DNA of 64,000 nt from Rhabdothermincola salaria (GTDB taxonomy: Bacteria; Actinomycetota; Acidimicrobiia; Acidimicrobiales; Acidimicrobilacustridaceae): positions 1 to 64,000 of the forward strand of contig NZ_JAJQXW010000004.1 of NCBI RefSeq assembly GCF_021246445.1, read 5' to 3'. Below, in pieces: positions 1 to 64,000 of the stretch. The notes beneath the pieces are model-generated. The model did no database searches. It saw only the letters and a list, made by a program, of their open reading frames with translations, and was not told where the DNA came from. Numbering within the stretch: the stretch's first letter is position 1; each line of letters opens with the position of its first letter. The position numbers were made by a program, and so were the translations under genes.

Positions 1-141
1 GCACAGGGTCTCGAGCACGGTCACCTCGACCCGCTCGCGCAGGCTGAACAGGTCGACCACGTCGGCCGACACCGGGGCCACGGTCAACTCGCCGACCGCC
101 TCCTCCAGTTCCCCCAGCGTCGTGGTGACCATGCCCGCCAT
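1..141 (-). CDS. Partial N-terminus of a DUF222/HNH-like protein
   Basis: Reading the minus strand from an ATG at 141 gives 47 open codons that run off the window edge. The peptide starts MAGMVTTTLGELEEAVGEL and has the Leu/Ala/Glu-rich helical character, ending in a LRERVEVTVLE stretch, seen at the start of actinobacterial DUF222 (13E12-repeat) proteins, which usually carry an HNH nuclease domain at the C-terminus. The domain itself lies outside the window, so the name rests only on this short helical resemblance. A second in-frame ATG lies at 132. Confidence 0.4.
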   Translation of the reverse strand, partial: MAGMVTTTLGELEEAVGELTVAPVSADVVDLFSLRERVEVTVLETLC

Positions 142-581
142 GTTATCGAACGTGCGTGCGGCTGACAACCCCAAGAGGCATATTCTTTCTGCCTATCCAT
201 GGGTGCTCAGCGGCCGCTGCGCTCGCCGGATCTCCGGGGATGGTCTCCCCCGCGACCTGTCGCCCTCGAGCGCTCAGAGGAACGTGTCGTGTCGCAGGGC
301 GTCCCTCGCCGCGAGCACCTCGGCCATCGCGAGCCCCGCCCGAGAACTGCTCGGGAGCGGGCCATGCCGCGACCCACCTCGAGCCGCCGGGGCCACCGCA
401 CCCACCGGCCCCGCGCTATCGAGCTATCGGGCTGCCGACGGTCTGGTTCTGCGGCCCCGCGGGTGCCCGGCTGCCCGGCCCGGGATCATCTGGCGCGCTG
501 CGCCACGACCGCACACGCGCCTTGGCGCGCACCGGTAGCCTCCGGCGGGCTCCCAGCAGTCCATCGCACCCGGAGGGCGAC
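142..581. other. Non-coding stretch, 440 bp
   Basis: Open frames here have poor codon character (Arg/Pro/Ser-rich shadows) and no convincing ribosome site. The stretch lies between the divergent starts of the left-edge fragment and the pentapeptide-like gene, so it probably carries both promoters, but I see no clear element. Confidence 0.4.
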
Positions 582-1265
582 GTGGCCTGGATCACCGTGA
601 AGGAGCCGTTCGCCACGCCGCCACGGCTCACCGCCATCGGCCCCGGCGACCCTGCCTTCCCCGAGATCGAGGGGACTCGGAACCAACGCTGGGCGGAGGT
701 CGATCGAGACGGCACCGAACCGCTGCCCGACGATCTGGCGACGTTGCGCCTCGAGTCCTGCGCACTCGTCGGTGTGGCGTTCAGCCACCTCGCCGGCGCC
801 GAGATCGAGGGGCACTGGTCGAGCTGGGCGGCGTGCGACCTGAGCGGCGCGAGGGTCGAGAGCCTGCGGGAGTGCACCATCGCCGACACCAAGCTGACCG
901 GGACCGACCTGTCCGAGGCCGACCTCTCCGATGTGGTGTTCGAGCGCTGCGTCCTGCAGCTCACCAGCCTGCGTATGGCCCGTCTGCGCCGGGTGCAGTT
1001 CAGCGACTGCACGCTGGTCGAGGTCGACGCCTACCAGTGCCACATGGAGGACGTCTCGTTCGACGGCTCGGAGATCACCGATCTCAACGTCGATCGCGTC
1101 ACGGCCGAGCGGGTCGACCTCCGGGGGGTGCGCTCACTGGGACTGCAGGCGGTGGGGCGCCTCGACGGGTGCCTCGTGGACGAGGCCCAGCTGGCGGCGC
1201 TGGCCCACGACCTGGCTTTCGCCGTGGGCCTCGACCTCGAGCGACCTCACGACGCCGAGCGATAG
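582..1265 (+). CDS. Pentapeptide-repeat-like protein
   Basis: The 227-aa product contains a right-handed beta-helix pattern of roughly five-residue steps in the middle, for example DLSGARVESLRECTIADTKL followed by LTGTDLSEADLSDVVF and later VDLRGVRSLGLQAVG, with an A/C-x-L/F-x-x rhythm typical of pentapeptide repeats. The start is a GTG at 582 because GGAGGG lies 5-10 bases before it; the longer open frame upstream has poor codon character. Cytosolic; no signal peptide or membrane segment. Members of this family often mimic nucleic acid or act as scaffolds, but nothing here fixes a target. It stands alone, convergent with the hydrolase gene downstream. Confidence 0.75.
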   Translation: MAWITVKEPFATPPRLTAIGPGDPAFPEIEGTRNQRWAEVDRDGTEPLPDDLATLRLESCALVGVAFSHLAGAEIEGHWSSWAACDLSGARVESLRECTIADTKLTGTDLSEADLSDVVFERCVLQLTSLRMARLRRVQFSDCTLVEVDAYQCHMEDVSFDGSEITDLNVDRVTAERVDLRGVRSLGLQAVGRLDGCLVDEAQLAALAHDLAFAVGLDLERPHDAER

Positions 1266-1330
1266 CCGTCGACCCTGGGGCGAGGCACGCCGCCGTGCCG
1301 TGCCCGACCGGCGCGATCGAGCGGCGACGC

Positions 1331-2854
1331 TCAGAAGCCCTGGACCTCCAACAGCGCCAGGTCCTCGTCGGCCGGCGGCCCGGATGCCGGCACCACGAAC
1401 GGGCACTGCAGACCGTCGGCGGGGACGACCAGGTCCAGCATGTAGTCGTTGGCGGCGTCGTTGACGCACGTCGACGGGACGAGGTTCCACACACCGTGCT
1501 GGGTGCCGCCGTAGGTGATGCGCACGGAGCCGGGCAGGAACTGCTGCATCCGGCCCGACCACTCGTAGGGGGTGGCGGGGTCGTTCACGGAGGACAGCAG
1601 CAGCACCGGGGCGATGCCCGAGGGGCTCTGGGCCGGAGCCGGATCCGGCGGCAACGGGAACCCGCTGCACAGGTCGAGGCCGGCGGCCATTTGCCAGCCC
1701 ATGCGGGGACCGTCGAGCACCATCTGCTGAGCCGCCGCGGTCATGGCGGCCAGCCCGGGCCGGTCGGGGAGGTCGAGGCAGTTCACCTGCTGGAGCACCG
1801 TGCCGAAGTTGTCGGTCTGCTCCTCGACGATCACCTGGGCGGTGGGTCCGCCCTCGAGCTGCTCGAGCACCGACACCAGCTGGTTCTCGATGGCCGGCCA
1901 CAGCGATTCGCTGGCCACGAGCCCGGCCACCAGCTGGCTCAGGGCATCGTCGGCGGTGATGGTGAGCGTCCCGCCGGTCACGGCGTTGGTCACCTCGATG
2001 GGCCCGGTGACGGCCAGCTCGGCGGTGATCTGGTCGATGGCGTCCTCGGTGCCGGGCATCTCGGTGAAGAAGAAGTCCAACGCCCGGTCGAAGCTGCCGC
2101 CTCGCTCGCTGGTGAAGGTGAGCGCCGTCGAGCGCGGATCGACGTTGCCGTCGAGGATCATGGCCCGGATGTCGTCAGGGAACAGCTGGGCGTACACCTC
2201 GCCGATGCGGGTGCCATAGGAGATGCCCCAGTAGGTGAGCTTCTCGTCGCCTACGGCGCGGCGGAGCAGGTCGAGGTCCTGGGCCACCTGGACGGTGCCG
2301 TAGCGGGCGCCGGTGCGGGCCCATGCCATCTGGCAGGCCGTGTGGCTCGCGGCCTTCACCGGTGCGTTGGCGGCGAAGTAGGCCCCCCAGTCCGCCGGTG
2401 GGGCGGATGCCTCCTGCTCCTGGGGGCACTCGAGGGAGGGGGCGCTGCCGGCCACGCCTCGGGGGTTGAGGGCCACGATGTCGAACGCGGCGGTGACCGC
2501 AGGGTCCATGGCCGGCACCACGGCCGCGGCCACCTCGAGAGCGTCGCCGCCGGGGCCGCCGGGGTTGAGGAACAGCGAGCCGATCCGGGCCCCGGGGTCG
2601 GTGGCCGGATGGCGCAGCACCGCCACCCCGATGGTGGGCCCATCGGGGTCGGCGTGGTCGACGGGCACCTGGTAGAGCCCGCACTCGAACGGAGCGGGGT
2701 AGGCCTCGCACGGCCCCCAGTCGACGGGCGAGACGGTGTCGTCGGCACCGGCCGGGAGGGCCCGAGGGGCGACGACGAGGAGCGACAGGCCGAGGAACGC
2801 CACGGTGACGAGGGCCAGGAGCCGTCGGGTAGGGAGGACGTTGGAGAGCGACAT
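1331..2854 (-). CDS. Secreted alpha/beta hydrolase, TAP-like
   Basis: A 507-aa exported serine hydrolase of the actinobacterial tripeptidyl-aminopeptidase/proteinase group. A signal peptide opens it (MSLSNVLPTRRLLALVTVAF, then a cleavable ALPAGADD region). The oxyanion motif FLNPGGPGG and the nucleophile elbow WGISYGTRIGEVY (G-x-S-Y-G) are present. A C-terminal part with VNDPATPYEWSGRM and GGTQHGVW supplies the likely Asp and His, as in the TAP-like C-terminal domain. Its ATG overlaps the TGA of the upstream gene by one base (TGATG), so the two are probably translationally coupled. Likely role: cleaving N-terminal peptides or esters outside the membrane; the substrate is unknown. Confidence 0.88.
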   Translation of the reverse strand: MSLSNVLPTRRLLALVTVAFLGLSLLVVAPRALPAGADDTVSPVDWGPCEAYPAPFECGLYQVPVDHADPDGPTIGVAVLRHPATDPGARIGSLFLNPGGPGGDALEVAAAVVPAMDPAVTAAFDIVALNPRGVAGSAPSLECPQEQEASAPPADWGAYFAANAPVKAASHTACQMAWARTGARYGTVQVAQDLDLLRRAVGDEKLTYWGISYGTRIGEVYAQLFPDDIRAMILDGNVDPRSTALTFTSERGGSFDRALDFFFTEMPGTEDAIDQITAELAVTGPIEVTNAVTGGTLTITADDALSQLVAGLVASESLWPAIENQLVSVLEQLEGGPTAQVIVEEQTDNFGTVLQQVNCLDLPDRPGLAAMTAAAQQMVLDGPRMGWQMAAGLDLCSGFPLPPDPAPAQSPSGIAPVLLLSSVNDPATPYEWSGRMQQFLPGSVRITYGGTQHGVWNLVPSTCVNDAANDYMLDLVVPADGLQCPFVVPASGPPADEDLALLEVQGF

Positions 2855-3420
2855 CAGCCGGTGAACCTCGGGGTGACGACGGGCCCGCTCGGCCCGGGGG
2901 TGGTCGGCTGGGGAGCAGGGGCCGGAGCGGGGACGACGCCCTCGTCGTAGGTGAAGGTCGGTTCGCCGCCGGCGACGGTGCACGCCGCGTCGACGGTCTG
3001 CCACCAGACGGCGGCCCCGTCGACCAGGACCTCGGTGTGGATCGTGTAGGTGAAGGGCAGGCTCCCGGTCCAGGTCGGACCGAAGAAGACGTCGTCGAGG
3101 TAGGCGATGGTGGTGGCGACCGGGGCGGTGGCCTCGACGAGGCTCTCACCGACGACGACCTGCTGGCCGCCGCTCGTGACCGTCTCGGTGCGGCGCTGGG
3201 CCATGCCCGCGTCGACGTCGAGCTGCAACTGGCCGTCGAGGCCGATGGATGCCGATCCGCACACGCCCTGGAGCTCGGCGAGGGCTGCTCGCGGCGTCGT
3301 CTCCTGGGCGCCTGCGGGCAACAGCGGGGTCAGCACCATCGCCCCCGCAGCGGCGCCGGCGAGAGCGAGAGCGCCACGACGCGCCCGTGGGACCTTCGTC
3401 GAACTGGACAAGAGCGACAC
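2854..3420 (-). CDS. Secreted protein ending in PRFTG
   Basis: A 188-aa exported protein: basic N-terminus (KVPRARRG), a hydrophobic stretch and an AGAQ cleavage site, then a compact domain with two Cys (GVCGSASIG and DAACTVAGG), an Ala/Pro linker (VVPAPAPAPQPTTPGP) and the exact C-terminus TPRFTG. I do not recognise the domain; a beta-sandwich is plausible. It is first in a two-gene operon with the TAP-like hydrolase. The GTG at 3420 has a G-run directly against it, so a TTG at 3411 with better spacing is an alternative start. The C-terminal tail is shared with two unrelated secreted proteins in this window (14801-15652, 16662-17639). Confidence 0.75.
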   Translation of the reverse strand: MSLLSSSTKVPRARRGALALAGAAAGAMVLTPLLPAGAQETTPRAALAELQGVCGSASIGLDGQLQLDVDAGMAQRRTETVTSGGQQVVVGESLVEATAPVATTIAYLDDVFFGPTWTGSLPFTYTIHTEVLVDGAAVWWQTVDAACTVAGGEPTFTYDEGVVPAPAPAPQPTTPGPSGPVVTPRFTG

Positions 3421-3630
3421 CCCCGGGGGTCATCGGGACATGTCGGGGCACGTTAGGCGACGTCATCAGGATGGTTCAGTCCCGTTAGCCGGCACATAGC
3501 CTTGGGGCACACGACCCGCGCCGCTCACCGGCTGCCGGTCCACCGGGCGGGGCGATGTCAGGCGGACTCGTCGATGAGGCATGCTGGGTCCGGCGGTGCT
3601 CGGCTGGACCCGAGCCGACGGAAGGACCCG

Positions 3631-4095
3631 ATGGGGCGGACGACGACAACAGCGGTGATCCTCGGCACTCTCCTGGCCCTGGCGGCCGGCTGCACACCGG
3701 GCGAGGGGGCCACCCCCTCCACCTCGGTCGGAGCACCCACCAGCACCTCGGTGCCCGAGGAGCCCGAACCCCGCTGCCAGACAGCCGGCCCCGGCCTCGC
3801 TGGCTTGGTGAGACCGCTCCTGCGTGACGGGGCGGTCGCCCTCGGCGAGGCGTACCGCACCCAGTCCGAAGGCGGCACCGTCGTCGCCGCCAACATCTAC
3901 GACGACGAAGGCACCCTGCTCGGTGAGGGCGAGGTGTGGTTCGTGACCAACGGCTTCCCCTTCGCCATGACCGAGGACGCCGTCCGGTACAGCTTCACCC
4001 CGGCGGCGGAGGGCCTGCCCGCCCCGCCGGAGTGGACGGACGCGATGGCCGACCTCGTGGACGAGTGCGTCCTGGGCGCAACCGACCAGCCCTGA
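3631..4095 (+). CDS. Small lipoprotein
   Basis: A 154-aa lipoprotein. The ATG at 3631 follows GGAAGGA at 3620-3626. A type II signal with lipobox LAAGC precedes a low-complexity Thr/Ser/Pro linker, then a globular region of about 100 residues with two Cys (RCQTAG near its start and VDECVLG near the end) that could pair. The domain is not recognised. Expected location is the outer face of the membrane. The next gene is also a small lipoprotein. Confidence 0.75.
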   Translation: MGRTTTTAVILGTLLALAAGCTPGEGATPSTSVGAPTSTSVPEEPEPRCQTAGPGLAGLVRPLLRDGAVALGEAYRTQSEGGTVVAANIYDDEGTLLGEGEVWFVTNGFPFAMTEDAVRYSFTPAAEGLPAPPEWTDAMADLVDECVLGATDQP

Positions 4096-4244
4096 CCCTT
4101 CTCCGGCACCGGAGACCTGCGTCTCCACCTTCGGGAGTTCGGTGACGAGCACGCCCAGGCGTCTTCGGCGGGAGGTCGATGCCTCAGGCCTGCGTATCTT
4201 CATCTCCGGCGTCACGCCCGAGGAGCCCTGTACCGTCGACCCGG

Positions 4245-4724
4245 ATGGGTGTGCTGCGACGGTCACGAACCGACTTCGCCTGGGCGGCGGCGCTGGTGGC
4301 GGTGCTTGTGCTGGTGTTGGCCGTGTCGGGGCTCACGGCGTGCGGCGGCTCCGACCGCGTCGGGGACGACGGCGCGTCGGTCCCCCCAGCATCCGAGATC
4401 GAGCCACCGGTCGAAGGGCAGCCGACGACGGGGGCATCGGCCTTCTGCGAGCAAGCCCCGGACCCGGCTGCAGAGGTGCCTGCGAGCTACGTCGGTTCGA
4501 CGGATCACGTCGAGGACCTGCGACGTCTGCGCACCGTGGCTCCCGACGTCCTCGGCGATGACCTCGACATCGTGATCCGCCACTTCGACGAATCGGTCGA
4601 CCCGTCCGACCCGGACTCGCAGCTGATGGAGAACTTCCCCGACGAGGTCAACGAGGCGAGCGGCCGGCTCGTGGTCTACATCGAAGAGAACTGCAGCACA
4701 CCCGAACCGGGGTCGGGCCGGTGA
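4245..4724 (+). CDS. Small lipoprotein, coupled to amidohydrolase
   Basis: A 159-aa exported lipoprotein: basic MGVLRRSRTD, a long hydrophobic segment and lipobox LTACGG. The mature part (ASAFCEQAPDP to EENCSTPEPG) carries two Cys and is acidic; it resembles small actinobacterial lipoproteins of unknown function. The ATG at 4245 is favoured because a signal peptide begins there; a GTG at 4251 is possible. Its TGA overlaps the GTG of the amidohydrolase gene (GTGA), so the two form an operon, although one product is extracytoplasmic and the other cytosolic. Confidence 0.7.
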   Translation: MGVLRRSRTDFAWAAALVAVLVLVLAVSGLTACGGSDRVGDDGASVPPASEIEPPVEGQPTTGASAFCEQAPDPAAEVPASYVGSTDHVEDLRRLRTVAPDVLGDDLDIVIRHFDESVDPSDPDSQLMENFPDEVNEASGRLVVYIEENCSTPEPGSGR

Positions 4725-5560
4725 GCCGCGACGGGTTCGAGGTCATCGACGTGCACCACCACGTCGGCGGTGTCCCGTCACTCATGGCCGACGTCGCGAC
4801 CCACGACGCGATGGAGACCCGAGCCGAGCCGACCGACGACGTCGAGAGGTCGACCCGACTGGAGATCATGGACGCCAACGGGGTCGACGCCGCCGTCGTC
4901 ATGCCCACCCACGAGTACCTCCGCCCGAACGGCCACGTCGACACGATGGCGCTGAACGACGCCATCGCCGCGTACCGCGATCGTCGTCCCGATCGGTTCG
5001 TGGCCGCGGTGGGCATCGTCGAGCCCCTCCACGGTGGACGCTCCCACGAGGAGCTGCGGCGAGCTCGGGACGACCTGGGGCTCGTGGGCGTGAGCTTCCA
5101 CAGCCGCTTCCAGGGCGTGGGCATGGACAGCCCTCTCATGAGCGGCCTGGTGCGAGCCGCGGTCGAGCTGGGCCTGGTTCCGTTCGTCCACGCCTACGCC
5201 GACAGCATCGACGAGGCCCCCTGGAAGATCGTCGATGTCGCGCGCGAGCTGGCCGATGCGCCCATCGTGGTCCTCGACGGGTTCTCGGGCTTCGAACGCA
5301 CCAAGGACATCACCCGGGCCGCGCGCGATGCCCCCAACCTGGTCTTCGACACCAGCCTCGTGTACTCGTTCGACTTCGTCGAGCACTTCATCGAGGCGTT
5401 CGGGCCCGATCGGGTGCTCTTCGGGACCGACATGTACTCGGTGCCTCTCGCCTACCGCCGCAGCTACACGCTCGACCAGGTGCTCGACTCCCGCCTCGAT
5501 GCGCCGACCAAGCAGGCGGTGCTCAGCGGGAACGTGCGTCGGTTGCTCGGTCTCGGCTGA
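4721..5560 (+). CDS. Amidohydrolase-family TIM-barrel hydrolase
   Basis: A 279-aa protein of the amidohydrolase_2 group (ACMSD/OHCU-like decarboxylases and hydrolases). It shows the metal-binding start VIDVHHHVGG (H-x-H), GVSFHSRF, a second His in VPFVHAYADS, and the conserved late Asp in VLFGTDMYS. The family folds as a metal-dependent (beta/alpha)8 barrel acting on C-C or C-N bonds of small acids; the substrate cannot be read here. The start is the GTG that overlaps the stop of the preceding lipoprotein gene. No signal peptide, so cytosolic. Confidence 0.85.
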   Translation: MSRDGFEVIDVHHHVGGVPSLMADVATHDAMETRAEPTDDVERSTRLEIMDANGVDAAVVMPTHEYLRPNGHVDTMALNDAIAAYRDRRPDRFVAAVGIVEPLHGGRSHEELRRARDDLGLVGVSFHSRFQGVGMDSPLMSGLVRAAVELGLVPFVHAYADSIDEAPWKIVDVARELADAPIVVLDGFSGFERTKDITRAARDAPNLVFDTSLVYSFDFVEHFIEAFGPDRVLFGTDMYSVPLAYRRSYTLDQVLDSRLDAPTKQAVLSGNVRRLLGLG

Positions 5561-5593
5561 TCTCGTCTCCCGAACGGGGACGCGGGACCGCGG

Positions 5594-6625
5594 TCATCCG
5601 AAGGCCGGGCGGATCTCGGCGGCGAACTCGTCCATGAACCCGATCTGGTCGTCGACGAACTGGCTGAGGATGAGGTTGGTGGCGCCGGCGTCGACGCACT
5701 CCCGGATGCGCTCGATCCGGCGCTCCACCGGCCCGGCGATGACCGACCGACGGGCCAAGAAGTCGACCAGACCGAGGTCCTCGACCAGTCGGGCGTTGGC
5801 CTCGGCCCGGGCTGGCGTGGCGTGGGCCGAGGAGTCGTAGCGGCGCTGGAGCTCGGCGATGGCGTCGCGGTGCTCGTCGGGCAGGCCCTTCCCATCGGTG
5901 TGGAACCGGTACACGTGGTTGGCGGTGCCGGCCAGGAGGAAGCGCAACCGGGCGATGCCTTCTGCCTCGCTCGGCGCAGGGCACATGGCGGCCATGCACC
6001 AGATCTCGATGTCGTCGATCGAGCGTCCGACCGATGCCGCGCCCGCGGCGATGTTGGCTCGGGCCAGGCTGAGGACCTCGGCGTCGAGTGCGTTGGAGAG
6101 GACGACCCCGTCGGCGATCTGTCCGGCCAGGTGCTGGGTGCGTGGCCCCTCGGCTGCCATCCACACCGGCGTCGGGTGGTGCCCCCACCGCAGCACGAGG
6201 TCGTGGCCCTTGTACTCCACCGTCTCCCCGGCGCAGAGGCCCTTCACCGTCCGGCCGAACTCGGAGAGGGTGGCCACGTCCGCCGGCGGGACTCCGATGT
6301 TGCGCAGGGCGCTGTCGCCGCTGCTGAACCCGTAGACCATCCGACCGCCGGACACTTGCTGGAGGGCCACCAACGAGCTGGCCACCACTGCCGGGTGGCG
6401 GGTGCACGGGTTCGACACCGTCAGCCCGAGGCGAGGCCGGGTCGTGTGCTGAGCGGCCACGCCCAGGATCACGAAGGGGTCCGCCCACAGCGACTGTGAG
6501 TCGCCGGTGGTGAGCATCTCGAAGCCGGCGCCCTCGGCCGCATCGAGCCAACGGCGATACCAGTCGAAGTCGGTCACCGTGGTGCCGGTGGCGAAACGGA
6601 CGGACGGGGTCGAATTGGCGGTCAT
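5594..6625 (-). CDS. LLM-class F420-type oxidoreductase
   Basis: A 343-aa luciferase-like monooxygenase-family TIM barrel. Typical family blocks are RPRLGLTVSNPCTRHPAVVA, SGGRMVYGFSSGDSALRNIG, PVWMAAEGPRTQHLAGQIAD and a C-terminal GATNLILSQF. Actinobacterial members close to this pattern commonly use coenzyme F420 rather than flavin; that cofactor call is inference. The gene starts 4 bases after the stop of the nitroreductase gene, so the two are probably co-transcribed and may act in sequence on one substrate. Confidence 0.85.
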   Translation of the reverse strand: MTANSTPSVRFATGTTVTDFDWYRRWLDAAEGAGFEMLTTGDSQSLWADPFVILGVAAQHTTRPRLGLTVSNPCTRHPAVVASSLVALQQVSGGRMVYGFSSGDSALRNIGVPPADVATLSEFGRTVKGLCAGETVEYKGHDLVLRWGHHPTPVWMAAEGPRTQHLAGQIADGVVLSNALDAEVLSLARANIAAGAASVGRSIDDIEIWCMAAMCPAPSEAEGIARLRFLLAGTANHVYRFHTDGKGLPDEHRDAIAELQRRYDSSAHATPARAEANARLVEDLGLVDFLARRSVIAGPVERRIERIRECVDAGATNLILSQFVDDQIGFMDEFAAEIRPAFG

Positions 6626-6629
6626 GGCC

Positions 6630-7316
6630 TCAACGCTCGTAGCGGTTCCAGACGATGGACTCCTCGACCGCAGCCCGCGGTGACGGGACGAAGTCGCCGC
6701 CGGTCGTGTGGGCGACCGGCAACAGCGCCGTCTGGTCCCAGGTGTCGGGGATGCCGAGGATCTCGGCCATGGCCGGCTGGTCGGACTGGTGGGCGGTGGT
6801 GAGCACCGAACCCAGACCGCGGCTGCGCAACGCCAGCAGGAAGCTCCACACCGCCGGGTAGATCGAGGCGTACATGCCCGGCTCCATCCCGGTGGTCTCG
6901 CGGTCGGCGCCGATCAGACGCCCGTAGCGACCGGCGGCCGCCTCGAGGTCGTAGCAGGGGATGACGAGGACGGGGACCTCGCCCATGTGCGCCGCCAGGT
7001 AGAGGATCGAGCGCGAGATGCGGGCACCGGCCTCGTCTCCCGCGGCTTCCTTGGCCGCCAACATCGTGGACACCACCGCTTCGGTGGTGCGCCGGTACTG
7101 CTCCCCCACGGCCCGGCGTTGATCGGGGTCATCGACCACGACCCAGTGCCACTCCTGGGCGTTCGAGGCGTTCGGCGCGTAGGAGGCCAGTCGGATGCAG
7201 TCCACTACGACGTCTCGGTCGACGGGTCGGTCCAAATCGAGGCGCCGCCGCACCGCCTTGGTGGTCATGAGCAGTCGGTCGATCTCGGCGAGATCGAACG
7301 GTGGGTTCGCAGCCAC
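6630..7316 (-). CDS. Nitroreductase-family flavoprotein
   Basis: A 228-aa protein of the FMN-dependent nitroreductase family: an early RRRLDLDRPVDRDVV block, the conserved YAPNASNAQEWHWVVV substrate/FMN region, and a late RSRGLGSVLTT segment before ILGIPDTWDQTALLPVA. The start is the GTG at 7316, preceded by GGGGGGA. A much longer open frame continues upstream but its translation is Arg-rich and unlike a protein. Operon partner: the LLM oxidoreductase 4 bases downstream. Confidence 0.85.
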   Translation of the reverse strand: MAANPPFDLAEIDRLLMTTKAVRRRLDLDRPVDRDVVVDCIRLASYAPNASNAQEWHWVVVDDPDQRRAVGEQYRRTTEAVVSTMLAAKEAAGDEAGARISRSILYLAAHMGEVPVLVIPCYDLEAAAGRYGRLIGADRETTGMEPGMYASIYPAVWSFLLALRSRGLGSVLTTAHQSDQPAMAEILGIPDTWDQTALLPVAHTTGGDFVPSPRAAVEESIVWNRYER

Positions 7317-7525
7317 GGTCCCCCCGGAACTGATGACATCAGGTCGAGAACCGACCCTATAGCCGGCGTCGCCAGCGCTTGCGGCGAACACGGACTGCCG
7401 CGTCGTCCCAGAGGCGTGTGCGAATCGACGGAACCTCCGGCTTCGCGCCATGAACCCGTCCGCCGTGCCAGTGGGTGGAGGACCCGAGGGCATCCGACGC
7501 CCATCGCGGCAGGCAGGCGGCCGCC

Positions 7526-8230
7526 TCAGTCCGGCACGTAGTCGGTGTCGATCACCCGGCGGCAGACGTCGGCGATCTTCACGCTCTGGCGGCGAGCCGA
7601 TGCCCGGATGCGCTGGAACGCCTCCTCGGTGGTGATCCGGGCTCGCTCGGCGAGGACACCTTTGGCCTGCTCGATGACGACACGGCCGGCCAACGCCCTC
7701 TGGAGCTGCTCGGTGGTGCGCTGGCTCTGGAGCAGTTCGCTCGCGTTCACCACGTAGGCGGCCGCTACGTCGGCGAGCACCAGCGCGGCGTTGACCTCGT
7801 CGTCGCTCCACGACCGAGGTTCGTCGCTGTAGACGTCGAGGGAGCCGACTCGCCGGTCGTCCAGCACGAGCGGGATCCCGAGCACAGCGTGCAACCCGAG
7901 CTGTTCGACCACAGGCGCGTACCCGGGCCAACGTTCATGGCACTCACCGATGTCATGGACGACCACCGGCTGATTCTCTCGAATCGAGTCGAGGCAGGGC
8001 CCGTCCTGGAACCGCTCCTGGGCTCGTTCGGCGTCGGTGCCCAGGTCGCTGGTGGCGGTGACGAAGCGCAGTTCCTCTCCGTCGAGGAGGGCGACGCCGG
8101 CGGCCGTCGCGTCCAACACGTCGGCCACGCTGCCGGACAGGTCGTAGAGGACCTCGGTGATGTCGTAGCTGCCCGTCATGGTGCGCGCGAACTGGCGCAG
8201 CACCCGGGACAGAGCTTGTTGATCGGTCAT
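7526..8230 (-). CDS. GAF-ANTAR antitermination regulator
   Basis: A 234-aa two-domain regulator. Residues about 15-165 form a GAF sensor (LDATAAGVALLDGEEL, FQDGPCLDSIRENQPVVV, AVLGIPLVLDDRRVGSLDVY). Residues about 170-230 form an ANTAR RNA-binding domain with the diagnostic ALAGRVVIEQAKGVLAER and EEAFQRIRASAR. Such proteins bind paired hairpins in nascent RNA to prevent termination, often in response to small molecules or redox signals. No kinase partner is adjacent; the nearest neighbours are STAS proteins, which fit a general stress context. Confidence 0.9.
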   Translation of the reverse strand: MTDQQALSRVLRQFARTMTGSYDITEVLYDLSGSVADVLDATAAGVALLDGEELRFVTATSDLGTDAERAQERFQDGPCLDSIRENQPVVVHDIGECHERWPGYAPVVEQLGLHAVLGIPLVLDDRRVGSLDVYSDEPRSWSDDEVNAALVLADVAAAYVVNASELLQSQRTTEQLQRALAGRVVIEQAKGVLAERARITTEEAFQRIRASARRQSVKIADVCRRVIDTDYVPD

Positions 8231-8550
8231 CGGCTATCGCTTCTCTCGCTGTCGGTGTGCCGCTGGGCGAAGTGCCTCAAGGCGGCCCCACCGACGGGTG
8301 GAGAGCGACTTGCGAAGAGCCCCGGGGGGGGTCTGGGGACAACGGTCCGACCACCGGTCGGATCCATCTCGTTCAGCACCCTCACCGTAGTTGGCCCCGA
8401 CCGCTTCGACTCCCGGACCCACCGTCAGTGGGCCTCGCGCTCCGTGTCACCAGCCCTCTCGACGTCGTCGCGCTGTTGCCACGGGTGATCGGGGGCATGG
8501 TTCGGCTGATGCGCCGTGCTCCCCTGGTGGCGGCCCCGGAGCGGCCCGGC
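8231..8550. other. Non-coding stretch, 320 bp
   Basis: It lies between the start of the GAF-ANTAR gene and the end of the STAS gene, both on the minus strand. No convincing reading frame. It probably holds the GAF-ANTAR promoter and the terminator of the STAS operon, but no strong hairpin stands out. Confidence 0.35.
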
Positions 8551-8988
8551 TCAGCAGGTGCTGTCACCGGGCCGCTCCCGCGGGGCGATCGGTTCCGAGG
8601 CAGGGGATGCCTCGGCGATCCGGGGGGAGAACGTGGGGTCCTGGTCCTCGACGAGGCGGACGATGCGCTCGACGATCGGCGGTGCGCCGTCGAGACGGAG
8701 TCGGAGGTCGCCGCCGCGCTCGTGGAGCCGGCGGTCGATGTGGTCCAAGACGTCGAGGCCGTGGGACGTGCAGCACCGGAGATCGCGGAGATCGACCGTG
8801 ATGGTGACGACGCCGTCACCGATGAGCCGCTCCAGCTCGGACCGCAGTTGCGGGGCGGTGGTGGGGCAGAGCTCGCCGTGGAGGTCGACGCTGGCGACCA
8901 GCCGCCCGTCCCGAGCAGTCACGAGGATCCCGGTGCGCAGCCGCGTGCCCAGGTGGAGTGCTGGGGTGGTCACGGGTCTCGGCGCCAT
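8551..8988 (-). CDS. STAS-domain protein (anti-sigma antagonist-like)
   Basis: A 145-aa protein whose centre has the STAS pattern: GRLVASVDLHGELCPTTAP, then TITVDLRDLRCCTSHGLDVL, where the usual D-x-S phospho-acceptor position reads CCTSHGL. These proteins bind anti-sigma kinases in partner-switching control of stress sigma factors. The C-terminal 35 residues are Pro/Glu/Ser-rich. It overlaps the upstream STAS-like gene by 19 bases, so the two are co-translated. Confidence 0.8.
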   Translation of the reverse strand: MAPRPVTTPALHLGTRLRTGILVTARDGRLVASVDLHGELCPTTAPQLRSELERLIGDGVVTITVDLRDLRCCTSHGLDVLDHIDRRLHERGGDLRLRLDGAPPIVERIVRLVEDQDPTFSPRIAEASPASEPIAPRERPGDSTC

Positions 8989-9410
8989 CCCAGGCCGTAG
9001 CCGTCGTTGGCGAAGGTGCGGGCCTGCAGCGCATCCTCGAGCTGGTGAAAGACGGCGAATCGCAGCATGATGCCGGCGCGGTCGAGCAGGAGCCGGCAGG
9101 TGGTGCGGCGGCTGACGAAGCAGGAGTCGACGCGGTCGTCCCTGTCGTTGGCGAGGTCGGCCAGCGCGTGCGGGTCGGTGAGGACGCAGCTGTTCAGGTC
9201 GATGAGGATCGGCCGGTCGGTGAGGGCGGCGGCCGCGTCGCGGAGGTGCTCCACGCCGTCACGGTCGAGTTGACCCAAGGGCTCGAGGACGACGACATCG
9301 CCGCGTTCTTGGGTGCGAACCGCGGGTTGCGGTCGGTCGTCGTGAGGTGGTCGCCCGCGGGACGGATCGATCGTTCCTCTCAGGTTCTGGCGGGGGACGG
9401 GGGCGCTCAT
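8970..9410 (-). CDS. STAS-like domain protein
   Basis: A 146-aa protein with a degenerate STAS fold: GDVVVLEPLGQLDRDGVEHL, then RPILIDLNSCVLTDPHALAD, aligning with the STAS strand-helix core but with T-D in the phospho-acceptor region. It is the middle member of a three-gene cluster: ATGA overlap with the small gene upstream and a 19-base overlap with the STAS gene downstream. It could be a non-phosphorylatable partner of its neighbour; this is inference. Confidence 0.65.
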   Translation of the reverse strand: MSAPVPRQNLRGTIDPSRGRPPHDDRPQPAVRTQERGDVVVLEPLGQLDRDGVEHLRDAAAALTDRPILIDLNSCVLTDPHALADLANDRDDRVDSCFVSRRTTCRLLLDRAGIMLRFAVFHQLEDALQARTFANDGYGLGWRRDP

Positions 9411-9631
9411 GATGGCCTCTCGTCGGACTGCCAGGGGTCTGGGGCTCGACCGATTTCTCGTGTGAACTCTGTCATGAGGCTACGAAGATCCCCTTCGATC
9501 GTCCAGGGACCTTCGTCCTCTCGGAGACGGGGGACGGAGCCGCCTCGCCGCGGCGACTGCCCACCCCGCCAGAGGTCGGGTTCTCCCGGGTCCTTGGTCA
9601 CCAATCTCGCCGGGGAGGCATCAGCCGGCAT
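9407..9631 (-). CDS. Small protein upstream of STAS pair
   Basis: A 74-aa reading frame whose TGA overlaps the ATG of the STAS-like gene (ATGA). That overlap is the main support; the product (C-terminus EFTREIGRAPDPWQSDERPS) has no recognised domain and the N-terminal half is Arg/Pro-rich. A shorter product starting at the internal MTEFTREIG is possible. Confidence 0.4.
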   Translation of the reverse strand: MPADASPARLVTKDPGEPDLWRGGQSPRRGGSVPRLREDEGPWTIEGDLRSLMTEFTREIGRAPDPWQSDERPS

Positions 9632-9696
9632 GGCTCGGGTAGCAGGTGTTCAGCGAGGTTCTCGAACGGGAACCTCACCGAGTCGGGAGGCTTGAC

Positions 9697-9942
9697 ATGG
9701 CTGAGGCACAGGATCGACGGGATGCACAGCTCGAAGGCCAGTGGGATCAGATGCGTGGGCGGGTGCGCGAGGCGTGGGGCGCCCTCACCGACGACGACGT
9801 CGATCGGGCCAAGGGCAACTGGACCCAGCTCATCGGGAACATCCGCGAACGGACGGGCGAGGCCGCCGACACGATCGAGTCCAAGCTGAGCGAGATCCTC
9901 GACACGGTCGAGGAGAAGGGCTCACCCCGACAGGAGTCCTAG
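9697..9942 (+). CDS. CsbD-family stress protein
   Basis: An 81-aa hydrophilic, helical protein with the CsbD pattern: GQWDQMRGRVREAWGALTDD, then DVDRAKGNWTQLIGNIRERT and a Glu/Lys/Asp-rich end. GGGAGG at 9685-9690 sets the ATG at 9697. CsbD proteins are abundant general-stress proteins of unknown biochemical role; the divergent STAS cluster next door fits a stress regulon. Confidence 0.85.
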   Translation: MAEAQDRRDAQLEGQWDQMRGRVREAWGALTDDDVDRAKGNWTQLIGNIRERTGEAADTIESKLSEILDTVEEKGSPRQES

Positions 9943-10099
9943 GAGCGCCTCACCGGGTCGGCACCGCCGCCCGGGAGGCCCGGCCCGGCGCACCGGCGTT
10001 CCCGTGCAGGAGTCCACCCACGACGACGCCCGGAAGCACTGCGGGAGCTACGCCTGTTCGGAACCGACGGCGGCGGCAGCGACGGACGCCCGAACCCAC

Positions 10100-10783
10100 T
10101 CAGCTGAACGCACTACTCGGGAGATCCGTCGCACCGCTCTCTACGGCATCGCAGATCACCCGAGCCACGGTCGCCGGTTCCAATCCGATCCCCATGGGCG
10201 GCGCGGTTCCGGCGATCGCCCGCCCGGCGAGCCCGGTCTCGGTGTGCGGGGGCCGGGCGTCGAGCACCCGCAAGCCACGTCGCCGTGCCTCACGGGCCAG
10301 CCCTTGATCGAACGCGCAGACGGCCGACTTCGACGCCCCGTAGGCCGCCATGCCGGGAAGGTTCTGCTCGGCGATGACCCCAGAGATGTTGACGACCACA
10401 CCACCAGCGGACAGAACGGGCATGGTCTCGCGGGCCACCATGATCGGCAGGAACGTGTTGGTCAGGAACAGCTCCTCCATCACATCGGTCGACAGCGACT
10501 CCACGTCGCCGAACGCGACCACCCCGACGGCGTTGATCACGATGTCGAGGTGGCCGGTGTGATCGACGGCGGCTCGCACTGCGGCAGCACACGAGTCGGG
10601 TGATCGCAGGTCCAGCGCCACCCGTTCACCAGGAAGATCGAGCCGATCCAGCCGGTCCTGGTCCCGGGCCACGAGCGTCAGCCGGGCGCCCCGTCCTGCG
10701 AGCTCGAGTCCGAGCGCTCCGCCGAGACCACCGGTCGCTCCCAGCAGAAGAACGGATGCCCCATCGAGGGATGTGCTGGTCAT
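10100..10783 (-). CDS. Short-chain dehydrogenase/reductase
   Basis: A 227-aa classical SDR: cofactor loop LLLGATGGLGGALG near the N-terminus, the NAG-equivalent VINAVGVVAFGDV, the catalytic Ser in VVNISGVIAEQ and the Y-x-x-x-K motif in AAYGASKSAV. The dinucleotide loop has Arg after strand 2 (VARDQDRLDRL), suggesting NADP(H). Substrate unknown. Two GTG codons directly precede the ATG (10789, 10786); the ATG at 10783 is chosen by convention because there is no clear Shine-Dalgarno sequence. Confidence 0.85.
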   Translation of the reverse strand: MTSTSLDGASVLLLGATGGLGGALGLELAGRGARLTLVARDQDRLDRLDLPGERVALDLRSPDSCAAAVRAAVDHTGHLDIVINAVGVVAFGDVESLSTDVMEELFLTNTFLPIMVARETMPVLSAGGVVVNISGVIAEQNLPGMAAYGASKSAVCAFDQGLAREARRRGLRVLDARPPHTETGLAGRAIAGTAPPMGIGLEPATVARVICDAVESGATDLPSSAFS

Positions 10784-10954
10784 CACCACGTTCTATTGCA
10801 TGGGCGCTCACCCGCTCCGACCCGGCGCACCGGCCAAGGGCCCGATTCGTAACGACCGGCACCCTCTGGTGTGGGGTCCGACAGCTGCTCGAGCGGCATG
10901 CCGGCCGAGCCGTCGCGGTGGCACCGCCCTGGACCGGCCGGTCCCGCCGCCCCG

Positions 10955-11471
10955 CCCCGGCTCGGCGGTGTTCCGGCCCCATCGGACCGAGTTGTCCTGC
11001 CTCCGCTCATTGCACGAGCCCGACACGGCGCTGGGCGTCGGTTTCTTCGGTAGGTTCCGACGATGACGCCGAGCGAACTGGTGGCTGCCGCCCGAGAGTG
11101 TCGATCCAACGCCCACGTGCCCTATTCCAAGTTCCGAGCCGGAGCGGCGGTGCACACCGACTCCGACAGTGTCGTCCCCGGCACGATCGTCGAGAACGTC
11201 TCACTCGGGTTGGCCATGTGCGCCGAGCGTGTCGCCCTCTTCTCCACGGTTGCGCTCGGTGCCCGACCGCTTGCGCTGGCCCTCGTCGCACCACGCACCG
11301 GCGAGGACCTCACGTGGCCGTGCGGAGCCTGCCTCCAAGTGGCGCTCGAGCTCGGGGGTTCGACGATGCCGATCTACGTCAGTTCGGTTGCCAACGACGC
11401 CCCGATCAGCGAATCGACCGTCGGCGAGCTCCTCCCGAACGGGCCATTCGTCCGTCGCTGAATCGACGTGG
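10955..11471 (+). repeat. 517-bp direct repeat, copy A (carries cytidine deaminase)
   Basis: Nearly identical to 18436-18952: reading both copies I find three substitutions (C/T near 11039, one inside codon 10 or so of the gene, G/C in the Thr codon before WPCGAC). The repeat begins at ccccggctcggcggtg, covers about 107 bp of upstream DNA and the whole gene, and ends 10 bp after the stop at gaatcgacgtgg. A weaker match (ggccggtcccgccg) extends about 20 bp further left with a 10-bp indel. Confidence 0.95.
11063..11461 (+). CDS. cdd: Cytidine deaminase, copy A
   Basis: A 132-aa zinc-dependent cytidine deaminase of the small homotetrameric type. It deaminates cytidine and deoxycytidine to uridine forms in pyrimidine salvage. 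The zinc ligands and general acid are visible: MCAERVALFS (C-A-E) and PCGACLQVALE (P-C-x-x-C), with the substrate loop YSKFRAGAAV near residue 22. The encoded protein is identical to copy B at 18544-18942. The ORF lies inside a 517-bp direct repeat that also copies the presumed promoter region. Confidence 0.92.
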   Translation: MTPSELVAAARECRSNAHVPYSKFRAGAAVHTDSDSVVPGTIVENVSLGLAMCAERVALFSTVALGARPLALALVAPRTGEDLTWPCGACLQVALELGGSTMPIYVSSVANDAPISESTVGELLPNGPFVRR

Positions 11472-11633
11472 AGTCCCGCCCTCCACGTCGCCGTCTGCCG
11501 GGCCCTCGTCGAGGTGGTGCACGCGCAGGGCCGACCGGTGCGCTCGGGTCCATCGTCGCGTGTGCCCGACTGCGGTGGGCCGACGAGATGCTGGCACAGC
11601 CGGGTCCCGATCCACCGGCGGATGGCGACGGGA

Positions 11634-13013
11634 TCAACCGGCTCGCAGAGGAAGGCGCACCGCGACGACCGTGTCGCCGGGGATCGAGGCGATCGAGATG
11701 GACCCGTGGTGGCCCTCCACGATCCGGTTGGAGATGTCGAGGCCCAGCCCGGTGCCCTTCCCGACGGGCTTGGTGGTGAAGAAGGGCTCGATCGCCCGGG
11801 CCTGGACGTCATCGGACATGCCGGGTCCGTCGTCGCCCACCTCGACCAGCAGGTCCTCGCCGTCGACCCGAACCGAGAGTCGGAGCGTGCCTCGGCCTTC
11901 CATGGCATCCACGGCGTTGTCCACGAGGTTGGTCCAGACCTGGTTCAGCTCGCCTGGGCGGGCTTCGATGCGAGGACGGTCGTCGGCGTACTCGCGCACG
12001 ATCCGGATGCCGTCGACGAGCTTGTGCGAGAGCACCGTCACGGTGCTCTCGAGGCCGTCGGCCACGTCGATGAGCTGGGTGGACGCCCGGTCGAGCTGCG
12101 AATAGGACCCGACCTCATCGACGAGAGCAGAAACGCGACCCGTCGACTCAGCGATGTCGTCGATCAGGCTGGCGGTGGCGAGCGTGCTCGCCACCCACTG
12201 GAGGCCCGGTCCCAGGGCGTCGTCGCCGAGCACCCCGCGCACGCGCTCGCACCACTCGACGTCCACGGCGGCGGCCGCGAACGCCGGGGCGATGGTCCAG
12301 GCGTCGTCGATCCCGCGCCGCTCCAGCCAGCCGAGCAACTCGTCCTCGCGATCGGCGAGTCCGATCGAATCGGTGATCGTGACCGCCGGACCGATCTCGC
12401 GTCGGAGCGCGTCGAGTTCGACGAGTCGTGCACTCGGAACGTGCTGGGCGAGCTCGAAGAGCGACGAGTTGATGCCGTCGCAGGCGTGCTGGAGGGACCT
12501 CGCGGCGCGAGCGGAGGCGGCCGCCGGGTTGTTGATCTCGTGTGCGAGCCCGGCGGCGAGGGTGCCGAGCGCGATGAGGCCGGCGCGCTGGCGAGCCATG
12601 GCGTCCATCTTCCGCACGGTCTGGAAGAAGCCGTCGATCAGGTGCCCGGCGAAGGGGAACCATCGGCAGACCGCCCCACCCAGCGACGGCGCGTCGACCC
12701 GCAGCACCCGACCGGCCTCACCGCCCCGGCCCGTCGAGATGTAGCCCGCGGCATCGGTCCACGCCCGGAAACCCCCGGCCCACAAGCCCGGCCGGTCGAG
12801 CGCACCCACCACCGACTCGTCGCGACCGGTGCGACGGTAGAGGTCGATGCGGCCGTCGAGCACCACCCACCAGTGGTCGGCCGGCTCGCCCTCGACGAAC
12901 AGCTCCTCGCCCTGGGTGTAGCCCACCACCGTGCTGAACGACGACAGCTCGGCCAGCCGGGCGTCGCCGAGACCCTCGAACAGGAAGAGGTCGCGGATCT
13001 CGTCGAGGGTCAT
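11634..13013 (-). CDS. Sensor histidine kinase with cNMP-binding-like domain
   Basis: A 459-aa soluble kinase. Residues about 1-120 match a cyclic-nucleotide-binding/CRP-like beta-roll (LFEGLGDARLAELSSF, GEELFVEGEPADHWWVVLDG). The H box is GLAHEINNPAAASARAARSL near residue 160, followed by N box WTNLVDNAVDAM, G1 VGDDGPGM and G2 GTGLGLDISNRI. No membrane segment. It starts 13 bases after the response-regulator/reductase fusion gene, so the pair is an operon in which the kinase probably phosphorylates the fused receiver domain. This gene pairing is recurrent in actinobacteria (from memory). Confidence 0.88.
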   Translation of the reverse strand: MTLDEIRDLFLFEGLGDARLAELSSFSTVVGYTQGEELFVEGEPADHWWVVLDGRIDLYRRTGRDESVVGALDRPGLWAGGFRAWTDAAGYISTGRGGEAGRVLRVDAPSLGGAVCRWFPFAGHLIDGFFQTVRKMDAMARQRAGLIALGTLAAGLAHEINNPAAASARAARSLQHACDGINSSLFELAQHVPSARLVELDALRREIGPAVTITDSIGLADREDELLGWLERRGIDDAWTIAPAFAAAAVDVEWCERVRGVLGDDALGPGLQWVASTLATASLIDDIAESTGRVSALVDEVGSYSQLDRASTQLIDVADGLESTVTVLSHKLVDGIRIVREYADDRPRIEARPGELNQVWTNLVDNAVDAMEGRGTLRLSVRVDGEDLLVEVGDDGPGMSDDVQARAIEPFFTTKPVGKGTGLGLDISNRIVEGHHGSISIASIPGDTVVAVRLPLRAG

Positions 13014-13026
13014 GCGCTCGGCTCTC

Positions 13027-14682
13027 TCACATCGTGTCCAGGTAGCGGTGGACGAGATGGACCGCCATGGCCCCTTCGCCGACTGCGGACGCGACCCGCT
13101 TCATCGAGTCGAGCCGTACATCACCGGCTGCGAACACCCCCGGGACACTCGTCTCCAGGGTCAGCGGAGCTCGTTCGAGCGGCCATCTCAGGCCGTCGAC
13201 CCTGTCGAGATCGGGGCCGGTGAGGACGAAGCCCTTCGCGTCGCGCATGACCTCCTCGCCGAGCCAGTCGGTGCGCGGCAACGCGCCGATGAAGATGTAC
13301 AAGCCCTCGGCGGGCACCTCCTCCTCGGTGCCTGCTCGGCGGTCGGAGAGGGTGATCGCCTCGAGGTGCCCGTCGCCGCGACCGCCGATGACCTGGGTCT
13401 CGAACCGAACCTCGACGTTCGCGGCGGCCTCGATGCGGTCGGCGAGGTACTTCGACATGGAGGTCTCGAGTGAGTCCGAGCGCACCAGCATCACCACCCG
13501 ACGGGCGAACCGGGCGAAGTTGAGCACCGCCTGGCCCGCCGAGTTGGCGGCGCCCACGACGTACACGTCATCGCCCTCGCAGCTCCTGGCGTCACCCGCG
13601 GTGGCGCCGTAGTACACGCCCCGCCCGACGAAGTCGTTCACCCCGGGGGCATCGATGATGCGGTACGACACGCCGCTCGCCACGAGGACGGCGCGGGCCT
13701 CGATGCTGGAACCATCGGCGAAGCACACCCCGTGCACCGGTCCTCGGACCTCGAAGGTCGTCACGTCGCGCGCCACGATCATCTCCGCCCCGAACCGTCG
13801 CGCCTGGGCCACGGCGCGGTTGGCGAGCTCCTGGCCCGTCAACCCACGAGGGAACCCCAGGTAGTTCTCGATGGCGGCGCTCTGCCCGGCCTGGCCACCT
13901 GGCGCCTCGCGCTCGACGATGACGGTCCGGAGTCCCTCGGACGCGCCGTAGACCGCCGCGGCGAGTCCGGCAGGACCCGCACCCACGATGCACAGGTCGT
14001 ACAACGGCTGCTCGGCGGCGGTTCGCAGACCCAGTGCGTTCGCCAGCTCCAGGATCGAGGGGGACCGGAGCGTGTCGCCGTCGGGAACGAGCACGAGGGG
14101 AAGCTGGTCCGGCCCAACCTCGGCGAGGTCGACCAGCCGGCGCGCCTCGTCGTCGCGCTCGACATCGAGCCACCGGTAGGGGACGTGGTTGCGAGAGAGG
14201 AACGTCTTCACCTCGTGTCCGCCCTCGGACCACCGATGACCGACCACCCGCAACTCTCCGGACGTGTCGGGATGCGCAGCCTGCCAGTCGGCCAGCAACT
14301 CGTCGGCGACCGGGTAGAGACGCTCCTCGGGCGGGTCCCAGGGCTTCATCAGGTAGTGGTCGAGGCCGATCTCGTTGATGGCACGGATCGCCGCTTCGGT
14401 GTCGGCATAGGCGGTCAGCAACACCAGCTTCGCCTCGGGTGCAAGCTCCTGGGCCCGCTCGAGGAACTCCACCCCCGTCATCTCGGGCATCCGCTGGTCC
14501 GACGCGATCAGGGCCACCTGGCGGTCACGCAACCGGTACTCGGCCAGCAGCTCGAGGGCATCGGCGCCCGACAGCGTCCGAACGATCTGGAACTCTGCGC
14601 CGTACTTCCGACGCAGATCTCTCGCGATGGCCTGCGAGACCCCCGGATCGTCGTCCACCGTCAAGATCGCCGGCTTCGCCAC
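13027..14682 (-). CDS. Response regulator fused to thioredoxin-reductase-like flavoprotein
   Basis: A 551-aa fusion. Residues 1-125 are a receiver domain: acidic pocket VDDDPG, phospho-acceptor Asp in LIASDQRMPEMTGVEF, switch Thr in VLLTAYAD, Lys in LMKPWDPP. A thioredoxin-like linker follows, then from about residue 225 a two-dinucleotide flavoprotein: FAD site CIVGAGPAGLAAAVYG, NAD site VYVVGAANSAGQAVL and the C-terminal FAD block GVFAAGDVRLD. The redox-active C-x-x-C of true thioredoxin reductases is absent: the matching stretch reads YYGATAGDARSCEG with one Cys. It therefore may act as a redox sensor or a reductase with another acceptor. Confidence 0.88.
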   Translation of the reverse strand: MAKPAILTVDDDPGVSQAIARDLRRKYGAEFQIVRTLSGADALELLAEYRLRDRQVALIASDQRMPEMTGVEFLERAQELAPEAKLVLLTAYADTEAAIRAINEIGLDHYLMKPWDPPEERLYPVADELLADWQAAHPDTSGELRVVGHRWSEGGHEVKTFLSRNHVPYRWLDVERDDEARRLVDLAEVGPDQLPLVLVPDGDTLRSPSILELANALGLRTAAEQPLYDLCIVGAGPAGLAAAVYGASEGLRTVIVEREAPGGQAGQSAAIENYLGFPRGLTGQELANRAVAQARRFGAEMIVARDVTTFEVRGPVHGVCFADGSSIEARAVLVASGVSYRIIDAPGVNDFVGRGVYYGATAGDARSCEGDDVYVVGAANSAGQAVLNFARFARRVVMLVRSDSLETSMSKYLADRIEAAANVEVRFETQVIGGRGDGHLEAITLSDRRAGTEEEVPAEGLYIFIGALPRTDWLGEEVMRDAKGFVLTGPDLDRVDGLRWPLERAPLTLETSVPGVFAAGDVRLDSMKRVASAVGEGAMAVHLVHRYLDTM

Positions 14683-14730
14683 CTCTCCCCCCCGGGGTCA
14701 CGACAGCACTGCCGACCCTACAGCGCGGCC

Positions 14731-14766
14731 CGACGACGAGGAGCCCAGATGGGCTCCTCGTCGTCG
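14731..14766. terminator. Perfect 16-bp stem-loop, bidirectional
   Basis: Two perfect 16-base arms starting cgacgacgaggagccc enclose a four-base loop (agat). It sits between the stop of the minus-strand secreted-protein gene (ends 14801) and the start of the response-regulator fusion gene (14682), where it would end transcription of the former. There is no strong T-tract, as is common in GC-rich actinobacteria. Confidence 0.75.
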
Positions 14767-14800
14767 CGTCCGAGCTCGCCCGACCGGCGGTGCGGAGCGG

Positions 14801-15652
14801 CTACCCGGTGAACGCGGGGACTGCCTCCACCGGCATCGCCCGCACCTCAGGAGCGGCGATCGGGGCAGGAGCCAGGACCGTGTCGAAGGCCACCGACGGC
14901 GAGTAACCCGTCCTGGCGGTGTCGTTGATGTAGGGGCACTCGGCCCAGAACCAGTAGCGGAGTTCGGTCGGTGCCCGATCGAGCCAGGCCTGGAGGGTTC
15001 GGGTCGATGACACCGGCCCGGCCGGGGCCTCGACGGCGGTCCGGTGCACGACGCGGCCGATGTCGCGCCGGTCGCTCGACGTGGACACCACCACGGACGC
15101 CTGACGAGCGGAGTCGCACGGCACCGCACCCGACGGGAACGGCGGCTCGACGGTGACCCGAACCTCGGAGACCGCGCCGCCCGAGGCCGGGTGGAGGTCC
15201 AGCTTCAGGGCCACCGGGATCTGCGACTCCGTCACCGTGAACGGCACTGCGTCGGTGTAGCGGCCCCCCTCCGGGCCCGTGCAGAAGCCCTGGAACCAGT
15301 AGGTGCCGGCCTCGTAGGCCGTGTTGAAGAACCACTCGTCCACCGACTGGGTCATCGACGGCTCACTCGTCGCTACGAGGGCGCTGCTGACGATCCCGGT
15401 ACCGGGCGCCGGGTCCGACTGGAAGTTGATGCCGACCGGGTCGTCGAAGTCGACCTCGCACCCCGACACCCATCCGTCGTCCAGGGTGGCGCTCACCGGC
15501 TCCGCGCCGCTACCTCCGCTCGGGTCGACCGTGAGAGGCACCGCAGCCGGCATCGAGTGATCACCGGGGAGCCGAGCGGCGTCTGACGGTGCAGCGGGGA
15601 GGGCCACCAAGACGGTCGCGCTCGCCAGTACGGGCAACAGCTTCAGGACCAT
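14801..15652 (-). CDS. Secreted protein ending in PAFTG
   Basis: A 283-aa exported protein: signal peptide VLKLLPVLASATVLVALPAA with AxA site, then two beta-rich segments each with Cys pairs (WVSGCEVDFDD/YWFQGFCTGPEGG and AVPCDSARQ/FWAECPYIND), suggesting two immunoglobulin-like or related beta-sandwich domains. An Ala/Pro linker (VLAPAPIAAPEVRAMP) leads to the exact end VPAFTG. The ATG at 15652 follows a GGGGGAG stretch. The domain family is not recognised. The tail matches two other secreted proteins here, and a terminator hairpin directly downstream shows that the tail is the true C-terminus. Confidence 0.75.
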   Translation of the reverse strand: MVLKLLPVLASATVLVALPAAPSDAARLPGDHSMPAAVPLTVDPSGGSGAEPVSATLDDGWVSGCEVDFDDPVGINFQSDPAPGTGIVSSALVATSEPSMTQSVDEWFFNTAYEAGTYWFQGFCTGPEGGRYTDAVPFTVTESQIPVALKLDLHPASGGAVSEVRVTVEPPFPSGAVPCDSARQASVVVSTSSDRRDIGRVVHRTAVEAPAGPVSSTRTLQAWLDRAPTELRYWFWAECPYINDTARTGYSPSVAFDTVLAPAPIAAPEVRAMPVEAVPAFTG

Positions 15653-15669
15653 GCGTCGCTCCCCCACAG

Positions 15670-15693
15670 GTAGACACTCAGCCACTTGTCTAC
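15670..15693. promoter_or_regulatory. Inverted repeat upstream of secreted-protein gene
   Basis: The arms gtagaca and tgtctac are separated by 10 bp, about 17 bp ahead of the ATG of the minus-strand secreted protein (15652). It could be a repressor operator or a small leader hairpin; no factor can be assigned. The rest of the 308-bp stretch 15653-15960 shows no gene. Confidence 0.35.
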
Positions 15694-15960
15694 TTGTGAT
15701 GGGGCAACCCCCGCACGATGCGCTGGGGGACCTGCGCCTGTCCGGCACTGGCGGCGGGCTGTGGCACCTGGTCCCGGCCGGGCACACCCAGATGGCGGGA
15801 GGCGTCGGCTCCTGAGCCCGTCGCGCAACGGCTCTGGATCCTGTTCTCCGCCGACTGCGACCGATGCCGCCGCCGGGTCCGCTGCGACCCGACTGGCCGG
15901 CCACGACGGCACGACGCGCCCCGGCGCCGGAGCCCGTCGGACCGGCATGTCAGTGGCCCC

Positions 15961-16416
15961 TCAGCGGTAGGCGCCGCCCCAGGCGGGTCCGCCGGCGACG
16001 TATTCCACGACCTCGATGCCCTGGCCGTCGGGGTCGACGATGAAGAACATGCGGGTGCCGTGCAGGTCCACCGGTGCGGTCACGCAGGTCACTCCGAGGT
16101 CGCGCATGGCGGTGTGCGCCTCGTCGGCGTCGGATACCTCGAGGGAGAGGACGCGTAGACCGAGGCCGTTCCCGGGAAGGACGGCAGGCGTGTAGTTGAA
16201 CGACATCAACTCGACGCGCAGGTCACCGATGCGTCCGCCGCTCGCTCGCCCTTCAGCGCCGGGCGTGCCGGTGATGGTCTCGAAGTCCTCGCCGGCGAGG
16301 TGCTCGTCGAAGAGCTCCTCCCAGCCCAGCACGTCGCGGTACCAGTCCTTCGACCGGTCCATGTCGGAGACGTTGATCGACACGTGCGACACGCCCTTCA
16401 GACCCGGTATCGCCAC
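15961..16416 (-). CDS. VOC (glyoxalase/dioxygenase) superfamily protein
   Basis: A 151-aa single-unit vicinal-oxygen-chelate protein: first metal His in GVSHVSINVSDMDRSKDWY, central RMFFIVDPDGQGIEVVEY with the usual Asp-Pro-Asp-Gly turn and terminal Glu. The paired beta-alpha-beta-beta-beta modules are both present. The GTG at 16416 follows GGGGAGGGCATC. Substrate unknown; the family includes glyoxalases, extradiol dioxygenases and resistance proteins. The gene stands alone. Confidence 0.82.
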   Translation of the reverse strand: MAIPGLKGVSHVSINVSDMDRSKDWYRDVLGWEELFDEHLAGEDFETITGTPGAEGRASGGRIGDLRVELMSFNYTPAVLPGNGLGLRVLSLEVSDADEAHTAMRDLGVTCVTAPVDLHGTRMFFIVDPDGQGIEVVEYVAGGPAWGGAYR

Positions 16417-16661
16417 GATGCCCTCCCCGACGCCCGACCCCGGGCCCCGCATGCTCGGATGCTAGGCCGGTCCCTGGCGCGAGCCAATGCAGTGCGCGCC
16501 TCGTCGGGGCCGAGGGCGGGTTCGTCGAAGGTGACAGGCGCGTGGAAGCAGCCTGCGGTCAGCGCCGGGTGAGATGGCCGGCCGTCCAGCCGGCGTCGCA
16601 TCGGGCACCTCGGGGTCTCATGGGAGCCCTGGACGACCCGGGGCCAGAGGCCCACAGGCAA

Positions 16662-17639
16662 TCAGCCAGTGAACGCAGGCCGAGCCGCCGTCGCCTGCGC
16701 CACGGGCGCAACCGGCGCGGTGGGCGTGGTGGACACAGCGGCGTCGCAGCCCGGATCGACGGTGTAGGAGATCTCGACCATGCCGTCGCCGGAGCTCACA
16801 CCGGTCTCGAACACGACACCGGGGGGACCGAAGCCAGACCCTCCACCACCTCCACCACCACCGTCGGTGGGCGGGTCGGCGTTGTCGTCCTCGCCGGCAC
16901 CGCCGCCGCCGCCGTAGTAGCCACCGCCGCCACCACCGCCGGCGTCGTCAGGGCTGACCTCGACGGAGGGGTTGCCCTCCCCGCCTTGACCGCCCTGGCC
17001 GAACGTGCCCGGAGTGGCCGTCGGGTCGGTCAGTGTGGGTGCAGTGCCACCTGCGGTCTGGGTGCCGCCGCCTCCGGGAAGACTCGGATCCTCGGAGTCG
17101 CTGGGTGCTCCATCTCCGCCGACGCTGCCACCGCCTGCGCCACCACCGCCGAAGCCTGTTGCGCTGTCGCCACCGCCACCACCACCGCCGCCCGCAACCA
17201 CGAGGCGCTCGGACAGCCCGTGTGGCGCTCGGCGCACGTCGGAGGCACCGCCACCGCCACCGCCGTCCTCCTCGTCGGCCACGCCGCCGGACCCCCCACC
17301 GTTGAAGCCCCCGGTCGACCCGACGCCTCCACCGCCCACCACGACGTGGAGGACCTCACCAGGAGTGACGGAGATCGTTGCAGTTGCACGGCCACCGAGC
17401 CCACCAGGGGGTGGCGTGCCGTCCGGGTTCTCTCCGGCTGCGCCTTCGGCCCCAAGGGCATCGACCGTCACCGCACAGACGTCGGCCGGCACTGTGAACG
17501 GCGTCGCAGACCCCGTGTAGTCGAACTCCACGACCGTCTCGGCGCTCTGGGCGCCGGCTGCCGCCGAGAACCCGACACAAGCCAAGGCGAGACCGCCCAC
17601 GGACAGCGCTGCTCGTCCTGCCGTTCGTGCACCATGCAT
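16662..17639 (-). CDS. Secreted glycine-rich protein ending in PAFTG
   Basis: A 325-aa exported protein: signal peptide (HGARTAGRAALSVGG onward, cleavage near AGAQSAE), a beta-rich start (FDYTGSATPFTVPADVCAVT), then a long Gly-rich body with runs such as AGGGGGGGGD and YYGGGGGAGEDD resembling the Gly_rich/ALK-type glycine-rich domain. After MVEISYTVDPGCDAAV comes a Thr/Pro/Ala linker and the end ARPAFTG. GGAGGTCGACG sets the ATG at 17639. Probably a cell-surface or matrix protein; the shared C-terminal tail suggests a common sorting route with 2854-3420 and 14801-15652. Confidence 0.78.
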   Translation of the reverse strand: MHGARTAGRAALSVGGLALACVGFSAAAGAQSAETVVEFDYTGSATPFTVPADVCAVTVDALGAEGAAGENPDGTPPPGGLGGRATATISVTPGEVLHVVVGGGGVGSTGGFNGGGSGGVADEEDGGGGGGASDVRRAPHGLSERLVVAGGGGGGGGDSATGFGGGGAGGGSVGGDGAPSDSEDPSLPGGGGTQTAGGTAPTLTDPTATPGTFGQGGQGGEGNPSVEVSPDDAGGGGGGGYYGGGGGAGEDDNADPPTDGGGGGGGGSGFGPPGVVFETGVSSGDGMVEISYTVDPGCDAAVSTTPTAPVAPVAQATAARPAFTG

Positions 17640-17751
17640 CGTCGACCTCCACGCTCGAATCGCCAAACGATAGCCAACGAAGGTTGTTCGTTCACGGAGA
17701 TCGACCCGGGGCCGTTTCGCGACCGACTGGCCTTCGCTACGGCCCCTCTGC
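17640..17751. other. Intergenic DNA before transposase remnant
   Basis: Left part of a 365-bp gap (17640-18004). It carries the promoter side of the glycine-rich gene, then runs into the transposase remnant. Nothing else is recognised. The right part, 17887-18004, leads to the DoxX-like gene and probably holds its promoter. Confidence 0.3.
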
Positions 17752-17886
17752 CTGCGACGAGCCCACCGCCTCGGCGCCGCCCGCCAGCACCTCGACCTGC
17801 TCGGCTACTCCCTCGTCGTGAACGCCGTCGCCGTCCGCCGCCATACCCGGCGACGAGCCCCCGACACCCGAGCGGCCTGAACCGCT
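17752..17886 (+). pseudogene. Transposase C-terminal remnant 1
   Basis: Translating from 17752 gives LRRAHRLGAARQHLDLLGYS then LVVNAVAVRRHTRRRAPDTR and a stop at 17880. This is the C-terminus of an actinobacterial DDE-type transposase family whose members read RRNDAESINRDLDDTLxLRRAH upstream of this point. Everything upstream is deleted. The same C-terminus, with diverged bases, recurs on the minus strand near 22060-22260, and the flank after the stop (cgagcggcctgaaccgct) recurs at about 23053, so these are three relics of one element family. Confidence 0.7.
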
Positions 17887-18004
17887 TTCTGTTCGGGGGA
17901 GCCGCTCAGACCGCGCTGGCGCAGTCGGATAGCGTCCGGCTCGTTCGACGTACCGAGAGGCCGGTGATGAGGCTTCGCCGTCGACCGAAAGGGACACAAC
18001 GCCC

Positions 18005-18397
18005 ATGAACCTGATCGGCAAGATCGCCCAGACCGCCGCCGCTCTTTGGATCTTGAACGTCTGGTTCAACCGGTTCAACAAGGACACCGGCTACCGGGGC
18101 GGCAACGCGACGAACATGAAGGAGGAGTTCGAGGAGTACGGGCTCTCCGAGCCAACGATGTATGCGGTGGGCGCGGCAAAGGTGAGCCTGGCGGGCCTGA
18201 TGCTCGTGGGACACGGCGTCCCGCGAGTCACCCGACCGGCCTCGATCGGTCTTGCGATGTTCATGCTCGGCGCCATTGGGATGCACATCAAGGTCGGAGA
18301 CCCGGTGAAGCGATACCTGCCCGCGCTCTCGGTCTTCTCGCTGGCCACGATCTCAGCGGTACTCAACGGCAACGACCGCCGCCCGGCGCATCACTGA
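18005..18397 (+). CDS. DoxX-like small membrane protein
   Basis: A 130-aa four-helix membrane protein: KIAQTAAALWILNVWFNRFN, then KVSLAGLMLVGHGVPRV, ASIGLAMFMLGAIGMHIKVG and YLPALSVFSLATISAVLNG. The MHIKVGDP loop is typical of the DoxX_2/DoxX-like group, whose members are implicated in redox or sulfur chemistry at the membrane but are poorly characterised. It is followed by the second deaminase repeat copy, which begins 39 bp after its stop. Confidence 0.75.
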   Translation: MNLIGKIAQTAAALWILNVWFNRFNKDTGYRGGNATNMKEEFEEYGLSEPTMYAVGAAKVSLAGLMLVGHGVPRVTRPASIGLAMFMLGAIGMHIKVGDPVKRYLPALSVFSLATISAVLNGNDRRPAHH

Positions 18398-18435
18398 CAC
18401 ATCACTGGGGCCGGTCCCGCCGACCCACCGCCACT

Positions 18436-18952
18436 CCCCGGCTCGGCGGTGTTCCGGCCCCATCGGACCGAGTTGTCCTGCCTCCGCTCATTGCACGAGC
18501 CCGACACGGCGCTGGGCGTTGGTTTCTTCGGTAGGTTCCGACGATGACGCCGAGCGAACTGGTGGCTGCTGCCCGAGAGTGTCGATCCAACGCCCACGTG
18601 CCCTATTCCAAGTTCCGAGCCGGAGCGGCGGTGCACACCGACTCCGACAGTGTCGTCCCCGGCACGATCGTCGAGAACGTCTCACTCGGGTTGGCCATGT
18701 GCGCCGAGCGTGTCGCCCTCTTCTCCACGGTTGCGCTCGGTGCCCGACCGCTTGCGCTGGCCCTCGTCGCACCACGCACCGGCGAGGACCTCACCTGGCC
18801 GTGCGGAGCCTGCCTCCAAGTGGCGCTCGAGCTCGGGGGTTCGACGATGCCGATCTACGTCAGTTCGGTTGCCAACGACGCCCCGATCAGCGAATCGACC
18901 GTCGGCGAGCTCCTCCCGAACGGGCCATTCGTCCGTCGCTGAATCGACGTGG
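18436..18952 (+). repeat. 517-bp direct repeat, copy B (carries cytidine deaminase)
   Basis: Same orientation as copy A at 10955-11471, offset 7,481 bp, with three single-base differences by eye and no indel over 517 bp. Flanks outside these limits are unrelated apart from a short weak match on the left. Such repeats could recombine and delete or amplify the 7 kb between them. Confidence 0.95.
18544..18942 (+). CDS. cdd: Cytidine deaminase, copy B
   Basis: A 132-aa protein identical in sequence to copy A at 11063-11461, with the same zinc ligands (MCAERVALFS, PCGACLQVALE). The two in-gene base differences are silent. It catalyses hydrolytic deamination of (deoxy)cytidine in pyrimidine salvage. 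The copied upstream region suggests both are expressed in the same way. After its stop, 18953-19083 holds no gene. Confidence 0.92.
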   Translation: MTPSELVAAARECRSNAHVPYSKFRAGAAVHTDSDSVVPGTIVENVSLGLAMCAERVALFSTVALGARPLALALVAPRTGEDLTWPCGACLQVALELGGSTMPIYVSSVANDAPISESTVGELLPNGPFVRR

Positions 18953-19083
18953 GGGGACTCGACGAGGCCAGCGCAAGACGAAGAGCGTTGTTCTCCGGGG
19001 GTGCGCGACCGCTGTCCAGGCGCTGCGAGGGCGAGTGTTCGGTCCGAGCATCTCCGTGGGCGACCGCGGCGCGGTCCGACTCC

Positions 19084-20391
19084 TCATCGGGTCTCGAAGC
19101 GCTTCTGGAAGGCCTGTTCGACGTTGTGGATGTCGACGGGGAGGCTGTCCGCGGCGGCGCATCCTGCGACGACGAGCTCGGCTTGGTGGCGAAGCGACTC
19201 GGCCCGGTCCGTCTTGCTGTCGTCGATGGCCTCGGTGAGCAGCTCGAGGGCCTCGAGAAGGTAGATGCACACTTCGGGCATGCTTGCGGCGGTCTGGCGG
19301 ACCTCGTCGAAGGCGAGGCGGATCAGGTCGTCGTGGGTTGGCTGATGGACCAACACCACTCGAGTGCCGTCGCCGTTCGACCTGACGGACGATGGTGGTT
19401 CTCGCCGGAGCAGCTCGGCGAGTACTGCGGCGGAGTGGAAGATCGCGTCCTGGGCAGTGGTGGGGTCGTTGATGCTGGGCGAAAGGGCCTTGAGTGCGAT
19501 ATCGGCGAGTTGGCGCAACCCGAACGAGACGTCCTGTTGCATGGTGCGCGTGTCGCCAATCCTGATCGCAGCAAGGACCTCGCGCTCGAAGGCATCGGCA
19601 TCGTCGGGCACGCTCGAGAGGTCACCGATGGGTGTTCCCTCGATGGCGTAGCGGCCCGGGTACGTCTCGACCCACATCGTCTGTCCGGTCGGGATGGAAC
19701 CGATGGCCTTGTCGAGATCGATCTGTTGCACCCAGCCGCTGCGGTCGAAGCGAACGACGTGGACGGGGTCGGACGGGCGCGGCGGCGGGGGCGTCGGGGT
19801 GGTTGCGGTGTCGGGCGTCTGCCACTCGCGGCGGATCTGCGTGATGGCTTGGTCCTCGACGTCCTCGAGGATCGTGCTGATGTCCATCGAGTGGGCGCTG
19901 TGGTCGATGAAGGCGACGATCGCCAGAATCGTGATGATGCCGAACGTGACCCCGATGGCGACCGAGAGGTTGGGGATGACCGGATCGCCCCCTTGTTCGA
20001 GCGAGGACCGGACCGAGCGCAGAATGAGGAGACAGTAGGTGAAGGTGCCCACCACGAGACCCATGACCCGCTTGTTGAACGGGTCACGGAACAGGGTGCG
20101 CACGACCCGGGGCGAGTACTGGCTCGACGCCTGTTGGATGATCAGCAACGAGACCGAGAAAGCAATGGCGGCGAAGGTGATGGTGGCGCCGGCCACGGTC
20201 CCGAGCAGGGCCCGGGCACTGTCCACCGTCGAGGTGAACCCGAGGGGGAGATCTGAGCCGTCCTGGTCGATCCGGCTGTCGAACGCGATCGCCATCGACG
20301 CGACGATCACCGCCACGACCACACCGAGCATGGGGATGAAGAAGAGGCTGGCCCTGATTCGCTCGACAAAGGCGCTCGTCCGCAACGTCAC
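19084..20391 (-). CDS. DUF2254 membrane protein
   Basis: A 435-aa integral membrane protein with four N-terminal helices (SLFFIPMLGVVVAVIVASMA; LLGTVAGATITFAAIAFSV; MGLVVGTFTYCLLIL; VAIGVTFGIITILAIVAFID) and a large cytosolic part of about 260 residues. The stretches FSVSLLIIQQASSQYSPRVV and ALSPSINDPTTAQDAI are diagnostic of DUF2254, a family of unknown function. The GTG at 20391 overlaps the TGA of the desaturase gene (GTGA) and follows GGGAGGG, so the two genes are coupled; a membrane-lipid context is a reasonable inference. Confidence 0.88.
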   Translation of the reverse strand: MTLRTSAFVERIRASLFFIPMLGVVVAVIVASMAIAFDSRIDQDGSDLPLGFTSTVDSARALLGTVAGATITFAAIAFSVSLLIIQQASSQYSPRVVRTLFRDPFNKRVMGLVVGTFTYCLLILRSVRSSLEQGGDPVIPNLSVAIGVTFGIITILAIVAFIDHSAHSMDISTILEDVEDQAITQIRREWQTPDTATTPTPPPPRPSDPVHVVRFDRSGWVQQIDLDKAIGSIPTGQTMWVETYPGRYAIEGTPIGDLSSVPDDADAFEREVLAAIRIGDTRTMQQDVSFGLRQLADIALKALSPSINDPTTAQDAIFHSAAVLAELLRREPPSSVRSNGDGTRVVLVHQPTHDDLIRLAFDEVRQTAASMPEVCIYLLEALELLTEAIDDSKTDRAESLRHQAELVVAGCAAADSLPVDIHNVEQAFQKRFETR

Positions 20392-21668
20392 GGACCGACC
20401 CTCCCATGGACCGACTGGTACGAAACTGCAACCGCTCCGAGCGAGGGCCCGGTGCGCACTGTTGTCGCGCCGTCGGAGGTGATCTCGGCCTCGACCACCA
20501 ACTTCGACGGATCCTGGCCGAGCAGCTTGAGCCAGCGGCCGTGCGACCGCAACGCGGCCCAAACGGACCGATGGACGTGATACGGAAGGGCCTGTTCGGC
20601 ACAAGTGGCTCGGAGCCGGGTCGCCATGGCCGGATACAGGGTGTGCGGCAGCCGGGGGGAGAGGTGGTGCTCGATCTGGTGGTCGAGGCCACCCATGATC
20701 CAGCGGACGAACCCGCCGAGCAGCGGCGCCCGACACTCGATGTTGGCGGTCGTGCGCAGTTGACGCATCTCGAACGACTCGTGTCGCTCGGCGTCAGCCC
20801 CATCGAGGAACTCGACGGTGTCGGTGCAGTGGGCCAACTGGAACACCATGGCGAGGGAGAAGCCCACCAGCCACGATCCGACCAGGTAGAAGAGCGCGAC
20901 CCCCCACCACGGGTGGAACAAGAGGGGGATGAAGACCGCCCACCCGAGGTGCACCAGCTTGCCGCCGGCGACGACCGCAACCTCGCGGCGTCGGGGCGGG
21001 CGAGGGAACCGGTCGGTGCCGAACCCGCCCTTCAGGAGGGCGGCGACGTCGGACGCGAAGAACCACTTCACGGTGAGGAAGCCGTACAGGACCCACATGT
21101 ACACATGCTGGTAGCGGTGCCACGAGCGCCACGCCTGTTGGGGGGCCAGACGAGCGAACGGCGACTGCTCGATGTCGCTGTCGCGACCGACGACGTTGGT
21201 GTGGGCATGGTGCAACGTGTTGTGCTTGAAGCGCCACACCCACGAGCTCGCGCCGAGCACGTCGGCGCTGTACGCGACCAGGCGGTTCGTGCGCCGCGAC
21301 GCGCTGAACGCCCCGTGGTTGGCGTCGTGCAGTATGCCGGTGCCGACCGCCACGACACAGACAACGAGCAACCCGGTGAACCCGATCCGACCCAACCAAC
21401 CGGTCGAGGAGAACACGAGACCCCAGTAGGCGACGATGACGAGCGCAGCGATGCCGACGGCCTTGGCGTGCAGGCGCCGACGTCCGCGCCGGATATCGGC
21501 GTCGCCCGGGCGGACGGCGCTAACCAGGGACAACCGGGGCCGACCGAGCGCAGTTGGGTTCTCGGCCGTTGGGTTCTCGGCCGTTGGGTTCTCGGCCGTT
21601 GGGTTCTCGGCCGTTGGGTTCTCGGCCGTTGGGTTCTCGACGGTTGGGTTCTCGGTCGCTGAAGACAT
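20388..21668 (-). CDS. Membrane fatty-acid desaturase (acyl-lipid type)
   Basis: A 426-aa di-iron desaturase with the three His boxes: HDANHGAF, HNTLHHAHT and QIEHHLSP (Q-x-x-H-H form), the last typical of front-end and related acyl-lipid desaturases. Four hydrophobic segments span the membrane. It inserts a double bond into membrane acyl chains using O2 and an electron donor; no ferredoxin or reductase gene is next to it. The N-terminus is odd: after MSSAT come seven tandem E-N-P-T-A/V units encoded by a 15-bp repeat. Coupled by GTGA overlap to the DUF2254 gene. Confidence 0.9.
   Translation of the reverse strand: MSSATENPTVENPTAENPTAENPTAENPTAENPTAENPTALGRPRLSLVSAVRPGDADIRRGRRRLHAKAVGIAALVIVAYWGLVFSSTGWLGRIGFTGLLVVCVVAVGTGILHDANHGAFSASRRTNRLVAYSADVLGASSWVWRFKHNTLHHAHTNVVGRDSDIEQSPFARLAPQQAWRSWHRYQHVYMWVLYGFLTVKWFFASDVAALLKGGFGTDRFPRPPRRREVAVVAGGKLVHLGWAVFIPLLFHPWWGVALFYLVGSWLVGFSLAMVFQLAHCTDTVEFLDGADAERHESFEMRQLRTTANIECRAPLLGGFVRWIMGGLDHQIEHHLSPRLPHTLYPAMATRLRATCAEQALPYHVHRSVWAALRSHGRWLKLLGQDPSKLVVEAEITSDGATTVRTGPSLGAVAVSYQSVHGRVGP
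21553..21657 (-). repeat. 15-bp tandem repeat, seven units, in frame
   Basis: Seven units of gttgggttctcggcc (plus-strand reading) lie head to tail; the last two carry substitutions. Each encodes ENPTA (ENPTV once) at residues about 6-40 of the desaturase. Because the unit is a multiple of three, slippage would change length without a frameshift. Confidence 0.95.
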
Positions 21669-21924
21669 AGTGATCTCGGTTCTCGCCCGTATCGCTTCGA
21701 CGCACTGCCAGGGACCAGAGCAGGGAATCATGGGCAGCCAACTCGATGATGGTGAAGAGCAGCTGTACCCCGGTCCTACCCCGCCGCCGCCGACCGCGGA
21801 ACTGTCGCCGGCGGCGAAGCGATCGAGAGAGGCGGAGCGCGGGGCCGCCGACTTGAATGACCTGGGCGGGACCGCGAGCGGGGTATGTCGCGTTGTGCTC
21901 CGGCGCCAGCCTCGGCCACCTTCG

Positions 21925-22270
21925 CGCCGATCGGGGGTGGGGCCAACCGCGAGGTCAGGCCCGTCTCTGCTGCCGCTGGGAGCGCCAATCTGGCTGGTAG
22001 GCGGGGCCAGGCGAGCGACGGAGCCTCACGGGGGTACACCATCCTCGACTGGCCGGAAGGATGCAGGCCGCTCGGGTGTCGGGGGCTCGTCGGCGCTTGT
22101 AGCGGTGGGCGGCGACCGCGTTCACGACGAGGGCGTACCCGAGCGGGTTGAGGTGCTGGCGGGCCACACCGAGGCTGTGGGCTCGTCGCAGGTACAGGGT
22201 GTCGTCGAGGTCGCGGTTGATGCTCTCGGCGTCGTTGCGACGCGGGTAGGGCCGAACAAAGTCTGGAAGC
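21925..22270 (-). pseudogene. Transposase C-terminal remnant 2
   Basis: The minus strand from about 22270 reads PYPRRNDAESINRDLDDTLY, then LRRAHSLGVARQHLNPLGYA and LVVNAVAAHRYKRRRAPDTR: the C-terminal part of the same transposase as remnant 1. The original stop is mutated (TGA to TGC). Farther downstream, 21925-21969 matches the inverse of 23159-23210, so the element's 3' flank is also retained. No N-terminal part is present on this strand. The remaining DNA between 21669 and 21924 shows no gene. Confidence 0.7.
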
Positions 22271-22321
22271 GAGCCTCCTGCGTAGTATCTCGCCCACGGG
22301 GGCGCGACGAGGGGTCGAACA

Positions 22322-22762
22322 ATGACGATTTCGCTGGACGAGGTCAGGTCCTTCGGTGAGCGCTTCCATCACGTCGTCGGCACGGAGAAGGGCGATGGCG
22401 AAGCGCAGGGGGCGTTCTTCCTGCACCCCGAGCCGCGCCTGATCGTCGCCCACGGCGAGGACATCTCGATGGACGGCAACTGGCGGATCCATCAGCGCAT
22501 CGTCGAGGAGCGGATCACCTGGCTCGAACCGTGGGACCTGACCCAGCTCTGTGACGAACCCGAACGGGCCCGCGCCACCGGCGCCGTGCTGTGGGAGGGT
22601 CGTTCGCTCGACGACGAGGCCGGTCTGGTGCGTGTGGTGGTCGGCGAGGACTGGATCGTGCAACGCCACGCCGACGGTGGTCTGCGCTTCGCGCTCTACA
22701 TCAACACCTACCACCGGGCGCTGCCGGGCTCCTCGGCGATGGATATCCGCCCCGGATCCTGA
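22322..22762 (+). CDS. Small conserved-type protein, possibly NTF2-like
   Basis: A 146-aa cytosolic protein. The ATG at 22322 follows GAGGGG with good spacing. Features such as a helix (LDEVRSFGERFHHVVG) followed by alternating strands (RLIVAHGEDISMDGNWRIH, WLEPWDLTQLCDEP, GLVRVVVGEDWIVQRHADGG) are compatible with a cystatin-like NTF2/SnoaL fold, but the match is weak and I do not name a function. It sits between two oppositely oriented transposase relics, so it may have moved with the element. Confidence 0.6.
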   Translation: MTISLDEVRSFGERFHHVVGTEKGDGEAQGAFFLHPEPRLIVAHGEDISMDGNWRIHQRIVEERITWLEPWDLTQLCDEPERARATGAVLWEGRSLDDEAGLVRVVVGEDWIVQRHADGGLRFALYINTYHRALPGSSAMDIRPGS

Positions 22763-22770
22763 CCTCGCTT

Positions 22771-23103
22771 CTTCGTCGCGCTGACCTGGTCGGGACCGTG
22801 GGGCGGGCGCGACGGCCACGTCACTACCCGCCGTTCATGGCCCTCGCGTTCGACGCGTTGTTGTCGGTGTTCGGCTCCGCCCGCCAGGTCGAGGCCGAAC
22901 TGGCCCACCCCCTGGTGTGGGGCCTGATCCGCGACACCGCCGCCCGACACCGCCCCGAAGTGACGCTGCCGGCGCGGCCGATGCGCAAGCACCACCACCG
23001 GTACCTGCGCGACCGCTACCTCACCGACCCCGCCATCTTCGCCTCGACTCCCGAGCGGCCTGAACCGCTCCGGTCATCGAGCGCATCGCTCCGAGGGGAG
23101 TGA
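22771..23103 (+). pseudogene. Transposase N-terminal remnant 3
   Basis: From 22771 the plus strand reads LRRADLVGTVGRARRPRHYP, then MALAFDALLSVFGSARQVEA and MRKHHHRYLRDRYLTDPAIF, which looks like the N-terminal part of an actinobacterial transposase. It then jumps directly (at cccgagcggcctga, about 23050) into the conserved C-terminal end and 3' flank shared with remnants 1 and 2, so the whole catalytic core is deleted. Confidence 0.55.
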
Positions 23104-23158
23104 ATCGGCGCGCCTCGATCCGCACCACGGGCCCGATTCGCGCTCCGCGCCGACGACC

Positions 23159-23210
23159 GAGACCGGCCGGACCTCCCGGTTGGCCCCACTACGCTGACCC
23201 CCGATCGGCG
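23159..23210 (-). repeat. Inverted copy of the 21925-21969 segment
   Basis: Read on the minus strand this gives cgccgatcgggggt, an 8-bp extra stretch, then ggggccaaccg and gaggtc with scattered substitutions, matching 21925-21969 on the plus strand. It appears to be the common 3' flank of the decayed transposon family and lies in the same relative place after each relic. Confidence 0.7.
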
Positions 23211-23249
23211 AGCAGTGGGTTTCGCGCCACCTTTTCGCCATCCCCCGCC

Positions 23250-23307
23250 CTCGTAGGGGGTGCGCAAAACCCTGGAAGGCCAGGTCCGCGCAGAGCCCTA
23301 CCACGAG
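23250..23307. repeat. Imperfect 58-bp palindrome
   Basis: Nested complementary blocks: ctcgt/acgag, agggg/ccct, tgcgc/gcgca and cctgg/ccagg around an aagg loop, with short bulges. It lies between the transposon relic and the stop of the minus-strand gene at 23348. It could be a terminator for that gene, an element end, or a recombination hairpin; the bulged, multi-block form is unlike a simple terminator. Confidence 0.6.
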
Positions 23308-23347
23308 TGCGTAACGGATCGAGCCGAACCGGGAACGTTCGGTGTCC

Positions 23348-23995
23348 TCAGTTGTCCAGTTTGTCCACCCAGGACTGGCCGACGATCCGATTGCCGGCCT
23401 CGATGACGTGGATCGAAAGGTCGATGGGGATGTCTCCTACATCCAGGACCGACGAGAACGCTCGCACCCGAGCCGCCCTACCGGTGGGCAGTTGGGTTAG
23501 CCCGACGGGCAGGAGCGCAGAACTCGGTCGCAGCACGATCGCGTCGAGATCGGAGCGCAGGCCTCTTCCCAGGTCCGCCCCGAGCATGTCCACAACGAGG
23601 CGCCATCGCATCCACGTCGCCGTCAAGATTCGTGGCATCGAAGAGTCCTCAAAGATGGCGCTGGAGGTCAACTTCATGCGGTACCCGTACCGCCCGAGTG
23701 CACGGACAAAAGCCGAGGGGACCGGTTCGTGCGCTGGAACTGCGAGGACCCGAGCAGCCATCGCGAACGGGAGCACGTCGGGGGGCATCTGCTCTTCGGT
23801 CAAGTGGCTGTTGCGCAGCAAGAAGGCGGTGGCCCACAGGCTGGCCAGGGCGTGGTCGGCGACCACTGACTTGACCCATGCCAGGTGCCCTTCGTCGACT
23901 CGACCCATCTCGATCGCCTTGAGCACGTCGTTGTCGGAACGGATCAACTGCGGGACGGTGCCCTCGAGGTGTCGAAGGCGGGACTCCAGGGTCAT
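23348..23995 (-). CDS. Hypothetical protein, second in HTH operon
   Basis: A 215-aa cytosolic protein with no recognised domain. The N-terminal 70 residues are helical (VPQLIRSDNDVLKAIEMGRV; ADHALASLWATAFLLRNSHL); the C-terminal third has strands (DLDAIVLRPSSALLPVG; FSSVLDVGDIPIDLSIHVIE). Its ATG overlaps the TGA of the helix-turn-helix gene (ATGA), so it is co-translated and probably works with that DNA-binding protein. The proximity of mobile-element relics suggests an acquired segment. Confidence 0.65.
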   Translation of the reverse strand: MTLESRLRHLEGTVPQLIRSDNDVLKAIEMGRVDEGHLAWVKSVVADHALASLWATAFLLRNSHLTEEQMPPDVLPFAMAARVLAVPAHEPVPSAFVRALGRYGYRMKLTSSAIFEDSSMPRILTATWMRWRLVVDMLGADLGRGLRSDLDAIVLRPSSALLPVGLTQLPTGRAARVRAFSSVLDVGDIPIDLSIHVIEAGNRIVGQSWVDKLDN

Positions 23996-24483
23996 CGGTG
24001 ATCCTCCTCGTCTGGCATGGCGGCGATGAGTTCCTGGTATTCGGCCATCTGGTCGGCCACGGCCTCGGCCTGCCGGTGGATGCTCTCGAGCTCTCGCAGC
24101 CGGCCCCCCACCTCGTGGTCAACCGAAAGACGGGTGTGAGCCCGAAGCGCCAAGGCAATGGCCTGGACAGCTGCCCGGTGCTGGACGCCCTCGTCGTCTG
24201 ATTGGAGGAGGCCCGCCAAGACGCTCGTGGCGCTGTCGGCCAGCGAGACCAGCCCGATGGTGAGCTCCTCCATCCGGTCGATGCGACGTTGGTGGACCTC
24301 TTGCTTCACTGCGGGACGGGCGAGCAGACGCTGAACGGTCTTGCGCGAGACACCGAGCGCCGCAGCGATCTGTAGATGGGTCGCTCCCGCCGCACGGGCC
24401 TCGACAACCGCTGCGATCTCATCGGTCGAGCGGCCAGCGGTCATCAACGGTTCGGCGGGATTCTCATGTGGCTTCTGAACCAT
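23992..24483 (-). CDS. Helix-turn-helix protein, terminase-small-subunit-like
   Basis: A 163-aa protein. AGGAGGAGCACAG sets the ATG at 24483. Residues about 15-60 form a clear helix-turn-helix (STDEIAAVVEARAAG, HLQIAAALGVSRKTVQRLLA). The remainder is a long helical stretch ending in a likely coiled coil (LRELESIHRQAEAVADQMAE). The arrangement resembles phage small-terminase or transposon-type DNA recognisers, though no large terminase is present. First gene of a two-gene operon. The DNA upstream, 24484-24785 (302 bp), has no convincing gene. Confidence 0.7.
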   Translation of the reverse strand: MVQKPHENPAEPLMTAGRSTDEIAAVVEARAAGATHLQIAAALGVSRKTVQRLLARPAVKQEVHQRRIDRMEELTIGLVSLADSATSVLAGLLQSDDEGVQHRAAVQAIALALRAHTRLSVDHEVGGRLRELESIHRQAEAVADQMAEYQELIAAMPDEEDHR

Positions 24484-24785
24484 CTGTGCTCCTCCTGAAG
24501 GTTGCTTGGGCACCTTCGGAGGAGAACCCGCCGCTTCGACAGCATCGGTTCGACAGGTTTGTTCGCGCTGCCGGGGCCGGACCCGTCGCCCATGGGCGGC
24601 GCGCCGCAGCGTGAATGCGGCATTCATGGCCTTGTCTCGCCGGGCCGGCACAGCGTCGAGACCCCAGACGCTCTGACTCAGCTTCCCGGTCGAGCTTGCA
24701 AGCCGAGCCGTGGCCGGGTCACCTCCCTGGACAGCCGCTCGCTGCCAGGACGAGTTGAGCAGTGAACCGGCACGCGGCCCCGGGA

Positions 24786-25529
24786 TCAGCGCACGCAGCC
24801 GGCCACCAGGGAGACCGTGGCCTGAGCGGCGGTGGGGAACGACCCGGGTGGGGCATGCACCAGGGTGGCGGCGCCGCCGAGCCGAAACGAGTGCATCTGT
24901 ACCATCCTCCCTCCCCCACCGCTGAGCTCGCCCCCCGGGTCGGCCAGCGCAGCGAGGACCGCCACGCCCGCGGTGCGCGACAGACGTCCGAGGGCAGCGA
25001 CCACGTCGGAAGGCGGTCCGTAGCGCTCGGCGTCGACCACGACCACCAGATCGACATCGGCCGACGACACCACCCGGGCCAACGCCGTCAACGACCCGAC
25101 GTCGCTCACCGACAACGCCGAGGCGCTCATCATGCCCACCGCGGCGGCGACGGTCTCCCACTCCGCCTCGCTCATGGCGCCGTCGGCTACGGCCACCGCC
25201 GCCACCTCGGCTTGTGAGGCCAGGAGCCGAGCGGTGAGCACCTCGATCGGCTCCGGGCTGGCCACCAGGCAGGGCGCTTCGGTCGACGTGGCCGCCGACA
25301 GCGCCAGCGCCCCCGCCTGGGCCACCAGGTCAGCCAGCACCACCGTCACCTCACCGCGCTGCACGCCCCCGTCCAGCACGGCGTCGAGCGGCACCACCCC
25401 GGTGGCCACCGGCTCGGGATCGATCACCCCGGCAAGCGGTGGGGGTGCTGACCAGCGCTGATCGAGTCGGTCCAACCACCGATCCAACGCCAGAGCGGCC
25501 GAGACCACTCGCTGCTCCATCGACCACAT
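24786..25529 (-). CDS. DnaB-like RecA-fold protein lacking Walker A
   Basis: A 247-aa protein that follows the C-terminal ATPase domain of replicative DnaB helicase: VATGVVPLDAVLDGGVQRGE (lead-in to the P-loop), PIEVLTARLLASQAEVA, MSEAEWETVAAAVGMMS, SVSDVGSLTALARV and a Walker B-like strand DVDLVVVVDAERYG. Where DnaB has G-x-G-K-S, residues 65-75 read LADLVAQAGAL: no Gly-Lys, so ATP hydrolysis is unlikely. A comparison with ImuA'-type RecA-like SOS proteins is also reasonable. The ATG at 25529 follows GGGTGGGAAGC. A LexA-like site lies 25-40 bp upstream. No ImuB or DnaE2 gene follows. Confidence 0.6.
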   Translation of the reverse strand: MWSMEQRVVSAALALDRWLDRLDQRWSAPPPLAGVIDPEPVATGVVPLDAVLDGGVQRGEVTVVLADLVAQAGALALSAATSTEAPCLVASPEPIEVLTARLLASQAEVAAVAVADGAMSEAEWETVAAAVGMMSASALSVSDVGSLTALARVVSSADVDLVVVVDAERYGPPSDVVAALGRLSRTAGVAVLAALADPGGELSGGGGRMVQMHSFRLGGAATLVHAPPGSFPTAAQATVSLVAGCVR

Positions 25530-25553
25530 GCTTCCCACCCTCACTGCCGCTCG

Positions 25554-25569
25554 ACAAACGTCTGTTCTA
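25554..25569. promoter_or_regulatory. Possible LexA (SOS) box
   Basis: acaaacgtctgttcta resembles the actinobacterial SOS operator TCGAAC-N4-GTTCGA: the AAC-N4-GTTC core is intact (9 of 12 defined positions) and the spacing is right. It lies just upstream of the minus-strand DnaB-like gene (start 25529). Confidence 0.4.
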
Positions 25570-25701
25570 CTCTTGAAGGCCAAGTGATGCGAGACCACCT
25601 CTTGGGCCGAGGGCCCGCGGCGTCGTGCGCCGTGGCGTTCGACCGCGGGTTGCGGACCCACACCACTGCCTGCGCGTCCAAAGCCTCCTACGATCTCGGC
25701 C

Positions 25702-26451
25702 ATGCGGAGCTTGAAGGTCGTCGTGGTGGACGACGACTACTGGAAGCGCTCGTCGATGGCCCAGAAGCTCAACGAGCACCCGACGATCGCGGTGACCCAC
25801 GCCCTCAGCCAAGACGAGACGGCCACTTGGCCGCTCGAGAACTGGAGCGGGATCGACCTCGCAGTCGTCGACATCTTCGACGAGCACGCCCCTGGAGAGG
25901 TCGGCACGGACGTGTTCTCGGGCATCAAGGCCATCGAGATCTTGAAGCCGCTGCCCGTGCGGACCTTCGCGATCACACCGCACTGCCAGCACCCGCTGGT
26001 TCGTCTGCGGCTCCACCACGCCGGCGCCGACTGGCTCTACCACCGCTGGGAGATCAACGACCTCGACCTGCTCGTCGAAGCGCTGCTCGAACCCGACGAC
26101 GACCACCGTCCACTGACACCCTCGCCCTCCGAACTCGAGGACATCGGGTGCAAGGCATCTCGACCCAACGACGCCATCCGGCTCTATGAAGCCTCGCCGC
26201 TCTACGGCCGGTTGCGCACCGAGATCGGCCTGAAGGGTCTCGGCGTCCCCCGCCGGAAGGTCGACCAGCTCCGGGTCGCGGTCATGGAGACCGGCTTCGA
26301 GGGCACCGAGGAGCGCAGCGGGGCCGGCGAGCGAAGGATCCGAGCGCCTCGATGGCCGGACATCCGCGATCACCTCCTCGCAGCCCTCGGTCGAAGCGAC
26401 GTGCCGGCCACCGAGGTCGACCGACTCGACTGGGGCGCCGGCCATCGTTGA
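25702..26451 (+). CDS. Receiver-like regulator, paralog 1
   Basis: A 249-aa protein with a receiver-like N-terminal half: acidic cluster KVVVVDDDYWKR, an Asp in IDLAVVDIFDEHAPGEVGTD at the phospho-acceptor position, Thr in VRTFAITPHCQHPL. The conserved receiver Lys is missing (the loop reads HHAGADWLYHRWEIND). The C-terminal 90 residues (SPLYGRLRTEIGLKGLGV onward, RAPRWPDIRDHLLAALG) have no named output domain but look helical and basic. A close paralog lies at 46708-47466 with matching blocks throughout, so this is a genuine family. It is divergent from the DnaB-like gene. Confidence 0.75.
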   Translation: MRSLKVVVVDDDYWKRSSMAQKLNEHPTIAVTHALSQDETATWPLENWSGIDLAVVDIFDEHAPGEVGTDVFSGIKAIEILKPLPVRTFAITPHCQHPLVRLRLHHAGADWLYHRWEINDLDLLVEALLEPDDDHRPLTPSPSELEDIGCKASRPNDAIRLYEASPLYGRLRTEIGLKGLGVPRRKVDQLRVAVMETGFEGTEERSGAGERRIRAPRWPDIRDHLLAALGRSDVPATEVDRLDWGAGHR

Positions 26452-26461
26452 GGCGCGGACC

Positions 26462-26489
26462 GGGCCGGCGGGCTGCAGCCCGCCGGCCC
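26462..26489. terminator. Perfect 28-bp palindrome between convergent genes
   Basis: gggccggcgggctg followed directly by its exact complement cagcccgccggccc. It sits between the stops of the receiver-like gene (26451, plus) and the CHAP/lectin gene (26511, minus), the expected place for a shared two-way terminator. Confidence 0.75.
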
Positions 26490-26510
26490 TCGGGTCCGCC
26501 GCCCGACCTG

Positions 26511-27668
26511 TCACGTCCTTCCCGCGGTGCCGGACCACCACACGGGCGTGGACCCTCGGTAGATGACGAGGTTCCCGTCGGACTGCACCGAGAAGCGGCC
26601 TGCTCCGCTGCCGCCCGTGTGGGTGTGCCAGATGGCGCGACCGCCGCCGTAGGTCACCAGGTTGCCGTCGCTTTGGAACACGACGTACTCCTGAGCTCGC
26701 CAGTTGCTCGTCTTCCACGACGTGGCCCACAGGGCACGGCCGCTGGGCCCGTAGAGCACCAGGTTCCCGTCACCCTGCATGACGAAGCGGTACCGACCGT
26801 CCGCCGAGCGAACCGACATGCCCCGACGGAGGGTGCGGTTGTGACCCCACTCCGAGCCGGAGGCGACCCAACGGCCTCGCATGTCGGGCAGCTGGTCGAG
26901 GGTCGTGGCGCCGAGGCTGTGGGGGCCGGAGGTGCCCCGTCGCTTGAGCTCGTTGTACGTGCCGCCGTCCGGGACCCAGAGACGGGTGCCGTCGGGCGCC
27001 ACGTACCAGGTCGTGACGTTGTCGCCGCTCCAGCGGACCAACGAGTTGCGGTACTGGGACACCGATGTCGAGGGTGCTGGCGCAGGGGCGGGTGCGGGTG
27101 CCGTCGTCAGGTTCGGCACGTAGATGTAGGCATCAAAGCGGCCGGTGCGAGTACCGAAGCCTCCATCGCTGCGGTGGTTGTACTCCGACACGTTCACCGA
27201 GCCGTCGGCGTTGACGCTCTCGACGAAGGCCACGTGGCCGTAGCCGCCGTTGGTGACCGCGATCGAGCGAGCCCGTGGTGTCGCCGACACGGTCCAGCCG
27301 AGGGCTCGGGCGTTGTCGTCCCAGTTGGTGGCGTTGCCGAAGCGCTTGCCGCCCATGGTGTTGGCGAACGGCACACCGAGGCTGTTGATCTTCCACGCCA
27401 CGTAGTCGGTGCAGTTGCGGTACGAGAAGCCCCACTGGGAGTACTGCTCAGCGGAGCTGAACCACCCACTGCGGTCTCGGTCGACGCACCACGAGTAGAT
27501 GCCGAACTGACCGGCGCAGTTGGTCGCGCTGCTGTGGGGGTAGCCACCGGTCGCTGCGGCCTCTCGGGGCGTCGTCGCCAGCCCGGTGCCGGCCAGCAGC
27601 GCCGCCAGCGCAGCGGTCGAGGCCACCCGCTTCAGGGTGCGGTGCACAGGTCGGTCCTTGGTCGTCAT
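26511..27668 (-). CDS. Secreted CHAP amidase/peptidase with B-lectin domain
   Basis: A 385-aa exported protein. Signal peptide (HRTLKRVASTAALAALLAGT, AAATGG). Residues about 50-170 are a CHAP domain with catalytic Cys in YRNCTDYVAWKINS and His in GYGHVAFVESVN, which cleaves peptidoglycan amide bonds. After an Ala/Pro linker and a WYVAPDGTRLWVPDGGTYNE segment, the C-terminal 110 residues hold three bulb-lectin repeats of the Q-x-D-G-N-x-V-x-Y type (MQGDGNLVLYG, FQSDGNLVTYG, VQSDGNLVIYR) that bind mannose-like sugars. GAAGGGG sets the ATG. Likely cell-wall hydrolase or exported lytic effector. Confidence 0.88.
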   Translation of the reverse strand: MTTKDRPVHRTLKRVASTAALAALLAGTGLATTPREAAATGGYPHSSATNCAGQFGIYSWCVDRDRSGWFSSAEQYSQWGFSYRNCTDYVAWKINSLGVPFANTMGGKRFGNATNWDDNARALGWTVSATPRARSIAVTNGGYGHVAFVESVNADGSVNVSEYNHRSDGGFGTRTGRFDAYIYVPNLTTAPAPAPAPAPSTSVSQYRNSLVRWSGDNVTTWYVAPDGTRLWVPDGGTYNELKRRGTSGPHSLGATTLDQLPDMRGRWVASGSEWGHNRTLRRGMSVRSADGRYRFVMQGDGNLVLYGPSGRALWATSWKTSNWRAQEYVVFQSDGNLVTYGGGRAIWHTHTGGSGAGRFSVQSDGNLVIYRGSTPVWWSGTAGRT

Positions 27669-27932
27669 GGTGAACCCCTTCTCCGCCTGCGATGAGGCGC
27701 TCGTGGTCGGCCACGACAGGAGACCGCGGGCCGGCGCGCACTCATACGGGCCCGTGTGCGCGTCCTCGGTCCTCGTTCGTGGCAGAGGGGAGCCACCTCA
27801 CTGGGGGGCGTTGCGACCTCGAGGCGACCTCGACGGCGGCGCTGTGCAATCGAGCCCCTCCCACTGCTCGCGGGTCGGTGGTCCTGTGCTGGTGGCACCG
27901 ATCAGTGCGCCGTCGACGAAAGGTCCACCACG

Positions 27933-28703
27933 ATGCGCTACTCCCCGTCTCACCGGCTTCGCCTGAGCGTCGCTGTCCTGACGGTTCTCGCTGTCGTCGG
28001 CATCCTGGCCTCGCCGGCCTCGGCCTCGACCGGGTCATACATGTCGACCCAGGGCGCTCACTACGGCTGCACCAATCGGAGCCTCCCCGGGTGCAATGCC
28101 CAGGGCTCCATCGGCGCTGGCACGCGGGTCAAGATGCACTGCTGGATCGACGACTCCTGGGCCGATGGTGCCTACCGGTCCAACCGATGGTTCTTCGTGA
28201 CCACCTCGAGCGGCATCCGCAACTTCGTCCACTCCAGCCGGGTGAGCAACCAGACCTCGGTGCCGCACTGCGGTAGCCACCGCGGCATCGCCGCCTCGCG
28301 GTGGGCCGCCATGCAGATCGGTGAGACACGTCCCTCCAACATCGCCGAGAAGGCCAACAACCCGACCATGGACCGCTGGAGCGGGTGGTGCTACGTGCTG
28401 GCCTGGGACTCCCACGCCCTCTCCCACGGAGCCCGACCTCTCAGCGGCTTCGGCAGCGCCAAGTCGACCTTCTACGCCTACCAGTCCCGGGGCAAGGTGA
28501 GCGGCAATCTCAACCACTCCGCCATCAGCATCGGCTCGATCGTGTTCTGGACGAACGGCACGTACGGTCACGCCGCCATCTACGCCGGTCAGGGCATGGT
28601 CGTCTCCACCCAGGGCAACGGCTCGAGCCTCCCCCCGAACGCCCGCCTGCCGATGAGCCACTTCGGCACCCCCGCCGGCTGGGTGAGCCCTGGCAACATC
28701 TGA
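27933..28703 (+). CDS. Secreted NlpC/P60-like cysteine peptidase
   Basis: A 256-aa exported protein: signal peptide LRLSVAVLTVLAVVGILASP with ASA cleavage; residues about 40-110 form an SH3-like region (GTRVKMHCWIDDSWADG, RSNRWFFVTTSSGIRNFVH); then a papain-like core with candidate nucleophile Cys in SGWCYVLAWDSH, the strand GSIVFWTNGTYGHAAIYAG carrying the His, and MVVSTQGNGS. The order Cys ... His fits the NlpC/P60-CHAP clan. It is divergent from the CHAP/lectin gene 264 bp away, so two wall hydrolases may share control. The intervening DNA 27669-27932 shows no gene. Confidence 0.75.
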   Translation: MRYSPSHRLRLSVAVLTVLAVVGILASPASASTGSYMSTQGAHYGCTNRSLPGCNAQGSIGAGTRVKMHCWIDDSWADGAYRSNRWFFVTTSSGIRNFVHSSRVSNQTSVPHCGSHRGIAASRWAAMQIGETRPSNIAEKANNPTMDRWSGWCYVLAWDSHALSHGARPLSGFGSAKSTFYAYQSRGKVSGNLNHSAISIGSIVFWTNGTYGHAAIYAGQGMVVSTQGNGSSLPPNARLPMSHFGTPAGWVSPGNI

Positions 28704-28884
28704 TGCCACCAGCAGCCGCTTGCCCTCTGGGGCCGCTGATCAGGCCGGTGGCGCGCCCGCTACGTTGCTCCCGGAGCAGAACAACCAGCTGGAGCCCGCT
28801 CAGTGCCGGGAGGAGCAACGGACACCGTGTACTCGGAAATCTGGTAGACGTGCACCGGCGACGGCCGGGATGGGGAGCGGTGGC

Positions 28885-29433
28885 GTGAGTGGCGGAGGTA
28901 TCGAGACGAGCCAGATGCACCCGAGAGCGCGCACCCGTTGGGCCGTCGGCGTAGCACTCGGCGTCGCCGTGGTGGCTGCGGGGGTCGTCGCCGTGGTCGC
29001 CTTGGCCGGCGACGCAGGGCACGACGATTCAGCTGCCGGGCAGCCCTCCGCCGCCCCCAGCGATATCGATCCCGCTGTGGCTCGGGCCACGCTCGAGTAC
29101 CTCGAGGAGCCAGGGCGGACGGTTCTGGTGTTCGACGAGGTGGCGGCGGAGGGCATCGTCGAGATGGGCCCGACCGCCGAGCCGGACGTCTGCGATCGGA
29201 TCGCCGGCGAGCTGTCGGCCCAGGTCGGCAGCAGTGCCCAGCTCCGAGACCTGACCCTCGCCGTCCCCGACGTGGAGCTCACCAACATCGCCCTCGGAAC
29301 CCAAGCGGCGGCGCTCGATGCGCTCCTGTTCTGCGACGACGCTGCGGCGTTCACCTCCGAGCACGCCGCGGTGACGTCCGGCCGCGAGGCCATGGACGCC
29401 CGCCTGGCCGACCTCGAGGTAGCAGCCCGATGA
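28885..29433 (+). CDS. Membrane-anchored protein, first in SGNH operon
   Basis: A roughly 182-aa protein with one N-terminal membrane helix (RWAVGVALGVAVVAAGVVAV) and an acidic exported domain containing two Cys (PDVCDRIAGELSAQ, LLFCDDAAAFTSE). No domain recognised. The GTG at 28885 follows GGGGAG; ATG codons at 28870 and 28915 are alternatives. Its TGA overlaps the ATG of the SGNH hydrolase gene (ATGA), so it is translated with it and probably acts at the membrane surface. Confidence 0.65.
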   Translation: MSGGGIETSQMHPRARTRWAVGVALGVAVVAAGVVAVVALAGDAGHDDSAAGQPSAAPSDIDPAVARATLEYLEEPGRTVLVFDEVAAEGIVEMGPTAEPDVCDRIAGELSAQVGSSAQLRDLTLAVPDVELTNIALGTQAAALDALLFCDDAAAFTSEHAAVTSGREAMDARLADLEVAAR

Positions 29434-31556
29434 GTGGCAGCCGCGCCCAGCGCCTCGCGCTCGCGACGCTCACCGTGCTCGTCGTCGCCAGCACCATGTT
29501 CGGGGTCTCGCCATCTCCGGTGACAGCCGACGAGCATCCTCAGGACCTTCGATGGCTGGCCATGGGCGACTCCTACTCCTCGGGCGAAGGCACCGTGAAC
29601 GTGGCCCCCGACGGACCGGACAAGTGCCAACGAGCCGACGGCGTCGGTGGCGAACAGCCCCCGTCGAGGGCGTGGCCGATCGTGGCAAGTGACTCCCTCA
29701 CCGACGCATCGGTTACCGATCTGGTCCTCCGAGCCTGCACGGGGGCCACGACCGCCAACCTGTTCAACCCGGAGGTGCACTTCGGCCTCTTGAACCTCAC
29801 GACCACCACTCGAGAGCCGCAGTGGACGCCGGCGGATGGCCGCTTCGACCTCGTGACCCTCACGGCGGGCGGCAACGACATCGGCTTCGCCGACACCCTC
29901 GCCAAGTGCCTCGCAGGCGGGTTCACGGTGATCGGCGCCACCAGCGTGCTGCGCCGGGTTGCGCCGGTCGCCGACTTCCTCGCGCCTGGCATCGACAGCT
30001 GCCTCCTCCAGCCCGAGGAGACCCAGGCCGAGATCGTGCAGCTGGGCGACGACCTGCGACGCTACTTCGAGCACCTCGCTGACCAGGTAGTGCACCCAGG
30101 CGGCCTAGTTGTTGTCGCCGGCTACCCCAACCTGGTGAGCGAACCCGACGCCTGGAACCCACAGAAGGTCTTCGCAGGGCGCTGCGAGACCATCAGCCCG
30201 GGCGACGCCCGAACGCTGCGGGGGCTGGCCGGCACACTGAACGCCACGATCGGCCAGGCCGCGGCCGACGTGGACGGACGCAACGGCGTCACGTTCACCT
30301 TCATCGACCAGCACGCTGAGCTCTACGAGCACGACGGGGAGCACCACAGCCTTTGCGGCCGCGACGACCCTTGGCTCAACGGGTTGACCGCCGGCATCAC
30401 CAGCGGAGACCGACCACGCAAGGAACGCTCCTTCCACCCACACGACGTCGGCCACACCAGGCTCGGCGAGCTGGCCGCGACACACATCGACGACCACGAC
30501 TGGAGCAGCCTCGATCGCCGGAGCCCTGCGGAGCGAGCCGCTGCCGGGCGACCGGAACGAACCCAGGTGCTGTTCAGCGACTACGACCGCGCCACAGGTG
30601 GGAGCACGGTGTACGAGTTAGACGGCACGACCGTGGCCCGCATCCCTGATGTGGGTGACGTCACGGCGGGCGCGTGGAGCGACGACCGGCGATGGCTGGC
30701 GATGATGGGCCACGACCAGATCACCTTCAGGGACGCTCGAACGACAGACCAGCAGGCGCAGCCATGCCCCGCCTGCGACGGTGTGGCCTTCGCCGCCGAC
30801 GGAATCGCCTGGACGATCACCACCGACGGTGAGCTGCTCGGATTCGACCCGGCCCTACCGAACGACCCGCGTCGGGTGGCAACCGACCTGGCGACCCTTC
30901 GCCAACAGGACGTCTTCGACACGGTGGCGGTCCGCGGAGTTGCCGCCGACGGAGGCATCGTGGTGGTGGCGAACCTCGAGCCTCCGTCGGCCTACGGCGG
31001 CCCCCAGAGCATCTTGAAGTACCGCACCGACGGGTCGCTCGCGGCCCGGCACGACTCCCAGGCCAACATCGCCCTCCGACACCCCCGGATGAGCGCCGAT
31101 CGAGGTCAGATGTTCTTCGCATCCGGTGGACGCTCCGGATGTGCGTACCACTTTGAGGAGATCTACCGGCTCGACCTGGCGACGTGGCAGGTCTCGACCA
31201 TCGGCATCCCCGAGGAACCAGACAGCGTCCGTGTGGCCAACATCATCCCTGCAGGTTCGGAGCTCTGGGCCGTGGTGAGTCTCAACCGCAGCTCCGATGC
31301 GTGCGACGACTCCCTCGCCGACCACGAGCTCTGGCACCATGCGAACGGCACCTGGAGCCTGGTCGACCCTGGACCGATCGCCGACACTTGGCCCATGGCG
31401 GCCAACCAGAAGTGGGTGTCGATCCCCGAGGGCTACGAGCGCGCGACCTTCAGCGAGGTCGACGGACAGGGCACCCGGATCGCCGATGACGCTCGATTCA
31501 TCGCCGCGACGCCGGTGGACGATCCAGCGCAGGTCGCAGAGGCCCTGGGACCATGA
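29430..31556 (+). CDS. Secreted SGNH hydrolase with beta-propeller-like C-terminus
   Basis: A 708-aa exported protein. Signal peptide (RLALATLTVLVVASTMFG). Residues about 35-355 are an SGNH/GDSL esterase: block I MGDSYSSGEG with the Ser nucleophile, block III TAGGNDIGF, block V HPHDVGH supplying Asp and His. From about residue 370 on, repeated strands (VLFSDYDRATGG; VTAGAWSDDRRWLAMMGH; GVAADGGIVVVANLE; PRMSADRGQMFFASGG) form a TolB/WD-type propeller. The overlap with neighbours on both sides (ATGA twice) places it in one operon with a UbiA-like protein. Likely deacylates or acylates a lipid or cell-wall glycan. Confidence 0.82.
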   Translation: MSGSRAQRLALATLTVLVVASTMFGVSPSPVTADEHPQDLRWLAMGDSYSSGEGTVNVAPDGPDKCQRADGVGGEQPPSRAWPIVASDSLTDASVTDLVLRACTGATTANLFNPEVHFGLLNLTTTTREPQWTPADGRFDLVTLTAGGNDIGFADTLAKCLAGGFTVIGATSVLRRVAPVADFLAPGIDSCLLQPEETQAEIVQLGDDLRRYFEHLADQVVHPGGLVVVAGYPNLVSEPDAWNPQKVFAGRCETISPGDARTLRGLAGTLNATIGQAAADVDGRNGVTFTFIDQHAELYEHDGEHHSLCGRDDPWLNGLTAGITSGDRPRKERSFHPHDVGHTRLGELAATHIDDHDWSSLDRRSPAERAAAGRPERTQVLFSDYDRATGGSTVYELDGTTVARIPDVGDVTAGAWSDDRRWLAMMGHDQITFRDARTTDQQAQPCPACDGVAFAADGIAWTITTDGELLGFDPALPNDPRRVATDLATLRQQDVFDTVAVRGVAADGGIVVVANLEPPSAYGGPQSILKYRTDGSLAARHDSQANIALRHPRMSADRGQMFFASGGRSGCAYHFEEIYRLDLATWQVSTIGIPEEPDSVRVANIIPAGSELWAVVSLNRSSDACDDSLADHELWHHANGTWSLVDPGPIADTWPMAANQKWVSIPEGYERATFSEVDGQGTRIADDARFIAATPVDDPAQVAEALGP

Positions 31557-33673
31557 CGTCTGCTGATCCTGCGGCGCCCGGGCCGCAGTTCGACATCCTC
31601 ATCTCGGAGCTGGCCGAGGCCCGTGACGACGAGCGCTCGATGGTCACCCAGTACGTGGCTCTGGTGAGCATCGGGCTCGCGTTGGTCCTCGCCCTGGCCG
31701 TTCTCTTATTCCGAACCTGCCCGGCCGGGTACTGCGAGGATCCATTGGCCTCTGCGGTGCCGGGGAGTTCGTCGGTGGCGGTGGCCGGAGACGCAGCCGT
31801 ACAGGCGAGCAACCCTTCCACGGGTTCGGTCACCGCGCGCGGCCTCACCATCGTGCCGTCGTGGGTCTACTTTGCGGCGCCACTTCTGCCTGTGGCCCTT
31901 CTGTCCTTCGGAGCGCTGCTGTCGGCGGAGCAGACGCTGCGCTCGTACTACGTCCGTCGACTCGAGACGCAGCTGCACGACCTCTCCGGCCAGGCCGAGG
32001 ATGAACTGCCGCTTCCTTCGTGGGAGCACCTACAGCTCGAGGTGCACGGCCAACGCGACGGGTCCCGTCTTGCCCTGGCGAACTGGAGCCTGCTGTACGT
32101 GGTGTTGGTGGGGCTCTTGTTCGGCATCGTGCTCATGGCCACGATCAAGCTGCCGACATGGAGATTGCGGGGCGCCGGCCTGCTGGTCAACGTGGCGATC
32201 ACGCTCGTTCCGGTGCTGCTCGCGAATCGAGCCCGCAACGGCTATCGGTTGTGGCACGACGCGGAGGCGAAGCTCGGCGAACGCCTGGAGCGGACCCGAG
32301 CCGATTTTCCGGACCCTCGGTCCGCGCCTCCCGCGCGTGCTGATTCGAGCTCGTCCATCACTGGGGTGCCAGCCGAACCCGGCGATCCTGCTCCCGCCGA
32401 CAAGTCGATGGCCGCTGATCGACCCAAGGAAGTGAAGCAGCGCAGTTTCATCGGTTGGCTTCTCGTACCGAGAGCCGGCGAGGAACTGTTCGTGAAGCCG
32501 CTCATCGGTCCGATCCTCGCCGTTCTCACGACTCTGCTCGTCGCCGGGCAGTTCGACGATGAGTGGTTCTTGCGCCTCGCGACCGTGTTCCTCGTCTTCG
32601 AGTTCGGCGTGTACCAGGCGCGGTACCTGCTCAACGATGTCCGCGACCGCTACCAGGACCGGGCATTGGGAAAACGGCGGATGCCGCTCACTGGAGACGA
32701 CCAGATCGACAGAGTGCGGGTCGAGCAGGCCTTCCTCGCCTTCGTGGCCCGGCTCACCGGCGCCCTGGCGCTCGCTGTCCTTCTTCCACCCTCGGGTGGC
32801 CTCGGACTGCCGTTTCTGGTCCTCATCTCCGTGGGCGTGTTTGCGATCGCCGCGCCGTACGAGCGCCTGCGGAGCGCGATCGACACACAGCAGCCATCAC
32901 CGACCCTGGTGTGGCTCCTCACCGCCATGGTCGGCCTGGGCTACGGCCTTCGGACGCTGGCGGGACTCTGGGTCGTCGGCGGGCTCTCCCCTCTCAGCCT
33001 GGCGGTAGGGGCCATCACCGGCGCCGCGCTGGGAAGCCTCTTCGTCGCCCTGACCTGGGCCCTCGAGTCGACCGGTCGATCCAGTGCCGCGTGGCAAGAG
33101 TCCACCAACCACCGGCACTTCGCCATCTTCCGGACCTGGATCGAGACCCGTTGCACCACAGCGATCAACACCAAGACCGCAGTGCTCAAGTCCCGACAGG
33201 GGCTAATGGTGCCGTGGTCGATCTGGCTGCTCGTCGCCACGCCGTTCGCATCGGGATTCGTGCTGATCACCGCGGATGAGACGCCATCACCAGCGATCGT
33301 CGGAGCGGTGCTGCTCATCGCGTTCGGCGTCGGATGGGGCGGAGCCCTACCTCGAGTCGAGGTGTCTGGTCTCGTCGCGATCAGCGGATTGGCGCTCACG
33401 ACCGCGTGCCTCTGGTCGCTCGGACCTCGGACTGCGGTCCTGTCCGGGTTGATCCTGATCGGACCACTTGTGGTCTCTGTTGCGTTCAGGAGTCAGTCGT
33501 TCGACCAACTGCGAACGCCGCCCATCAAGCTTTCGTGGTTCGTCGTCGGCTGGAAGGTGATGCAGGCATGGTTCGCAACGACCCGTGACGGAGGGCAGAA
33601 GAGCGGGGACGAGGAGCCGTCGAGATCCGAGGGTGAACCGGATGCGGGCGCTCCAGTACCACCACACCACTGA
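31553..33673 (+). CDS. Polytopic membrane protein with UbiA-like domain
   Basis: A 706-aa membrane protein in two halves. The N-terminal half has about four helices separated by a cytosolic stretch. The C-terminal half (from about residue 310) has eight or so helices and contains LLNDVRDRYQDRALGKRRMP, an exact N-D-x-x-D-x-x-x-D motif, the Mg-prenyl-diphosphate site of UbiA-superfamily prenyltransferases. The second Asp motif is less clear. UbiA enzymes join a prenyl diphosphate to an acceptor; decaprenyl-phosphoribose synthase is the actinobacterial wall example. ATGA overlap with the SGNH gene; its end overlaps the HAD gene by about 30 bp. Confidence 0.7.
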   Translation: MTSADPAAPGPQFDILISELAEARDDERSMVTQYVALVSIGLALVLALAVLLFRTCPAGYCEDPLASAVPGSSSVAVAGDAAVQASNPSTGSVTARGLTIVPSWVYFAAPLLPVALLSFGALLSAEQTLRSYYVRRLETQLHDLSGQAEDELPLPSWEHLQLEVHGQRDGSRLALANWSLLYVVLVGLLFGIVLMATIKLPTWRLRGAGLLVNVAITLVPVLLANRARNGYRLWHDAEAKLGERLERTRADFPDPRSAPPARADSSSSITGVPAEPGDPAPADKSMAADRPKEVKQRSFIGWLLVPRAGEELFVKPLIGPILAVLTTLLVAGQFDDEWFLRLATVFLVFEFGVYQARYLLNDVRDRYQDRALGKRRMPLTGDDQIDRVRVEQAFLAFVARLTGALALAVLLPPSGGLGLPFLVLISVGVFAIAAPYERLRSAIDTQQPSPTLVWLLTAMVGLGYGLRTLAGLWVVGGLSPLSLAVGAITGAALGSLFVALTWALESTGRSSAAWQESTNHRHFAIFRTWIETRCTTAINTKTAVLKSRQGLMVPWSIWLLVATPFASGFVLITADETPSPAIVGAVLLIAFGVGWGGALPRVEVSGLVAISGLALTTACLWSLGPRTAVLSGLILIGPLVVSVAFRSQSFDQLRTPPIKLSWFVVGWKVMQAWFATTRDGGQKSGDEEPSRSEGEPDAGAPVPPHH

Positions 33674-34130
33674 TCTCGACACGGCGTTCCGCATGGCACG
33701 CGACCTGGGCGCGAGCGTCGTCGTCCTCGATGTCCACGGCACCGTGGCGTCCTTCGACGTCCAAGGGGTGTCTCTGCAGCACGCCGCCGCCGAAGCGATC
33801 GAGCTCGCTGGGACCTTGGGGCTCGCCGACATCGTCCTGCTCTCCAACGCTCGGCTCCCTTTCACCAGCCGAGACATCGGAGTGCCGGTCACTGAGCGGG
33901 CCAGGAAGCCCTGGAGGCGCCTACCGAGGCTCCGCCACCGTCGCGATGCCGTCGTCATCGGTGACCAGCTCATCACTGACGGGTTCCTCGCCTGGCGACT
34001 CGGCGCCCCGTTCGTCCATTGCACTCCGTATTCGAGGCAGGCTCCAGCGCTGCCCCGGGCTCAACACCTCATCGGAAGGTGCCTCAGGCGAACCCTGATG
34101 AGCGGCCACCAGAGTGACGGCGTCGAATGA
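33642..34130 (+). CDS. HAD phosphatase, YqeG-like
   Basis: A 162-aa HAD-IIIA-type phosphatase: motif I VVLDVHGTVASFD (D-x-x-G-T), motif II VLLSNARLPF, a Lys/Arg-rich segment (RARKPWRRLPRLRHRR) and motif IV VVIGDQLITDGFLAWRLG, the G-D-Q-x-x-T-D form of YqeG/GEP4-type enzymes that dephosphorylate lipid-linked phosphates such as phosphatidylglycerophosphate. The ATG at 33642 overlaps the UbiA-like gene by 32 bp; a GTG at 33633 is possible. With the UbiA-like protein it suggests a two-step make-and-dephosphorylate route for a prenyl-linked intermediate (inference). Confidence 0.75.
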   Translation: MRALQYHHTTDLDTAFRMARDLGASVVVLDVHGTVASFDVQGVSLQHAAAEAIELAGTLGLADIVLLSNARLPFTSRDIGVPVTERARKPWRRLPRLRHRRDAVVIGDQLITDGFLAWRLGAPFVHCTPYSRQAPALPRAQHLIGRCLRRTLMSGHQSDGVE

Positions 34131-34774
34131 TCGGCGTGAACTCGTCTGGGATGGACCCACGGGACGGTGACATCACTCGGACCGATGGCCGTCACAGGGG
34201 GTCGAGGAGCTCGTCCTTTCTGAGTGAACACAGAGGTGTTTGACTTCATCCCGAGAGAGCCGAAGGGGCCTGCCGCCGGGCGGTGCGAGCTGCTGCTCGG
34301 CCCTCGCCTCGACGGAGACCACCGCCAGCACCTGGTCGAGCGCGACCAGGCCCGTCGAGAGCGGCAGGAGCTCGTCCAGCACCTCGGCACCTGGCTCCGC
34401 AGGAGTGTCCAGGCGCTCCTCCAGGAGATCCAGGATGCGATCGAGGCCGTGCTTGATCGGTAGCGCCCGCGCGGCACCGCGCCAGGTCTCGCTGATCAAA
34501 TGGGGCTGTCTGGTCACACCCCTTTCCTAGGACGAACCCGCGCGCGGCCGAGCCCCTCCAATCGCGCGGACAGATCCAGGGTGCGCGCATGCGATCCGGC
34601 AACCGAGCGCCCACTCCGTGTTGGATTTTGAACGGCCGAGATCCAGCTGGAAACAGGCCCTGGAAGCGCCAGACGGTGATCTGCCCGAAAGCCCTTACCA
34701 ACCCTGAACCGACCTGTCATCGTCAGCGGTGCTGCATCTGAGACGCACGGCGAGACCTTCTCGTCGAGCGTGAG
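34131..34774. other. Intergenic region with an ORF of unresolved strand
   Basis: Two frames with good codon character overlap here: minus 34173-34517 (114 aa, GTG start, containing GLDRILDLLEERLDTPAEPG) and plus 34224-34463 (79 aa, containing LLGPRLDGDHRQHLVERDQA). They are mirror images of one stretch, so at most one is real. Neither has a convincing ribosome site: the minus frame has GGAAAGGGGT almost touching its GTG, the plus frame has GAGGAG about 15 bases away. Nothing is recognised in the rest. Confidence 0.3.
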
Positions 34775-34824
34775 CCCAGGAGGCCCAGGAGGCCCAGGAG
34801 GCCCAGGAGGCCCAGGAGGCCCAG
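34775..34824 (+). repeat. Tandem array of Shine-Dalgarno-containing 9-mers
   Basis: Five full copies of cccaggagg plus a 5-base partial copy run directly into the ATG at 34825. Each unit contains AGGAGG; the last is 5 bases from the ATG, the ideal distance. Gain or loss of 9-bp units would not alter the final spacing but would change the number of ribosome-docking sites. Confidence 0.92.
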
Positions 34825-35160
34825 ATGCACGATCCCCACACCACCCCCACCGACCGGGTGCGCCGCGCGCGGGAGCTCGCCGTCAGCGCGGCCACTCTCG
34901 ACGTCCAGACCCGGCTGCTGCTCGCAGCTGCCGAGGCAGCCGACGCCACCGTCACGACCGAGTTGCGCGCCCGAGTCGCCTGCGCCATAGCGGACAAGGC
35001 CCAGCACGACATCGCCGCCGCGTCTTCGGTGCGCGAGATGCACACCGCCGTTTGCGACGCTCTAGCGTCCGACGACCTCGCGGGTATCGTGCCCGGCGGC
35101 GCAGTCGTCCGGTTGGTATGGCGTCTCGTCTTTGACCTCTGGGGAGGACCCGAGCGGTGA
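34825..35160 (+). CDS. Small helical protein behind SD repeat array
   Basis: A 111-aa mostly helical protein (DRVRRARELAVSAATLDVQT; LLLAAAEAADATVTTELRAR; ASSVREMHTAVCDALASDDL) with a hydrophobic end (VVRLVWRLVFDLWGG) that could be an amphipathic helix. No recognised family. The start is certain from the perfectly spaced AGGAGG. Its TGA overlaps the GTG of the next small gene, so they form a pair. Confidence 0.65.
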   Translation: MHDPHTTPTDRVRRARELAVSAATLDVQTRLLLAAAEAADATVTTELRARVACAIADKAQHDIAAASSVREMHTAVCDALASDDLAGIVPGGAVVRLVWRLVFDLWGGPER

Positions 35161-35372
35161 TCGGGTTCGGGGGGGGTGGCGCCGCCTACTGGCGTCATCC
35201 CACTCGACGAGTTCGTGGGCCTCGGTCGCGCGGGGACTCGCCGCCAATGCTGTGGGGCCACGACCGGTTTGAGAACCACGCGGCCGGACGCTCGCCGGAC
35301 CTCGACGACCTCAATCCCACCGAGGTCGAGGCCGCCTACTACCGCGACCTATCTCAGCCCATCGCGATATGA
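35157..35372 (+). CDS. Small hypothetical protein
   Basis: A 71-aa frame starting at a GTG that overlaps the preceding stop (GTGA). Codon character is fair at the end (DLDDLNPTEVEAAYYRDLSQ) but poor in the Arg-rich middle. The overlap is the main support. Downstream, 35373-35585 contains no convincing gene before the convergent protease gene. Confidence 0.4.
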   Translation: MIGFGGGGAAYWRHPTRRVRGPRSRGDSPPMLWGHDRFENHAAGRSPDLDDLNPTEVEAAYYRDLSQPIAI

Positions 35373-35585
35373 GACAACCCCCCGACGAGGCTCCGGAGAC
35401 GTAGACCGAATCACGCGGCCACACCCACCCCAGCATCGGAGCGACTATGAGCCGTCCGTCGAATGCAGCGGGCTGTCGGCGCGACGGCGGTGGCGATGAT
35501 CGAGATCTCCCACGCCAGGACGCTGGAGGACCTGGATGAGGGCCGAAGCGATGCGATTGACGAGCGCTCACTGGAGATCACGGGC

Positions 35586-38500
35586 TCAGATCAGGTCGTT
35601 GGCGTCGGCCGCCAAGCCAGGGTCTTCAGCATGGACCTCGTCTGGTCGTGGCGCTGGTTGCGGGGCCGCGGCTTCGACTACGCAGCCACCCGTGCGGAAC
35701 GGTGCCAAGAACCTGATCGGCTCAGCGGCTTCCCAACCGGTGAGCGTCTTATCCACGATCGATAGGGACTTGAACGCTGCGCTATCGCCCCCGTGGTCCC
35801 GTGCGATGGTGCCCAGCCCTGCTTCGGCAACCTCGTTCAAGAAGGTTTGCGGGTCCTTCAGCGACAACTCCGACTCCGACCCTGAGCGCAGCCGGAGGGG
35901 CGGGGGAGTGGCGCCATCGGTCAGCTCCCCGATCTCGGTGAGCCATCGGCGGAGGGCGTCGACAGGCACGGCAAAGCTCAGATAGTCGGCCGCTCGTTGG
36001 TCGTCGTCGGCCTCGGCCCCACCTTGATGAATCCCGATGACTACGCCCGAGGAGTCGAAGACCGGCGAGCCACTCGCCCCACCGGTAGCGGCGTAGGAGG
36101 TCTGCACCACCTCCATCTGACCTGCTCCGTAGGTCACGAACCGGCGGGCCGCGGTGACCTCACCCGACGAGAACGTTGGATCTCCATCGAGCAACTTCGG
36201 GAACCCGAGGGTGAACACTCGGGTTCCGATCGAGAGATCAGACGACGTCCCCAGGCGAACGACTGGGAGATCGATCGACGAGTCGACCTCGATCAGTGCC
36301 AAGTCAGTGTCACTCGCTACCGCATGCACCCGCCCTGGAACCCACTCCCCGCCATCGGTCGCGACTTCGACCTTCGCGGCCTTCTCGACGACGTGAGCGT
36401 TGGTGACGACGAGGCCAGTCCCCCGCAGCACGAAGCCAGTCGCGCCGCCACCTCCGCCGTCCTCACTCTCAACCCGGATACGGAGGACGGTTGGACGGAG
36501 GGTGTCGGCCACCACCGCGAGGTCTGTCGAATCGGCGAGCCATGCCCCCACTGGTGCCAGCCAGTGCTCGCTTCCTTCTGCCACCAGTGCCACTCCATCG
36601 ATCACCTTGGTGAGCGGACGATTCGACAGCTGCTCGAGGAGCGCTGGCGACATCGGGTTGTCAGTGAGACGCCGACCAGTTCCCTTCCGCGCCTCGGTGA
36701 CAAGGTGGCGCCGAAGCGAGGCCGCACCCCGCGTGTTGTCCGCGAAACCGGTCGGCCGGGCCTGTTCGCTATCAAGGCCTCGCTTCTCCTGCCAGTCCTT
36801 GACCACAGCCTCTCGGACTGTCTCGTAGTAGGTCTTCAACCAGGAAACAAGGAAGAGCCTGGCCCTCGACGCCTGACAGATCGTGTCGAACGTGGTGAGG
36901 CCGACGTCCCCCAAGCCGGCTCCGAATGCGGCAGGAACGGACTCGGGGTCGAGTGCGTCGGCCATGTCAAGGTCTTCGCCTTCGCGTCCGACGAACGGGC
37001 GATGGAGGTACCAACCGGTGATCTCGGCCCAATCGAGGTACTCGGCGTAGCGCCATCCGAGGCGCTCGAAGTCCGCTTCTCGGACGAGGGCGAGGAACAG
37101 TTGGTGCAGGAGCTGTTCCGATCGCTCAGCGGCACCATCCTCCAGTGACTTGATTCGCCCACTGGTGCGCTGCCAGCCACGTCCCAGCAGGTAGAGCCAC
37201 ACGAGCCACACGACCGGGGGACCGGCGAGCTGCACCCACACCGGGAGGTCGCTGAGAACGAGAGCGAAGCTGCCCACGATGGCCAAGACGGTACGGACGA
37301 ACAGCCAGGCGAAGTACCGGCGCCGGAGCTTACCGGTCTTCTCCTCGACTTCAGCAGCCAGTTCCTCGAGGTTATCCCAGTCCTCGGTCGACGGCCGGAC
37401 CTGCTCGAGCTCAGCCTGGTTGAGCGCTTGGGCGATCCCCACCCCGATGCGCCACAGCAGCGAACGCGAGCGCGGCTCGTACCAGGCCGCCATGGCGGGA
37501 CTCCCCTGCTCGTCGTCGTCCGGGCCTGGCCCGGCGAAGAAGGCAGACGACACGAGCGGATCGAGTCGCTTGGGGTCACAGGAGCGGACCCCGGCGCGGT
37601 CCCGCGTACCGGGCGGCCGGTCCTCGGGATCCGGGACGATCAATCTCGGGTCTGTCTCGAGCAACCGCCTCTGACCGGACACGAGAAACGGCAGCTCCAA
37701 CGACGTTGGGAGCGCGGTGCCATCGACAAGACCGATCGACATGCGCCACATGTCTTCCCAGGTCGGACCGACTGCACCCGGCTCCACCTTGAGCCTGCGA
37801 GCAGCTAGCTCATCGAGCAAGGCGCGGGGAGCTTCGCCGGCTTCGCGTTCCCTCCACCGCCTGACCGTGACGTCGGCCCCCATGCCTTCGACACGCTCGG
37901 CGACGGTGTTGTAGAGGTTGCCGATGCGATCGTCGAGCCACCGCGCCGGTAGTCGCCGCAACCGGTCCACCATGAATCGGAAGACCGCCTTGATCGCTTC
38001 CCAGAGGCTGAGTTTCGATCGTTTGTGAACCAGCGGTTGTACCTCGGTGAGGCCCAGCGTCGGAGCGTGGACCCGCAGGAACTCACTTGCGACGGCTTGG
38101 TTCTGGTCGTCCTCGAGGTCGACATCGTCGAACTCGTTGACCTCGGGGTTGGGCCACCGCACCCCGGGACGGAGTACCTGCGCAGCGACGTGATCCGCGA
38201 GATAGCCCGCATCGATCAGACGGGTGTAGCAGCGAACGAGGTTGATCGCCCCGGCAGGGGCAGCGCCAGCGGCTCGCGCCTTTGCGACGTAGTTCGCCTC
38301 CACGCCAGAGGTGAACGACCAGGCATCGGCGAGCGCGACAACGGCATGTGCGGCATGTTGTGCCAGGTGGGTGTCGGAAGGGTCGATGAGGGTGTTCACT
38401 CCTGCCGGGTGAGCACGGTCTTCAGCCGCCACCACGATCCACGGATCGAATGTTGGGAGCAGCAGGTCTGGGCTGCAGGCGCGGCCCGGCTCGTCCGGGA

Positions 38501-38837
38501 TTGCTACGAGCGCAGACGACTCCCACGCGTCGGCTCCGATCGCCCGCTCCAGCAGCGATGAAGCGAGGTCGTATGCCGCGATGACTCGGTCAGGATTCTC
38601 GACCTCTGACCCGATCGCAACCGTGACCTGCACGATCGACTCCAGATCCACACCACGGAGGGCGTCGATAGCCGACACCTCAGCGGCGTCGCCGTGCGTG
38701 ATGGCGCGGGATGTGAGTGCCTCGTCGTCGTTCGGGGTCAGTAGCAGAACAGGGGCAAGGAGCTGCGACGCGCTCCACGCTCGTAGCGGCCCTGCGAGCG
38801 CGGCCCCGCTCTGCTCCGTTGCGATGATCACCAACAC
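35586..38837 (-). CDS. Membrane-anchored trypsin-like (S1C) protease, large N-terminal region
   Basis: A 1083-aa protein, last of a six-gene operon, starting at a GTG 18 bp after the tubulin-like gene. The N-terminal ~500 residues lack a signal peptide and are not recognised, apart from an Asp/Leu-rich alpha/beta start (MLVIIATEQSG). A two-helix hairpin (FVRTVLAIVGSFALVLSD; VVWLVWLYLLGRGW) sits near residues 505-550, so both ends should face the cytosol. From about residue 775 comes an S1C/HtrA-type protease with His in VVTNAHVVEKA, Asp in ASDTDLALIEV and Ser in ATGGASGSPVF (about 810, 840, 925). No PDZ domain is evident. A cytosolic or membrane-surface protease is unusual and suggests regulated self- or partner cleavage. 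Confidence 0.8.
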   Translation of the reverse strand: MLVIIATEQSGAALAGPLRAWSASQLLAPVLLLTPNDDEALTSRAITHGDAAEVSAIDALRGVDLESIVQVTVAIGSEVENPDRVIAAYDLASSLLERAIGADAWESSALVAIPDEPGRACSPDLLLPTFDPWIVVAAEDRAHPAGVNTLIDPSDTHLAQHAAHAVVALADAWSFTSGVEANYVAKARAAGAAPAGAINLVRCYTRLIDAGYLADHVAAQVLRPGVRWPNPEVNEFDDVDLEDDQNQAVASEFLRVHAPTLGLTEVQPLVHKRSKLSLWEAIKAVFRFMVDRLRRLPARWLDDRIGNLYNTVAERVEGMGADVTVRRWREREAGEAPRALLDELAARRLKVEPGAVGPTWEDMWRMSIGLVDGTALPTSLELPFLVSGQRRLLETDPRLIVPDPEDRPPGTRDRAGVRSCDPKRLDPLVSSAFFAGPGPDDDEQGSPAMAAWYEPRSRSLLWRIGVGIAQALNQAELEQVRPSTEDWDNLEELAAEVEEKTGKLRRRYFAWLFVRTVLAIVGSFALVLSDLPVWVQLAGPPVVWLVWLYLLGRGWQRTSGRIKSLEDGAAERSEQLLHQLFLALVREADFERLGWRYAEYLDWAEITGWYLHRPFVGREGEDLDMADALDPESVPAAFGAGLGDVGLTTFDTICQASRARLFLVSWLKTYYETVREAVVKDWQEKRGLDSEQARPTGFADNTRGAASLRRHLVTEARKGTGRRLTDNPMSPALLEQLSNRPLTKVIDGVALVAEGSEHWLAPVGAWLADSTDLAVVADTLRPTVLRIRVESEDGGGGGATGFVLRGTGLVVTNAHVVEKAAKVEVATDGGEWVPGRVHAVASDTDLALIEVDSSIDLPVVRLGTSSDLSIGTRVFTLGFPKLLDGDPTFSSGEVTAARRFVTYGAGQMEVVQTSYAATGGASGSPVFDSSGVVIGIHQGGAEADDDQRAADYLSFAVPVDALRRWLTEIGELTDGATPPPLRLRSGSESELSLKDPQTFLNEVAEAGLGTIARDHGGDSAAFKSLSIVDKTLTGWEAAEPIRFLAPFRTGGCVVEAAAPQPAPRPDEVHAEDPGLAADANDLI

Positions 38838-38855
38838 TCGTCAGCCCGCCCTTGC

Positions 38856-41800
38856 TCAGATCAGTGGATCGCCATCGTGGTCACCGCCGCTCGGCAGCGA
38901 CTCGACGGTAACGGAGAGCGCCTCGGCCACGAGTCCGGTGATCTCTCGCAGACCATCGATGTCTCGAGGAGGAGTGCTCGACTTGAGCGGCTTACCCGAG
39001 CGGTCGCTGAGCGTGGCCGCAATGCCGTTCAGGCGCTTTGCCAAGGCCTCTCGCCGCTGGTCGGCATCTGATGCCGAGTCCACCTCGAGACCGGTGATGC
39101 CGGCCGGATGTGGGGCGGTGCCGGTCTCCCGCTCCCCACTTTTCACCCACTCAGAGACCTCCCCGTGGCATCGACCGTCGTGGGTGCTCCCCAGGTCCAT
39201 GAGGCGTTCGTAGGCAGGGAGGACCGAGTGATCCGCTGTGACCGCCAGCCACGTCAGCGGGAAGCTTTCGAGCAATGCTGGGAGCACTTCCTTCGCCGAT
39301 CGCGGTTCACGCCCCTGCGCGCTGAGCAAATAGCGCGGCAGGGCCAGCGGGCCGTCCGGTGACCAGACATGACGCTGCTTCGCCGACCAGAGCTCGTCGG
39401 CGGGCAGGTCGACGTAGCCGAGCGTCGCCGCGAGGAAGTAGCCACTGACGAGGCTCATCAGCTGCTCGCGTGGAAGGGGCACGTACGCCTCGAGGGTGCG
39501 GGACCGTCGGCAGTTCCAGAAGTCGGCGCGACCGACGTCCTGGCCCTGGCGATTTCCCCAATCCTCGGCGATCGGGCCCGTGAATGACTTCAGAGCAGCA
39601 GGGTGGAACTTGATCGTCGGGTAACGGATGACGTCGACGTCGGCTGCCCGGTTCGAGGCGTCGAACACGATGCCGCCGGGATCAATACCTGCCGTCGTGA
39701 GCGCTTGGACGAGAGAGTCGTACAGGGCCGTACCCGGTTCAGCTGCGACAGGGATCGTCGAGACCGATGTGTAGGTGTCTTCACCGGTCGCTCCGTGCAG
39801 CTCGAGGCTCACGTCGGAGTCAACGAAGACGAACGGCCGCGACTTCGACAGCGCCAGCGTGAAGGCATCGAGGAACGCACTCGTGTTCCTCCCCGCTGCT
39901 GCCTGGTCGTTAAGAAACTCGGCGAGTGATTCGGCGAGGAATTCGCTGACAGGGCCCTGCCGCTCGGCCAACCATTGCGCAGCACGCCTCGGTAGCTGAT
40001 CCGCGGTGAGCCCGATGCGGAACTCAGCCGTCGAGGCTGCGGCATCCGCCCAGCGAGCTGCTCCCGCCTGTGGCTCCCAGCTGGCCATCGAGCTGATCAG
40101 GGTCTGCCCATGCGGGGCACCGTCATACGCAGGCCAATCACCGGTGATGATCTCCTCTGCACCCTTCTTGACCGCATCGATTGCTTGGGTGCCCTCGAAC
40201 AGCTCGCTGAGCAGCCGTTCGAGTGTGGCGGGGAATCCGCTGGCTGGCTCGATGAGGAGCTCGTTGGCTGCCGGTTGCAGATGGGGTGGCACTTCGTTGG
40301 AGCTCCACCTCAGCATCAGCGACTTGGTGGGCTCCTGCGTTGCAGAGACCTGCAGCCGGTCCAAGAACCCCTTCAGCGACGTGCGGAGGGGCGGAAGGAG
40401 GTTGGCCCGGACGTCGGTCAGGAGTTCGGCGGCGAGCGACGCGGTCTCGGCCTCGAACCGCATGAGGAGCGCAGACCCGCGGAGCTGGCTGCTCTTGTCA
40501 TGCTCCTCCGCGTTGCCCTTGAACTCGGCCACGAAATTCAGCAGGACGCTCTTGGCGTTGCTCGAGTACTTGCGCTCCTTCTCGCGGTGCTCATCGACCT
40601 CTCTACGGAGGTCTGCGATCGAGTTCTCGATGTCCTCGTCGAGCCGCTGCAGGAGCCGCAACGCTACGGGCACGCCGTAGGTAGCGACCTCCTGCACGAC
40701 GGCGTCGACGAGGCGGACCTGGATGGTGTCGGTCCACTCCTTGGCCCGACGATGTCGCTCGCTCGTCTCGAACTGTTCGAGTTTGAGCGCAGGAGTCTTG
40801 AACTCGCCCTCGTGCGCGGTCAGCCAGTCCTTGCCGGTGAACTTGTTGACCCTGCCGCGAATCGATTCGAGCACGTCGTTCTTCATGGCCTGGACGCGGT
40901 CCTTCACCTCGTCGAGGTTCCGTAGCGCGTCGATGACCTGGTTGGACTCGGAACCCAGTTCGTTGAGGCCCGTTGCGGCTAGGAATCCGCCGTCCCAACG
41001 AGCATCGACCGCCCGGGCAAGTCGGACCTCAGATGGCACATCTGGGTCCCGCTCATCGTGGCCGGCGACGAGTCGGTCGTAGACGCGGCGGGCCATCCGC
41101 TCGGCCGCGTACTGCTGGAAGAGGTGGCGGCCGAGGCCCACCACTGCATATCCGACCGAGGTGCAAGCCGCTGCCTCCCCGAGGCTGCGCCGCACCGGCG
41201 TCACCGCAGCATTGACGTCGATGTACTGGTCGAGCGGCTGCTGGTGCCGGGGGCTCAGCGCGAGCGCTCCGAGCATTCGACCGACGGCCTCGTACACCTC
41301 TCGGACCGAACCGAAGGTCACATCGCCGTTCGATGCGCCGACGACGAAGTTCGAGCGACCCAGGCGGGCGCCCGCGACATCTCGGAGAGGGCCGCTGCGA
41401 AGCTCCTGTTCCGGGGAAGGAAGAATCCCTGTGCTCTCGGACGCATTGACCAGCTCGGCGAGCGCCGCAAGGGCGTTCGGGTAGATGCCTGCGTCCGGTC
41501 CGAGGTTGGTGAACACGTCGGGAGCCAGGAGGATCGTTTGTGGGTCCGCGTTGCCACCGAAAGCTGTCGTCGCCTTGCTGACCGATTCCACGACGTCCAG
41601 GAAGATCCCCGAACCGGATCCACCGGCCAACGACCCCACCACAACAACGTGGCCGGAGCCACCGAACACGTCGCCGTCGGACAGCGTGGTCGCCAGCTGC
41701 CGCAGGTCGCTGTGCGCGTCTCCCTCGACCAGGGCGTCCATGGCTTGGGTGACCGCGGCCGAGATCTGCTCGTGCTGTAGCACCGAAACGACGCGCCCGA

Positions 41801-42164
41801 CGGCACGCCGTTGGCCGGCCCCCTTGCCGGGACTAGGGATGCGCTTCGGATCCCAGGGGCGCCACCGAACCAGACCCTCGACGCGGGTTCCCTCGGCCGC
41901 TCGTCGGTCCCAGTTCGCGTAGGGCACATCCTTGCTTCCAAGTCCCAGGTAGTGGGTGGTCTCGAGGTCCTTGACGATGGGGATGTCTGTCTCAGCACCC
42001 CCGTCGTACTCATAGGGGAGGTCGATGTGCAGGAAGCCGAAGCAGCGCGGCAGGTGTGCCTTGTCCCAGCCGTTGGCCACAAGACGGCGGTCCAGCTCAC
42101 GCCAGACGTATCGCAGGGTCTTGCCGCCGGAGCCGCCAACACCGATGAAGAGATAGGGCTGCAC
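38856..42164 (-). CDS. Tubulin-like GTPase
   Basis: A 1102-aa cytosolic protein. The N-terminus LFIGVGGSGGKTLRYVW is the tubulin/FtsZ nucleotide-binding start, and near residue 178 VVVGSLAGGSGSGIFLDVVE is the tubulin signature G-G-x-x-G-S-G. This matches the Tubulin_2 group of large bacterial tubulin-like proteins. The central part has long charged helices (LRREVDEHREKERKYSSNAK) compatible with coiled coil. GGAGGACTTC fixes the GTG start at 42164. It follows the vWA gene by 17 bp and precedes the protease by 18 bp. Bacterial Tubulin_2 proteins have no established function; GTP-driven assembly is inference. Confidence 0.85.
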   Translation of the reverse strand: MQPYLFIGVGGSGGKTLRYVWRELDRRLVANGWDKAHLPRCFGFLHIDLPYEYDGGAETDIPIVKDLETTHYLGLGSKDVPYANWDRRAAEGTRVEGLVRWRPWDPKRIPSPGKGAGQRRAVGRVVSVLQHEQISAAVTQAMDALVEGDAHSDLRQLATTLSDGDVFGGSGHVVVVGSLAGGSGSGIFLDVVESVSKATTAFGGNADPQTILLAPDVFTNLGPDAGIYPNALAALAELVNASESTGILPSPEQELRSGPLRDVAGARLGRSNFVVGASNGDVTFGSVREVYEAVGRMLGALALSPRHQQPLDQYIDVNAAVTPVRRSLGEAAACTSVGYAVVGLGRHLFQQYAAERMARRVYDRLVAGHDERDPDVPSEVRLARAVDARWDGGFLAATGLNELGSESNQVIDALRNLDEVKDRVQAMKNDVLESIRGRVNKFTGKDWLTAHEGEFKTPALKLEQFETSERHRRAKEWTDTIQVRLVDAVVQEVATYGVPVALRLLQRLDEDIENSIADLRREVDEHREKERKYSSNAKSVLLNFVAEFKGNAEEHDKSSQLRGSALLMRFEAETASLAAELLTDVRANLLPPLRTSLKGFLDRLQVSATQEPTKSLMLRWSSNEVPPHLQPAANELLIEPASGFPATLERLLSELFEGTQAIDAVKKGAEEIITGDWPAYDGAPHGQTLISSMASWEPQAGAARWADAAASTAEFRIGLTADQLPRRAAQWLAERQGPVSEFLAESLAEFLNDQAAAGRNTSAFLDAFTLALSKSRPFVFVDSDVSLELHGATGEDTYTSVSTIPVAAEPGTALYDSLVQALTTAGIDPGGIVFDASNRAADVDVIRYPTIKFHPAALKSFTGPIAEDWGNRQGQDVGRADFWNCRRSRTLEAYVPLPREQLMSLVSGYFLAATLGYVDLPADELWSAKQRHVWSPDGPLALPRYLLSAQGREPRSAKEVLPALLESFPLTWLAVTADHSVLPAYERLMDLGSTHDGRCHGEVSEWVKSGERETGTAPHPAGITGLEVDSASDADQRREALAKRLNGIAATLSDRSGKPLKSSTPPRDIDGLREITGLVAEALSVTVESLPSGGDHDGDPLI

Positions 42165-42181
42165 GAAGTCCTCCAGATTGC

Positions 42182-44860
42182 CTATGAGATGGGAAGGTCG
42201 GGATCGTCGTCACCCAGATCGTCGATGACGGCGTTGTCGGAGTCCGGTGTCGATGACTTCGACAACGTGGGACCCCACCGCCGGCCTGGCCGCTTGACCG
42301 CAGGCCGACGCTGGGTGAGCTGGGACGCGGCCTCGGCGATGCGCTCCTCGGCATGAACGGCTAGGCGTTCGGCGTCGGTGTCGAAGTGAGCGCCGTCCGC
42401 AACGATGTAGGTCAACGACCCGTGCATCGTTCCCGGGCCTTCGCCGGTGTCGTCCTCATCGCTGGTGATCGAACGCAGGGCGAAGATCCACGTGGACGCC
42501 ATGGCCAGGGGTATCTGGTGGGATGGCTCGTCGGGGTAGGACCTGAGTGGAAGGCCCGGCGAACCAGCCACGAGCGGGAGACCACTCGGGTGCGACACCG
42601 TTGCTTCGCCACCCGCGAAGAGCCCAGCGATCGCACGCCAGATCGTGGTGCCGAACCGCCGCTGAGCCTGAAGCTGTCCAACCGACACAGAGGGCACACC
42701 TCGCTTCCGCTCGCTGGTGGCGTCCAGAACGACGAAGTCATCGGGAACCAAGGGCGAGTCACCACTGGGCTCCAGGCCTCGGGCGATACTCCACGTCACG
42801 TCCGCCGCCGCCCATCGAAGCAGCTGGGGAGGTCCGAGCAGGGTGCTTCGCCTGGCTGTGAGGACGAGCACCCCGATCGGGATCCCGACGCCCAGCAACA
42901 TCAGCAGGCTGAAGATCACCCAGCGACGGAGCTCGTTGAGCGGCGGCCGCATGTCGAATTCGACTTCAACTGGCACTCGTCGGATCTCTTCGCTCGCGTC
43001 GCTCTTCAGGAAGACGGCAACTTCGCCCGTGGCCACCCCGGCTGCCGACCTCGTCGGCTCGACGGTGATCTCAACCTGGCGACGCTCCCCCGTGGGGATC
43101 GGGAGACACGACGACTCGGCCGGCGGAGCTGGTGACAAGAGGATCGGCACCTCCTCAGTCGCGGCGTCGGCGGCCTCGGCCGGGAGCGTGACGGGACCGC
43201 CTTCGATCCACACGCATCCGTCGCTGATGTCACTGCCGGCGATGGTGAGAGTTCCCGTCGTCGCGGAACTCCCCCGAACTCCCGGAAGACGCAAGGGGAC
43301 CGGACTGACAGATGGATAGGTGGCAGGCGGGAGGACATCGACGGTGACGGTTCGTCCAGCCACTGAAACGTCGGTCCCGTCCGGTGGCGCGACCGTGGCT
43401 TCGAGCACCACCTCGATCGACGATCCCTCGAAGTCCTCGGGGATCGCGATCGTCGTCTCGAATCGACCGTCGGTTCCAGTCACGGCGAGTGGTTCAGTGT
43501 CGCCAGTCTCGGGATTCCGAAGGCTTGCCGTGATCGATGACCCGGCGAGCACAGGCGAGGCATCGATCGGGCTTCCATCGAGCCGTTCGAAGCCGACCTC
43601 GACGTTGACTCGCTCACCGGCACGCAGGGTCGGATCGGCGCGAAAGCCGGGGACGATGTCAGCCCGAAGTCGGACGTCGATCCTGCCTGCCGCGCCCGGG
43701 TCTGGCGGCCCGTCGGTGACGAAGCGGAGGGACCACTGCCCCACGATGGAAGCCCCAGCCGATTCGTCGGCCGTCACCTCTGCCTGGCGATCCCCGAACC
43801 AACGCACTCTGACCTCGGTGTCCGCGAGCTTCGTCTCGCGGTTGTCGCCAGGTTGCACCATGACGGTGGCCCCCGACGGAGAGGTCAGTTCGAAGGCCGT
43901 CCCTTGAGTGGGCGTCTGTGCCCGTAGCGCGAAGCCGTTGAAGCCATCAGGAACGGCGAAATCGCACTGCGGCGAGTCGGGTGTCGGGCAGAACAACTCG
44001 AAGAGCGCAGGATCGATCGCGCCCAGCTGGAAGAAGAGATCGTCCGCGTTCAACGCGGTGAGGAAGAGACCCGTGGCCTCGGACCCAGTGGTTCCGCATG
44101 TCTCGCCACCTGCTTGGCCGACGGTCAGCGCCTCGAGGAAGCGCAACGACCCGTCGTCGAGCCCTGAAGCGAGGCCAACCGAGATGGTCACGACGCCGTC
44201 AGACCGAAGACCGTCGGTCACGCCACCGTCGGCGCAGAGCAGCTGGCGACCAGCAGCCTCGTCGGCGTCGAGGGCTAGGTCGTATCGGCCATCGGTGAAG
44301 AAGACGAGGAGCTTGCACGGAGGCGGCCCTCCGTCGGCGGTGAGCTCGGACGACTGGATCGCGAGGTCGCGGCGCGCGCCACTCAGTGCCGACAAGTAGT
44401 CGGTGAAGGCACCGCCGTCTCGATCGGCCAACTCGCCCGCCTGACCACTCAGTTGGTCGAAGGTCGTCTCGTCGAGAACGTTCCAGGCGGGCTCTGCATC
44501 CGCGCTTTCGGGGACCAAGGGCTGGTAGCCCTCGGCGAACGTCACCACGCGGACGAGCACCTCGAGGTCATTTCCGCCGGGCTGTTGAGACGTCAAGCCG
44601 GCAAGTCCGCTGAGTAGCGCCCGAACACCCGGAACTCGCTGATCGTCAGGGTCGGTGTCCCTGAGCGATCCCGATTCGTCGACCACCACCAGCGCGAGCA
44701 GTCGCGCGGTGCCGTTCGACTGCTCGAGACAGGAACGAAGTGTCGCAAGGGCGGGTGGCACGGCGGGTTGCTGCTGGGCTTGGGCCGGTGCTGTGCCAGT
44801 GAGTGCCGCCGTCGCGAGCAACGTCACCACCATGGCCAGAAGCGCGAGTCTGACCCTCAT
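42182..44860 (-). CDS. Membrane-anchored vWA-domain protein
   Basis: An 892-aa protein: signal peptide VRLALLAMVVTLLATAALTG with AQAQ site; a von Willebrand A domain with MIDAS DESGS (in LLALVVVDESGSLRDTDP, about residue 60) and FFTDGRYDLALD; then beta-sandwich segments (RVNVEVGFERLDGSPI; GSSIEVVLEATVAPPDG; RQVEITVEPTRSAAGV). A membrane helix (WVIFSLLMLLGVGIPIGVLV, about 640-660) is followed by about 230 cytosolic residues. This gives an extracellular ligand-binding module tied to a cytosolic tail that could contact the tubulin-like protein. The ATG at 44860 overlaps the preceding small gene (ATGA). Confidence 0.85.
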   Translation of the reverse strand: MRVRLALLAMVVTLLATAALTGTAPAQAQQQPAVPPALATLRSCLEQSNGTARLLALVVVDESGSLRDTDPDDQRVPGVRALLSGLAGLTSQQPGGNDLEVLVRVVTFAEGYQPLVPESADAEPAWNVLDETTFDQLSGQAGELADRDGGAFTDYLSALSGARRDLAIQSSELTADGGPPPCKLLVFFTDGRYDLALDADEAAGRQLLCADGGVTDGLRSDGVVTISVGLASGLDDGSLRFLEALTVGQAGGETCGTTGSEATGLFLTALNADDLFFQLGAIDPALFELFCPTPDSPQCDFAVPDGFNGFALRAQTPTQGTAFELTSPSGATVMVQPGDNRETKLADTEVRVRWFGDRQAEVTADESAGASIVGQWSLRFVTDGPPDPGAAGRIDVRLRADIVPGFRADPTLRAGERVNVEVGFERLDGSPIDASPVLAGSSITASLRNPETGDTEPLAVTGTDGRFETTIAIPEDFEGSSIEVVLEATVAPPDGTDVSVAGRTVTVDVLPPATYPSVSPVPLRLPGVRGSSATTGTLTIAGSDISDGCVWIEGGPVTLPAEAADAATEEVPILLSPAPPAESSCLPIPTGERRQVEITVEPTRSAAGVATGEVAVFLKSDASEEIRRVPVEVEFDMRPPLNELRRWVIFSLLMLLGVGIPIGVLVLTARRSTLLGPPQLLRWAAADVTWSIARGLEPSGDSPLVPDDFVVLDATSERKRGVPSVSVGQLQAQRRFGTTIWRAIAGLFAGGEATVSHPSGLPLVAGSPGLPLRSYPDEPSHQIPLAMASTWIFALRSITSDEDDTGEGPGTMHGSLTYIVADGAHFDTDAERLAVHAEERIAEAASQLTQRRPAVKRPGRRWGPTLSKSSTPDSDNAVIDDLGDDDPDLPIS

Positions 44861-45156
44861 GACAGCTCCCAGGCGACGAAGCTCGCATGGAGGATCGAGA
44901 TGGCGAAGCCGACTGCGACCAAGGCCACGCTCGCGACCGTCTGCCACTGCGGGGGCACTCGGCCTGTCTGCGCGCTCCACCGCGTCGTCGCACTGCGGTT
45001 CATCGCGACGAGGGTCGTGGCGACCGGTCCGGCCAAGAACCATCCGATGGCCCGCACCGCCACGTCATCGCTCACGAACGCGAGCGCTGCGATCATGACG
45101 GCCACGACCGCGCCCGCGAGCAGGAGGAGTCGGCTCTCAGTGAATCGGGAGCTCAT
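44857..45156 (-). CDS. Small membrane protein in vWA/tubulin operon
   Basis: A 99-aa protein with three probable helices (LLLLAGAVVAVMIAALAFVS; IGWFLAGPVATTLVAMN; TVASVALVAVGFAISILHAS). No recognised family. Adjacent ATG codons at 45159 and 45156 are both possible; either overlaps the previous gene by about 20 bp, and the TGA overlaps the vWA gene ATG. Tight coupling to the vWA gene suggests it is a subunit or chaperone of the membrane assembly. Confidence 0.7.
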   Translation of the reverse strand: MSSRFTESRLLLLAGAVVAVMIAALAFVSDDVAVRAIGWFLAGPVATTLVAMNRSATTRWSAQTGRVPPQWQTVASVALVAVGFAISILHASFVAWELS

Positions 45157-45433
45157 CATCCCCACTTTCGAGAGACGCGACTGTCGGTCCGATCGCTGCG
45201 ACATCTGCACCACCGACACCGGGAACTCTCCTCAACCCGCTCCGCACCGCCCCGGGGCGGACCAACACCACCACCCAGCCGATCGGACCCAAGAGCGCTC
45301 CCCAGAGGAACCCACTGAGTGCTGTCCTGCCACGCCGACGAGCGAGGATGGCGCCGGTCCCACCGAAGACCACAAGCCACACGGCGACCACGAGCAGCAG
45401 GACCACCGCCAGAACGCTGAGCGCAGTGCTCAT
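45137..45433 (-). CDS. Small membrane protein with two helices
   Basis: A 98-aa protein: an N-terminal helix (LSVLAVVLLLVVAVWLVVFG), a basic loop (ARRRGRTALSG), a second helix (FLWGALLGPIGWVVVLV) and an acidic C-terminal tail. The loop-helix portion resembles small actinobacterial membrane proteins with G-R-x-x-x-G-F-L-x-G-x-L-L-G-P-I-G motifs. ATGA overlap with the upstream polytopic protein and overlap with the next small gene keep it within the operon. Confidence 0.72.
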   Translation of the reverse strand: MSTALSVLAVVLLLVVAVWLVVFGGTGAILARRRGRTALSGFLWGALLGPIGWVVVLVRPGAVRSGLRRVPGVGGADVAAIGPTVASLESGDDELPIH

Positions 45434-46443
45434 CGGATCTCACGTTCGGACCAGTAGACGATCGCCATGCCGCAAGCGGCAGCAACGCACCCAGTGGCGA
45501 ACATGAGCCACGCACCCCAACGGACCTCGACCGACGGCCCGTACCGCTCCACAGTCGATGGCAAGTACTGGTTCACCTTGACGCGAGCCAGCGTCGACGT
45601 TGCGAGAAGTGCGAGCGCCGCGAGAAACGACAACGCCCACCCAGACACAACGAGCACGAGCGCCGCGACGAGGTTCCGTTGGACTGTGAGGACGACGGCT
45701 GCCGCACCCAAGGCCACAACGGCGATCAGACTCCCCGGACCCACGAAGGGCAGCGACCATCCAGGCACCTCGATGCGCTCGATGCCGGCCGAGCCTGCCG
45801 CCCATGGCTGGTAACGCGACCACGCAGCAACACAGACCGAGACCCCGACGAGGATGAACGCTGCCAGCCAGCGAAGCGGAAGGCGTTGGACTCCCATCCA
45901 CACCTTGTGTGCCACCCCGATAGCGCCGCCATCGATTCGCGAAGTGACGACCAAGGCGAGGCTCGCGAACGCGGCCATCCAGATCCCAAGCCCGCCGTAG
46001 ACATCCACCGTGAGTCGCCGAACCGACGTCGGCAGGAACGAAGTCGGGATCAGGCTGGCGGCGACCTCCTCGAGTATCAACAACAGCGCGGCGAGCACCA
46101 GGACGACGGAGCCGGCGATCGCAGGAACGGCGAGGGGCCAGCGATCCAGAACCAAGCCCTCGATCAGAACCCCGAGCAGAGCGCAGGCCACCAAGGCCAA
46201 CAGGACGTAACGCAGGATCGGCACCTCGAGGCCCGCGAATCGAGATGTGCTCGAACCGGTTCGGACCGAGAGCCACACCGCCGTCAGGGACCCCGCCAAG
46301 AGCGCGACGAGCGGGATCAACGAAGCGCTCGCAAGGCGCGAAGAGACGGCACCAGCCGACGTTCCTGCCGTCTCGCAGGTCGACGGCAGAGCAGCGTCCC
46401 GGAGCTGGGGCTCCTTCAGCCTGATGTAGCTGCTCCCGTCCAC
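45430..46443 (-). CDS. Polytopic membrane protein, first in vWA/tubulin/protease operon
   Basis: A 337-aa integral membrane protein with about eight helices (for example LIPLVALLAGSLTAVWL, YVLLALVACALLGVLIEGLV, AIAGSVVLVLAALLLILEEV, RWLAAFILVGVSVCVAAW, SLIAVVALGAAAVVLTV, GAWLMFATGCVAAACGMAIV) and no known domain. The GTG at 46443 is chosen; a TTG at 46482 would add 13 residues. It begins the operon, and 46483-46707 upstream presumably carries the promoter; no gene is seen there. Confidence 0.7.
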   Translation of the reverse strand: MDGSSYIRLKEPQLRDAALPSTCETAGTSAGAVSSRLASASLIPLVALLAGSLTAVWLSVRTGSSTSRFAGLEVPILRYVLLALVACALLGVLIEGLVLDRWPLAVPAIAGSVVLVLAALLLILEEVAASLIPTSFLPTSVRRLTVDVYGGLGIWMAAFASLALVVTSRIDGGAIGVAHKVWMGVQRLPLRWLAAFILVGVSVCVAAWSRYQPWAAGSAGIERIEVPGWSLPFVGPGSLIAVVALGAAAVVLTVQRNLVAALVLVVSGWALSFLAALALLATSTLARVKVNQYLPSTVERYGPSVEVRWGAWLMFATGCVAAACGMAIVYWSEREIR

Positions 46444-46707
46444 TTCACATCCCGTCTCGTTGAGCGTCCCGCCTCGCCCCAAGGGACCGAAGGCTGCTTT
46501 CTATCGTAGGAAGCCGGTTTGTGCAGTCAGAGGGGCACGAGTGAACACGCCAAGCGAGCTCGGACCGCTCGCCACCACTGCACTTGCAGTTGACGAGGTC
46601 GTGCCAACGCATGTCCACCGTGCCACCTGCCCGCCGTTCTGGATCTGACCGGTCACTTGTCGAGTGGGAACCTACAAGGCTGATTGAGCCTCGCTCGGCG
46701 TATGGGC

Positions 46708-47466
46708 CTACCGGCGTGAGACTCCGTGCGAAATGCCACCGTCGTCGCGGTCGACTTCCGTCGAGGGCGTTGAGTGGCGACCGAGGAGCGTCAGCACGAA
46801 GTCGCGGACATCAGGCCATCTCGGCGCGCGATGAACGCGCGTCGCCGTCGACAAGTTCTCCGTTCCCTCGAATCCGCTACAAGCCACCTCAACCCGAAAG
46901 GCGTCGACGGTACGGCGTGGCAGGTGCAACGACTTGATGCCGATTCCAGGTCGAAGGAGCCCCGAGAGCGCCGAGCGTTGGTACAGCCCGACCGCCTGGT
47001 TGGTGTGCGCCCGATGTGATCCGTACTGCCGAAGGACCGCGTCATCGGGACGCTGCGGAACGTGGTCGGGCTGGGGGTCGAGTAGAGCGGCGACCAGCCG
47101 ATCCGGGTCATTGACCTCCCATCGGTGGTAGAGCCAGTCGGCTTTGGCCTGATGGATCCTCAGCTGGATCAGGGGGTGCTGGCAATGAGGGGTGATGGCA
47201 AAGGTCCGCACCGGCAGATCTCCGAGGCGGTCGAGCGCGGAGATGCCGGAGAAGACGTCGGTGCCGATCTCTGCCGGAGCGTTCTCGTCGAAGACGTCAA
47301 CGATGGCGACGTCGATCCCCTCCCACCGTTCGAGTGGCCACTGGACGGCCTCGTCCTGGTCGATGACGTGGACGACCCCGATCCGTGGGTCGGCATCGAG
47401 TTCCTGAGCCATCGCCGTTCTCTTCCAGTGATCGTCATCGATCACGACCACTCTCAATGCCCGCAC
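46708..47466 (-). CDS. Receiver-like regulator, paralog 2
   Basis: A 252-aa paralog of 25702-26451. Matching blocks: LRVVVIDDDHWKRTAMAQEL, WEGIDVAIVDVFDENAPAEI then GTDVFSGI, VRTFAITPHCQHPLIQLRI, ADWLYHRWEVNDPDRLVAAL, SGFEGTENLS and RAPRWPDVRDFVLTLLG. The phospho-acceptor Asp and Thr are conserved; the receiver Lys is absent in both, so signalling may not follow standard phosphorylation. The GTG at 47466 lines up with the ATG of the paralog. It lies 98 bp downstream of an unrelated two-gene unit on the same strand. Confidence 0.75.
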   Translation of the reverse strand: MRALRVVVIDDDHWKRTAMAQELDADPRIGVVHVIDQDEAVQWPLERWEGIDVAIVDVFDENAPAEIGTDVFSGISALDRLGDLPVRTFAITPHCQHPLIQLRIHQAKADWLYHRWEVNDPDRLVAALLDPQPDHVPQRPDDAVLRQYGSHRAHTNQAVGLYQRSALSGLLRPGIGIKSLHLPRRTVDAFRVEVACSGFEGTENLSTATRVHRAPRWPDVRDFVLTLLGRHSTPSTEVDRDDGGISHGVSRR

Positions 47467-47564
47467 GGCGGAGATGGTAGGGCGAAGAAGGTTCCCACCG
47501 CCGGAACTCGTTGCGAAGCGAGACGGGGCAGGTGGCTTTCTCGGCATGTCTCGACCGGGGGGGT

Positions 47565-48317
47565 TCAGCCGATGTGGCGGGCGTCGAACGCCTGCCACAC
47601 GGCGGATCGGACGACGCGATTGTCGCGAAGGAGTTCGAGCCCGAGCGGAATCCGGACAGGGTCAGAGGTGAACAACGCGACGCGCGCTTCGTGAATTGTC
47701 AGCAGCCGCTGGCGTTCGCCGTCATCGAGCAGGTGCATCGGAAGTCGGATGACCGCCTCGCCCGCCGTCTCAACGAAGCCAGCAAGGTCGAGCAGCGCGG
47801 AGCGAGCGCCGGCGCCTCGTTCGGGATCAGACGCAAGGTGGGCGAGAAGGTTGAGGGCCAGCTCGAAGGCCGCCCGATGATGCTGGCGGCTCGCAACCTG
47901 CCCGTCGTGGGCATTGGCCGGCGACGCGGCGTCGCGAAGCGCATCGACGAGACCGAGCCGATACGCGGTCCGGAGGATCTGCTCGGCTGCGCTACTGAGG
48001 GACAACAGGAGCCGGTGCGAGCGAACACCGGTGCGGCACAGGTCGGTGAGCTGGCTGGCGGCGTCGGCATCTCCTCGTTGGGCGGCGGACTCCAGTGATT
48101 CGAGGAGGACGTCAAGGCGAGCTTGAACGAGATCGATCAGTTGGTCGCCCACCACCCGCTCGTCGAAGTACTCGATGAGCACGGGATCCTTCACTCCGTC
48201 AGCACCAGCTATGCCGGCCACCCCTTCGCGGGCGTACTCGATGATCAGGTCGATATCGGCGATGCTCGCCGGGCTGAACCGGACGAAACGAATTGTCGTT
48301 TCGCAGATCTTCTCCAC
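47565..48317 (-). CDS. Helical protein of unknown function
   Basis: A 250-aa nearly all-helical cytosolic protein (VQARLDVLLESLESAAQRGD; FELALNLLAHLASDPERG; FVETAGEAVIRLPMHLLDDG), without a recognised family. It resembles an HEAT/TPR-like or four-helix regulatory protein. It starts at a GTG 3 bases after a 38-aa upstream ORF, so translation is probably coupled. The receiver-like regulator downstream may belong to the same transcription unit. Confidence 0.65.
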   Translation of the reverse strand: MEKICETTIRFVRFSPASIADIDLIIEYAREGVAGIAGADGVKDPVLIEYFDERVVGDQLIDLVQARLDVLLESLESAAQRGDADAASQLTDLCRTGVRSHRLLLSLSSAAEQILRTAYRLGLVDALRDAASPANAHDGQVASRQHHRAAFELALNLLAHLASDPERGAGARSALLDLAGFVETAGEAVIRLPMHLLDDGERQRLLTIHEARVALFTSDPVRIPLGLELLRDNRVVRSAVWQAFDARHIG

Positions 48318-48320
48318 GCC

Positions 48321-48437
48321 CTACAACGGCAGGAGCACGCCGCGCCGAAAGGCCGACTGTGCGTCATCGATGAGCTCGGCTGCCTCGTTGAGGTCCAGCC
48401 CCCACGTCTCTTCGCCCGGTGCCATTTGACCGGCCAT
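48321..48437 (-). CDS. 38-aa peptide ahead of helical protein gene
   Basis: A short gene starting at the ATG at 48437, preceded by AGAGAGG with normal spacing. The peptide contains EETWGLDLNEAAELIDDAQS and ends RRGVLLPL. Its TAG is 3 bases before the GTG of the 250-aa gene. A real product is supported by the ribosome site, helical acidic sequence and tight spacing; it could be a small partner or a leader peptide coupling translation. Confidence 0.5.
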   Translation of the reverse strand: MAGQMAPGEETWGLDLNEAAELIDDAQSAFRRGVLLPL

Positions 48438-48566
48438 AGTGCATACCTCTCTGAACGACGGATCAGCGCCCGGGCACGGATGCCGTCCACCCGACTACAA
48501 CGCTTAACCTCCCACGTCGACGTGCCCACTCAAACCCCGCTGTTCGCGCACGAGCGTCGATACCAA

Positions 48567-49160
48567 CTAGCTGAGGAGACACTCCTCCAGGTGCTCCGGG
48601 GAGGTGACCAGGATCGTCTTCCACCCGAGGTCAGCCGGGACCGTGAGGTTGCGTTCCTGGTCGTCGGCGAAGACCTTCCGTGCGTCGGGACCGAAGTGGC
48701 GGGCGATCCTCGAGCTGACTTCGTGGTAGAAGGACGCGTCGGGCTTGCAGACTCCGATTGCAGACGAACAGACGATCCGGTCCGGGTCGAGGTTCACCGA
48801 CGCCGCCGCCAGCGCCGGCATGAGCCACTCAGTCCGGTGGTTGCTGGCGAGCAATAAGCGATCGAGGTGCTGCGCAGCAAAGGCCGCGCCAGGCAGCGGC
48901 ATGCTCGCTACGACGATCCGGGCGTCCATCTCCGCCGCTGGGGGGAAGCGACGATCGGCATGGGCTGCCAGCGCAGGCCAGAACTCCTTCGTCGAGATCT
49001 GACCCCGCCACAAGCTGTCCCGGAGCCCCGAGCCACGGTACGCGGTCTGCAGGGAGTGCTCATTGGACCCACACTCGATAGCCAGCTCGCGCAGTACTTC
49101 CCGCATGGCGTCCACGAGGATGACGCCGCCGACGTCCAGGACCAAGACGGGCGTACTCAT
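48567..49160 (-). CDS. HAD-superfamily hydrolase
   Basis: A 197-aa HAD-IA phosphatase: motif I VLVLDVGGVILVD (D-x-G-G-V, where the second Asp of the usual D-x-D is replaced by Gly), motif II LLLASNHRTEWL, motif III Lys in GVCKPDASFYHEV and motif IV KVFADDQERN. The cap between residues 15 and 80 is a short helical C1 type. Last of four overlapping minus-strand genes (ATGA with the membrane protein gene). The altered motif I often means a changed chemistry or a weak phosphatase. Confidence 0.78.
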   Translation of the reverse strand: MSTPVLVLDVGGVILVDAMREVLRELAIECGSNEHSLQTAYRGSGLRDSLWRGQISTKEFWPALAAHADRRFPPAAEMDARIVVASMPLPGAAFAAQHLDRLLLASNHRTEWLMPALAAASVNLDPDRIVCSSAIGVCKPDASFYHEVSSRIARHFGPDARKVFADDQERNLTVPADLGWKTILVTSPEHLEECLLS

Positions 49161-50587
49161 CGGACGAGCCTTCGGATGCCAATACCGATGAGCGTTGTAA
49201 CGAACACGAGTCCCAAGGTGGTCAGGAGCACTGCGGTGATCGCCCAACCCGGTCCTCGGGCCGCCTCGGGCAACCCGACACCGACGTTGAACCACAGTTG
49301 TGCTGCCAACGCGACCGTGCGTCCCCAGCTGGGGTCGTCGTTGGGGCCAACAACTTCGGGGGCGGCCACGCCGATGACAACGGCGGTTAGTATGATGCCG
49401 CCGACAAGGAAAGCAAGCGGCTCGGCAAGTCGCACTCCGTAGCCGAAAGTCCACCGCTGACCGAGCTCGGGAACTCTTCCCCATCCTCGGCGGCCATTGG
49501 CGCAGCGTTCAGCGAAATACACCTGGTCCTGCTCTCTTGGTCGATCGTCGAGACTGCGGCGGAGTGTCGCGAGGGCGGTCGGGCCGTCGTGACCGAGCAG
49601 CGCTGTTGCGGTGGCCAACGCCTGGCGACGGTTGCGGATCCTGGTCTCGGGCACTTCGACGGTCGCGATCTCGAACGCTGAGTCGGCGACGACAGTGGTG
49701 CCTGAATTCCGGACATGGTCGCGTCGAAGTGTCCCATCGACTCGGCCGGTCTCCAGGGCGACGTGCATGGAGCCGGCAACCAGCAGGTCCCCAGAGACAC
49801 GAAGGCCTCTCATCGTCAGATCCACCGCAGGGCGGTCAGTGCTGGCTGCCTGAATCTCGACCGAAGAGGTCACCGAGCCACCGATCGTGACCGGACAAGT
49901 CTTGCCCGCAGCTGCACGCAATCTGGTCACCGAGACCCGAGTTGCGTGCGAGTCAGCGACCACGACCTCCTCGGCGATGACATCGCGAAACAGGATTGCG
50001 CCGGCAGTGACGCGGCGTGTGGCGACATTGACGGCCGTAAGATTCTCGAGTCGCAACTCGTCGCGAACCTTCAGGTCAACCAGCGACACGGAAGTCGTGT
50101 CAGCGCCGCTGCTCTCGGCAATGCGCAGCGTCTCGCAGGTCAATGCGGACACATCGACGGCGTCCCCGATGTCGGTGACGCGCACATGGGTGGCGATGAC
50201 GTCAGAAGCAGCGATCTGTGCAGCTCCGTGTACGACCAGCTGTCCGATCTGGCATCGGTTCAGGGCAACCCCTCCCCTCAACTCGCGAATGTCGAGGACG
50301 TCGATCGTGCAGTCCTCGATGACGATCACGTCCGCGCTCCTGCAGCGGCGCATCGAGACGGTGTCGAGTCTGGACCGCGCCAGGATGAGCCCGCAGCGCC
50401 AGACAGCGTCGGTCACGTCGAGTTCCGCAGCGTAGAGATGCTGGACCCTTGTGAGTCGGTCGTTGCGCCAATTAGATGCTCGCAGGACCTGGGCGCCAGG
50501 AGCGCCGAAGTGCACCAGTTCGCCGCGATCCCAGTTGGCGATGAGTTCGTCTGATCCGGTGACCACGACCGGGGTGGTCGCCGTCAT
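49157..50587 (-). CDS. Beta-helix-like protein with C-terminal membrane domain
   Basis: A 476-aa protein. Residues about 50-320 are a repetitive series of short strands (ADVIVIEDCTIDVLDIREL; GVALNRCQIGQLVVHGAAQI; RVTAGAILFRDVIAEEVVVA; MRGLRVSGDLLVAGSMHV) consistent with a right-handed beta-helix of bactofilin/pentapeptide type. The C-terminal 110 residues hold two or three helices (LAFLVGGIILTAVVIGVAA; VLLTTLGLVFVTTLIGIGI) around a loop (AAQLWFNVGVGLPEAARG), an arrangement like two-helix channels joined to pentapeptide domains. It overlaps neighbours on both sides (ATGA). A sensing or channel role is inference. Confidence 0.65.
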   Translation of the reverse strand: MTATTPVVVTGSDELIANWDRGELVHFGAPGAQVLRASNWRNDRLTRVQHLYAAELDVTDAVWRCGLILARSRLDTVSMRRCRSADVIVIEDCTIDVLDIRELRGGVALNRCQIGQLVVHGAAQIAASDVIATHVRVTDIGDAVDVSALTCETLRIAESSGADTTSVSLVDLKVRDELRLENLTAVNVATRRVTAGAILFRDVIAEEVVVADSHATRVSVTRLRAAAGKTCPVTIGGSVTSSVEIQAASTDRPAVDLTMRGLRVSGDLLVAGSMHVALETGRVDGTLRRDHVRNSGTTVVADSAFEIATVEVPETRIRNRRQALATATALLGHDGPTALATLRRSLDDRPREQDQVYFAERCANGRRGWGRVPELGQRWTFGYGVRLAEPLAFLVGGIILTAVVIGVAAPEVVGPNDDPSWGRTVALAAQLWFNVGVGLPEAARGPGWAITAVLLTTLGLVFVTTLIGIGIRRLVR

Positions 50588-51825
50588 CGCTCCAGGGCCT
50601 TTCGGACACGTTCGTCGTAGCGGCGTCCCTCACCCGCATCTGCCCGCTCCGACGCAGCGAGCCGCAGGACATCTTCCCAGCGACGGGGGAGCGGCAAAGT
50701 CGCCGCTGCCGCTAGTGAGGCGGCAACGATCGCGTCCGCATCGTTCTCGAGCGCAGCTGCTGCGGTCCGCGTGGACGCGTGCCACCAGCGCAGCTGCTCC
50801 CGGCACGCCACAGGGCGGTTCCCAGGTCCTGCGAACTTGACGGCGAACGGGATGGCACCAGGCTCTGGAGCGTCGATCGGCAGACTCCAACCGCTTTCGG
50901 CTCGGCTGTAGACGACAGCGTCGGGAAGCGCGCGCCCGACCTGGGCGAGTCCGTAGGCGCCCGGCTCTACCGGAACGACGAACGGTCGCGGTCGCCCCGG
51001 CACCGGTCCGGGTACTGTGCCATTGAGATGGCCTGCGACAACCCGGGCTGGACCAAGGGCATCGCACCACACGTCGATGAGGCGGGCGCGATCGGGCTCG
51101 GCAATTCGTGCACCTTGCCCAGCGGTCCCGGCTACCAGGACTGACACGCCACCGGGCCGTACCGCTGCCGCATAGTCGGCGTTGGCCTCCCAGTCCAGGT
51201 CACCGTAGGCGTCTCGCAGCGTTGGGACCGCCACGACCAAGTCCGGGTCACGGACCGCGTCGTCGACACCACGAGCGGCCGAAGTCCGGTCCGGCGCGGC
51301 GAGGACACGCTTCGCGACCGCGCTCGCGCTGAGCCTGTCGGTGTCAATGAAGTGGTCGAACTCGGCAGGAGCGGTGGCAAGTTCGCGCAGCATGTTCGAG
51401 CGCAGGTCGAGCCGGGCGGGTAGATCGAGATCCTTGCGACCGCGAAGCCGTCTGGCTGTCACCCGCCGACTGGCCCATAGGCCGCACACCCTCCAGCCAG
51501 GTCGCGCAGACAGGGCGTTGGCTTCTTCCAAACTGGCAGTGTGTACCACGGGGGTGAGCCCGGCCTCCTCGAGACGCTCGATCTCGGCCCAGTCAATGGC
51601 GTAGGCATTTCCGTAGCGAGCGACCACCGAAAGCAGCTTTCCGGAGCGCTCCAGCTCGTCGAGCGCGGCGGCTTCGGTGCGTCGGTACCCTTCCATTCGC
51701 CCGGCGCCAGCTTTCAGCTTTCGAAAGTGCACGATCCGAGGATCCTCGGTAAGGATGGCGGTGACCGTGTCCTTCCCAGTGGCGGGCGGCCCATAGAGGA
51801 TCAAGCCCTTGGGTAGTGCGCTCAT
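50584..51825 (-). CDS. Guanylate-kinase-like P-loop domain fused to DapA-like barrel
   Basis: A 413-aa fusion. Residues 1-185: P-loop LILYGPPATGKDTVTAILTE and RIVHFRKLKAGAGRMEGYRR, then DWAEIERLEEAGLTPVVHTA, a guanylate-kinase-type layout. Residues about 205-400: AVPTLRDAYGDLDWEANADY, GVSVLVAGTAGQGARIAEPD and LGPARVVAGHLNG, which track the N-terminal strands of class I DapA/NAL aldolases (T-P-F-x-x-G-x-x-D; G-T-T-G-E-G). A Lys in IPFAVKFAGPG is a candidate Schiff base. The barrel seems shorter than the family norm. The ATG at 51825 overlaps the upstream kinase (ATGA). Confidence 0.65.
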   Translation of the reverse strand: MSALPKGLILYGPPATGKDTVTAILTEDPRIVHFRKLKAGAGRMEGYRRTEAAALDELERSGKLLSVVARYGNAYAIDWAEIERLEEAGLTPVVHTASLEEANALSARPGWRVCGLWASRRVTARRLRGRKDLDLPARLDLRSNMLRELATAPAEFDHFIDTDRLSASAVAKRVLAAPDRTSAARGVDDAVRDPDLVVAVPTLRDAYGDLDWEANADYAAAVRPGGVSVLVAGTAGQGARIAEPDRARLIDVWCDALGPARVVAGHLNGTVPGPVPGRPRPFVVPVEPGAYGLAQVGRALPDAVVYSRAESGWSLPIDAPEPGAIPFAVKFAGPGNRPVACREQLRWWHASTRTAAAALENDADAIVAASLAAAATLPLPRRWEDVLRLAASERADAGEGRRYDERVRKALER

Positions 51826-52412
51826 CGGACAAGCCCCCACGCCTGCAGAAGGCTGGCCGCATGGTCGACGATCGTCCCTTCGCCGTCGAGGGAGTTGTCG
51901 AACACGTCGTGCGGTCCTTCAGGTCGGAAGGAGAGGTCGATGGCGGCACGGTAGGCGTCCCAGTTGGCGAGTTTCCAGCGGTCCCGGCCGGCACCGCGAT
52001 GGGTGAGCCGTCGGCGCATCGTGTCGAGGTCCGCGTGGACCCATACCAGATGGACACTGATCCCATCGAGCTCTCTGCGATCATCCATCCAGTCGTAGAA
52101 ATCTGGATCGCGAAGCTCCCTAAGGAACGGTGCGGTGACCACCAAGCTGGCGCCGAGATCGAGGACCTCGTTCACCGTGTCGAGCAGGATCCGATACTCA
52201 AGGGGGCGAATCTTCTCCAGGTAGATGTCGGTCTGTCGGTCATCTGGGTCGCCGCAAAGTAGAGCGGCATGCTCCTCGACAAGTGGCCGGGTGAGCGTGT
52301 CCTTGTCAATGAGCGCCCATCTGGTGCGCGATGCCAAGACTTTCGCCAGTTCCGTCTTCCCCGACCCCGCGTAGCCTCCGACCAGTATCAGCGTCGTCGT
52401 CTCGTTCCTCAC
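51822..52412 (-). CDS. P-loop kinase (AAA_33/zeta-toxin-like)
   Basis: A 196-aa P-loop protein: Walker A GGYAGSGKTELAKVLAS, DKDTLTRPLVEEHAALLCGD, a lid-like region WVHADLDTMRRRLTHRGAGR and RDRWKLANWDAYRA. The layout fits small-molecule kinases of the AAA_33/gluconate or chloramphenicol phosphotransferase/zeta group. The GTG at 52412 is preceded by GGGAGCGGA. First gene of the four-gene operon. No antitoxin-like partner is present, arguing against a zeta toxin. Confidence 0.78.
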   Translation of the reverse strand: MRNETTTLILVGGYAGSGKTELAKVLASRTRWALIDKDTLTRPLVEEHAALLCGDPDDRQTDIYLEKIRPLEYRILLDTVNEVLDLGASLVVTAPFLRELRDPDFYDWMDDRRELDGISVHLVWVHADLDTMRRRLTHRGAGRDRWKLANWDAYRAAIDLSFRPEGPHDVFDNSLDGEGTIVDHAASLLQAWGLVR

Positions 52413-52518
52413 TCCGCTCCCTCACCAGCCTGCCAGCAAGTGACGGCACGTCTGCGTCAAACGGAAGCCCCGCATCGCCAGTTCAGTCCTCATGCTAGCC
52501 AACTGAATCGGGCAGCCT

Positions 52519-53274
52519 CTACTCCCCGGGAGGGGCCTCAATACGAAGGGACACTCGCTCACCGACCGACTCGACGTGCGGGGAACCTCCGGCGCTTCGC
52601 TGCAGAGATGGTGTGGAGTTGCCCCGCTTTGGTGGACACCTGATTCTGGGGGAGACCCTGGAGGAAGTCTCGGCCACTGGATCGGACACCGTGACGATCA
52701 GCCCGGCGGAAAGGTCGATCTCCTCCCCGAACCGTCCAGCGACCGCGTCCTCGACTGCGGCTTCCGCCGCGACCTCAGAATTCGAACGCAGATCACCGTC
52801 GGAGATCTCCCGGTCCTCCGAGGACGGGGAGTCACCCGAGAACTCACAGTCAACTGTTCGCCAGGACCCGTCCTCGTAGACGTAGGGTTCGAAACCGCCG
52901 CCGTCGTCGAACGGCTCGCCATCGAACAGAAACTCGATGGCGACCTCCCCGGTCGTTTCGGTCACCTCGCGAGTGAGGACCTCGCCGACCTCCGCCTCCG
53001 AGAGGTCAATACCGAAGCCCTCGGCCATCGCAAACGCCACCGTCATCTCTGCGTTGAAGTCCGCCCGCGAGAGGGAATCCCGGCACTCCTCGGTCAACCG
53101 CCCGTACAACACGCCGAAGTCTTGCGCGACAACTGCCGCGGCGACCTTCTCCCCTGCAGCCTGAAGACCAGCTCCGTCAGCCGACTCACCGCCGCCATCC
53201 CCTCCACCGCAGGCAGCCACCACGAGACCACCTGCCAACAGAGCTGCTGTCACCGCACGACGCGCCACCGCCAT
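52519..53274 (-). CDS. Lipoprotein with acidic mature domain
   Basis: A 251-aa lipoprotein. GCGAGGTGTG sets the ATG at 53274; signal peptide VARRAVTAALLAGGLVVAAC with lipobox VAACGGG. The mature part is acidic with one helical domain (EKVAAAVVAQDFGVLYGRLT; ADFNAEMTVAFAMAEGFGID) and a strand-rich portion (EVAIEFLFDGEPFDDGGGFE; SWRTVDCEFSGD) similar to NTF2/DUF4878-like lipoproteins. It is separated by 106 bp from the kinase operon downstream; association with that operon is uncertain. Confidence 0.75.
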   Translation of the reverse strand: MAVARRAVTAALLAGGLVVAACGGGDGGGESADGAGLQAAGEKVAAAVVAQDFGVLYGRLTEECRDSLSRADFNAEMTVAFAMAEGFGIDLSEAEVGEVLTREVTETTGEVAIEFLFDGEPFDDGGGFEPYVYEDGSWRTVDCEFSGDSPSSEDREISDGDLRSNSEVAAEAAVEDAVAGRFGEEIDLSAGLIVTVSDPVAETSSRVSPRIRCPPKRGNSTPSLQRSAGGSPHVESVGERVSLRIEAPPGE

Positions 53275-53411
53275 CACACCTCGCCTGGTGTCTCGACCTC
53301 TCGGGTCGCACATTGGTCTATCAGCCAACGTGCCAATTCGGGTCGTTCGTCGTTGGTGGTGCCCCCGTCGTTGGACACCGGATTCTCAAGGAATGGTCAG
53401 ATGACCCCGGG

Positions 53412-53974
53412 CTAGGTGTCGAGGGCTTCCAGGACGCCGTCCTCCCAGGCCCACACCTGGCAGGCAGTCGGGAAGGTCTCGACCTCGAGTGGCACCTCAC
53501 CGGGACGGTAGACCTCGATGAGGGTGCTGAGCAGGGAGTGGGCCGAGCGTGCGATGGCGTCAGCCCCGCCAACGTCTTGCCACCAGTGCCGGGCGATGTC
53601 GGGCTTGTCGTCCCAGTCGGGGGGCCGTAGGGAGGGGTCCTCAGCAAGGTTGGGGGCGTCCACCCGAGGCGGGCGAGGTGGTCGTGCTGCGCGTGGGTCA
53701 GCGCCCAGGGGGTACCGGTCAGGTAGGTGTTGGAGACCGCTTCGAGGTGCGCGCCGACCTCGGTGACGATGCACTGCACGAACACCTCGGGTCGCCCTAC
53801 GGGGGCGATGATCACCACCCACGCCCCGTCGGCCTGCAGCTGGCCGAGAAGCGCCTCCAGCCGGTCGAGGAGGTTCTCGCCGGACTCCTGGGCGCTGAGC
53901 GGGAACCGCCCTTGAAGTGGGCGCGGGCTGGGTAGCTCTCGGGGGTCGTCGAGCGGGGAAGCTGACGTGGCCAT
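53412..53974 (-). pseudogene. TY-Chap/YbjN-like gene with a frameshift
   Basis: GGAGGACACC sets an ATG at 53974. The first frame reads MATSASPLDDPRELPSP and then VGAHLEAVSNTYLTGTPWAL and LARLGWTPP. The homologous continuation (PDWDDKPDIARHWWQDV; HSLLSTLIEVYRPGEVPLEV; ending VLEALDT) is in another frame. One extra C in the CCCCC run at 53652-53656 would join them in phase (TPP then NLAEDPS). The product is homologous to 55316-55876, including GAHxEAV and LLSTLIxVY blocks. It is either a recent pseudogene or a sequencing error. A riboswitch-like leader lies directly upstream. Confidence 0.7.
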
Positions 53975-54010
53975 GGTGTCCTCCAAGGATGTTCGTGGGC
54001 ACCGAGGGCT

Positions 54011-54115
54011 GTGCCACCTTTGCCGATTACCCGACCAGCTCTTACCTCGGAGCACCGCTGGTGGACGGTTGCTGGGGTGCAGGCCGAGTACCTACAGGCG
54101 CACCCACTCGTTGAA
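54011..54115 (-). promoter_or_regulatory. SAM-clan-like riboswitch, copy 1
   Basis: Minus-strand leader of the frameshifted gene. Stem P2 gggtgc/gcaccc encloses a loop with ggtactcggcc. Next come agcaaccg, a P3 hairpin (accg/cggt) and ggtgctccgaggtaagagc, then ggcaaaggtgg. Loop ctcgg can pair with ccgag to form the pseudoknot. The g-c-a-a-c-c ... g-g-t-g-c motifs are those of SAM-I/SAM-IV riboswitches. P2 bases differ from copies 2 and 3 yet still pair. Confidence 0.65.
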
Positions 54116-54213
54116 GCGCCTGGTGCGAAACAGCCTCCGTAGCAACGCACGAGGCGTCCGAGGAACGCGGGCAAGGCTCCGACCAAGCGACCGGGGGGAT
54201 GCGCCGCTCACCG

Positions 54214-55152
54214 TCAGCGAAAGGCCGTCGAATCGAACTCGATGCGGGAGGAGATGCCGCTCGGTTCGATGTCGACCCAGCCCACTCCGTCTACCAGGCG
54301 GGGCATGCCGGCCGACGGCGGTTGCTCGATGAGACCGGCGGAGCCGAGGGCGCCGAAGAGCCCGTTGGCGTCCCAGCCGGGGGCGTTGTCGAGCACCCAC
54401 GCCATGGCGAAGCCTCGGGTGATCGGGATGAAGTGCAGGAAATGCACGACCGTTCTGGCCGTGTCCCCGTCGAAGCGCAGAGGGCGCCGGCCCGACCGGT
54501 TGGCCGGGTAGCCCGCCGGGCGGTTCACCAGGTAGCCGTTCTCGTCGGTCTCGTAGTGGCGGCCGCCGTCGGTGACCACGATGCGCTGGTGGGCTGGCGG
54601 TAGGTCGCTCTCTTCGACCGGCACCCCAGGGACGAGGGTGATCTCGCACTGGGGTGCGTCGAGGGTGAGGCCCGGCTCGACGTCGGCGCGCTCGGCGACC
54701 AGGGAGATGACCCGTGCCTCGGCCCCGGCGAGGGTCTCGAGCAGGCGGACGGCGACCCGGGCCTGCAGGATCGTCGCCGAGGAGCCCTCCAACTCCCCGA
54801 GCCAGTCGGCCGCGCTCTGGGGACCAACGACCTCGCACTCCCCGACCTGCAGCTCGATCTCGAAGCTGGAACCGGAGTCGTCGACGACCCAGCCGTCGGC
54901 TTCGACGTCGATGCCCTTCGCCCCGAGATGCAGGAGCCCAAGAGCGAACCTGACCATGTCTCTCGGGTCGTCGTCGAGGTGCACAAAGCTGCCTTCGCGG
55001 CGCTCCCACCCGTCCCGGTAGGTGCCGTCCTCGATGGGCTCGATCTTGGGGCTGAGCTTCACGAGCCGGTCGATCTGGGTGACGAGAGCATCGAGGTCGG
55101 TGACCTTCACCATGGCGCGGGCAGTGACGGAGTACGGGCTGGGGTTCGACAT
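54214..55152 (-). CDS. Unknown protein behind a divergent riboswitch-like leader
   Basis: A 312-aa cytosolic protein. GAGGAGGACACC precedes the ATG. It has a helical start (VTDLDALVTQIDRLVKLSPK), acidic central strands (GIDVEADGWVVDDSGSSFEI) and a C-terminal half with VVTDGGRHYETDENGYLVNR and ARTVVHFLHFIPITRGFAMA. No known family is recognised. It is flanked by TY-Chap-like genes that share the same type of leader RNA, so it is probably under the same ligand control. Confidence 0.72.
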   Translation of the reverse strand: MSNPSPYSVTARAMVKVTDLDALVTQIDRLVKLSPKIEPIEDGTYRDGWERREGSFVHLDDDPRDMVRFALGLLHLGAKGIDVEADGWVVDDSGSSFEIELQVGECEVVGPQSAADWLGELEGSSATILQARVAVRLLETLAGAEARVISLVAERADVEPGLTLDAPQCEITLVPGVPVEESDLPPAHQRIVVTDGGRHYETDENGYLVNRPAGYPANRSGRRPLRFDGDTARTVVHFLHFIPITRGFAMAWVLDNAPGWDANGLFGALGSAGLIEQPPSAGMPRLVDGVGWVDIEPSGISSRIEFDSTAFR

Positions 55153-55161
55153 GGTGTCCTC

Positions 55162-55248
55162 CTCATCGGTCCTGGCGGTGGCACCGTGCGCCGAGGCGTC
55201 GGTTGCCCGACCGTCACAGGGCCAGGCCCCTCAGGTCGTCAAGATGAG
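55162..55248 (-). promoter_or_regulatory. SAM-clan-like riboswitch, divergent copy 4
   Basis: Leader of the 54214-55152 gene. P1 ctcatc/gatgag closes the element and its 3' arm abuts GGAGG, so ligand-stabilised P1 could mask the ribosome site. P2 cgacc/ggtcg; loop ggcctggcc can pair with gccagg (pseudoknot); then ggcaaccg, a P3 hairpin (ccg-a-cgcc/ggcg-ca-cgg) and ggtgccacc. The architecture equals copies 1-3 while most bases differ. Confidence 0.5.
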
Positions 55249-55315
55249 ATGCAAAGCCAGCGCATGACTGCGTCGGATAGGTGCCGCACAGTCGCCGGCG
55301 GAGTGTGGGTGGGTG

Positions 55316-55876
55316 TCACTCGAGGCTGTCGATGTACCCGCCGAAGGGTTCGGTGGGGTCGTCCACCCACTCCCACTCCTGGCAGTCGGCGGGAAAGACG
55401 GTCACCGACACCGGTTCGTCGGCCGTGAGCCCGTACACGCCGATCAGCGTCGACAACAGCTGATCGGCGGTGGCATCGAGATGATGCGGGCCCGGCTCCT
55501 CGATCCACCAGTTCTCGGGTGCGCCGTCGTGTTCGTCGGGATCCAGGGGCGGCTGCCAGCCCCGCCGGGTGAGCTCGTCGATCTGGTCGCCGCTGAGCTC
55601 GAGACCTACGGGTTCGAGGTAGCGGTGGCCGACGGCTTCGACGTGGGCACCTACTGGGGTGAGCAGGGCCTGGGTGTAGTGGCGCTCTAGGAAGGTGCGC
55701 TCGAGGATCACGCAGTGCGAGCCGCGTCCCACGAGGTCGGCGAACTTGCGCACCAAGGCGCAACGGAAGGCGTCGACCCCGCCGCCCCCGCTGATGCTGA
55801 CGAGGAACGATTCGCTGACGGGAGCGCGCTGGTCGGCGTCGGCCTCGCCGAGGAAGCCGTGGGGGTCGGTGTGCAT
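55316..55876 (-). CDS. TY-Chap/YbjN-like protein
   Basis: A 186-aa cytosolic protein with the alternating helix/strand pattern of YbjN/TY-Chap (secretion-chaperone-like) folds: FRCALVRKFADLVGRGSHCV, TPVGAHVEAVGHRYLEPVGL, LSGDQIDELTRRGWQPPLDP, ATADQLLSTLIGVYGLTADE and VTVFPADCQEWEWVDD. The ATG at 55876 follows GAGAGGACCCTCG. It is a close relative of the frameshifted gene at 53412-53974 and the only intact copy of that pair. A riboswitch-like leader lies 28 bases upstream of its ATG. Confidence 0.72.
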   Translation of the reverse strand: MHTDPHGFLGEADADQRAPVSESFLVSISGGGGVDAFRCALVRKFADLVGRGSHCVILERTFLERHYTQALLTPVGAHVEAVGHRYLEPVGLELSGDQIDELTRRGWQPPLDPDEHDGAPENWWIEEPGPHHLDATADQLLSTLIGVYGLTADEPVSVTVFPADCQEWEWVDDPTEPFGGYIDSLE

Positions 55877-55903
55877 CGAGGGTCCTCTCTGGGACACCTC
55901 GGG

Positions 55904-56009
55904 TGTCCCACCTTTGCCGTGACAGGGGCCGGCTCTTCCCTCGGGGCACCGTTGGTGGACGGTTGCCGGGACGACAGGCCGAGTACCTCTCACGCCGTCC
56001 GCTCTTGAG
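55904..56009 (-). promoter_or_regulatory. SAM-clan-like riboswitch, copy 2
   Basis: Leader of the 55316-55876 gene. P2 ggacggc/gtcgtcc (with one G-U pair) encloses ggtactcggcc; then ccggcaaccgt, P3 accgt/acggt, ggtgccccgagggaagagc and ggcaaaggtggg. Loop ctcgg can pair with ccgag. After the element, gggacacc/ggtgtccc forms a hairpin just before the ribosome site, a possible expression platform. Upstream, cacccccttt and tagtgt resemble the promoter region of copy 3. Confidence 0.7.
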
Positions 56010-56148
56010 CCACCTCTCACACTACAAAGGGGGTGTGACACTTCCGCCGGACCGTGGCAGGAGGGTTCTGCTAGGCACCCGCGCCGCCGCGCCCCCGGCA
56101 TCACCCAGGCTTCGCACCACTCCTCGTAGTGCTGCAGGGCCTAGGAAG

Positions 56149-56850
56149 TCATGGCGACGGGGACTCGGCCACCTTTTCGAGATGCGCGTTCAGGACCCAC
56201 CACTCGATCGGCCATGGTTGCTCCCGGTCCAGATGCTGGTCTTCTCGGGGGTACCGGCCAGCGGAGACGATGACCCCGCGAAGGGACTTGCCCTGCGCCA
56301 TGTCGGTCTTGGCGAGGAGGTTGAGGTAGTCGATCACCTGCCCGACCGTGCCCGATGGGCTGCTCAGCTCGAACTCGACGACGACCAGGCCTGTCCACCG
56401 GCCAGCGGAGCCCCTCTCCTTGAGGAGCAGATCGATGCGCTGCTTGCGACCAGGAATGCTGAACTCGACCTGGGGACTGTCGCAGTGAACGAATGGCCCG
56501 GGTCGGCCTACCCGACTGAGGACCCAGCGCCGAAGGTCGTTCTCGCTGGGCACAAGAAGACCGACGTCGGCGAACGGCACTTTGGCGAACCGGACCCAGC
56601 AGTCTGGAGTCAGGGTCGGATCTGACAGCGGCCGATCGGTCTCGAGCCCGGCCGCTGCCGCTGCGCGCGCAAGCTCCTCACGGAGCTTGGGCGACATCAC
56701 CTTGTTGCCCCCTGCCCGAATGAGGCTCGACACCTTCCGCACGGTGCTGCATGAGCTGTCGGCCACGTCACCCCAGGGTTCTGGGAGCGATACCGCCAGG
56801 TCCTGCATGTAATCGACGAGGGACGGCCGAACTGGGGCGTCTTCGTTCAT
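56149..56850 (-). CDS. PD-(D/E)XK nuclease-like protein
   Basis: A 233-aa cytosolic protein. The C-terminal half has a restriction-nuclease-like core: Asp in PGRKQRIDLLLKERGS, strand WTGLVVVEFELSSPSG, then a helix GTVGQVIDYLNLLAKTDMAQ. NucS/DUF91-type nucleases share this order, but here the usual E-x-K reads E-F-E, so catalysis may be lost or altered. The start is uncertain: no clear ribosome site before ATG 56850 or 56874. It lies between riboswitch-controlled genes but has no such leader. Confidence 0.6.
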   Translation of the reverse strand: MNEDAPVRPSLVDYMQDLAVSLPEPWGDVADSSCSTVRKVSSLIRAGGNKVMSPKLREELARAAAAAGLETDRPLSDPTLTPDCWVRFAKVPFADVGLLVPSENDLRRWVLSRVGRPGPFVHCDSPQVEFSIPGRKQRIDLLLKERGSAGRWTGLVVVEFELSSPSGTVGQVIDYLNLLAKTDMAQGKSLRGVIVSAGRYPREDQHLDREQPWPIEWWVLNAHLEKVAESPSP

Positions 56851-56892
56851 GGGAGGGAGTCTAGGAATGGGCATCTGCAGGGATCAGCGAGG

Positions 56893-57237
56893 TCACCAGA
56901 TCGTCACGACGTCGATGCCCGGGACCTGGTGTCCGACCCACTCACCCAGAACCGTCTCCAACAGGTTCACGACTCCCTCCTCGGTGTCGACCCTGAAGAC
57001 ATAGTCAGACGTCGAGAGCACCACATCGACCGTGCTGACCTCGTCGTCCGCGTCGATGCCGAACTCGCGCCGCAGCTCGGGCGGCGGAGACCAGGCCGGC
57101 TCAAAGCTGTAGCCGTCCGACAGCCGGCCAACAGCCCACTCACGCAATGCGTCGACATCGTCGATGATGACGCCGATGTCGATTGTCAGCCGGCGTTCCG
57201 TGCCTGCCGACGCCTGTTCTTCGGAAATCTCTGTCAA
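56893..57237 (-). CDS. Small protein of unknown function
   Basis: A 114-aa acidic protein: DIGVIIDDVDALREWAVGRL, ELRREFGIDADDEVSTVDVV and VDTEEGVVNLLETVLGEWV. Codon character is good from about 57237 downwards and poor before. No ATG or GTG starts that part; a TTG at 57237 behind GGGAGTCAGG is the best candidate. The gene may form a unit with the nuclease-like gene 42 bp downstream. The 160 bp upstream (57238-57398) show nothing else. Confidence 0.5.
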   Translation of the reverse strand: MTEISEEQASAGTERRLTIDIGVIIDDVDALREWAVGRLSDGYSFEPAWSPPPELRREFGIDADDEVSTVDVVLSTSDYVFRVDTEEGVVNLLETVLGEWVGHQVPGIDVVTIW

Positions 57238-57398
57238 CCTGACTCCCAGGTTCCGGGGTTCACCACCACGCCAGCTGCTCGGACGCCAGAGCGGCGTTGC
57301 CGCTCGCCCTCGAGAAATCTGACCGTTCGCCCCTTCGTTTGATCCGCTGTACAGCCGCTCGAGCACCTTACGCAGCGAATAGTGAGGCCGCTTCGGAG

Positions 57399-58175
57399 CT
57401 AACCATGATGCCGGTCTGTCCACCCGCTGAGGTCGTGGTCCGTGGCGAGCTCGTCGTCCTCGAGCGGGCGCCACGATTCGTCCTCGATCCGGATGATGGG
57501 TGAACGGCCGGCGTTCTCGAAGCCGTTGCCGTGGATGGCAGCCAGTTCGACGAGCCGGACCGGCACGGGTTCGGCCTCGAGGTAGATCGTGCCCTCGAGC
57601 TCGGCCCAGGTGGTCCCGTCCGGGTAGAGAAGCTTGCCGACGTCAGGGCGGTCGACGATGCCGCTGGCGAACGAGAAGGCCCACTCCACCGGCACCTCGC
57701 CTGCCAGGCGGGCCATCACCTCTTCGGCGACGCCGTGCTCCCGGGTGCCATGCAACCGCAGCGCAGGCCGGGTCCGGCCGGGCGTGCGGACCAGCGCCAT
57801 CGACCATTCTGCGGTGCCCTCGCCCCGTCGTGTGCTCGGGTCGACGAGCGCTCGGGCGAGCACGACGGCTCGTCCGAGGTGGTCGTCGGCCACGACCACG
57901 ACGAGACCTCCGTTCACCTGCCCGGTGACGAACATGCCCATCCTCGACAGCCCGGATTGGGAGTGGGCGGCGAAGCCACGCTGTCCGCGCTCGAGCGCCA
58001 GCCAGCTCGTCGAGCACCATCGAGCGCCCTGAGTGAGGTCGGGATCCGGTCGGTAGGGCACACGATGTCCGTTAAACCGGACGTCACGTTGGCCGGGAGC
58101 GACGTAGCCGAGGACGGTGTTGCAGCCGAACACCCAGTCGACGTCGGGGACGGGCTGGGACTCGTGGGTGCGCAT
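57399..58175 (-). CDS. Unknown protein behind riboswitch-like leader copy 3
   Basis: A 258-aa cytosolic protein. GGAGGAGGACACCCG sets the ATG at 58175. Recognisable parts: VDWVFGCNTVLGYVAPGQRD, GMFVTGQVNGGLVVVVADDH, RALVDPSTRRGEGTAEWSMA, HGTREHGVAEEVMARLAGEV and FASGIVDRPDVGKLLYPDGT. I see no known domain; two strand-rich halves are likely. Its leader is nearly the same as that of the TY-Chap-like gene, so the unrelated products seem to belong to one regulon. Confidence 0.72.
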   Translation of the reverse strand: MRTHESQPVPDVDWVFGCNTVLGYVAPGQRDVRFNGHRVPYRPDPDLTQGARWCSTSWLALERGQRGFAAHSQSGLSRMGMFVTGQVNGGLVVVVADDHLGRAVVLARALVDPSTRRGEGTAEWSMALVRTPGRTRPALRLHGTREHGVAEEVMARLAGEVPVEWAFSFASGIVDRPDVGKLLYPDGTTWAELEGTIYLEAEPVPVRLVELAAIHGNGFENAGRSPIIRIEDESWRPLEDDELATDHDLSGWTDRHHG

Positions 58176-58203
58176 CGGGTGTCCTCCTCCGGGACACCGA
58201 CGA

Positions 58204-58313
58204 GGCGTCCCACCTTTGCCGTGTGGAGCTGGCCGGCTCTTCCCTCGGGGCACCGTTGGTGGACGGTTGCCGGGACGACGGGCCGAGTACCCGAGTCGTC
58301 GTCCGCTCGTGAG
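58204..58313 (-). promoter_or_regulatory. SAM-clan-like riboswitch, copy 3
   Basis: Leader of the 57399-58175 gene, starting ctcacgagcgg. P2 ggacgacg/cgtcgtcc is perfect and encloses gggtactcggcc. Then ccggcaaccgt, P3 accgt/acggt, ggtgccccgagggaagagc and ggcaaaggtggg. Pseudoknot ctcgg/ccgag. The leading tcacgag and core match actinobacterial SAM-IV-type elements as I remember them; a covariance-model search would decide. Confidence 0.7.
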
Positions 58314-58420
58314 CCACAGACCACGCTACGCAGGGGGTGCGACAACGCCGTCTGTCCCTGGCCTCGTCACAACCGACCGGCCATGATGGGTTCTGCTCCA
58401 TGAATGAATCGGAGGGTGTC

Positions 58421-59122
58421 GTGCCCGAATCCCGACCCGACGGCGATCGGCCGCCCCAGATGACGCAGCGCTACACCCGAGCGTTCGACCAGGCGCGGGT
58501 GCTCCACGCCGACGACGTCCGCAAAGGCACCCAGCTCCCCTACCTCAGCCACGTGATGGCGGTGGCGGCGCTCGTGCTCGAGTACGGCGGAGATGAGGAG
58601 CAGGCGATCGCCGGGCTCCTCCACGACGCGGCCGAGGACAAGGGCGGCTGGATGAGGCTGGATGCCATCGAGGCGGAGTTCGGATGCGGCGTCGCCCGGA
58701 TCGTCGAGGCGGTCAGCGACTCGTTCACTGACGACAAGGCCACGAAACGCGACTGGGTGACAAGGAAGACGGAGTACATCGAGCACGCGAAGTCGCTCGA
58801 TGCCCGGGCCGCGCTGGTGTCCGCCGCCGACAAACTCCACAACCTCAACGCCATCCGCTCCGACCATCGCACCCTGGGCCCGGAGCTGTGGAAGCGCTTC
58901 AATCAGGCCGCCAAGAGGGACGGCACGCTCTGGTACTACCGGAGCCTGGTCGATGCCCTTGGCCCCACCCTCGAGGCCGAAGGCGGACGTTCCGAGGCGA
59001 TGGCGAGGGATCTCCGAGCTGCCGTGGTCGGGCTTCTGGCTGAGGTCGTCGCCCAGCCAGAGGAGTCAGTCACCCGAGAGAAGCTGGAAAAGGCGATCGA
59101 GAAGCCGCCGTTCACCAACTGA
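58421..59122 (+). CDS. HD-domain phosphohydrolase (RelA/SpoT hydrolase-like)
   Basis: A 233-aa HD hydrolase: LPYLSHVMAVAALVLEYGGD (first His), IAGLLHDAAEDKGGW (H-D and E-D), and ALVSAADKLHNLNAIRSD (last Asp with D-K-L-H-N). This is the arrangement of the (p)ppGpp-hydrolase domain of RelA/SpoT and small alarmone hydrolases; no synthetase domain is attached. GGAGGG directly before the GTG at 58421 fixes the start; an ATG at 58400 has no such site. Possible role: hydrolysing ppGpp-like or other nucleotides. Confidence 0.85.
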   Translation: MPESRPDGDRPPQMTQRYTRAFDQARVLHADDVRKGTQLPYLSHVMAVAALVLEYGGDEEQAIAGLLHDAAEDKGGWMRLDAIEAEFGCGVARIVEAVSDSFTDDKATKRDWVTRKTEYIEHAKSLDARAALVSAADKLHNLNAIRSDHRTLGPELWKRFNQAAKRDGTLWYYRSLVDALGPTLEAEGGRSEAMARDLRAAVVGLLAEVVAQPEESVTREKLEKAIEKPPFTN

Positions 59123-59176
59123 TCTCCTGCGGCGGACGGGTCTGCTGCAGGTTCGGTTGACGGTAGTTGAGACTAT

Positions 59177-59747
59177 TCAGGCCGCGTGAGCGACCTCGGT
59201 GGGTGTGAAGGCGAGCTCGAACTCGACCGGGGTGAGACGACCGAGGGCTCGTTGGCGGCGCCGGTGGTTGTAGGTGTGCTCGATCCAGGTCACGACGGCG
59301 TAGCGCAGCTCGGAGGGGGTGTCCCAGCGCTGGCGGTCCAGGACGTTCTCTTGGAGCAGCGAGAAGAACGATTCAATCGCAGCGTTGTCACCGGCCGAGG
59401 CGACGCGGCCCATCGATCCGGTGAGCCCGGCAGCGCCGAGCGCGGTCCGGAAGACTCGGGACCGAAGCGGTGGGGTGCTCGGTGATGTCAGTCAGCCAGA
59501 TCTGGTAGGGCCGCTCGGCGGTGAACTCGCGCTGGACGAGGTCATCGTGAACGGCCGGGCCGGGTCGGCCCTTGCCCCGCCGGCCTTTGCGGGTGGTGGT
59601 CGACCACAGCCGCTGGTCACGACACAGCCGCCACACCCGCCGTTCTCCGAGGTCGTGGCCTGCGGTCTCGAGCTCATCGGCAGAAAACCGGGTCAACTCC
59701 ACACGGGGTCGTGGCTTGTGGTGTTTGTAGATTCCCCGTGTGGCCAA
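59177..59747 (-). pseudogene. IS3-family transposase, internally deleted
   Basis: The left piece (from 59747) holds the N-terminal part ERRVWRLCRDQRLWSTTTRK and the first catalytic Asp in YQIWLTDITEHPT. At about 59470 the sequence jumps, out of frame, to FRSRVFRTALGAAGLTGSMG and then GRVASAGDNAAIESFFSLLQ with the catalytic Glu, ending in TYNHRRRQRALGRLTPVEFE. The segment with the second Asp is missing, so no active DDE enzyme can be made. The N-terminus is also truncated and the OrfA part is not recognisable next to it. Confidence 0.85.
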
Positions 59748-59756
59748 GAACGTCAG

Positions 59757-60050
59757 CTACTGGTTAGCCAACTGATCGACCCGTGAGCGGCTGATCGCCA
59801 AGGCGTAGGCGATCTCGCCCAGGCTCAAGTTGTTGGCTCGCAGCTCACGCACGGCGGCTCGTCGGTGGACGGCCACCGTGTCCTTCATCTCCTCGAGCTG
59901 ATCGAGCAGCCAGCCAGCGGCCAGAGCCCGAGCCTCAGGGTCGTCGGCGAGTGAGTTGAGCCAGCCCTCGAGTGGTCCGAGGGCGTTGGCCACCAGCTCA
60001 TTGTTCGTCACCTCACGAGGTGGGGACTTGCCGTTGTTGTTCCTGCTCAT
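59757..60050 (-). CDS. Small helix-turn-helix protein
   Basis: A 97-aa protein ending in a clear helix-turn-helix (RELRANNLSLGEIAYALAIS, RSRVDQLANQ), preceded by a helical segment (ADDPEARALAAGWLLDQLEE). The ATG at 60050 overlaps the TGA of the preceding small gene (ATGA). Its stop is only 10 bp from the IS3 relic, so the insertion occurred at the end of this operon. Confidence 0.7.
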   Translation of the reverse strand: MSRNNNGKSPPREVTNNELVANALGPLEGWLNSLADDPEARALAAGWLLDQLEEMKDTVAVHRRAAVRELRANNLSLGEIAYALAISRSRVDQLANQ

Positions 60051-60280
60051 GACGCGTGCTCCTTGTTGAGCGTGTCGCAGCGGGTGATGGAGGCGGCCAG
60101 CTTGCCGACGACCTCCACCAACGAGGTGCTGTAGAAGGGTGGCCGAGGGAGCGTAAAGACGGCCCAGCCCTGGTCGGTCAGCGTGGGGACGTAGACCAGC
60201 GTGTCCTCGTCCTGTGAGCGGGCCCACTCCAGCAGGGAAGCGGGCATGTCGTCCATGGGGACGGGCTTTGCTCGTGCCAT
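60047..60280 (-). CDS. Small unknown protein, middle of three-gene unit
   Basis: A 77-aa protein: SLLEWARSQDEDTLVYVPTL, TDQGWAVFTLPRPPFYSTSL and VEVVGKLAASITRCDTL. AGAAAGGTG precedes the ATG at 60280, which overlaps the upstream stop (TAATG). Unknown family; the strands and helix fit a small alpha/beta fold. Confidence 0.6.
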   Translation of the reverse strand: MARAKPVPMDDMPASLLEWARSQDEDTLVYVPTLTDQGWAVFTLPRPPFYSTSLVEVVGKLAASITRCDTLNKEHAS

Positions 60281-60444
60281 TAGCGCACCTTTCTGATCTG
60301 GTCGGTGGCGACGTAGCGGAAGCCCCGCATGCCGCCTGGATCCTTCGTGCCGCCGTACACGGCCACCCAGGGGTCGCCCGTGTCCTTGCGTTCCACGTGG
60401 GCCATGAAGTGGTAGTGGCCACCTCGTTCGCCCTTGATCTTCAC
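60280..60444 (-). CDS. 54-aa protein, first of three-gene unit
   Basis: A short gene starting at GTG 60444 with VKIKGERGGHYHFMAHVERK and ending GGMRGFRYVATDQIRKVR. Its TAA overlaps the next ATG by one base. The frame remains open upstream (LVIYTRGDD precedes the GTG), so an earlier non-ATG start is possible. The sequence has a Gly/His/Arg-rich strand pattern and no known family. Confidence 0.55.
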   Translation of the reverse strand: MKIKGERGGHYHFMAHVERKDTGDPWVAVYGGTKDPGGMRGFRYVATDQIRKVR

Positions 60445-60567
60445 GTCGTCGCCCCTCGTGTAGATGACTAGGTGAGGCCGACGTCGCTCGTGGCGTGCTG
60501 GAGGAGGACTCGGCGCAATTCGAGGCGGACGAGCTCGTCGATCCCGACCTGGTCGAGCTGGGTTCGG

Positions 60568-62235
60568 CTATGGGAGCGCGAACTCGACTCCGGATGGTTC
60601 GGGCACGCCGAGGAGCTTGGCCAGCTTCTCCCGCGCTGAGCTCGACGGCGTGCCCACGGCCGTCTCCCAGATCGACACCGTCGCCTGGTCGACCCCCAGC
60701 CCATCGGCGACTGCCTGCTGAGTGAGGCCTCGCTCGAGACGAGCGGACCGGATGGCCGCGGCGTACTCGGGCGATGGTGAGGGCCGCTTCGCTCGGCCGG
60801 TGAACTCCTTCTCGTTGGACCGGATCGTCCACTGATCAGGGGCTGTGCGCATCAGGAGCGGCGAGAACTGCGTGAGCTGGGAAGCGGCTGCTTTAGACAT
60901 CCCGGCGCTGAGGAAGGCCTCGCAGAGATCACGGTAGGTACACCAGCCGCCTCGCAGCCGAATGGTCTCAATGGCGGTTCGCTCAGATTTCGAGAGCAGC
61001 TCCATGGGCTCAGCGGTCGCTGAGGTCACGAGGCCATCGGCCAGTTCAAACCGTGGGTGGTCGTCGAAGAATCGCTCGAGGACCGGAGTCGGCGGAAGCG
61101 GATCGAGTCGACGTTGGCCCACGACCCTGGTGAGGCCTCGCTCTATGGATTCGACCTTCATGGGTCCGCATGCGCCAAGGAGCTTGCGGGTGAAGTTGAC
61201 GAGAGTCGACTTCGTATCACTTGCAGTGGGGTCCCAAAACCAGTCCGCGTCGAGCCAGCGTACGGACCCGAGCGAGTCGAGCACCGATCGCAAGTCGTCG
61301 ACGTCCACAGCGCTGTCCCCGAGGTCAGTCAGCGATGCGAGCGCGAGCGGAGCCGGGGTGCGGCTTCGCCGGCGGACCAGCTCCAAGAGCTCGGCGTGGG
61401 CCCTTGCTTCGTCGACGGACGCGCCGACGACCCCATCAACGACCACTGGCAAGTCGACGAACTCGCAGATCTCACACGCGATCAGAAGGCCTTCGATCGA
61501 CACGTTCGTGAATCCGGCGTGAGCGAGAGTCTGCAGCATGATCGGTTCGGTGCTCGGGCACCGTTCCCAAATCACTTCCAGAGCCTGCTCCAGGAGGGGT
61601 ACGGGACCGGGACATGCCTTCAGAGCGTCCCGGACCGCGTTCTCCTTGAGCCGCGCGCTCTCCCGGGTCTTCTCCACGAGCCGGCCAGCCTCTTCGAGGG
61701 TGAGGCGCGTCGCAGTGTTCCAGCCGAGCCGGCCAAGCACCGGCTCGAGCCATCCTTCCTCGGCCGTGCGCGGTCGGGCAGCAACGATCCACGCCGCCAG
61801 CGCTTCGTCGAGAGCTTCTGGCTCAGAGAGCTCACCGGGTGCACCTTCCGCTGGCTCGGTCGTCTCAGACGTCCTCGATGACGGGCGGCGACCGGTCTCC
61901 TCGTCGGCGGCGTCGTCGATGACGCCTTGCGGGGCGACACGTGCGGCGCAGGCCACCATGAGTTGGGCAATCGAGGTGGTCTTTGGTAGCTGGCGTCCTT
62001 CCTCCCACCCCCGAATCGAGGTGACCGAGACGCCAGCGGCCACTGCGAGGTCATCGCGCGTGTAGCCAACAGCACGGCGGAGGGATCGGATCGCGATCCC
62101 GATCCGACGGGCCTGCACGGTGGGGTCGCCCCCGGCAGGGTCGACCGAGAACGGCATGAGGACGGTCGGTCCGGCGGATGGCACAGTTGACTCCACGTTC
62201 GTTGGGGACAGGCTTGACAGTGGTGGCAGGACCAT
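60568..62235 (-). CDS. Regulator with two XRE helix-turn-helix domains
   Basis: A 555-aa cytosolic protein. Near the N-terminus there is an XRE-type domain (IAIRSLRRAVGYTRDDLAVA then AGVSVTSIRGWEEGRQLPKT); near the C-terminus a second one (IRSARLERGLTQQAVADGLG then VDQATVSIWETAVGTPSS). Between them come long helical parts (LTLEEAGRLVEKTRESARLK) and a sigma-70 region-like or winged-helix block (GGWCTYRDLCEAFLSAGMSK, AAASQLTQFSPLLMRTAPDQ). The ATG at 62235 has a close GAGG; 62157 is an alternative. Two DNA-binding ends suggest looping or multi-operator binding. Confidence 0.65.
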   Translation of the reverse strand: MVLPPLSSLSPTNVESTVPSAGPTVLMPFSVDPAGGDPTVQARRIGIAIRSLRRAVGYTRDDLAVAAGVSVTSIRGWEEGRQLPKTTSIAQLMVACAARVAPQGVIDDAADEETGRRPSSRTSETTEPAEGAPGELSEPEALDEALAAWIVAARPRTAEEGWLEPVLGRLGWNTATRLTLEEAGRLVEKTRESARLKENAVRDALKACPGPVPLLEQALEVIWERCPSTEPIMLQTLAHAGFTNVSIEGLLIACEICEFVDLPVVVDGVVGASVDEARAHAELLELVRRRSRTPAPLALASLTDLGDSAVDVDDLRSVLDSLGSVRWLDADWFWDPTASDTKSTLVNFTRKLLGACGPMKVESIERGLTRVVGQRRLDPLPPTPVLERFFDDHPRFELADGLVTSATAEPMELLSKSERTAIETIRLRGGWCTYRDLCEAFLSAGMSKAAASQLTQFSPLLMRTAPDQWTIRSNEKEFTGRAKRPSPSPEYAAAIRSARLERGLTQQAVADGLGVDQATVSIWETAVGTPSSSAREKLAKLLGVPEPSGVEFALP

Positions 62236-62553
62236 AACCTCAGGCTGACTTCCCGAGCCGTCGGCCTGCGCTCGCGAGATGTCGCGGGTTAGACGTGGTT
62301 CGTTGGTCCTTCTGAAGCGGCCGGCGCACAGCCTCCTGCATGAGGGGCCCCATGGTGGGTCGAGTCGCACACCATGTCAGACGACCTTCCAGTTCCGGCA
62401 GAACCAATCTGCTCCGGTGCCGTCACATCTCGAGCTCCTCCTCGTCATCAGGGCAGCTACCGCCGATCCGGTAGCCGACGCACCGGCGCTTGCGGCCGCG
62501 TCTCCGTCGTCGGTGCCCGCCAGGCGGGTACCGCATCCCACGAGAGGTTCCCG
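62236..62553. other. Divergent promoter region, 318 bp
   Basis: Between the two-XRE regulator (minus) and the phosphatase gene (plus). No convincing reading frame. It probably carries both promoters; I see no strong operator-like dyad. Confidence 0.35.
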
Positions 62554-63174
62554 ATGACCGTTCGCTCCCCCAGCCCCACCCGACCACCACGGACCGTCGA
62601 TGCGGCCGAATGGCACCGACGCCCGGGCGAGGTGTGTGACTGGCTCGTCGTGTGCGGTGACCTGCACCATGATCCGGACAGCGCCGAGGCACAGCTCACC
62701 GCATGGGATCGCCTCGGTGTCACCCGCATCGTCGACGTCCGCAGCGAGTACAGCGACGAAGACCTCGTGGCGAGACTCGCCCCCCACCTCGCCTACCACC
62801 ACCTCGGGACGCACGACGACGGGACCGGTCAGCCCGACGAATGGTGGCAGGCAGGGCTCGACGTGCTGACCCAACGGACTCACGGCGACCGGCTGCTGGT
62901 CCACTGCCACATGGGGGTCAACCGGGGGCCCAGCATGGCCTTCCGCCTGATGCTCGCCGACGGGTGGGGTGTGGCCGCGGCACTCGACGCCATCCGAACG
63001 GCGCGACCGATCGCTGCGGTGCTCTACGCCGATTCGGCGTTGGCTCACCACGCCCGGTCGACCGGCATGGCGACCAGCGAGGTCCGCTCGGCCGTCGCGG
63101 AGCTCCTCGACTGGCAGGACCGGAACCCGGTGGACGTGGCGGGAGTAATCAGCCGCATTCGTCGGGCCAGCTGA
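62554..63174 (+). CDS. Dual-specificity-type protein phosphatase
   Basis: A 206-aa cytosolic protein with the C-x5-R phosphatase loop LLVHCHMGVNRGPSMAFRLM, an upstream Asp-bearing segment (VTRIVDVRSEYSDEDLV; HDDGTGQPDEWW) and a C-terminal helix (ADGWGVAAALDAIRTARP). This is the dual-specificity/tyrosine phosphatase fold. GAGAGG 6-7 bases before the ATG at 62554 supports the start. Substrate unknown: protein phospho-Ser/Thr/Tyr or small phosphates. Confidence 0.82.
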   Translation: MTVRSPSPTRPPRTVDAAEWHRRPGEVCDWLVVCGDLHHDPDSAEAQLTAWDRLGVTRIVDVRSEYSDEDLVARLAPHLAYHHLGTHDDGTGQPDEWWQAGLDVLTQRTHGDRLLVHCHMGVNRGPSMAFRLMLADGWGVAAALDAIRTARPIAAVLYADSALAHHARSTGMATSEVRSAVAELLDWQDRNPVDVAGVISRIRRAS

Positions 63175-63307
63175 CGACCGCACGGGATGGCCCGATCGCC
63201 CCACAGGACGCTGGCTTCGGGTCCCTGTCGCCCCTGTGCGCGTCACATCTCACGCCTAGCTCCGTTGCCCTCGGTGTCGGCCCGTCCGCCACCGAAGGGA
63301 GCCGCTG

Positions 63308-63997
63308 ATGGGGACAACGCACGAACCCTGCACCACGTCGATCCAGACGACCGTCTCGCAACGGCGCGCGCAGCGGCGCCGTCGAGAAGCCAGCCAGGCA
63401 CGTGAGCACTACGCCGGTGAGCTGCACGCCATCGCCGTCAGACGCCTCGCAGCCCGCAACGTCAGAGGTGACGACGCCCTCGACGTCGCCCAACGGATCG
63501 CTCTCGGATTCGCCGTCGATCCGGCGGGCGTCATGGGCGCCTATCCCCAGCCCGGCGCCTTCGTGGCCGTGTCGCTCGCCCAACGCCTGATCGATCACCG
63601 CAAGACCGACAGCCGCCAGCGTGGCCAGGGCTGGTCCCGACGTCGCAGCGACGGCTCCCACAGCTCCAGCCGCCAGGTGGTCGCCATCGTGGTGGCCGAT
63701 CCGGAGACCGGCGAAGAACGGGAGCGTCTCGAGGGTCGCCAGGTCCACGACGCCGTGGTGGCCGCCGCCCGGGCCGAGGATGCTCTGTTCGATCGTCTGG
63801 ACCTCGACCCGGTCATGGACGGGATGCCCGCCGAGGACCGATGGGCTCTGTTCCAGGTCGACGTCGTGGGCCGGGCAACCGGGGAGGTGGCCGCCGAGCT
63901 CGGTCACCGCCGGGAGTGGCTGAGCCGTCGGCTCACTGCCGTGCGCCGACGGCTCGCCGCAGACCTGACCGCCGCCGGGTACGTCAGCGCCGCCTGA
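63308..63997 (+). CDS. Sigma-70-like transcription factor
   Basis: A 229-aa basic protein. An N-terminal helical part (YAGELHAIAVRRLAARNVRG; DDALDVAQRIALGFAVDP; GAFVAVSLAQRLIDHRKTDS) resembles region 2 of ECF sigma factors. The C-terminal 60 residues (WALFQVDVVGRATGEVAAEL then GHRREWLSRRLTAVRRRL) resemble region 4 helix-turn-helix. GAAGGGAG precedes the ATG at 63308. No anti-sigma gene is visible before the window end. Confidence 0.6.
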   Translation: MGTTHEPCTTSIQTTVSQRRAQRRRREASQAREHYAGELHAIAVRRLAARNVRGDDALDVAQRIALGFAVDPAGVMGAYPQPGAFVAVSLAQRLIDHRKTDSRQRGQGWSRRRSDGSHSSSRQVVAIVVADPETGEERERLEGRQVHDAVVAAARAEDALFDRLDLDPVMDGMPAEDRWALFQVDVVGRATGEVAAELGHRREWLSRRLTAVRRRLAADLTAAGYVSAA

Positions 63998-64000
63998 CCC

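Follow-up and report, generated by a model that had tools for sequence, protein, structure and literature searches.

Predicted SAM-IV and SAM-I riboswitch leaders precede accessory genes in Rhabdothermincola salaria

The window, a 64,000-nt stretch of an R. salaria contig, was scanned in full at the Rfam gathering thresholds (38 bits for SAM-IV, RF00634; 44.4 bits for SAM-I, RF00162), and RF00634 was matched above cut-off at three leaders, all on the minus strand. The earlier note, which quoted the RNA sense, had placed three SAM-clan elements here, and both their positions and their clan identity were borne out. It had overlooked a fourth leader, a SAM-I element between SAM-IV copies 1 and 2 that precedes the gene at 54214-55152. 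The TY-Chap-type gene and the second, unrelated gene that had been described behind the SAM-IV leaders proved to be TY-Chap3 (PF22552) and UF1, and the gene behind the SAM-I leader is designated UF2 (Table 1). Transposase-like remnants, judged as such by eye, lie at 59177-59747.

Table 1. SAM-clan leaders, expression platforms, and downstream genes in the window
Feature	Position	Strand	Evidence and remarks
SAM-IV aptamer copy 3	58207..58314	(-)	RF00634, 53.6 bits, E 1.2e-6
Expression platform, copy 3	58176..58206	(-)	Predicted alternative hairpins and Shine-Dalgarno before ATG at 58175; sequence and folding
UF1, 258 aa	57399..58175	(-)	Downstream of SAM-IV copy 3; no Pfam or PADLOC family
SAM-IV aptamer copy 2	55905..56010	(-)	RF00634, 53.7 bits, E 1.1e-6
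Expression platform, copy 2	55877..55904	(-)	Predicted alternative hairpins, Shine-Dalgarno; sequence and folding
TY-Chap3 protein, 186 aa	55316..55876	(-)	Downstream of SAM-IV copy 2; PF22552, 45.2 bits (cut-off 27)
SAM-I aptamer	55160..55250	(-)	RF00162, 53.9 bits, E 1.3e-9; alignment
UF2, 312 aa	54214..55152	(-)	Downstream of SAM-I; no Pfam, NCBIfam, or PADLOC family
SAM-IV aptamer copy 1	54011..54117	(-)	RF00634, 45.6 bits, E 7.4e-5
Expression platform, copy 1	53975..54010	(-)	Sequence and folding
TY-Chap3 gene, frame broken inside	53412..53974	(-)	Downstream of SAM-IV copy 1; two frames; PF22552, 39.4 bits (first part)

Both TY-Chap3 genes of the window matched PF22552 above its cut-off, the gene behind copy 1 in its unbroken part. 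Alignment revealed that this gene is frameshifted relative to an intact paralogue at another locus of the genome (L001:900-1463), and the broken frame represents either a decaying copy or an assembly error. The pair has a dN/dS of 0.38, calculated on the unbroken part only, and UF1 and its 75% identical paralogue in locus L002 have a dN/dS of 0.35, both values indicating purifying selection. UF1 was additionally matched in NCBIfam only below cut-off. A fold for UF1 was sought with AlphaFold2 from four sequences, but at a pLDDT of 59 and with a best PDB match at E 0.13, none is claimed.

TY-Chap3 has been described as a predicted peptide-binding chaperone from predicted virus-host, ARG-centred conflict neighbourhoods (PMC9503650). 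The proteins found here share with those the above-threshold Pfam match. They differ in being encoded by lone genes behind SAM-IV leaders, and no ARG-type partner was detected among the ten neighbour proteins scanned. Because of the published chaperone prediction, our first guess is that the regulated proteins may be accessory proteostasis or stress proteins.

The SAM-IV leaders had been called near-identical, which holds for copies 2 and 3 (88% identity) but not for copy 1 (76-78% to either). All three share the motifs GCAACCG, GGUGC, CCGAG, and GGCAAAGGUGG; GAAGAGC, also listed as common, is confined in the window to copies 2 and 3, copy 1 having UAAGAGC and a 2-nt insertion in the 5' junction. 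Two further SAM-IV copies, absent from the earlier note, lie elsewhere in the genome, in L001 and L002. Measured against the Rfam consensus core (GCAACC, GGUGC, and GAAGA), all five copies keep GCAACC and GGUGC unchanged, and three keep GAAGAGC; the GAAGA element is complete in copies 2, 3, and L002 and reads UAAGA in copy 1 and L001.

The published SAM-IV architecture comprises P1, P2, P3, P5, and the pseudoknots PK-1 and PK-2 (PMC6890682), and all of these elements are present in the window leaders, which depart from RF00634 in their short P3 and P5 and in a PK-2 of CCACC/GGUGG. P2 pairing is kept despite sequence change, as had been claimed. The CUCGG/CCGAG pseudoknot noticed earlier corresponds to PK-1, in which the P2 loop pairs with the strand that follows P3; its 5 pairs are formed in 100% of cells across the five leaders, with one pair varying on one side. 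PK-2 joins the P3 loop (CCACC) to the 3' end (GGUGG) through 5 pairs in all five leaders. Over the named structure, standard pairs occupied 98.6% of 148 cells, compared with 96.2 +/- 0.7 in shuffles (0/500 as high) and 35-48% in slid alignments. Compensatory double changes occur at three pairs. With only five sequences, and with the number of double-changed pairs lying within the shuffles (174/500), the covariation is modest. SAM-clan matches and some covariation were nonetheless both found, and it was their joint absence that the earlier note had named as counting against the assignment.

PK-2 is absent from SAM-I. Elsewhere its letters differ: family f33 has CCCGC/GCGGG in six of its seven leaders and CCGUG/CACGG in the remaining one, L217 has CUCGC/GCGAG, and many other leaders have CCGCG/CGCGG. 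Loops paired with their own tails gave a mean of 5.88, vs 5.27 when cross-matched, and a fraction of 0.72 of the cross pairs reached 5 bp, this small margin following from the GC-rich strands; the comparison is therefore not taken as evidence of significance.

In one of its two alternatives, the earlier note had the RNA sense a different ligand; with the SAM-IV or SAM-I fold retained, this might be S-adenosylhomocysteine or some other nucleoside, for example. The gene context is unusual, one consensus letter is changed in copy 1 and L001, and the bit scores in this genome (46-60) fall below most actinobacterial SAM-IV, with 27 of the 33 non-own matches listed exceeding 90. The low scores, however, are due at least in part to gaps in P3 and P5 of the Rfam alignments, away from the core, and the invariant GCAACC and GGUGC, together with the preserved GAAGAGC elements, leave a change of ligand with little support; we consider it very improbable.

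The SAM-I element matches RF00162, the S box, over its full length, differing in its short P4 and in heading UF2. In the alignment, its P1 3' strand, GAUGAGGA, contains the Shine-Dalgarno sequence, as it does in most of the other SAM-I leaders aligned from the order, 22 of 32 terminating in GAUGAGGA. In the SAM-IV platforms, folding places the Shine-Dalgarno sequence in a predicted hairpin. RNAfold gave it a probability of being unpaired of at most 0.003 with PK-2 free and at most 0.19 with the pseudoknot bound; it predicted no freeing of the Shine-Dalgarno when PK-2 was unformed and thus did not reproduce the switch step. Since the Shine-Dalgarno is paired in nearly all RNAfold states, a kinetic switch is neither supported nor excluded by these calculations.

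Class membership, a largely intact core, a structure kept with some compensatory change, the placement of the Shine-Dalgarno sequence in the SAM-I P1 strand and in a predicted hairpin of the SAM-IV platforms, and the UF1 and UF2 relatives found behind another SAM-clan class in one genome of a different family form the computed basis of our reading, under which the four elements are likely genuine SAM-OFF switches, each acting on one exchangeable accessory gene induced at low SAM. Each leader, three SAM-IV and one SAM-I, would be private to its gene. With SAM, the presumed ligand, in plentiful supply, the aptamer would close and the ribosome-binding site would be hidden; a drop in SAM would open the site and allow the protein to be made. 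The switch would accordingly be translational and OFF-type, and the regulated proteins would serve a low-SAM state.

The whole genome carries five SAM-IV leaders and one SAM-I leader, behind which lie three TY-Chap3 genes, two UF1 genes, and one UF2 gene, and no methionine genes. The SAM-IV leaders of the window thus also depart from RF00634 in heading TY-Chap3 and UF1 rather than methionine or sulfur genes. Ordinary SAM control of the cell is separate, residing in a near-threshold SAM-I/IV element before metX (40.8 bits, 0.3 under the cut-off), and for this reason the accessory set would constitute an added regulon.

SAM-IV was found in none of the 36 other genomes of the same family; the SAM-IV baseline across the phylum, 28 of the 33 non-own matches listed, was read by eye. 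SAM-I in this order normally precedes thrC; 34 of 148 readable SAM-I leaders head other genes, compared with 1 of 65 SAM-I/IV leaders examined, which served as an internal control for the SAM-I gene contexts, the two sets overlapping. For these counts, ThrC, MetX, MetY, MetF, and homoserine dehydrogenase were each confirmed on one representative, and other copies were assigned by tblastn to the representatives anywhere within ~1.5 kb downstream, the first 30 loci being read by eye. Further SAM-I-led genes include those for LRV/HEAT-repeat, TPR, and AAA proteins.

Relatives of UF1 in G048, a genome of another family, carry SAM-I leaders, with a distance to the start codon of 7 nt in L008 and 8 nt in L012. 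These account for both SAM leaders seen at the four non-own UF1 matches, which are spread over 3 genomes. A UF2 relative in G048, with only a short C-terminal homology (71 aa, 35%), has a SAM-I/IV leader. Because UF1 relatives there carry SAM-I and the UF2 relative SAM-I/IV, SAM control appears to persist for UF1 and UF2 while the riboswitch class changes, and the other alternative of the earlier note, a SAM-linked role of the proteins, gains support from this one genome. UF2's own SAM-I leader is 85% identical to that of L012 and 84% to that of L008, against a median of 65% over 148 others. Since this leader most resembles the UF1 leaders of G048, and since genes unrelated to each other lie behind near-identical SAM-IV leaders in this genome, leader and gene would seem to be exchangeable modules. 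For TY-Chap3, 29 of the 35 non-own matches were scanned and none has a SAM leader, its SAM link being seen only in this genome.

A third family, VHWIQ, lies behind SAM-I in two of the order's genomes and behind SAM-IV in a single genome related to them no more closely than by phylum. Its supported members are L161, L217, and L071, with E-values of 6.6e-8 and 2e-4 in a comparison with 1146 other frames. A protein-first search of 126 genomes recovered a member in one, lacking a SAM leader. L162 (E 0.7) was rejected; L128 and L131 form a separate pair, L128 reaching the profile only at 0.004.

Alternatively, a mobile or duplicating leader comprising promoter and riboswitch may have been copied before nearby genes and merely keep their expression low, SAM being incidental. 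Such capture would accommodate the unrelated genes behind near-identical copies 2 and 3, the transposase-like remnants, the decayed appearance of both copy 1 and its gene, and the TY-Chap3 genes elsewhere with no SAM leader. Simple copying of one leader, however, would not give a different SAM-clan class on the UF1 and UF2 relatives in G048, and the paired structure is preserved across copies, including the three double-changed pairs; we regard capture as somewhat unlikely.

Infection offers a further explanation, in which conflict-gene cassettes are de-repressed when a phage or other element drains SAM, for example with a SAM-cleaving enzyme. The conflict neighbourhoods from which TY-Chap3 was described (PMC9503650) fit this idea, as do the LRV/HEAT-repeat, TPR, and AAA proteins behind other SAM-I leaders, the patchy distribution, and the mobile surroundings. 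Against it, PADLOC gave no match for UF1, UF2, or TY-Chap3, and a phage, plasmid, or viral origin found no matches: UF1 and VHWIQ have no relatives in phage records or viral contigs, and TY-Chap3 and VHWIQ have none in plasmids. Among the papers searched, none joins riboswitch, anti-phage defense, and S-adenosylmethionine, and none was found to describe an accessory or defence regulon under riboswitch control and linked to SAM depletion. An infection alarm of this kind is improbable in our estimation. A broader conjecture, still unlikely, is that in this order and its neighbours the SAM level acts as a general alarm and not as a methionine signal, with leaders of three classes swapped among fast-changing accessory genes (UF1, UF2, VHWIQ, TY-Chap3, LRV, and TPR) that turn on as starvation or infection depletes the SAM pool.

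We favor the reading that, to judge from sequence comparison, the SAM level probably controls an accessory gene set outside methionine metabolism. The RNA classes are known, and the apparent novelty lies in the regulon. Genes of unknown function behind SAM riboswitches are usually assigned by default to methionine or sulfur metabolism, and SAM-I-led genes in this group should be treated with caution in that respect. UF1 and UF2, which have no known link to methionine or sulfur, appear to retain SAM control in some relatives though the riboswitch class differs. This would provide the first functional clue for these two very rare protein families and makes directly testable the question of what, besides methionine enzymes, the cell produces at low SAM.

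Scanned against Rfam with gathering thresholds, the whole window gave four matches, all belonging to the SAM clan and all on the minus strand (see table). The three leaders that the earlier note had placed in this clan were each recovered as SAM-IV (RF00634), and the fourth match is a SAM-I aptamer (RF00162). A permissive scan of 52500-60500 added only two matches, both far under their cut-offs. Each aptamer ends 7-36 nt before a start codon, and the genes that follow encode TY-Chap3 proteins (Pfam PF22552) or UF1 (258 aa) and UF2 (312 aa), which have no family assignment. No leader was detected by Rfam for the open frames 56149-56874 and 56893-57474 between copies 2 and 3. Adjoining the UF1 cassette in divergent orientation is a gene for an HD_4/RelA-SpoT-hydrolase-like protein (58337-59122, plus strand), and by eye 59177-59747 (minus strand) holds frame-broken remnants that we take to resemble an IS3-type transposase.

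SAM-clan leaders of the window and the genes behind them
Feature	Position	Strand	Basis or placement
SAM-IV aptamer, copy 3	58207-58314	-	Rfam gathering-threshold match
UF1	57399-58175	-	gene behind copy 3
SAM-IV aptamer, copy 2	55905-56010	-	Rfam gathering-threshold match
TY-Chap3	55316-55876	-	gene behind copy 2
SAM-I aptamer	55160-55250	-	Rfam gathering-threshold match
UF2	54214-55152	-	gene behind SAM-I leader
SAM-IV aptamer, copy 1	54011-54117	-	Rfam gathering-threshold match
TY-Chap3 copy, frame broken in present assembly	53412-53974	-	gene behind copy 1

The genome (3.9 Mb, 7 contigs) carries five SAM-IV leaders and one SAM-I leader in total. The motif check extended genome-wide, as the earlier note had envisaged, yielded the two SAM-IV leaders outside the window, L001 before an intact TY-Chap3 gene and L002 before a UF1 paralogue that shares 75% identity with the window UF1. 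A SAM-I/IV element, the third SAM-clan class, lies upstream of metX (C1:92135-92270; 40.8 bits, cut-off 41.1), and the SAM-IV/SAM-I set is therefore an addition to ordinary methionine control. SAM-IV was found in none of the 36 other genomes of the same family. By eye, similar additional genes are common to window positions 62374-63997 and the region around the second TY-Chap3 cassette (L281:13416-19081), one with a sub-cut-off dual-specificity-phosphatase match plus another, which suggests that the two regions are related islands.

The SAM-IV structure was tested on the five leaders of this genome using P1, P2a, P3, P5, PK-1 and PK-2, with P2b excluded. Pairing was retained in 98.6% of 148 cells, compared to 96.2 +/- 0.7 in shuffles (0/500 as high) and 35-48% in slid versions. 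Three pairs showed double changes, one in P3 and two in P2, the helix for which the earlier note had described pairing-preserving changes; their number was not above shuffles (174/500), while the covariation score was (0/500). In published work SAM-IV has two pseudoknots, of which PK-2 sets it apart from SAM-I (PMC6890682). Both are present in our leaders, PK-1 as CUCGG/CCGAG, the pseudoknot that the earlier note had proposed, and PK-2 as CCACC/GGUGG; leaders elsewhere have PK-2 as CCCGC/GCGGG, CCGUG/CACGG, CUCGC/GCGAG or CCGCG/CGCGG.

Of the core motifs reported as shared by the window copies, GCAACC and GGUGC were kept in all five leaders of the genome, but GAAGAGC only in three, being replaced by UAAGAGC in copy 1 and L001. 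A different ligand, which the earlier note had suggested as an alternative, is thus not indicated for copies 2, 3 and L002, and is a little less unlikely for copy 1 and L001.

For the window SAM-I leader, the Shine-Dalgarno sequence lies inside the P1 3' strand (GAUGAGGA), 7 nt before the ATG, and the same terminal letters are shared by 22 of 32 aligned SAM-I leaders. The chosen start was 3-10 nt past the aptamer at 30 of 31 non-methionine SAM-I loci. SAM would close P1 and so block ribosomes. In all five SAM-IV leaders the Shine-Dalgarno falls within a predicted hairpin, and alternative predicted foldings include a hairpin overlapping the PK-2 strand; simple folding gave no Shine-Dalgarno release without SAM. 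An OFF switch is accordingly inferred, and translational control is likely.

We then consider relatives of the controlled proteins. Within the order, 4 of 248 genomes, own included, had a UF1 match, and the other three carry four matches. In G048, which belongs to another family, a SAM-I leader precedes both matches, at 7-8 nt from the start codon; no SAM leader precedes the match in G130 (635 nt of upstream sequence) or the weak partial match in G182. A UF1 peptide pattern scanned in 84,980 species gave three loci in the MAGs UFOp-RH-23may17-311 and NIOZ-UU63, apparently the same loci as in G048 and G130. For UF2, matches were found in 3 of 198 genomes, counting our own. The relative in G048 (35% over 71 aa; E 3e-9 in a single comparison) is preceded by a SAM-I/IV riboswitch (51.9 bits), and the weak G123 match has no SAM-clan leader. 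Across the class, 33 of 296 genomes have TY-Chap3, our own among them, and a SAM-clan leader was found at none of 29 scanned loci (of 35 non-own matches), some of them truncated by a contig end. Given that a genome has one to a few SAM-clan aptamers, we estimate the chance of a leader before a given relative at roughly 1/1000, so the G048 cases are by this estimate far above chance, although they come from a single genome whose two UF1 copies are not independent.

Across the order, 137 of 298 genomes contain SAM-I, with at least 150 matches. One match was set aside since its aptamer lies at the contig end, and 149 were examined (sets of 30 and 116, plus 3 belonging to the window and G048); with L163 masked, 148 were readable. 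Among the matches listed, 109 of these precede thrC and 34 precede other genes; one each precedes metX, metY, metF, homoserine dehydrogenase and an NtaA/DmoA-family FMN monooxygenase (assignments confirmed for representatives). Among the 34 are four GNATs, proteins with LRV/HEAT repeats, TPR and AAA proteins, weak zinc-ribbon-like matches and many family-less proteins; in at least six the only frame is short or broken, and the L164 aptamer is doubtful. For SAM-I/IV, 67 of 94 among the matches listed were examined, own included: 48 precede metX, 14 metY, and one each a homocysteine-methyltransferase-like gene, homoserine dehydrogenase (in G043, matching both models and counted under both) and the G048 UF2 relative, with two unreadable. 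Non-methionine use, among the matches listed, is thus 34/148 for SAM-I versus 1/65 for SAM-I/IV, where the single case is the UF2 relative; two unexamined sub-cut-off SAM-I/IV rows (G098:C129, G089:C2) correspond to the SAM-I leaders of L112 and L133, both among the 34. SAM-IV was found in 7 of 298 genomes of the order, all except our own within family f33, where metY lies behind at least one SAM-IV leader (L043, by eye).

Several further associations were observed. LRV/HEAT-repeat proteins follow SAM-I leaders in family f54 (L155 and L160 over cut-off, L113 below, L133 by likeness to L113), and similar-looking cysteine-rich proteins, one truncated, do so in genus g79 (L135, L140, L143). Three GNAT acetyltransferases, each from a different family, are preceded by SAM-I leaders (L100:1-87, L109:1-88, L147:1-88) that have GGCACCC or GGCAGCC instead of the core GGCAACC and may be an altered-ligand SAM-I variant. 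A SAM-IV match at L218:1501-1620 (57.8 bits), with GCTCCC for GCAACC, precedes a 442-aa protein without family match.

Leaders and genes were also found in changing combinations. Copies 2 and 3 share 88% identity although their genes are unrelated, and the nearest of 148 others to the window SAM-I leader, which precedes UF2, are the two G048 UF1 leaders (85% and 84%; median 65%). VHWIQ, a family of 141-148 aa, lies behind SAM-I in G297 and G179 and behind SAM-IV in G650, related at phylum level only; starting from the protein, a search through 126 of the order's genomes gave one more member, without SAM leader. A class change under retained SAM control could result from replacement of the leader or from peripheral drift around a conserved core, and either route would keep sensing.

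A regulon survey counts SAM-IV among narrowly distributed classes and considers various SAM-riboswitch genes in Bacillales, Clostridiaceae and Chloroflexi probably part of cysteine/methionine metabolism (PMC3766115), and TY-Chap families are described as chaperones from predicted ADP-ribose conflict neighbourhoods (PMC9503650). Searches of open-licence literature listed nothing that ties SAM riboswitches to such accessory genes. By all tests applied to their sequences, the window elements are SAM-IV and SAM-I riboswitches, and the unusual part is the regulon they would serve.
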